Of a stretch of 32,592 nt of DNA, positions 1-32,592 are shown piece by piece. The position numbers were made by a program, and so were the translations under genes. Position 1 is the first letter of the stretch. Each line of letters opens with the position of its first letter. Source of the stretch: Thermomicrobium sp. (GTDB lineage: Bacteria; Chloroflexota; Chloroflexia; Thermomicrobiales; Thermomicrobiaceae); assembly GCA_025060175.1 (NCBI GenBank), contig JANXBE010000008.1, positions 1 through 32,592 of the forward strand. Reading direction: 5' to 3'. The notes beneath the pieces are model-generated. The model did not search any database. It worked only from the letters and a program-made list of their open reading frames with translations, and had not been told where the DNA came from.

Positions 1-93
<93 letters not shown>

Positions 94-134
94 CTACTTC
101 CATCCGTACCGCTCGCGCTCGGTGACGTCACGGT

Positions 135-2243
135 TCAGCTCGCCTTTCCCGCCTTGGCGAGCAGTTCCTGGGCCAAACTCTCCGGGACCGGCGCATAGTG
201 GTCGAACTCCATGGTGTACGTCCCACGCCCCTGAGTCATCGAGCGCAGGTCCGTCGCATACCCGAACATCGTGGCCAGGGGCACCATGGCGCGGATCACT
301 TGCGCCCCGGCACGCACCTCCATCCCTTCGATGCGCCCGCGACGCGCATTCAAGTCACCGATCACGTCCCCAGTAAATTCCTCCGGAGCAACCACCTCGA
401 CCCGCATGATCGGCTCCAAAATGACCGGGTTACCCCGTCGCACTCCGTCCTTGAGCGCCATCGAGGCCGCGATCTTGAAGGCCATTTCCGACGAGTCGAC
501 CTCGTGGTACGACCCATCGACCAACACCGCTTTGAGGTCGATCACCGGGTAGCCGGCGACCCCGCCGCTCTGCATCGCTTCGCGAATGCCCGCCTCGACG
601 GCTGGGATGAACTCCTTCGGGATCACACCGCCGACGATCCGATCCTCGAAGACGAAGCCACTGCCGCGTGGCAACGGCTCGAGCTCGAGCCAGACATGGC
701 CATATTGCCCCCGTCCACCAGTCTGGCGGACGAAGCGTCCCTCGACCCGGACCGGCCGCGTGATCGTTTCCTTGTACGCGACCTGCGGCCGCCCGATGTT
801 CGCCGCAACCTTGAATTCCCGTTGCATGCGGTCAACGATCACCTCGAGGTGCAATTCGCCCATACCCGCGATGATCGTCTGTCCGCTCTCAGGATCGATG
901 CGCACCTGGAACGTTGGATCCTCCTCCGCCAGACGTTGCAGCGCGAGCGAAAGCTTGTCCTGGTCGGCACGCGTCTTCGGCTCCACCGCGACCGAGATGA
1001 CAGGCTCTGGGAACTGGATCGGCTCGAGGAGGATCGGATGTTCCGGATCGCACAGGGTGTCACCCGTGAACGTTTTCTTCAAACCGATGACCGCACAGAT
1101 GTCCCCGGCACCGATCCATTCCACTTCCTCGCGATGGTTCGCGTGCATCCGGAGCAACCGCGAAATCCGCTCCCGCTCCCCTTTCGTCGAGTTGTAGACA
1201 TAGGACGAACTCGTCAGTCGCCCAGAATACACGCGCACGTACGTGAGGCGCCCAACGTGCGGATCGGACTGGATCTTGAAGGCCAGCGCAGCGAACGGAG
1301 CCTCGTCATCTGCTTCCCGCGTCAGCTCCTCGCCCGTCACGGGATGCGTCCCCCGCACAGACGGGATATCGACCGGCGACGGCAAATAGTCGACGATCGC
1401 GTCCAGCAGCAACTGGACACCTTTGTTCTTCAGCGCCGAACCGCAGAGAACCGGTACGAGCTGACCACGAATCGTCGCTGCGCGTAATGCCCGACGAAGC
1501 TCGTCCGGAGCCGGCTCCTCGCCCTCGAGATAGCGCAGCATCAGATCCTCATCGGTCTCGACGATCTGCTCGAGCAGCTTCTGACGCCACTCGCGCGCTT
1601 CCTCCCGGTAGTCGGCCGGCACCTCGGTCTCCTCGATGTGCTGCCCCAGGTCATCGTGGTAGATCTTGGCCCGGAACTCGATCAGATCGATGATGCCGCG
1701 GAACTCCGATTCCAAGCCGATGGGCCACTGGATCACGGCGGGGTTGGCGCGGAGTCGGCTACGGATCATCTCGACCGCTCGCACGAAGTTCGCCCCTACG
1801 CGATCCAGCTTGTTGATGAAACAGATTCGCGGCACGCGGTACTTGTCCGCTTGCCGCCAAACGGTCTCCGACTGCGGCTCCACCCCCTGCACGCCATCGA
1901 AGACGACCACACCGCCGTCGAGGACGCGCAGCGAACGCTCCACTTCGACCGTGAAGTCGACGTGGCCTGGCGTATCGATGATATTGATGCGATGGTCACG
2001 CCAGAAGCACGTGGTCGCAGCAGCGGTGATCGTGATGCCACGCTCCCGCTCCTGCACCATCCAGTCCATCGTCGCGGTTCCTTCATGCACCTCACCGGGG
2101 CGATGGACTTTCCCGGTATAGAAGAGGATGCGCTCGGTCGTCGTCGTTTTTCCGGCATCGATGTGGGCGATGATGCCGATGTTCCGCGTGCGCTGCAGCA
2201 GCACGCGCCTGGCGTCTGTCATCTGTGGTTGTACCGTACTCAT
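135..2243 (-). CDS. fusA: Elongation factor G (702 aa)
   Basis: EF-G is the GTPase that drives translocation of tRNA and mRNA through the ribosome. The GTPase domain shows AHIDAGKTT (P-loop), DTPGHVDF (G3) and NKLD (G4). The remaining length covers domains II-V, ending in the usual [19 protein letters not shown]-type tail. The ATG at 2243 gives 702 aa, close to the family norm, with AGGGG about 10 nt upstream. An in-frame GTG at 2282 overlaps the rpsG stop (GTGA) and would add 13 residues; translational coupling through that codon cannot be excluded. Third gene of the str operon, between rpsG and tuf. Confidence 0.96.
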
Positions 2244-2278
2244 CCGTGCTGACCCCTGTTTCGGTTCGTCGCCCGTCT

Positions 2279-2749
2279 TCACCAGCGGTAGTGCGCGAAG
2301 GCGCGGTTCGCTTCGGCCATCCGATGCGTGTCGTCGCGCTTCTTGATCGTCGCCCCCGTGTTGTTCGCCGCATCGATGAGTTCCGCTGCCAACTTTTCCG
2401 TGAAGCTGTAGCCACTGCGGTTCCGCGCCGACTGGATGAGCCAGCGCATCGCGAGCGAGATGCGACGATGCGGCTCGACTTGCACCGGCACCTGATACGT
2501 AGCACCGCCGACGCGGCGAGGCTTCACCTCCAACAGCGGCGACGCGTTGTGGATCGCCCGTTGGAAGACCTCAAGCGGATGCTGTCCGGTCCGTTGCGCG
2601 ACGATATCGAGCGCCGAATACACGATCCGCTCCGCGAGCGACTTCTTGCCGCGCGTCATCACCTTGTTGATGAAGCGCTGCAGCAGTTCGCTCCCGTACT
2701 TCGGATCCGGTGGGATAGTCCGCCGCTCGTACTTCGGTCGCCTCGGCAT
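2279..2749 (-). CDS. rpsG: 30S ribosomal protein S7 (156 aa)
   Basis: S7 is the primary assembly protein of the 16S rRNA 3' major domain and, in E. coli, the translational repressor of the str operon. The protein starts [20 protein letters not shown] and ends [12 protein letters not shown]. Both ends and the 156-aa length match bacterial S7. The reading frame stays open upstream to 2851, but the ATG at 2749 is the true start: AAGGAGG lies 9 nt ahead of it and the family N-terminus begins there. It follows rpsL after an unusually structured spacer of 133 nt. Confidence 0.97.
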
Positions 2750-2790
2750 CGTGGGCTGCCTCCTTCGATCGCCACTTCCTCGGCATGAGA

Positions 2791-2840
2791 CAGACGAAGC
2801 CGGCAAGCTCGGGTGGTCCTCCGTTGCCGCGCTTCGTCTG
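2791..2840 (-). promoter_or_regulatory. Large hairpin in the rpsL-rpsG spacer, candidate S7 regulatory site
   Basis: Perfect 10-bp arms CAGACGAAGC (2791-2800) and GCTTCGTCTG (2831-2840) are extended by a C-G pair, a one-base bulge (2830) and GGCAA/TTGCC (2802-2806 with 2824-2828). The result is a 16-bp stem with a 17-nt loop. No T-run follows on the minus strand, so it is not an intrinsic terminator. In E. coli, S7 binds the rpsL-rpsG intercistronic region to repress translation. The position here is the same, but binding is inference. Confidence 0.6.
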
Positions 2841-2882
2841 CCGACAATCACTCAGCCTGGCACGGGCCGGCGGGTACCGCCT

Positions 2883-3311
2883 CTACTGCTTCGGCTTCTT
2901 CGTGCCGTACTTCGAGCGCCCTTGGCGCCGATTCTCGACCCCCTTGGCATCGAGCGCGCCGCGGACGATGTGGTAGCGAACACCCGGCAAGTCCTTCACG
3001 CGCCCTCCCCGGACGAGTACGACCGAGTGCTCTTGCAGGTTATGACCCTCACCCGGGATATACGCAGTGACCTCGATCCCGTTGGTCAACCGCACGCGGG
3101 CAATCTTGCGCAGGGCCGAGTTCGGCTTCTTCGGCGTCATCGTCCGCACTGCGACACAAACGCCGCGCTTCTGCGGGTTACCCTTCGCCACCTGCCGCAA
3201 TTTGCCCGCATTGCGACCGACACGGCTCGAGATGAACTGCAGGGCCGGCGCCTTGGACTTCTTCGTGCGCTGCTCTCGGCCTTTCCGCACCAGCTGATTG
3301 ATTGTCGGCAC
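2883..3311 (-). CDS. rpsL: 30S ribosomal protein S12 (142 aa)
   Basis: S12 lines the decoding centre of the small subunit. The protein begins [14 protein letters not shown] and contains [11 protein letters not shown] and [13 protein letters not shown]. These two loops carry the lysines (K43 and K88 in E. coli numbering) changed in streptomycin-resistant mutants, and both are wild type here. The basic C-terminal tail ([16 protein letters not shown]) is longer than in E. coli but common in other phyla. The start is GTG at 3311 with GGGAG 6 nt upstream, and the ribosome binding site sits in the loop of a small hairpin. First gene of the str operon. Confidence 0.97.
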
Positions 3312-3350
3312 GTCGGTCTCCCTCTCCGACCCGCGCTAGTCTCCTAGCGC
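3312..3350 (-). promoter_or_regulatory. Two hairpins in the rpsL 5' leader, one presenting the ribosome binding site
   Basis: On the minus strand GCGCTAG-GAGA-CTAGCGC (3333-3350) forms a perfect 7-bp stem capped by a GNRA-type GAGA tetraloop. Immediately downstream, GTCGG/CCGAC (3312-3330) forms a 5-bp stem whose loop AGAGGGAGA holds the rpsL Shine-Dalgarno sequence next to the GTG start. The structures are read directly from sequence; a regulatory role is inferred. Confidence 0.55.
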
Positions 3351-3360
3351 TGCACTCGAC

Positions 3361-3405
3361 AAAAGGGCATAGCCTCGTGACCCGGAATCCGGGTCACGAG
3401 GCTAT
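3361..3405 (-). terminator. 17-bp palindrome between rpoC and rpsL, terminator-like and overlapping the str start site
   Basis: Arms ATAGCCTCGTGACCCGG (3369-3385) and its exact complement (3389-3405) flank a 3-nt AAT. On the minus strand the stem is followed by GCCC and then TTTT (3364-3361), so it could end rpoBC transcripts, although the T-run is short and offset. The predicted str transcription start (about 3399) lies inside the palindrome, so it would also form the 5' hairpin of the rpsL mRNA. Confidence 0.55.
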
Positions 3406-3434
3406 AGTGTACAAACCGCTTCGCTGATCGTCAA
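3406..3434 (-). promoter_or_regulatory. sigma70-type promoter of the str operon
   Basis: Minus strand: -35 TTGACG (3434-3429), 17-nt spacer, -10 TACACT (3411-3406). The match to the housekeeping consensus and the ideal spacing put the transcription start near 3399, about 88 nt before the rpsL GTG. The rpoBC and str genes can therefore be transcribed separately. Confidence 0.65.
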
Positions 3435-3486
3435 GCGCGCTTCAGCGTGCGGACGACAGCGATGTCCCACCGCGCAACGCCGCCGG

Positions 3487-7848
<4,362 letters not shown>

Positions 7849-7867
7849 CTGACCTCACCTCTACTCG

Positions 7868-10800
7868 TCACTCTTCCGTCCGTTCGAAGCCGCTGAGGTT
7901 GATGCGGTCGAGATGGGAGAGAATTTCACGCTCTCGACCATGATCGTCGCCGAACTCGATGGCCTCCTCGTCTTCGTTCAACACTTCGACGGAGAGCCCG
8001 AGGCTCCGTAGCTCCTTGACCAACACCTTGAACGATTCGGGCACTCCCGCCTCGACGATCGGTTCGCCTTTCACGATGGCTTCGTACGTCTTCACCCGAC
8101 CGACCACATCATCGGACTTGACGGTCAGCATCTCTTGGAGGGTATGCGCTGCCCCGTAGGCTTCCAGTGCCCACACTTCCATCTCGCCGAACCGCTGACC
8201 GCCGAACTGCGCCTTTCCTCCCAAGGGCTGCTGCGTGACCAGCGAGTACGGACCAGTGGACCGCGCGTGGATCTTGTCCTCGACCAAGTGCACGAGCTTC
8301 ATCATATAGATGATGCCGACAGTGACCGGGCGATCGAACTTTTCGCCCGTTCTCCCATCGTAGAGCTCGACCTTACCGTCCTCCGGCAAGCCGGCCTCGC
8401 GCAAGAGCTCGCGGATCTCTTCCTCCTTGGCCCCGTCAAACACTGGACTGGCCACTTTGATCCCCAGGGTGTGCGCAGCCCACCCGAGATGGGTCTCGAG
8501 AATCTGCCCCAGGTTCATCCGGGATGGTACGCCGATCGGGTTCAGGATGATGTCGACCGGGGTGCCGTCGGGGAGATACGGCATGTCCTCGATGGGAACG
8601 ATCCGCGACACCACCCCCTTGTTCCCGTGCCGACCGGCCATCTTATCGCCTTCGGAAATCTTGCGCTTCTGGGCGATGAGCACCCGCACCGTCTCGTTGA
8701 CGCCGGCAGGCAGCTCGACCCCTTCCTCGTCACGACGGAAGCGCTTGACGTCGATGACGATGCCATGGACTCCGTGCGGTACCCGCAGACTCGTATCCTT
8801 GACGTCGCGTGCCCGCTCACCGAAGATGGCCCGCAGCAGCCGTTCTTCCGCCGACAGTTCCGTCTCGCCGCGCGGCGTCACCTTGCCGACCAGTATGTCA
8901 TTCGGCCGCACCTCGGCCCCGATGCGAATGATCCCGTCTGCATCGAGGTTACGCAGACTGTCCTCGCCGACGTTCGGAATGTCTCGTGTGATCTCTTCCG
9001 GTCCGAGCTTGGTATCACGCGCCTCGCACTCGTACTTCTCGATGTGGATCGACGTGTACACATCTTCCCGCACCAGCCGTTCACTGATGAGGACAGCGTC
9101 CTCGAAGTTGCCGCCCTCCCAGGACATGAACGCCACCAGCACGTTCTGACCCAGTGCGAGTTCCCCATTCTCGGTGCTGGAACTGTCGGCGATCACCTCG
9201 CCCGCTTCGATCCGCTGCCCCTTGTGCACGATCGGACGCTGATTGATACAGGTATCCTGGTTCGAACGCACGAATTTGCGCAGCTCGTAGACCCGCTCGT
9301 TGCCGTCATCCTCCAGCACGACGATCCGTCGAGCCGTCACCGACGTGACGATTCCGCCTTTCTGCGCGACCACGACTTGGCCGGAGTCACGTGCCGCCTG
9401 GTACTCGACGCCAGTGCCAACGACCGGAGCACGCGGCCGGAGCAAGGGGACAGCCTGACGTTGCATGTTCGCACCCATCAGCGCCCGGTTGGCATCGTCA
9501 TGCTCGAGGAACGGAATGAGCGCAGCTGAAACGGAAACCACCTGCTTGGGCGACACGTCCATGTAGTCGATCTTCTCGGGCACTTCGAGCACGAACTTTC
9601 CCGCTCGTCGCGCCTCCACGCGGCTGGCAACGAAGCGCATTCCCTCGTCAAGCGGCGTGTTCGCCTGCGCGATCGTGAATTCTTCCTCTTGATCCGCCGT
9701 CAGATAGTCGACGTCATCACTCACGAAGGGCACCACGTCGATCCGAGATACCCCCGCCGCGACCAGTCGATCGCGTACCGCGTCGTCGATCGTCGTTCCA
9801 CGCAGTGCCAGCACTTCCCCGGTTACCGGGTCGACCACGTCGGTCCGGAGCGTCTGCCCGACGGCCAGGCGCGCCTGGGTAGCCAGATCGAGCGTTCGGT
9901 ACACGCGCCGATAGGGCGTCGTAATGAAGCCGTACTCGTTCACCCGCGCGTACGTCGCGAGCGACGTGATCAAACCGATGTTCGGACCTTCCGGTGTTTC
10001 GATGGGACAGATCCGCCCATAGTGCGAGTCGTGCACGTCGCGGACCTCGAACCCGGCCCGCTCGCGGTTCAACCCGCCAGGACCGAGCGCGGAGACACGA
10101 CGCTTATGCGTCAGCTCCGCTAACGGATTGGTTTGATCCATGAACTGCGAGAGCTGACTTCCGCCGAAGAATTCCCGAATGGCGGCCTTCAACGGTCGAA
10201 TGCTGCTGATGAGACCAGCGGGTGTCACCGTCTCCACATCGACGATGGTCATCCGCTCGCGGATCGCCCGCTCCAGTCGCTGCAAGCCAGTGCGCAGGTG
10301 CATCTGGATGAGTTCCCCGACCGTCCGCACCCGCCGGTTTCCGAGGTGATCGATATCGTCCGGCCGGTCCAAACCGCGGTTGACGAGAATCATCGTGCGG
10401 ACAACCGCTGCCAGGTCGTCTGGCGTGAGCACGCGCACGTCCGGCGCCGTCTTCTGGTTCAAGCGCTTGTTCAACTTGTAGCGACCGACCTTGCCGAGAT
10501 CGTACGTCCGCGGATTGAAGAACAACCGCTCGATCAGCGCGGCTGCATTTTCCCGAGTGGGCGGATCGCCGGGCCGGAGCGTCTTATAGATCTCCATCTG
10601 CGCTTCTTCCCGGCTCTTCGTCCGGTCACGCTCCATCGTCGCCGCGATATATCGGTGGTCCGGATCGCTATCGACGTCGGCAAAGAGCTCCGCCAGTTGC
10701 TCGTCCCGCCCGTACCCGACCGCACGCAGCAACACCGTGACCGGAATCTTGCGCTTCCGGTCGATCTTGACCGACAGGACGTCCCGATTCGACGTTTCGA

Positions 10801-11353
10801 ACTCCAACCAGGCGCCCCGCGTGGGAATCAGCTTCGCCATGCACAGCTGCCGTCCGGTCGTCGGGTCCGGTTCGAGTTCGAAGTACGCACCCGGGGAGCG
10901 CACGAGCTGCGACACCACCACACGCTCGGCCCCATTGATGACGAAGGTTCCGGTCTCGGTCATCATCGGGAAATCATCGATGTAGATGTCGCTCTCCTTA
11001 ACCTCTCCGGTCTCCCGAATCACGAGCCGCACCCGGAAGTACAGCGGGGCTGCATACGTCATGTCCCGCTCGCGACAGACCTCGGGACTGAAACGCGGTC
11101 GCTCGAACCAGTGCCGAAGGAAATGCAACTCCAATTTTTGGTTGTAATCGACGATCGGCGAGATCTCCTCGAGGAGTTCTCGCATTCCTTCCGTCTTGAA
11201 CCACTCGAACGACTTCAGCTGTAACTCGATGAGCGACGGCATCTCCAGCACCGTCGGAATCCGCGAAAACGAGCGCCGGCCGATGCCGAGGTTGGACCGT
11301 ACCTGCCGAATCCCGGACGATGCTGTCCCGCTCGCCCCTGACATCACGGCCAT
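7868..11353 (-). CDS. rpoB: RNA polymerase beta subunit (1161 aa)
   Basis: The beta subunit forms the second half of the polymerase active site. The rifampicin-binding region reads [20 protein letters not shown] followed by [11 protein letters not shown]. The residues usually altered in resistance (E. coli Q513, D516, H526, S531) are all wild type. [15 protein letters not shown] and the C-terminal [20 protein letters not shown] block are intact. The protein is compact and lacks the large E. coli lineage insertions. The ATG at 11353 has AAGGAG 7 nt upstream. It is transcribed with rpoC. No rplJ/rplL genes precede it, unlike the common rplKAJL-rpoBC order. Confidence 0.98.
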
Positions 11354-11570
11354 TCCACTCTCCTTCGCTGTGATCGGATTACCGTGGTCCGATCGTCTTG
11401 GGGTAAAACCGATCGTTCTTAAGGACCGGGGTCAAGCCGCAGCCCGCAGGGCACGCGACGCGCTGCGACGCAAAACGCGAACCCGAGCAGCCTTCCGCCG
11501 CTCGGCCTCGCCGTTCGAAGGCTCCGTTGTGCGTCACGCCGCCGCATGCGCGTGCGTCACCTCTTCGCAA
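11354..11570 (-). other. Long 5' leader of rpoBC
   Basis: About 217 nt separate the predicted transcription start (near 11570) from the rpoB ATG, with no open frame that looks coding. A 7-bp stem AGCCTTC/GAAGGCT (11489-11495 with 11517-11523) encloses a GC-rich interior, and the octamer ACGATCGG occurs twice between about 11391 and 11420 on the minus strand. A leader of this length suggests RNA-level control, but no known motif was recognised. Confidence 0.4.
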
Positions 11571-11576
11571 AACACC

Positions 11577-11605
11577 ATCTTATCATTGGCAACTGCGTCC
11601 GTCAA
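11577..11605 (-). promoter_or_regulatory. Strong sigma70-type promoter of rpoBC
   Basis: Minus strand: -35 TTGACG (11605-11600), 17-nt spacer ending in TGA, -10 TAAGAT (11582-11577). The TG one base ahead of the -10 also makes it an extended -10 promoter. It uses the same -35 hexamer and spacer length as the str promoter at 3406-3434. Confidence 0.65.
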
Positions 11606-12089
11606 GGAAGAGCATCAGGCGATCGATCCACGCGCCCGCCCAGCGGGTGTCTCCCCTTGGGGGTGCTGGCATCGTCACCGCGCGGCGTCTCCGTCAACCG
11701 CACCGCGACGGAGGCCAGGGCACGCACCCGTCACGCCCACGCCAGTGCCAAGTCCGCCAGGCACGCGAGCTGACCATCACGACGGCCAGCTTCGGTCGAG
11801 ACGCGAGGGTCCCTCTTCCGAATCCGAATGCCGCAGTGCGGCCCGACGAGCGGAACGGACGACACCACCTCCCGACGGCACGGTGGTCGAGCACGGTCCG
11901 AGCAGCCTGCTCCTCGCTACCGTGTCCCTGCCTGCCGTGCTGCGGACTCGTTCATGAGAGGCCAGTATGTCGTCGGGCCAGCAGCACCCCGCAGAGTCGG
12001 TCGGGCCGACGTGCCGTGTCCAGACGAGGAGTTGCGCTGCCGCCTTGTCGATCTGGTGGTCGATGTGGTACCGTATAGCCAGGAACTGA
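11606..12089. other. Intergenic stretch of about 480 bp with no recognised gene
   Basis: Open frames on both strands are arginine/proline-rich with no family resemblance. I checked by eye for tmRNA, RNase P RNA and SRP RNA signatures and saw none. One hairpin is visible at about 11638-11664 (CCAGC/GCTGG outer arms, CTCCCC/GGGGGT inner). The last 45 bp must hold the promoter of the tRNA-Arg gene. A weak candidate is TTGTCG at 12045-12050 with TACCGT at 12069-12074 preceded by TGG. Confidence 0.5.
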
Positions 12090-12162
12090 GCGCCCGTAGC
12101 TCAATGGACAGAGCGTTTGCCTCCGGAGCAAAAGGTTGCAGGTTCGAGTCCTGCCGGGCGCA
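12090..12162 (+). tRNA. tRNA-Arg (anticodon CCG)
   Basis: Complete 73-nt cloverleaf. The acceptor is GCGCCCG/CGGGCGC, the D stem GCTC/GAGC, the anticodon stem TTTGC/GCAAA with loop CTCCGGA (anticodon CCG, reads CGG codons), and the T arm GCAGG-TTCGAGT-CCTGC. The discriminator base is A. The following bases are CCG, so the CCA end is not encoded and must be added enzymatically. It stands alone between the rpoB promoter region and the bactofilin genes. Confidence 0.96.
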
Positions 12163-12188
12163 CCGCTTGGTTCCGCACTTCGCTCGAT

Positions 12189-12533
12189 TCACCGCCACCG
12201 CTGAGACGGCTCGGAGATTTCCCACTCCGACCGGAGTAACGCGTGACGACGCCGCCGAACCCGAACCAGCCGATACCAAAAGAGCAACGGGCCCCAAATC
12301 AGGAGAGCGAACGCGATCACCCAGGCGAGATGGTTGAGCAGGAGAAACCATGCCGTCGACCATTGCACCGAAAACACGAGGATGACGCCGAGCGTCCACG
12401 TTTTGAAGCCGATGACGATGCCGCCGAACCACCACGCGAGACGACGCCAATCTGCCCGCTCGTCGAGCGCCATGTCGACGTTCTCCGTCCAGCGCCGGAT
12501 CACGTTGGCGTGTTCCTGCCCCTGTTCGTACAT
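12189..12533 (-). CDS. Small membrane protein of unknown function (114 aa)
   Basis: I do not recognise a family. A soluble charged N-terminus (about 30 residues, with WTENVDMALDERADWRRLAWW) is followed by two hydrophobic helices (roughly residues 32-55 and 64-88) and a very basic tail (RLVRVRRRRHALLRSEWE). It resembles the many small two-helix 2TM-domain proteins of bacteria. The first ATG (12533) has only a poor ribosome binding site. The internal ATG at 12473 has GGAG 9 nt upstream and would give 94 aa, so the start is uncertain. It is divergent from the bactofilin genes and ends 26 bp from the tRNA-Arg gene on the other strand. Confidence 0.6.
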   Translation of the reverse strand: MYEQGQEHANVIRRWTENVDMALDERADWRRLAWWFGGIVIGFKTWTLGVILVFSVQWSTAWFLLLNHLAWVIAFALLIWGPLLFWYRLVRVRRRRHALLRSEWEISEPSQRWR

Positions 12534-12536
12534 GCC

Positions 12537-12545
12537 TGCTATACT
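12537..12545 (+). promoter_or_regulatory. Extended -10 promoter element ahead of the bactofilin pair
   Basis: TGCTATACT matches the extended -10 pattern TGnTATAAT at five of six hexamer positions. There is no good -35 hexamer at the right distance. It would start a transcript about 120 nt before the first bactofilin. The same TATACT hexamer recurs ahead of the next two plus-strand units (13707-13712 and 14707-14712). Confidence 0.4.
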
Positions 12546-12671
12546 GCGAACGTCGCCGGGGGAAGTCGAGTCACGTGACGCCCAGACCGGCGCTCGCGTT
12601 CAGTCTACACCATCGGGACTCGACGCACCTCAGCGTTTGCTGCCGCCTCGATCAGAGAAAGGAGCACGGCG

Positions 12672-13217
12672 ATGTTCCGTCGCGACCCACGTGATCCGCT
12701 CGAACGGCAATTGTCGCAGCTCCGGCATCAGCTAGAACAAACAGCGTTGGAAGAGGACTTGACACCCGACGAGGAATTGCCCCCTCCGGTACCCAGCGAC
12801 GTCGCGGTCGCCACCCCGCGCACCACCTGGCAGCCGTCCGAGACACCATCGCGCGTCCCGACACCGGCGCCCACAGACCGCTTGACGAGTATCGTGGCAG
12901 CCAACGCGCGTTGGGAGGGCACCCTGCAGACCGAGGGCTCGCTCGTCATCCATGGACAGGTCCAAGGCACGATACGGGCGACACACGACGTCACCATCGC
13001 TGAGGGAGCCGCGGTGGAAGCAGAAATCGTCGCTCACGACGTCGCCGTGCACGGGACAGTGCGTGGCCGCATCGAGGCTCGTGGGCGGTTGGAGATCCAC
13101 CCCACGGGACAAGTCGTCGGTGAGGTGCAAGCGCCTTCGCTCGTCGTCCATGAGGGCGCCCGGCTATCCGGCAAACTGAAGATGGGATCGAGCGACGCTG
13201 GCGAAGCGCAGGGCTGA
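12672..13217 (+). CDS. Bactofilin with a long disordered N-terminus (181 aa)
   Basis: Bactofilins polymerise without nucleotide into cytoskeletal filaments built from a right-handed beta-helix, often scaffolding envelope enzymes. Residues 72-170 show the family pattern: short hydrophobic/glycine repeats beginning TSIVAANARWEGTLQTEGSL and continuing GQVQGTIRATHDVTI, AEGAAVEAEIVAHDVAVHG and TVRGRIEARGRLEI. The first 70 residues are a charged helix (LERQLSQLRHQLEQTALEED) followed by a Pro/Thr-rich linker, longer than in most bactofilins. The ATG has AAGGAG 7 nt upstream. The second bactofilin starts 14 nt after the stop, so the two are certainly co-transcribed. Confidence 0.9.
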   Translation: MFRRDPRDPLERQLSQLRHQLEQTALEEDLTPDEELPPPVPSDVAVATPRTTWQPSETPSRVPTPAPTDRLTSIVAANARWEGTLQTEGSLVIHGQVQGTIRATHDVTIAEGAAVEAEIVAHDVAVHGTVRGRIEARGRLEIHPTGQVVGEVQAPSLVVHEGARLSGKLKMGSSDAGEAQG

Positions 13218-13231
13218 GGTGGAGGTCGCGC

Positions 13232-13690
13232 ATGATCTACGAACCGGGACCGAACGCCGCCACCCGCTCGGTGGAGAGTCTCACGCTCGTCGACCGCTAC
13301 ACGACCGTCGAGGGCGGACTGACCTCCAGCCGAGACCTTCGGATCGAAGGGGAATTGCGAGGCACGATCCGCTGCGATGGCTCAGTGCAGATCGCCGAGG
13401 GTGCCCGCGTCGAGGCGACGATCGAGGCCGGCGGGATTACGGTGGCGGGAACCCTCCGGGGCACCATCGAGTGCCGTGGAAAGCTGCACATTCTCAAGAC
13501 CGGAGTCGTCGCGGGAACGATCGCGACCCGCGTCCTGGTGATCGATGAGGGTGGTCGTTGCGAGGGTGAACTCTCGATGACGACTACCGAGTCGACCAGC
13601 CCCGCTACTCTGTTCGAATCGACCCCGACTCCCGCACTGGGTGGAATCGAACGGGTCCGGAGCGCTTTCGCCGACTCTCGAGAGTCCTGA
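13232..13690 (+). CDS. Second bactofilin (152 aa)
   Basis: The core (about 24-118) repeats the bactofilin beta-helix: TTVEGGLTSSRDLRIEGELR, GTIRCDGSVQIAEGARVEA, GGITVAGTLRGTIECRGKLH, GVVAGTIATRVLVIDEGGRC. It differs clearly from the first copy, so this is an old duplication or a hetero-polymer partner rather than a recent repeat. A Ser/Thr-rich tail (119-152) follows the core. GGAGG lies 6 nt ahead of the ATG. The two products probably co-assemble, since paired bactofilins commonly do, but this is inferred. Confidence 0.88.
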   Translation: MIYEPGPNAATRSVESLTLVDRYTTVEGGLTSSRDLRIEGELRGTIRCDGSVQIAEGARVEATIEAGGITVAGTLRGTIECRGKLHILKTGVVAGTIATRVLVIDEGGRCEGELSMTTTESTSPATLFESTPTPALGGIERVRSAFADSRES

Positions 13691-13706
13691 CTCCCGAGGT
13701 GGCAGC

Positions 13707-13712
13707 TATACT
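13707..13712 (+). promoter_or_regulatory. Possible -10 element ahead of the SH3b membrane protein gene
   Basis: TATACT in the 73-nt gap between the second bactofilin and the next gene, 52 nt before its ATG. There is no convincing -35 and no TG extension. It is listed because the same hexamer, in similar GCTATACTSC context, precedes the bactofilin pair. Confidence 0.25.
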
Positions 13713-13763
13713 CCACGGTCGAACGAACTCGTCGAGGCGGTCGAGTGGAGACACAGGACGACG

Positions 13764-14690
13764 ATGACGATAGAGCGGAAGTGCGGGACCTGTAGATACT
13801 TCGAACCAGCACCGCTGTGGCGAAAGGGATGGTGCCGACATCCACTGCTCTACGCGCCTCACCAGAGCCACCTGGTGAGTGAGGATGACCTCGACTGCGA
13901 CCGGGGCATGACGAACTACTGGGAGCCCGCAGAGCACCCGCCACGGGAGCACATCGAAGAGCCGACCCATGAATACCAGATCGTCCGCTCACCCGAGAAG
14001 TCGGTGGTTGAGCGGTCAGGGGAGGATGGGAGAAGTGGCCGATTCGGCGCGGCACGAGAGCGAGGGTCGACGATGAGCTTCTTCCGCGATGAACCCCCTG
14101 GGCGCGATCCCGAGCCAGAAGAACCGACGATCCCCCCGTTCAGCAGCCGCCCACCGAGCGGTACCCCCTTCGGCAGTGAACGCTCGTATACCTACCAGAC
14201 TGACGATCGGTACTGGACCGACTATCTCCGCATCGCAGCACCGGTTCTTGGCGTCATTCTGATGCTCGGCTTGGCATGGTTTTGGATCAATCAGCTCTTG
14301 GGCGGACAAGAAGAGGCGATACCCACGGTCACGGTGACCCACGTGATCACCGGCCCCACACCGACGCCGAGCGGCACTCCGGCCGGGTTGATCGTGATCA
14401 CCCCCGCAGCGAGCAACCCCACGCCGACCGCCATCGCCGGCACGCCGACGCCCCGAACGACGATCGGCCCTGGCGCGACCGTCGTCGTGGCGAACACGGA
14501 TGGTGCCGGTGTCAACTTGCGCGCGGCACCGTCCACGAGTGCCGACGTACTGGAACGCTTGCCGGAGGGCACCCAACTCACCGTGGTGGGCGAGTCGATC
14601 TCGGCTGACGGGTACGTGTGGTGGCCAGTCAAATACGGAAATCAGGACGGGTACGTCGTCGCCGACTATCTCGAACTGGCTCGTCCCTAG
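13764..14690 (+). CDS. Membrane protein with a Cys4 head, one transmembrane helix and a C-terminal SH3b domain (308 aa)
   Basis: Residues 1-58 hold four cysteines in a likely zinc-binding head (C7, C10, C24, C45; CGTCRYFEP...GWCRHP...CDRG). Residues 60-152 are polar and proline-rich. One membrane helix spans about 155-176 (IAAPVLGVILMLGLAWFWIN). A Thr/Pro stalk (187-235) leads to a bacterial SH3 domain (240-308, GAGVNLRAAPSTSADVLERL and DGYVVADYLEL). SH3b domains usually bind cell-wall or surface polymers. The predicted topology is Cys4 head inside and SH3b outside. The frame is open upstream to 13641 inside the bactofilin gene, but the ATG at 13764 has AGGA upstream and starts the conserved head. 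Its function is unknown; position suggests a link to the bactofilins. Confidence 0.85.
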   Translation: MTIERKCGTCRYFEPAPLWRKGWCRHPLLYAPHQSHLVSEDDLDCDRGMTNYWEPAEHPPREHIEEPTHEYQIVRSPEKSVVERSGEDGRSGRFGAARERGSTMSFFRDEPPGRDPEPEEPTIPPFSSRPPSGTPFGSERSYTYQTDDRYWTDYLRIAAPVLGVILMLGLAWFWINQLLGGQEEAIPTVTVTHVITGPTPTPSGTPAGLIVITPAASNPTPTAIAGTPTPRTTIGPGATVVVANTDGAGVNLRAAPSTSADVLERLPEGTQLTVVGESISADGYVWWPVKYGNQDGYVVADYLELARP

Positions 14691-14703
14691 TGGCGACCAA
14701 GCA

Positions 14704-14848
14704 TGGTATACTCGGGCGAGCCGGCCCATGAGCCGGGATCGACACGCGTCCGGACCGCGTTCGGTGTGCCGTGCGCATTGCTCGGTCGTAGCGCGGGATG
14801 AAGGGCGCGGACGTGTAACACCGGATCAGCAGCGAAGGGAACGCCATC
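14704..14848 (+). promoter_or_regulatory. Promoter and structured leader of the rpsB-dxr cluster
   Basis: TGGTATACT (14704-14712) is an extended -10 element, placing the start near 14719 and leaving a leader of about 130 nt. The leader can form a small stem CCGGC/GCCGG (14721-14725 with 14732-14736). It can also form a longer-range pairing of ACACGCGTCC (14742-14751) with GGACGTGT (14809-14816), with a 2-nt bulge. S2 autoregulates rpsB-tsf in other bacteria through the leader; no known motif was recognised here. Confidence 0.4.
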
Positions 14849-15721
14849 GTGTCCATCGCCGAACATGAGACGGAACAGATTCCACTCAAGGCCTTGCTCG
14901 AGGCAGGGGTGCACTTCGGGCACCAGACGAAGCGGTGGAACCCGAAGATGCGCCCGTACATCTTCGGTGAACGGAACGGTATCCATATCATCGACCTCCG
15001 ACAGACGGCACGGCTGCTCGCCGAAGCGGAGGCAGTCGCGAGAGAGCTCGCCGCGCGCGGTGGCCTGTTCGTCTTCGTCGGGACGAAGAAGCAAGCGCAG
15101 GAGATCATTCGTCACGAAGCTGAGCGCTGCGGGATGTACTCGGTCACCGAGCGCTGGCTGGGTGGAACCTTGACGAACTTCGTGACGATTCGGCAGCGAC
15201 TCCGCTACCTCGTGCAGCTGGAAGACGAGGTCAGGGGCGCCACCTTCCCCCTGCTCCCGAAGAAGGAGCAGATGCGGAAACTGCGCGAGCTCGCCAAGCT
15301 CCAGCGCACCCTGGGGGGCCTGCGCGGTTTGACGCGCTTGCCCGACGCGCTGTATGTCGTCGACCCGAAGCGAGAGTCGATCGCGGTAGCGGAAGCCAAG
15401 CGGCTCGGTATTCCGGTCATCGCGATGGTCGATACGAATTGCGATCCGGACTTCGTCGATTTCGTGATCCCGGCTAACGACGATGCGATCCGTTCCATCC
15501 GGCTGATCACGGCTCGGATCGCTGATGCGATCATCGCCGGACGCACGCAGTTCGAGACCGCAGTGGGCGCCGTGCCCGAAGAACTCGGCGAGGAAGCCTT
15601 GCCGTCGAGTTACGAACTCTTCGGCGAGGAATACGTGGAGCTGCAGGAAGAACTCGACGAAGAGGTCGAGGAAGAAATGCACGACTCGCTCGAGGCACGC
15701 CTCCCGAAGCACAAGTATTGA
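14849..15721 (+). CDS. rpsB: 30S ribosomal protein S2 (290 aa)
   Basis: S2 is needed for initiation on the small subunit and for docking of S1-like proteins. Family blocks are present: [60 protein letters not shown] and [20 protein letters not shown]. The C-terminal 50 residues are strongly acidic ([13 protein letters not shown]), which lengthens the protein beyond the roughly 240 aa of E. coli. The start is GTG at 14849 with GAAGGGAA upstream. First gene of the conserved rpsB-tsf-pyrH-frr-uppS-cdsA-dxr cluster. Confidence 0.97.
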
Positions 15722-15733
15722 GGATCTCACCGT

Positions 15734-15762
15734 CTGGCCGGCACACGAGTGCCGGCCAGTTT
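15734..15762 (+). terminator. Hairpin with short T-run between rpsB and tsf
   Basis: A perfect 11-bp stem CTGGCCGGCAC/GTGCCGGCCAG with an ACGA loop is followed directly by TTTGTG. The strong GC stem and three T residues suggest partial (attenuating) termination, lowering tsf and downstream expression relative to rpsB. tsf starts 36 nt after the T-run and no separate promoter is evident. Confidence 0.6.
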
Positions 15763-15797
15763 GTGCCCCGCAGCGGGTCGACGTGGAAGGGGGAGCG

Positions 15798-17098
<1,301 letters not shown>

Positions 17099-17132
17099 AG
17101 CGAGCGGTCGGTCGTCGGAAGGAGCAGCCGCG

Positions 17133-17690
17133 ATGATCGACGAGATCCTTCGCAACGCCGAGCAACGGATGGCGAAGAGCGTCGAGTTGCTGCGTCAGGA
17201 ACTCGCCGGGATCCGTGCCGGCCGCGCAGCGCCGAGTCTGTTGGAGCACCTAGAAGTGAATTACTATGGCACCCCCACCCCTCTCAACCAACTGGCATCG
17301 ATCAGTGCGCCGGAAGCGCGCCTCCTGGTCGTCCAGGTATGGGATCGCAGTGCCGTCAGCGCAGTCGAAAAGGCGATCCGACAGTCGGAACTCGGACTCA
17401 ACCCGTCGGTCGAAGGACAAACCCTGCGAATCCAACTACCGCCGCTGACCGAGGAGCGGCGCCGGCAGCTCGTGAAGCTCGTGCACGAGGAGGTAGAAGA
17501 AACCAAGATCGCGATCAGGAATGTGCGGCGTGACGCTCTGACTGAGATCAAGGATCTCCTCAAATCCAAGCAGATCAGTGAGGATGAGGAACGGCGCGCC
17601 GAACAACGGCTCCAGGAACTCACCAACCGTTTCATCAATGAGGCTGACAAGCTTGGAAAGCAGAAGGAGCATGACATCCTCGAAGTCTGA
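17133..17690 (+). CDS. frr: Ribosome recycling factor (185 aa)
   Basis: RRF, with EF-G, splits the post-termination ribosome into subunits. Length and motifs are typical: [60 protein letters not shown] and the helical C-terminal half ending [14 protein letters not shown]. The ATG is preceded by GGAAGGAG. The last 20 nt overlap the start of uppS in another frame. Confidence 0.97.
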
Positions 17691-18468
17691 CCGAGTCTCT
17701 CCGTCCGATCAGGATGCACAATCGTGCACCCTCACCGTCCCCCGCCATGTCGCCATCATCATGGACGGGAACGGACGATGGGCGACCAGGCGCGGTTTGC
17801 CTCGCCTTGCGGGGCATCGAGCAGGAACTGAAAATATTCGACCGATCACCTTCAAGGCAGCAGAACTGGGTATCCGCTACCTCACGCTGTGGGCTTTCTC
17901 GACCGAGAACTGGCGCCGTCCCCGCGAAGAAGTCGAGGGCCTCCTGCAAATCTTGAGCGAAGTCATCCAACGAGAAACCGTTGATCTTCACCGTCACGGC
18001 GCGCAACTTCGGCACATTGGGAGTCTCGAAGGACTCGCTCCAGATCTCCAACGCCAGATCCGAGAAGCGATCGAACTGACCAAGAACAACGATCGAATCG
18101 TCCTGACGATCGCCTTCAACTACGGTGGCCGAGCGGAGATCGTCCAAGCGATTCGCCGCATCATCGCTGACGGGATCCCACCCGAGGCCGTCGACGAGTC
18201 GACCATCGAGCGCTACCTACAGACAGCAGGAATGCCCGATCCGGACCTCATCATCCGCACGTCAGGAGAATTGCGCACCAGTAATTTCCTCCTCTGGCAA
18301 GCAGCGTACGCCGAATATTATTTCACTCCCACGCTCTGGCCTGATTTCACGCCGGAGGAATTCGAGGCGGCGATACGCGACTTTCAGCGTCGCGAGCGTC
18401 GCTTCGGCGGACTCTACGGCCCTCCTCGACCACACCCAGTCACCGAGCCGTGCGCCAGCGCACCCTGA
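17671..18468 (+). CDS. uppS: Isoprenyl (undecaprenyl) diphosphate synthase (265 aa)
   Basis: A cis-prenyltransferase that extends farnesyl diphosphate with isopentenyl diphosphate to make the lipid carrier for cell-wall and surface polymers. The catalytic block [20 protein letters not shown] (Asp at about 32) is followed by [18 protein letters not shown] and [15 protein letters not shown], all family hallmarks. The ATG at 17671, inside the end of frr, gives a normal N-terminus; AAGGAG lies very close to the ATG. The 3' end overlaps cdsA by 19 nt. Chain length of the product cannot be read from sequence. Confidence 0.95.
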
Positions 18469-19316
18469 GCGCGACCCTCATTTTCGTTGTGACGGTGGTG
18501 CCGCTCGTCCTTGGCACCTGGGCGTTGTTCGCGCTTCTCGTCGCGGTGCTGCTCCAGGGAGCGCGTGAATTGGCCCGTGGCTTCTCTCGCCTCACGGAGC
18601 AACCGGTCTCGTCGACGAGCATCGCGGTCGCTGGTTTGCTCCTCTTGGGTGGTTCGCTCGTCCCGTTCCCGGCGATCACGCTCGTCGCAGTAGTCGCGAG
18701 TTGCGTGGTTCCGCTCGGTTGGCACCTCGACTCAGCCAACGTCCGTGACGGACTCCTGCGCGGAACGTTCGCCTCGTTCAGCGCCTTGTACCTCGGAACA
18801 CCGCTGGCAACCGCTGTGCTCCTCCGCTCCCTCGAAGGGACGACTGCCGCACCGTGGCTCCAGCGTTTGGCTCAAGCGCTCGGTCATGAACGAACAGCGC
18901 TCGGGCTCGCTTGGTTGGCCTGGGCCCTCTCCGTGACTTGGCTCACCGATACCGCCGCCTATCTCGTTGGGCGGAGATTCGGTCGCCGGAAGTTCGCACC
19001 CCGTCTGAGCCCCGGCAAAACGTGGGAGGGTGCGCTCGCGGGCGTCGGTACGGGGGCACTCGCGGGATGGCTCGGGATCATGGTCTTCGGCATACCTCTG
19101 TCGCCGCTTCCCGGCCTCCTGGCAGGTGCAGCGTGCGCGACCCTCGGCGAACTCGGCGACCTTGCCGAATCGTTCCTCAAACGCGGTTTGGGGCTGAAAG
19201 ACTTCGGCCGCTCCATTCCTGGTCACGGTGGAGTCTTGGATCGGATCGACGCGCTACTCCTCACCGTCCCTGCGACGCTCCTGCTTGCTACACTCCTCAC
19301 CAGGGGGACGCCGTGA
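18450..19316 (+). CDS. cdsA: Phosphatidate cytidylyltransferase (CDP-diglyceride synthase, 288 aa)
   Basis: An integral membrane enzyme making CDP-diacylglycerol from CTP and phosphatidic acid, the precursor of acidic phospholipids. The C-terminal signature is [20 protein letters not shown] followed by IDALL, corresponding to the CDP-diglyceride synthase pattern with its metal-binding aspartates. [20 protein letters not shown] and SPGKTWEG also match the family. Six or more hydrophobic helices are visible. The start is GTG at 18450, within the end of uppS. The stop overlaps the dxr start (GTGA). Confidence 0.94.
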
Positions 19317-20473
19317 CGCTCCGACTGAGCATCCTCGGATCCACTGGATCGATCGGACGCCAGACGCTCGACATCGTCGCCGCCTACCCGGATCGTTTTC
19401 GCATCGTGGCGCTCGCCGCTCGCTCCAACCTCGATCTCTTGCGACAACAAGTCTCGGCCTATCGACCCGAGCTTGTCGTCGTGGGCAGCGAGCAGGATCG
19501 CTGGAGGATCGACGCCCCGACCGTCCTCGCCGGTGTGGATGGATTGGTCACTGCTGCCACGCATCCGGATGCTGATCTGGTCGTCATCGCCGTGTCCGGA
19601 AACAGCGGCTTACGGCCCACGCTCGCAGCAGCGCAGTCCGGGAAAAGGATCGCACTGGCGAACAAGGAAAGCGTCGTGTGTGCAGGCGAGCTCCTCATGC
19701 GTACCGCACGAACGCACGGCGCCGAGATCCGCCCGATCGATAGCGAGCACAGCGCCCTCTGGCAACTTCTCGCGCTTCCTCACCGACGCGCCGAGCTCGC
19801 ACGGGTCACGATCACGGCCTCTGGTGGCCCATTTCGGACGTTGACCCCCGACCAGTTGGAGAGCGTCACACCGGCTGCCGCCTTGGCGCACCCGACCTGG
19901 CGGATGGGGCCGAAGGTAACGATCGACTCCGCAACACTGATGAACAAAGGGCTCGAACTGATCGAGGCGCACTGGCTCTTCGGCCTTCCCTACCAGCTCC
20001 TCGACGTCGTGATTCACCCGCAGAGCATTGTCCATGCCCTGGTGACGTTTCGCGACGGATCGACGATCGCCCAGGCTGCCTATCCCGACATGCGACTTCC
20101 GATTCAGTACGCTCTGTTCTACCCTGACCGTGTTCCCGGATCCGTGCCCTTGCTCGACCTGACGGCGGTGGGTCGACTCGAGTTCTATCAGCCGGACTGT
20201 GAGCGCTTTCCCGCACTCCAGCTCGCCCGCGAGGCGGGTCTTCGGGGTGGCACGTATCCGACCGTGCTCAGTGCAGCCGACGAAGTCGCGGTCGAGGCAT
20301 TTCTTGCACACCAGCTCCGTTTCACGGAGATCGTGCCGGTCGTTCGCACCGTCTTGGAGCGGCATCAGCCGATCGGCGGTTCACTCTGCTTGGAGGCCAT
20401 TCTGGAGGCAGACGACTGGGCCCGATCCGCAACCCGCGAGGTGATCGCTCGTCGCCAGGCCGTTCATGGGTAG
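19313..20473 (+). CDS. dxr: 1-deoxy-D-xylulose 5-phosphate reductoisomerase (386 aa)
   Basis: Converts DXP to methylerythritol phosphate with NADPH, the committed step of the MEP isoprenoid pathway. It thus feeds substrate toward UppS encoded two genes upstream. The nucleotide-binding motif ILGSTGSIGRQTLDI is at the N-terminus. ALANKES, PIDSEHSALWQ, HPTWRMGPKVTIDSATLMNK and the C-terminal helical region are present. The start is GTG at 19313 (overlapping the cdsA stop) with AGGGGGA upstream; the frame is open further upstream but that part is a shadow of cdsA. The 3' end overlaps convergent comF by 10 nt. Confidence 0.96.
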   Translation: MTLRLSILGSTGSIGRQTLDIVAAYPDRFRIVALAARSNLDLLRQQVSAYRPELVVVGSEQDRWRIDAPTVLAGVDGLVTAATHPDADLVVIAVSGNSGLRPTLAAAQSGKRIALANKESVVCAGELLMRTARTHGAEIRPIDSEHSALWQLLALPHRRAELARVTITASGGPFRTLTPDQLESVTPAAALAHPTWRMGPKVTIDSATLMNKGLELIEAHWLFGLPYQLLDVVIHPQSIVHALVTFRDGSTIAQAAYPDMRLPIQYALFYPDRVPGSVPLLDLTAVGRLEFYQPDCERFPALQLAREAGLRGGTYPTVLSAADEVAVEAFLAHQLRFTEIVPVVRTVLERHQPIGGSLCLEAILEADDWARSATREVIARRQAVHG

Positions 20474-21204
20474 GTAGCAGCCCGTGCTAGTGCCAAGACG
20501 ACGACCGCTTGAGCACCAGCAGTCACGAGCGCTTCGCTCGCTGCCACGATCGTCGCCCCAGTCGTAACCACATCGTCAACAAGAAGAACCGTTCCCGTGA
20601 GCGGCCCGCCGTTCCAGCGGAAGGCACCCGCAACGTTGTTCCACCGCGCAGCGCGATCCTGTCCTACCTGCGGACTCGTCCAACGACGCCGGCAGAGATC
20701 TTCGAATAGCGGCCGATCGAGTGACCGTGCGACACAGCACGCGAGCACGGTGCTCTGATTGAATCCGCGCTCGCGTTGACGGATTGGGTGAAGCGGGACA
20801 GGGACGACACAGGTAAGGACCGACCTCCAAGGAGAAACGAGTTCGGGCGCAGCCGCCGCGAGCACCGTCGCCAGCTGCGCTGCGCGGCGACGCTCTCCAC
20901 GGTACTTCACGCGATGCACCGCCGACCGCAGCGGTCCTCGATACTGGTAGAGCGCCCGTACCCCCTCCACGTACGGGGGCCAGTCTCGGCAATCAGGACA
21001 GGCATGGGAGATCGTGGTCTGTGGACGATCACAGCGGGGGCAACGGGGCACGACCAGTTGGAGATGAGAAAGCTGGTTTCGACAGTGCTCGCACCACCAC
21101 ACACCTGGCCAGCCACAACCGCCGCACGTCGGGGCGAAGACGAGGCGCTCGAAGGCACCTCCGAGTCGCGTGAGCACTGAACCCAACCAGGCTCCGTTCG
21201 CCAT
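20464..21204 (-). CDS. comF: ComF family phosphoribosyltransferase-like protein (246 aa)
   Basis: ComF proteins have an N-terminal zinc region and a C-terminal type I phosphoribosyltransferase fold and are needed for DNA uptake in naturally competent bacteria. Eight cysteines form two zinc sites (C27, C30, C38, C41, C55, C58, C69, C72). YQYRGPLRSAVHRVKYRGER, VPVPLHPIRQRERGFNQS and the PRPP-binding loop VLLVDDVVTTGAT complete the signature. It starts 1 nt after the stop of the DUF192 gene (TAG-G-ATG), so the two are translationally linked. Other competence genes are not in the window, so its role here is inferred from family. Confidence 0.9.
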   Translation of the reverse strand: MANGAWLGSVLTRLGGAFERLVFAPTCGGCGWPGVWWCEHCRNQLSHLQLVVPRCPRCDRPQTTISHACPDCRDWPPYVEGVRALYQYRGPLRSAVHRVKYRGERRRAAQLATVLAAAAPELVSPWRSVLTCVVPVPLHPIRQRERGFNQSTVLACCVARSLDRPLFEDLCRRRWTSPQVGQDRAARWNNVAGAFRWNGGPLTGTVLLVDDVVTTGATIVAASEALVTAGAQAVVVLALARAATYP

Positions 21205-21205
21205 C

Positions 21206-21586
21206 CTAGCCGTCGCTCCGCGGGACGAGGCGCAGCGTCACACCGGCTTCCAAGCCGAAGCGCTGAATCGTGCCGACTGGTAGTTCGACGACGTAGACGC
21301 TTCCAGGACAGACGGGCCCGATCCGCCACGGCTTGACTGACGTGACGGCGCGTCGGATGACCCAGTCCCGATCGAGGAAGAGCGCATCAATGGCAAATCG
21401 CATGCCGAGGGTATGGATGGCAGAACACGGAGTCAAGACGAGCGCCTCACCGGGGTCGAGACGTCGGCGCCCGATGAGTCCCCGCAGGCGGCTCCACCAG
21501 CGGTTCGCAAGCGTGATCCGCTCGGCCACCACTGCCCCGCTCCTCGCGTTCACCAGAGCGAACCCGCGCTTTTGGCCACCCCCCAT
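21206..21586 (-). CDS. DUF192 family protein (126 aa)
   Basis: The family signature is clear: RWWSRLRGLIGRRRLDPGEA, ALVLTPCSAIHTLGMRFAID, ALFLDRDWVI and YVVELPVGTIQRFGLEAGVT. DUF192 proteins are small beta-rich domains of unknown function, often secreted. This one has no signal peptide and so is probably cytoplasmic. The ATG at 21586 has GGGAGG upstream. It forms a two-gene unit with comF and is divergent from the copper-protein gene, with only 49 bp between the start codons. Confidence 0.88.
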   Translation of the reverse strand: MGGGQKRGFALVNARSGAVVAERITLANRWWSRLRGLIGRRRLDPGEALVLTPCSAIHTLGMRFAIDALFLDRDWVIRRAVTSVKPWRIGPVCPGSVYVVELPVGTIQRFGLEAGVTLRLVPRSDG

Positions 21587-21602
21587 CGACGCCTCCCAGA
21601 GC

Positions 21603-21611
21603 TGCTAGCAT
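21603..21611 (+). promoter_or_regulatory. Extended -10 element ahead of the copper-protein gene
   Basis: TGCTAGCAT fits TGnTATAAT moderately well, 24 nt before the ATG at 21636, with no recognisable -35. On the opposite strand TAAGAT (21609-21614) could serve as a -10 for the divergent DUF192-comF unit, so the two promoters may overlap. Confidence 0.3.
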
Positions 21612-21635
21612 CTTACCGGGAAAGCGAGGTACCGA

Positions 21636-23786
21636 ATGCCGTGCGGCACGCGATTCCAGCCACCCTCCGGACTTCTTCGCCGCGCGCTGCTCGTACTGTT
21701 CATTGTCGTCGTTCTCAGCGCTCCTCGAGAGGTTTCCGCGCACGCGCTCCTGTTGGAGACCGATCCCGCACCGAATACCCTCCTCGACCGCGTCCCTGAA
21801 GCGGTCACACTCACCTTCTCCGAGCCCGTCGACCCAGTCGGCGCTGGAGTCGTCGTGATTCTCCCCGATGGCCGGAGAGTGAGAGCGGAAACGCGCCCGT
21901 CCGGAACAGGACCGGCCAGCCAGGTACGAGTGCCCATCCGAGGCGTCGACGCGTCGGGCACCTACGTCGTCCGCTATTCCGTTCTCGGCCGCGACGGTCA
22001 CCTCATCACGGGTCGGTACGTGTTTTCGGTCGGCCGGGAGAGCGAACCGCAGGACCAGCTTCCTGATCCGGGTTGGGCACTAGTGCTGGGGGCTGCCGCT
22101 CGCTGGCTGCATCTGGTCGCGCTCTCCCTGATGTTCGGCGGATATCTCCTCGTTCTTTCGGCATCCGGACTCGAGGCAGAGGCCGTCCTGCGAGCTCGTT
22201 GTCAGGTCGTTGCTCGGCGCAGCGCGCTCCTCGCCGCCGGAGCAGCGGTCCTCGTTCTGACGGCCTTTGCCTTCAGTTCGCCCTTCCTTCCAGACGCTGG
22301 AGCGGTGCGAGACCTGCTCTCCACATCGAGTGGAGTGCTCTGGGGCTCGAGCGTCGTCGTCGCGCTGCTGCTCTATGCCCTCCTGGCCGGACCGGTGCCG
22401 AGGGGGGTTCTCGTCGGCGGCTGGGGATTTGGGGCGAGCGCCCTCGCGCTCTTCCGCGCCGGGGCTGGACATGCAGCCACCGCTCCCTACCCTGTCCTGA
22501 GCATCGCACTCGCAGCGCTCCATCTCGCCGCAGCGTCTGCCCTCATCGGGGGAACGTTGATGCTGGTCATGGCGGCAGCCTGGTTGCGCGAGGTCACCGA
22601 GCGTGTTTCCAGAAGCGCCGTGCGACTCGTACGACGCATGTTCCTGAGCGCACTCCTCCTCTCCGAGGTTCTCACCGTCAGCGGGGCGTACAACCTCTGG
22701 ACGAACATCGCAACTCCGCGCGATCTGCTTGCCACTCCCTACGGACGCATCCTACTCGTCAAGCTCGCTGTCGCGACCGTCGCCCTCGGCATCGTCGGTT
22801 TCGCCGCGAGAAGCGCGTTCCGGAGTCGGAACTGGACCATTCGCCGGCTTCGCTGGGGAGCGCTCAGCGTCTTTTTGATCCTCCCCTTTGCTACCGGACT
22901 GGTGATGCTACCCCCACCCCGCGCGGCTGTGACTACAGCGTCAATCGCCGCTCGGCCGTTGGTCCTCGCCCAACACGCTGGCCCGTACTTGGTGACGCTC
23001 CGTCTCGATCCGGCCTTACCGGGCACGAACCGAGTAACGGTCCACGTGACCGCACCCAACGGCACCCCGGTCGATGACGCGCAGGTCACACTGGCGGTCG
23101 AGACACCACAGGGACCGCGACTCATCGGACTGCGTCAGGGCTCGCAGGACTACACGACGACCATCGACATGACGACGGATCTCTGGTCGTTCGACGTCTA
23201 CGTCCAGCGACCGCACGAGACCGCCGTTCCGCCTGCGCGGTTTCGCGTACCCGTTCCTGTTCCCGACGGTCGGACGTTGCTGCAGCTCGCCGATCTCGCC
23301 ATGAACCGCCTCCAGAGCGTCGAGGAGCGCACCGAGTTGACGAGCGGCGGTCCCGTCGTCGTCACTGTGATCCGCTATGCTGCTCCCGATCGTGCCACCT
23401 ATACGGTGAGTACGTCGGGTCGTCCGCCGTCGCAGACCGTGATCATCGGCGATCGACGGTACGATCGCGTCGGTGACGGCGAGTGGACGGTCTCCCCGTG
23501 GCCTGGTTCGTCGCCGTATCGCTGGCCAGCATTTCGGTATGCGGAATCCGCCGAGGACGTGCGCATCCTGGGTATCGAGACCATCGACTCCATCCCCTGT
23601 TACCTCGTGTCCTTTCACGATCCTCGTACGGAGAGCTACTACCGTCTCTGGATCGGTGTCCAAGACCTCCGCATCCGACGCTACGAGATGATGGCGACCG
23701 GTCATTACATGGTGGGCTCCTTCGACCGCTTCGATGACCCCAGCGTCGTCATCGAAGCACCGACGAGCGGATCGACCCACGATTAA
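21636..23786 (+). CDS. CopC-CopD type copper protein with two extra C-terminal domains (716 aa)
   Basis: A signal peptide (about 1-35, ending REVSA) is followed by a mature N-terminal histidine (H36) and a CopC domain (36-132; HALLLETDPAPNTLLDRVPE, GRDGHLITGRYVF), which binds Cu(II) outside the membrane. Residues 148-425 form a CopD-type membrane domain of about eight helices, thought to move copper across the membrane. Two further domains follow. Residues 440-540 are a beta-sandwich of YtkA/FixH type (VTVHVTAPNGTPVDDAQVTL). Residues 546-710 are a LolA/LppX-like lipid-carrier-like fold (TYTVSTSGRPPSQTVIIGDR...YYRLWIGVQDLRIRRYEM). The first two assignments are secure; the last two are from pattern. 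GAGG lies 7 nt before the ATG. Its stop shares a TTAA palindrome with that of tadC. Confidence 0.85.
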   Translation: MPCGTRFQPPSGLLRRALLVLFIVVVLSAPREVSAHALLLETDPAPNTLLDRVPEAVTLTFSEPVDPVGAGVVVILPDGRRVRAETRPSGTGPASQVRVPIRGVDASGTYVVRYSVLGRDGHLITGRYVFSVGRESEPQDQLPDPGWALVLGAAARWLHLVALSLMFGGYLLVLSASGLEAEAVLRARCQVVARRSALLAAGAAVLVLTAFAFSSPFLPDAGAVRDLLSTSSGVLWGSSVVVALLLYALLAGPVPRGVLVGGWGFGASALALFRAGAGHAATAPYPVLSIALAALHLAAASALIGGTLMLVMAAAWLREVTERVSRSAVRLVRRMFLSALLLSEVLTVSGAYNLWTNIATPRDLLATPYGRILLVKLAVATVALGIVGFAARSAFRSRNWTIRRLRWGALSVFLILPFATGLVMLPPPRAAVTTASIAARPLVLAQHAGPYLVTLRLDPALPGTNRVTVHVTAPNGTPVDDAQVTLAVETPQGPRLIGLRQGSQDYTTTIDMTTDLWSFDVYVQRPHETAVPPARFRVPVPVPDGRTLLQLADLAMNRLQSVEERTELTSGGPVVVTVIRYAAPDRATYTVSTSGRPPSQTVIIGDRRYDRVGDGEWTVSPWPGSSPYRWPAFRYAESAEDVRILGIETIDSIPCYLVSFHDPRTESYYRLWIGVQDLRIRRYEMMATGHYMVGSFDRFDDPSVVIEAPTSGSTHD

Positions 23787-24703
23787 CGGAAGGCCTCCAA
23801 AATGCGCGGGATTGCCGGACCGAGGATGACAACGTACATGGCCGGAAAAATGAGGAACACCATGGGGAAAATCATTTTGATCGGAGCTTTGTGCGCCAGT
23901 TCTTGCGCTCGTTGCCGCCGTCGCAAGCGCATCTGATTCGCCTGCGCTCGCAACACCTGGCCCACGCTCACACCGAGCTGGTCCGCTTGCACCAGTGACG
24001 CGATGAAGACATTGAGATCGTCCACGTTGACTCGACGCGCCAGCTCGCGCAGTGCCTGTCGCCGTGAGACTCCCATACGCATCTCGGACAACGTGCGTGC
24101 GAACTCTTTCGTCAATTCGTTGTCCCACTTCTCGACCACCCGCAAGAGTGCCTGGTCGAATCCCAATCCGGCCTCGACGCTGATCACGAGCAAATCGATC
24201 GCATCAGGGAGGGCACGCTGGATCGCCCGCTTCCGCTCCGCGATACGCCGACTCAACCACACATTCGGCAAAACCCAGCCGAGCAGCGTCATCGAGACCG
24301 GCAGGCCGAAACGATACAGCGCCGGCGCATCGCTCGAGAGAATCGGGAGCGCGCTCGCAAGTCCGAGAACCAGGGCGAGGCTGAGGCGCAAGCCGAGAAA
24401 CGTCATCGGGCGCAGGGAACCATCGAGTCCCGCTTCCCCAAGTCGGCGCTCGACCGCTTCCAACGAAGCACCTGGCGCGAACCGCAGGGCGATGCGCGCG
24501 AACCGCTCCAGCAACGGGAAGAGCACTCGGTGTCGGAACGGAACCGCCAGTTCTAGATCATCCAGCGAGGGAGCCCGTTCAGCGAACTGCGCTAGCCGCT
24601 GCTCGACGATGAGAGAGTGTCGTTGGACCCGTAGTCCGAGGAGGATCGAGACGACGCTACCGATCGCTCCTAGGAGACTCAGCAAGACCAGGACGTCCGG
24701 CAC
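23783..24703 (-). CDS. tadC: Tad pilus inner-membrane platform protein TadC (306 aa)
   Basis: With TadB it forms the inner-membrane platform on which the TadA ATPase acts to assemble Flp-type pili. The T2SSF domain (about 165-290) includes ALPDAIDLLVISVEAGLGFD, QALLRVVEKWDNELTKEF, EMRMGVSRRQALRELARRV and VFIASLVQADQLGVSVGQVL. Membrane helices are at about 3-22, 102-122, 134-150 and 278-296. The start is GTG at 24703, 2 nt after the tadB stop with GAGG 7 nt upstream; the frame is open further upstream but overlaps tadB. Last gene of the cpaB-tadZ-tadA-tadB-tadC operon. Confidence 0.91.
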   Translation of the reverse strand: MPDVLVLLSLLGAIGSVVSILLGLRVQRHSLIVEQRLAQFAERAPSLDDLELAVPFRHRVLFPLLERFARIALRFAPGASLEAVERRLGEAGLDGSLRPMTFLGLRLSLALVLGLASALPILSSDAPALYRFGLPVSMTLLGWVLPNVWLSRRIAERKRAIQRALPDAIDLLVISVEAGLGFDQALLRVVEKWDNELTKEFARTLSEMRMGVSRRQALRELARRVNVDDLNVFIASLVQADQLGVSVGQVLRAQANQMRLRRRQRAQELAHKAPIKMIFPMVFLIFPAMYVVILGPAIPRILEAFR

Positions 24704-24705
24704 CG

Positions 24706-25680
24706 CTACACCTCGATCGCCACGATGCGACGCATGACTACGAAGCCCGCAACCATGCAGATCACGGCACCGATCGGCAGACAGATCCATGGCCAGGTCA
24801 TGAGACTCATGAGGTAATCCGGGTTCAGGACAAAGATCAACACAGCCAGTCCGACTGGCAGGAGCGAAATGACGTAGCCTGACAAGCTTTGCTGCGCGGT
24901 AAGAACCCGAATTTCACCCTTGATGCGAACCCGTTCGCGTATCGTTTCTCCGATGACGTCCAGAATCTGGGCGAGGTTCCCGCCGACCTCGTGATTGATC
25001 GCGATCGCCGTCACCAACAGATCCAGATCTTCGCTCGGCACCCGCCGCAACAGGTGCTCCAGCGCCTCCTGGACTGGTACTCCCAGACCGATTTCGCGCA
25101 CGACTCGTCGGAACTCATCAGCGATGGGCGGAGCGGACTCTCGCGCGACCAGATCCATCGTTTGGAACAGCGAGTATCCGGCGCGCAGTGAATTCGCCAT
25201 GAGTCCGATAGTGTCACCGAGCTGGCCGACGAACCGCTGCAAGCGACGCCGGCCACGCCAGAGGACGTAGTAGTGTGGAAAGAGCCAGCCTCCCAAGGCG
25301 AAGAGACACCCGAGAAAGAGACCGAGCACTGGCTGGATGAACCCACGACCGAGAACGAAGCCGACAAGGAACGCACCCGCCGCCGCAGACAATCGCAGGA
25401 TCAGGAATTCGCCGACCGTCAAACGCAGATCCGCCCGGACGAGATTGATCCGCATCGCTTCCGCGAATGGCTGCCCGCGAACAGCACGCTCCACCCGCCG
25501 CGCGACGACGTTCGTCGTCTCCCGCGTGTCCTGCTCGGTCACCGTGTGCCCTCCGGCATACCGTTCCAAGCGACGATCGACGACATCGGTCCGTCGTCGC
25601 GTACGGATGCCGGCGGCCAGGAGCACAACGGACGCGGCAGCGGCGGACAGTGCGAAAAGGAGAAACGGATCCTGGGTCAT
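24706..25680 (-). CDS. tadB: Tad pilus inner-membrane platform protein TadB (324 aa)
   Basis: Partner of TadC in the pilus platform. The T2SSF domain (about 155-285) has FVGQLGDTIGLMANSLRAGY, EIGLGVPVQEALEHLLRRVP, DLLVTAIAINHEVGGNLAQI and VLTAQQSLSGYVISLLPVGL. Membrane helices are at about 5-24, 92-110, 116-140, 267-286 and 298-316. The ATG at 25680 lies 3 nt after the tadA stop. Length and architecture are typical of TadB. Confidence 0.93.
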   Translation of the reverse strand: MTQDPFLLFALSAAAASVVLLAAGIRTRRRTDVVDRRLERYAGGHTVTEQDTRETTNVVARRVERAVRGQPFAEAMRINLVRADLRLTVGEFLILRLSAAAGAFLVGFVLGRGFIQPVLGLFLGCLFALGGWLFPHYYVLWRGRRRLQRFVGQLGDTIGLMANSLRAGYSLFQTMDLVARESAPPIADEFRRVVREIGLGVPVQEALEHLLRRVPSEDLDLLVTAIAINHEVGGNLAQILDVIGETIRERVRIKGEIRVLTAQQSLSGYVISLLPVGLAVLIFVLNPDYLMSLMTWPWICLPIGAVICMVAGFVVMRRIVAIEV

Positions 25681-25683
25681 GAT

Positions 25684-27135
25684 TCACCGACCGAATCCCC
25701 GAGGATACGTGATACCGAAGATGCTTGGTGGTAAGTAGATGTTGGCCACTTCCAACTTTTCCACGAATTTCGGCCGCACGCCGGTCGGTCGGATCCTGCC
25801 GAGCACCTTCCCGTTTTCGTAGCCGGTCTGTTCGAACACGAAGATGTCCTGGAGGACGATGACATCCCCTTCCATCCCCTGCACCTCAGCGATGGCGACG
25901 ATCTTGCGCGACCCGTCCTTCAGGCGCGCCATGTGGATGATCAGATCGAGCGCGGATGCGATCTGTTCTCGGATGGCGCGTACCGGCAGATCCATACCGG
26001 CCATCAGCACCATCGTCTCGAGGCGGTGCAGGGTATCGCGGGGACTGTTGGAATGGATCGTCGTCATCGATCCATCGTGCCCCGTGTTCATCGCTTGCAG
26101 CATGTCGAGCGCCTCACCCCCGCGACACTCCCCGACGACGATGCGATCCGGCCGCATCCGGAGCGCGTTGATGACCAGATCGCGGATGGTCACTTCGCCC
26201 TTCCCCTCGATGTTCGGTGGTCGCGATTCCAACGTGACCACGTGCTCCTGTCGCAGTTGGAGTTCGGCGGCGTTCTCGATCGTCACGATCCGCTCGTCAC
26301 CGGGAATGAACGAGGAGAGCACATTGAGAAGGGTCGTCTTGCCGGAACCCGTGCCGCCGGAGACGACGATATTGAGCCGTGCTTCGACGCACGCTTTCAA
26401 GAAGTGCGCGATTTCCGACGTCAACGTTCCGAAACGAATCAAGTCCTCCACGGTCAAAGGGTCACGACTGAACTTGCGGATCGTCAGGCATGGCCCGACC
26501 AATGAAATCGGCGGGATCACCGCATTGATGCGGGAACCATCGGGCAATCGTGCGTCGACCATAGGAGAACTTTCGTCGATCCGTCGTCCGAGCGGGGAAA
26601 CGATGCGATCGATGATCCGCATGACATGGTCGTCATCGTCGAACTGGATCGATGTCCGCTCGAGTTTCCCGTTTCGCTCGACCCACACTTGTTTCGGGCC
26701 GTTGACCATGATCTCGCTGACCGTATCGTCCTTCAGCAGGGGCTCGATCGGACCGTAGCCGAGGATTTCAGCGACGATCGCCTCGAACAGTCGGTGTCGA
26801 TCGGTGCGACTGAGCGCGAGTCCCTCCGCCTCCAGCACCGACAAGAACGTTTCCTCGATCGTCCTGCGGACGCGATGCTCGTCACTCAGGTCCATCCGCG
26901 GATCGAGCTCGGCGATCACCCGGTTCTGGATACGGCCTTTCAGCTGCGCGACCGCGTCTTCCGCGAGAAGACCTGCACTGACCCCTCGGATCTGCGGTCG
27001 CTTGAGCACCTGCGAGAGCTGCGTGCTCGGTCGGTTGGCACTGTCGTACTCCGCACTGCTCGATCCGTCAGCGTGCAGCTCGGACGACAGTGGACCCGGT
27101 TCCGCGGCGCCACCGAGACGACGCAGCAACGACAT
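25684..27135 (-). CDS. tadA: Tad pilus assembly ATPase TadA/CpaF (483 aa)
   Basis: Type II/IV secretion ATPase powering Flp pilus assembly. After a variable N-terminus (1-60), the N-terminal domain has YGPIEPLLKDDTVSEIMVNG. The catalytic core has Walker A SGGTGSGKTTLLN (259-271), the Asp-box-like TIENAAELQL (285-294), Walker B RIVVGECRGGEALDMLQAMN (331-350) and the His box GSMTTIHSNS (355-364). All catalytic motifs are intact. The ATG at 27135 has a GGAGG tract about 12 nt upstream and follows the tadZ stop by 23 nt. Confidence 0.95.
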   Translation of the reverse strand: MSLLRRLGGAAEPGPLSSELHADGSSSAEYDSANRPSTQLSQVLKRPQIRGVSAGLLAEDAVAQLKGRIQNRVIAELDPRMDLSDEHRVRRTIEETFLSVLEAEGLALSRTDRHRLFEAIVAEILGYGPIEPLLKDDTVSEIMVNGPKQVWVERNGKLERTSIQFDDDDHVMRIIDRIVSPLGRRIDESSPMVDARLPDGSRINAVIPPISLVGPCLTIRKFSRDPLTVEDLIRFGTLTSEIAHFLKACVEARLNIVVSGGTGSGKTTLLNVLSSFIPGDERIVTIENAAELQLRQEHVVTLESRPPNIEGKGEVTIRDLVINALRMRPDRIVVGECRGGEALDMLQAMNTGHDGSMTTIHSNSPRDTLHRLETMVLMAGMDLPVRAIREQIASALDLIIHMARLKDGSRKIVAIAEVQGMEGDVIVLQDIFVFEQTGYENGKVLGRIRPTGVRPKFVEKLEVANIYLPPSIFGITYPRGFGR

Positions 27136-27158
27136 GCCCGATCACCCCCTCCACAGCG

Positions 27159-28427
27159 TTAGCGCACCGCCGAACGAGCACCGAGACGCGGGAACGGCAG
27201 GAGCCGCCGTCGTCGCCCTGCGTCATGGTTCGACTCTGCCGGGTTGGTGAGCAGCGCTGCCAAGCGCATCATCTCGCCGACAACACGATGCTGCGGTTGG
27301 CTCCACGCCAGGGGCGTGCCCTCATTGATGCTCCGTACGACACTTCCTGGATCGAACGGTACACGAACGGGAATTTTCAGGCGGAGACTCTCTTCCACAT
27401 CTTCTGGAGAGAGTCCGTGGGCTGGATTGACCTGGTTCCCGACAAGAATGACCCGCTTGCTCTGATAGCCGAGACGCTCGGCCAACCCGAAAAAAAGCTT
27501 CGCATCCTTGATTGCCGTCATCTCGAGCGTCAGCACCCAAATGAGCGAGTCGGCGGCATCGGCGCATGCGAGCGTGATCTCGTCGTAGCCACCGGCAGTA
27601 TCCACGATGACGAATGCATGGCGATCCCGCAGCCTCGCGAGCGCTTCGCGAACGAGTTCCGGGGTGACGTGTTCCGCTTCCTCCGGGGAACTCGGAGCGA
27701 GCAGAACGCGGATCTTGCTCGCGTGCCGCGTCAACACATCCTCGATGAGGTCCACGTCCGGCGCTCCGGCCGACCGTGTCAGATCCGTCCATGATCGTTG
27801 TGGAGTCAAATTCAGGAGAACGGAAACATCCCCCCGCATCAAGTCAGCGTCGACCAGCACCACTTCCCCTTCGCTCGATCGCCGCAGCGCGATCGCGAGG
27901 TTGGTCGCGAGGAAGGTTCGACCAACCCCGCCTTTGGCACCGAGCACGGTGACGATCTGACCACCACGGACTCCGCCCGCATGCCCGTTCGCTTCACTGA
28001 TCGGCATGGCAGTCAGCGCAGGGGGCACCGTCGCAACAGTCGGATTGGCACGGCATCCGACTCGACGAATCGCGTCGACCAACTCTTCATACGCGAACGG
28101 TTTCGTGAGATATTCGCGTGCCCCAGCGAGCATCGCCCGCCGCAACATGTCCGGATCAAGATCCAGCGCCAACAGGATCACTCCGACACCGGGAGCACGA
28201 GCGGTGATCGCTGCGGCCACGTCGAACCCGTCGAGATCGGGTAGGGTCTGATCGAGGAGCACCACATGGGGTTGCAAGCGCAACGCCAGTTCGATCGCTT
28301 CCTCGCCCCGAGCTGCCTTGCCGACTACCCGGAAGTCCGGCTCCAGACTCAGCAGCCGCTCGATATTGTCCCGGCTCTCTTGCACATCATCGACGATCAA
28401 CACGCGGATGAGTGGCCCGCGACTCAC
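27159..28427 (-). CDS. tadZ: TadZ/CpaE-type protein: receiver domain plus ParA/MinD-like domain (422 aa)
   Basis: TadZ proteins place the pilus machine at the cell pole. The N-terminal receiver domain (1-125) keeps the acidic pocket (D13, D14), the phospho-acceptor position D59 (VVLLDQTLPD) and K109. The usual Thr/Ser switch position reads Leu (VILLALDLD). The ParA/MinD-like domain (155-400) has the P-loop GAKGGVGRT (163-171): the signature lysine K165 is present but the second lysine of the deviant Walker A motif is Arg (R170). VDADLMRGD and FVIVDTAGGYDE follow. ATP hydrolysis may be weakened or lost. The start is GTG at 28427, overlapping the cpaB stop (GTGA). Basic C-terminal tail. Confidence 0.9.
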   Translation of the reverse strand: MSRGPLIRVLIVDDVQESRDNIERLLSLEPDFRVVGKAARGEEAIELALRLQPHVVLLDQTLPDLDGFDVAAAITARAPGVGVILLALDLDPDMLRRAMLAGAREYLTKPFAYEELVDAIRRVGCRANPTVATVPPALTAMPISEANGHAGGVRGGQIVTVLGAKGGVGRTFLATNLAIALRRSSEGEVVLVDADLMRGDVSVLLNLTPQRSWTDLTRSAGAPDVDLIEDVLTRHASKIRVLLAPSSPEEAEHVTPELVREALARLRDRHAFVIVDTAGGYDEITLACADAADSLIWVLTLEMTAIKDAKLFFGLAERLGYQSKRVILVGNQVNPAHGLSPEDVEESLRLKIPVRVPFDPGSVVRSINEGTPLAWSQPQHRVVGEMMRLAALLTNPAESNHDAGRRRRLLPFPRLGARSAVR

Positions 28428-29410
28428 CGAGCACCCCCACGAACATCGACCGGGCCCGGCACCGGAAGGCCATAGTCCTCCACGAGCCGGTCGTACGTCA
28501 CACCGGCCGTTTGAACCGTGTCCATGTCGCCGCGCGCTCGCAGGACCACCTGGTAGCGCACGTTCTGATCGAGCAAGAAGGTGATCAGCTCCGCTTGTGC
28601 CGGATCAGCTTCCACGATCAAAAGGTCGACGGCGGGCAAGCTCGGCTCGCGTGTCGGGGTGGGAGTTGCCTGCCCACTCTCGGCCGCCACGAACGGCTGA
28701 GCCGATGGGTTCGTCTGACCGACGACCGCAGTTCCCGCGATCACCTGCAAGACGCGGAGCTTCTGGATGACGATCTTCGCGACCGGTTGCCCCTCTCCAA
28801 CATCGGTCACCACGACGCGCGAGCCAGGTGCACCGGGATATGCGTACCGCTGACCAGGACTCGATCCCGGTTCCGGAAGTCGTACAGCGTCCTGGTTAGG
28901 CGCGTAGCCGGTTCCGTTGTCAGCCATCTCCAACGGCTCGGTCGGCAAGACGCGTTGGACATCGATGCGACCGGCATAGACGAGATCCACCGTATCGTTG
29001 GGTTGCACCAACCCACCGACAGCGTTGATCCGATCCACCGGTATGGCGACCGCTCGCTTACCGTGCTGGAGGAGCGCGGAGATACTCGGTGCGACCAAGT
29101 TCGCCATCAGGATGCGCTGACCTTGGACCAGATCCCCGGCGACGACGAACCCGACCACTTGGTCCGGTTGCTGCGCTGTACCGGGAGCGACCGACGAGGG
29201 ATCGGCCTGCACCGTCCGCACGTCTTCCTCGCGTAGCACCGTTCCAGCGCGGAGGTCTCGAGCAGCAACGACGACCGACACTGACGGCGTGACGGTGGGT
29301 TCGACCGCCCGCGGTGTCCCCTGGCGCTGCAGCGCGACGACCGCGAGCAGCACCGCCACACCGGCAAGCAACACGCCAGCGATCAGATAGAGTCGACCCG
29401 CCCGTGCCAT
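28424..29410 (-). CDS. cpaB: Flp pilus assembly protein CpaB/RcpC (328 aa)
   Basis: A periplasmic/extracytoplasmic pilus assembly protein anchored by one N-terminal helix (about 7-27). A SAF domain (46-105; VVVAARDLRAGTVLREEDVR, VAGDLVQGQRIL) is followed by the RcpC/CpaB core RAVAIPVDRINAVGGLVQPN and DTVDLVYAGR. The middle region (160-200) is glycine/proline-rich and the last third contains a Thr/Pro linker. The ATG at 29410 has CGGAGG 4 nt upstream. First Tad gene here, 105 nt after the mprF-type gene on the same strand; no clear promoter was found in that gap. Confidence 0.9.
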   Translation of the reverse strand: MARAGRLYLIAGVLLAGVAVLLAVVALQRQGTPRAVEPTVTPSVSVVVAARDLRAGTVLREEDVRTVQADPSSVAPGTAQQPDQVVGFVVAGDLVQGQRILMANLVAPSISALLQHGKRAVAIPVDRINAVGGLVQPNDTVDLVYAGRIDVQRVLPTEPLEMADNGTGYAPNQDAVRLPEPGSSPGQRYAYPGAPGSRVVVTDVGEGQPVAKIVIQKLRVLQVIAGTAVVGQTNPSAQPFVAAESGQATPTPTREPSLPAVDLLIVEADPAQAELITFLLDQNVRYQVVLRARGDMDTVQTAGVTYDRLVEDYGLPVPGPVDVRGGAR

Positions 29411-29515
29411 CCAACCTCCGGCTCAACCGCGTCGACAGACTCCGACGCACCCTGCTGCTACCGAAGGCATCGGAGCAACGGAGACCACACTCCATGGGTT
29501 CGCCGTACTTATGAC

Positions 29516-32173
29516 CTAGGCATTCAGGGGGAAATCGAACCAGTCCGTCTGGGTCTCCCACTCGTCGCCGAAGTCTCGTCGCCCATCTCGGCGTCCCTCG
29601 GTCGCGGTGACCAATGCCAAGAGAATCCGCGGCAACGACACCGCCGAACGGTAGACGAGGTAGCGCGGTTCCCACCGGGGCTCGAACTTTGCCTTGAAGT
29701 GGTAGAGGCCTCGGAAAGAAAACTGCCGATTCAGCATCTGATAGAAGCGTTCCTTGATGGGATCCATACCGGGCACCGGCAGCTCGACCCCTGCGAGCGG
29801 AGCCAGACCCAAGGAGAAGCGCGTGAACCCCTCGCGACGACAATATTCGAGCAGCGAGACGGTCAGGACATCCATCGCTCCGTACGGTTCGTGACGCCTT
29901 CGCATGAGATCGATCGTGATCTCACCAGGCACCCCACTCGGGACGAGGTTCGCGAACGCGACGATCGTTCCACTTCGCGCGCGGAGGACTGCTACCGGGG
30001 TCTTCCGTACATACTGGATCGTGAACTGTCCGAGCGTGAAAAAGCGTTCCCGTCGCCCCGGAACCGTGAGCCATTCTCGATTCACGTCCGCCAGCTCCTG
30101 GAGGAGGGAGTCAGGCAACGGGGGCGTCACTACCTCGAAGCGAAATCCTTCACGTTCGAAACGGCGAACCAGGTACCGCAGATCCTTGAATCCTGGCCGG
30201 GCCAACGACCACTCAGCCAATTCGACGATCGCCTCTTCACCGATTTTCAACGTTCGCAGCCCCTGCGCGAGATACGAGGACTGAAATGCGGTACCGACCT
30301 GATGGAACGCTGGTTCCCAGTCGTTGAGTTGACAAAAATCGAGAAACTCGCAGAGTAGGCGCTCGAACGCCTCACGACTGCACGCATTCGGATCGCCGAG
30401 CACCAGCGCGACCCCGTTGATCGGCCGGAAGCTGACGACACCATCGCTCGCCCGGGAAAAGAAGAAGACTTTATCGGGCCATACCTTGAAGAAGTCCAAC
30501 GAGGAGTTCCCGCACTGTTCGATCAGTTCGCGCGCTCGGGCACGATGCGCCGCCTGTTGCCAGTAGCGCCACACCACTGGGCGTCCGATACTCCAGAGAG
30601 CGGCGAGAACTGAGACACCGGTGAGCAGCGTCACGGAGTCCAAGAACCAGGCCCCGTATCGCGTTCCCGGGTGTATCGGCCACTCCCTGAATCCGAACGC
30701 GCTCGCCACGAGTGTCCAGACAGCACCCCACCAGCCGTCGACTGGCGGAGCCAGGGCATGGCGACTCAACAGCAGCAGCCCGATCGTCCCATAGGCAACA
30801 GCGACGATCAGGCTACCGCTCGCGATGACGGCTCCTCGGAGGAGTGACGGCACATCCGAGCGAGCACGATAGTCGCGCCAGCGGAGGAGCAGGACAAGCA
30901 GCGCTACACCGGATAGAGCGAGTAGCAACGGATCCCGCCGCCCGACCAGCTGGTGCACCGTCGTGATCCCGGCCAGCGTCACCGCGAGGATCCATCCAGT
31001 CCGCTTGAGGCGCCAGACCTGTTGCGCCACCAAGACTGCGGCGAATCCTAAGAGGAGTTCGGCATGTCGAGACAGTTCCCAGGGCTCGATCAGCGCCGCA
31101 TGTTCCAACCCTCTCGGCAGCAACCGGTGTGGATGTGGCTCCAACAACCCGAAGATGCTGACTACTCCAGACCAGAACAGCAGAAGCGCTGGGAAGCGGT
31201 CGACTGCACGACGAACGAGTGGTTCACGCTGCACCCAGAGGATCGTTCCGGCCGCCAACGGAGCCCACAGCTCGTGAGCCCGCCACAAGAGCACTGCTGC
31301 GACGGCGGCCGGTCCCGGGACACCGAGCCCTTCGAGAATGGCACTCCCTGCTAGCTCAACTGCTCCGGTACCCTGGCCCACTGGCAGGAGAAATGCGAAG
31401 ACATAGCTCCCTTGATAGGCCACCAGCGCCACTGACCAGCTGCGAGGATGACCGAGCATGTGCAGCACGCCAGAGAGGATGACGACATTCAAAACATCGA
31501 CCAGCAGGGCGAGGAGCACCACCTGAATCACTGTGCGAGATCCGAGCTGTGAGAGGTGTTCGAGTACACGCCTGATCAGCGGCCACCGGTCCGAGCTCGT
31601 GAGCCAATGGCGGACCGCTAGGAGGACGCCGAGGCCGAGGAGGAAAAGGAACGAGAGCAGGGCGAGCCCATCGGCGAGAGGCAGTCCGGCCAGCGCCAAC
31701 GCCGGCATGCGCGTGAGACTCCACAGCGTCAATGGGATCAAGACCACGAAGGAGACGATGCCACAGAGACCATACACCACGAGGGTCGCAATGGCGGCCT
31801 CACGGCGAACTGCCTGCGACTCCATTTCCCGCGCGAAGATCGCCGTGCCGACGGCAGCGCCGGCTGGAACGACGCTAGCAACTGCTACCCGATGGAGATC
31901 TGCGCGCAGGAGACGCAACAACGGGAGCGGATAGCCGAAACGAGCGAGGATCGTTTGGAGCTGCCAGGCGATACTCAGCAGGACCAGGACTTGCGCGGTG
32001 ATGGTGAGGAGCAGCCAGACAGGAGAGACGAGGTGAAGATGGCGGAGCGATTCGAGTTCCGCGCGACGCTCGAAGAAGAAGCCGAGCACGAGGCCCACGA
32101 CAAGGAGGAGAGAGAGTCGCGGCCACCAGGATCGGAGCTGCGCGAAAATCCGTCGCAGGCCAGAGCACACCAC
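29516..32173 (-). CDS. mprF: MprF-type aminoacyl-phosphatidylglycerol synthase and flippase (885 aa)
   Basis: MprF proteins add an amino acid (usually Lys or Ala) from aminoacyl-tRNA to phosphatidylglycerol and flip the product, lowering surface charge. An N-terminal multi-helix flippase domain of the UPF0104 type (about 1-325) includes LLPVGQGTGAVELAGSAILE. More helices follow (to about 530), then a cytosolic DUF2156/GNAT-like transferase domain (about 546-850; FFKVWPDKVFFFSRASDGVV, LGDPNACSREAFERLLCEFL, LMRRRHEPYGAMDVLTVSLL, GFTRFSLGLAPLAG). The frame is open upstream to 32575, but that stretch is tRNA and 5S rRNA. GTG at 32173 (or 32170) with GAGGG about 10 nt upstream is the likely start. 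Which amino acid is used is not readable. Confidence 0.88.
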   Translation of the reverse strand: MVCSGLRRIFAQLRSWWPRLSLLLVVGLVLGFFFERRAELESLRHLHLVSPVWLLLTITAQVLVLLSIAWQLQTILARFGYPLPLLRLLRADLHRVAVASVVPAGAAVGTAIFAREMESQAVRREAAIATLVVYGLCGIVSFVVLIPLTLWSLTRMPALALAGLPLADGLALLSFLFLLGLGVLLAVRHWLTSSDRWPLIRRVLEHLSQLGSRTVIQVVLLALLVDVLNVVILSGVLHMLGHPRSWSVALVAYQGSYVFAFLLPVGQGTGAVELAGSAILEGLGVPGPAAVAAVLLWRAHELWAPLAAGTILWVQREPLVRRAVDRFPALLLFWSGVVSIFGLLEPHPHRLLPRGLEHAALIEPWELSRHAELLLGFAAVLVAQQVWRLKRTGWILAVTLAGITTVHQLVGRRDPLLLALSGVALLVLLLRWRDYRARSDVPSLLRGAVIASGSLIVAVAYGTIGLLLLSRHALAPPVDGWWGAVWTLVASAFGFREWPIHPGTRYGAWFLDSVTLLTGVSVLAALWSIGRPVVWRYWQQAAHRARARELIEQCGNSSLDFFKVWPDKVFFFSRASDGVVSFRPINGVALVLGDPNACSREAFERLLCEFLDFCQLNDWEPAFHQVGTAFQSSYLAQGLRTLKIGEEAIVELAEWSLARPGFKDLRYLVRRFEREGFRFEVVTPPLPDSLLQELADVNREWLTVPGRRERFFTLGQFTIQYVRKTPVAVLRARSGTIVAFANLVPSGVPGEITIDLMRRRHEPYGAMDVLTVSLLEYCRREGFTRFSLGLAPLAGVELPVPGMDPIKERFYQMLNRQFSFRGLYHFKAKFEPRWEPRYLVYRSAVSLPRILLALVTATEGRRDGRRDFGDEWETQTDWFDFPLNA

Positions 32174-32179
32174 GGCAAA

Positions 32180-32196
32180 GCGCCCTCGTCGAGCGC
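32180..32196 (-). promoter_or_regulatory. Hairpin covering the mprF ribosome binding site
   Basis: On the minus strand GCGCTC-GACGA-GGGCGC forms a 6-bp stem (one T-G pair) with a 5-nt loop. Its 3' side and loop end contain the GAGGG Shine-Dalgarno sequence, which lies 10 nt before the GTG start. Sequestration would limit translation; a regulator is not evident. Confidence 0.4.
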
Positions 32197-32197
32197 G

Positions 32198-32222
32198 AAA
32201 GCCCTCACCGGGGAGCGAGGGC
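32198..32222 (-). terminator. Terminator-like hairpin behind the initiator tRNA
   Basis: GCCCTCGC/GTGAGGGC forms an 8-bp stem (one G-T pair) with a TCCCCG loop, followed by TTT on the minus strand. It lies 13 nt after the tRNA 3' end. It could end the rRNA/tRNA transcript, but the short T-run suggests leakage into the mprF-type gene. Confidence 0.5.
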
Positions 32223-32235
32223 GGACGGAAGTCGG

Positions 32236-32307
32236 TAGCGGGGGTGGGATTCGAACCCACGACCTCTGGGTTATGAGCCCAGCGAGCTGCCGCTGCTCCA
32301 CCCCGCG
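32236..32307 (-). tRNA. Initiator tRNA-fMet (anticodon CAT)
   Basis: Complete 72-nt cloverleaf. The acceptor is CGCGGGG/CCCCGCT, the D stem GAGC/GCTC with short loop AGCGGCA, the anticodon arm CTGGG-CTCATAA-CCCAG, and the T arm GTGGG-TTCGAAT-CCCAC. Initiator marks are the three G-C pairs at the base of the anticodon stem, the A11-U24 pair and the unpaired first acceptor position. Here that mismatch is C1-U72 rather than the common C1-A72. The discriminator is A and CCA is not encoded. It lies 44 nt behind the 5S rRNA gene. Confidence 0.95.
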
Positions 32308-32351
32308 GCAGTGCGAGCGGATGCGCCGAACCGGCGCTCCTCGTCAGGTGT

Positions 32352-32471
32352 GCGCGCAGTGGCCTCGCCTCCCGCGCGGTCCCCCGCGCAGTACTCTCCG
32401 GCGCTGGTGTGGGGCACGACCCGGTTCGGGATGGGACGGGGTGTTTCCACACCGCTCTCGACCACGCGCAC
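32352..32471 (-). rRNA. rrf: 5S ribosomal RNA
   Basis: About 120 nt. Conserved parts on the minus strand are loop A CGAGAGCG, CCCGTCCCATCCCGAACCGG (loop C region), CCAGCGCCGGAGAGTACTG, and a terminal helix I. In helix I GTGCGCGTGG (32462-32471) pairs with the 3' end CCACTGCGCGC (32352-32362), with one bulged T. The ends are set from this helix and could be off by a few bases. Confidence 0.9.
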
Positions 32472-32555
32472 GGGTGAACCGACGATCTGTCTGCCCTAGC
32501 GCGTCTGGGAACGATCCGCTCGACTGTGTCGGTGCGTACCGAACGGCCCGAGTGA

Positions 32556-32592
32556 GAGGGACTGGCCTCGGCCATGAGGACGGCTCGGCTCC
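32556..32592 (-). rRNA. rrl: Probable 3' tip of 23S rRNA (cut by window edge)
   Basis: The minus strand starts GGAGCCGAGCCGTCCTCATG followed by GCCGAGGCC. This resembles the conserved 23S 3' terminal segment (GAGCTGACCGGTACTAAT followed by CGGCCGAGG in many bacteria) and has the expected position about 90 nt before the 5S gene. The exact 3' end cannot be fixed. It could alternatively be spacer. Confidence 0.5.

Follow-up and report, generated by a model that had tools for sequence, protein, structure and literature searches.

A candidate bactofilin-wall tether encoded ahead of rpsB in Thermomicrobium and related Chloroflexota

Attachment of bactofilins to the cell wall is known in few organisms. 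In H. pylori, the SH3 domain of the transmembrane protein Csd5 binds peptidoglycan, and Csd5 brings the bactofilin CcmA to the envelope (PMC9507126). In Hyphomonas, a bactofilin is paired with an M23 endopeptidase (PMC10945521). A literature search found no study of bactofilin-wall attachment in Chloroflexota. Here we describe two bactofilin genes and a third open reading frame, ORF3, within a 32,592-nucleotide stretch of DNA from Thermomicrobium sp. (GCA_025060175.1, contig JANXBE010000008.1), the whole of which is referred to as the window. The closest known system to this trio is Csd5-CcmA of H. pylori. Csd5 and ORF3 have in common a single membrane pass, a cytoplasmic N-terminus and an external SH3 domain (the topology of ORF3 being predicted), and both are non-enzymatic and associated with bactofilins. 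The likeness is one of anatomy: ORF3 is tied to bactofilins by gene linkage alone, and membership of the Csd5 type is not claimed. The system described here differs from Csd5-CcmA in its distant phylum, its tandem bactofilins, a cysteine-rich (Cys4) head, a predicted internal translation start and a paralogous head at RodZ. Bactofilin-M23 pairs also place a bactofilin beside a single-pass envelope protein, but the external domain of ORF3 is an SH3b domain without a peptidase. In RodZ-MreB, a transmembrane adaptor likewise joins a cytoskeletal filament to the envelope; RodZ carries HTH_25 and RodZ_C domains, whereas ORF3 has neither, and RodZ in the window's order has a double-Cys4 neighbor.

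The gene trio and its products

Both bactofilins scored about threefold above the curated PF04519 cut-off of 27.9 bits (93.8 bits for bactofilin 1, 86 bits for bactofilin 2), and ORF3 is followed by rpsB (Table 1). The tandem of bactofilins and the position of the trio directly ahead of rpsB, both read from the letters alone in an earlier note on this DNA, were thereby confirmed. These are the sole canonical full-length bactofilins in the genomes of the window's family. A tRNA-Arg (CCG) gene lies at 12090-12164, between rpoB and the bactofilin genes. Promoters and terminators sought in 12100-15000 showed no excess over shuffled sequences.

Table 1. Features of the bactofilin-ORF3 locus and of the paralogue locus beside rodZ
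Feature	Position	Strand	Remarks
Bactofilin 1	12672..13217	+	181 aa; bactofilin domain residues 73-169; PF04519 E 7.7e-27
Bactofilin 2	13232..13690	+	152 aa; PF04519 E 2.2e-24
ORF3, Cys4-TM-SH3b protein	13764..14690	+	308 aa counted from ATG 13764
Cys4 head of ORF3	13764..13928	+	C-x2-C-x13-C-x20-C
Internal Shine-Dalgarno-like GAGGG and in-frame ATG (14073-14075) in ORF3	14054..14075	+	predicted start
Juxtamembrane motif RYWTDYLR and single TM helix of ORF3	14199..14300	+	AF2 model helix residues 149-179
SH3_3 (SH3b) domain of ORF3	14508..14675	+	PF08239 E 1.4e-12; predicted outside the membrane
rpsB	14849..15721	+	conserved neighbor downstream of ORF3
Double-Cys4 paralogue	L102:4178-4951 (G000:C13, about 46177-46950)		directly upstream of rodZ, genes adjoining
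rodZ	L102, about 4963-5820		HTH_25 and RodZ_C in the window's genome

An N-terminal membrane-targeting peptide of the MFSK type is typical of bactofilins, not universal. Bactofilin 1 begins with MFRRDPRD, and most of its orthologues with M(I/V)FR(R/K). No MF-type, membrane-targeting-like N-terminus was found in any bactofilin 2 orthologue examined. Because MFRRD resembles the published membrane-targeting consensus MFSKKKK (PMC12448750) and bactofilin 2 has no such terminus, bactofilin 1 is the predicted membrane-bound member of the pair.

The first in-frame GTG of the ORF3 frame, at 13641, lies inside bactofilin 2. This codon was rejected as start: its Shine-Dalgarno pairing amounts to +0.2 kcal/mol, compared to -6.4 kcal/mol at ATG 13764, and conservation begins only from 13764, so that ATG 13764 is most likely the start of ORF3. 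Orthologues were found in 20 of 21 family genomes and begin at a methionine matching ATG 13764 where the contig includes the start; the closest relatives are from Bacterium HR28 and Thermomicrobium sp. CFH 73360. ORF3 contains exactly four cysteines, all within the N-terminal head (residues 7, 10, 24 and 45 from ATG 13764); it also has a single hydrophobic helix. Two basic residues precede this helix and none follow it, and the head is therefore predicted inside and the SH3b domain outside. Charge and helix prediction thus agree with the single-pass topology proposed earlier.

The C-terminal domain matched SH3_3 (PF08239) with 48.1 bits against a cut-off of 27 (residues 290-345 of the long reading frame), which bears out the suggestion that the bactofilin partner carries a binding-type and not a peptidase domain. 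The AF2 model of this domain is confident (pLDDT >90 across most of residues 241-300), and in a Foldseek search it matched bacterial wall-binding SH3b domains. This sole fold search informs the SH3b domain only, the models of the head being too poor. SH3_3 domains can bind non-wall ligands too. The wall of T. roseum is dominated by protein, with little peptidoglycan and galactosamine replacing glucosamine (PMC2615216), so the atypical wall that the earlier note mentioned for Thermomicrobium-type cells is documented for that species.

Linkage of the trio across Chloroflexota

The earlier note had named an absence of linkage in relatives, together with a lack of interaction, as what would count against the module. 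A neighborhood survey did not bear out such an absence: the trio is adjacent in all 46 testable genomes, which belong to three families of the order (f1, f3 and f5) and 24 genera. Within the window's family (21 genomes, 6 genera) adjacency was seen in 19/19 testable genomes; G018, split by contigs, and G015, incomplete, were left out of the count. In the wider order the trio was adjacent at 5/5 f3 loci and 22/22 f5 loci, the latter including L083 with only part of one bactofilin at a contig edge, and rpsB lay 3' of the trio wherever the contig extends that far. This arrangement is far beyond chance. The rpsB neighborhood is conserved, and nothing shows a functional role of that placement.

Bactofilins are nearly universal in the class (149/158 genomes). 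In f2, which belongs to the same order, and elsewhere in the class in f10 and f13, the headed protein occurs apart from them; f12, which is only half complete, showed none. The neighbors of the unlinked headed proteins in f2, f10, f12 and f13 showed no common partner. In other orders of the class a DivIC-like septum protein adjoins a bactofilin at seven loci (L167-L169, L171-L173, L175), of which one scores slightly under cut-off; the neighbor is an M23 peptidase in f10 and f13 (L161, L162). The SH3b protein thus occupies a position held elsewhere by a different single-pass envelope protein.

Part of the linkage could be inherited synteny around rpsB. That the trio is nothing but such synteny, its genes having no joint function and the SH3b protein some other role in the envelope, is unlikely in our judgment. 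The constant presence of rpsB downstream would fit this explanation, as would the separation of headed protein and bactofilins in f2, f10 and f13. It accords poorly with strict adjacency over so many genera with zero exceptions in three families, with a juxtamembrane motif confined to linked proteins, headless ones included, and with the DivIC-like or M23 envelope proteins that adjoin bactofilins in other orders too.

In two metagenome-assembled genomes the head and the TM-SH3b part lie in different frames (L064, about 3237-3349; L095, about 2864-2940). No start signal was found at the second frame of either, and the breaks are probably assembly (indel) errors or gene decay; neither locus was counted as evidence.

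Cys4 head, juxtamembrane motif and predicted internal start of ORF3

Across 14 diverse relatives, 20 of about 55 head positions are invariant, among them all four cysteines. The Cys4 head is thus real and strongly constrained. It is nearly confined to this class, as judged from a phylum-wide sample of 400 genomes. No described Pfam family matched it at cut-off and no PDB sequence matched significantly (best PioC, E 0.14); assignment to a known zinc or Fe-S family was accordingly rejected. The nearest Pfam models were HPIP_like (PF18524; 17.0 bits against a cut-off of 28.1) and HIPIP (PF01355; 15.8 against 22), scores that come from paralogue heads, the window head itself matching neither. The head shares CxxC and GWC patterns and the first three cysteine spacings with these Fe-S domains, but the resemblance lies below cut-off and has no structural support (the AF2 head model is unreliable, with pLDDT about 50-60). 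The spacing of the fourth cysteine presumably differs.

Four invariant cysteines, the weak sub-threshold resemblance to HPIP_like, HIPIP and PioC, and the occurrence of the head in doubled form beside RodZ could be explained if the head acted as a sensor of redox or metal state, perhaps an Fe-S or zinc switch, and so governed either the tether or the bactofilin filament. We regard such a sensor as improbable: HPIP_like and HIPIP stayed below cut-off in every member, a family-wide PF18524 search gave chance level, the match to HIPIP lies in another register, and three linked genera have no detectable head.

These three genera (G133, G144, G146) keep both bactofilins, the TM-SH3b protein and rpsB, and no Cys4 head was found in them. 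Conversely, f2, f10, f12 and f13 carry head-TM-SH3b proteins without adjoining bactofilins. The head is therefore separable from the bactofilin-linked TM-SH3b protein. Being missing in some linked members and retained in unlinked ones, it is unlikely to be the bactofilin contact. The f10 genomes each encode two headed proteins, one of which, in L078, L080 and L085, has a linker of >400 residues between head and SH3b domain.

A different segment tracks linkage. RYWTDYLR(I/V), directly before the TM helix, is present in 47/48 linked proteins and 0/12 unlinked ones, and all three headless linked proteins carry RYWTDYLR. We therefore propose this juxtamembrane segment, and not the Cys4 head, as the better candidate for the bactofilin contact. 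The correlation is partly confounded by phylogeny, f2, of the same order, being an exception.

Between head and TM helix, an in-frame start codon occupies one aligned column in 20/20 family genomes (16 ATG, 4 GTG). It is the sole start-codon column after the head common to all 20, in a linker otherwise variable in length and sequence. In 14 genomes it is preceded by a GGAGG-type Shine-Dalgarno sequence of -11.0 to -12.2 kcal/mol; in the six genomes of the window's genus the sequence is weaker (-7.5 to -8.4 kcal/mol; -8.0 at the window's own codon). Other genes of the window contain 436 internal ATG/GTG codons in frame, of which three reach -11 kcal/mol or below and 15 reach -8.0 or below. Shuffling of synonymous codons with amino acids fixed gave P values between 0.004 and 0.016 in some genera; elsewhere they rose as high as 0.4. 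Comparable or stronger internal sites were found in the f5 genera g22, g28, g29, g30 and part of g33, and the site is absent in f3, f2 and f10. A second, headless TM-SH3b product of 205 aa is the probable outcome of this internal start.

The start might instead be unused, the conserved Arg-Gly-Gly-Met being a linker feature at the protein level. The weakness of the synonymous-codon test in genus g1 and others, together with families f3 and f2 lacking the site, lends this some weight, and we hold it to be possible but doubtful. It does not readily explain that the valine found at the start column in four genomes is encoded by GTG only, that the 20/20 column is unique, or that a correctly spaced GGAGG persists within a variable linker. 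Free-standing headless genes, moreover, exist in three genera, and that of G144 has an equivalent methionine with a Shine-Dalgarno value of -10.6 kcal/mol.

A paralogous head at RodZ and a model of the putative tether

Of 46 genomes of the order having both rodZ and a double-headed Cys4 paralogue, 45 carry the two genes on one strand and within 2.6 kb of each other; in the lone exception both genes are near contig ends. G125 retains the pair amid different flanking genes. Present in the bactofilin-linked ORF3 and in the RodZ neighbor, the Cys4 head thus distinguishes loci belonging to two cytoskeletal systems. MreB was found in 20/21 family genomes, and none was seen in the window's own half-complete assembly. 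As a tentative and rather unlikely idea, the Cys4 domain may be a cytoplasmic adaptor shared by two cytoskeletons, with one head fused to the bactofilin-wall tether and two in the RodZ-neighbor protein. Such an adaptor would link the growth zones of bactofilin to those of MreB-RodZ, and the internal start would set the ratio of headed to headless forms.

For the trio itself we favor, with some reservation, a bactofilin-wall tether with predicted headed and headless forms. Bactofilin 1 would attach to the inner membrane face via its MFRRD-type N-terminus and co-polymerize with bactofilin 2 or be decorated by it. ORF3 may recruit the filament through the RYWTDYLR segment, as its co-variation with linkage suggests, and the external SH3b domain, borne on a stalk rich in Pro and Thr, would hold the filament to the wall, judged by domain type and topology. 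ORF3 would then act as Csd5 does with CcmA. The Cys4 head may serve as an optional cytoplasmic metal-binding adaptor, with zinc or Fe-S, that brings in a further client. Since a conserved internal start sits between head and TM helix, headed and headless tethers are predicted, and both are probably made in the cell. The doubled head probably has a corresponding role at RodZ.

The trio persists in heat-loving and related Chloroflexota. A conserved Csd5-like tether amid scarce and unusual peptidoglycan would make it possible to test which ligand the SH3b domain has in such cells. The occurrence of one undescribed Cys4 domain at both bactofilin and RodZ loci makes a link between the two cytoskeletons directly testable.
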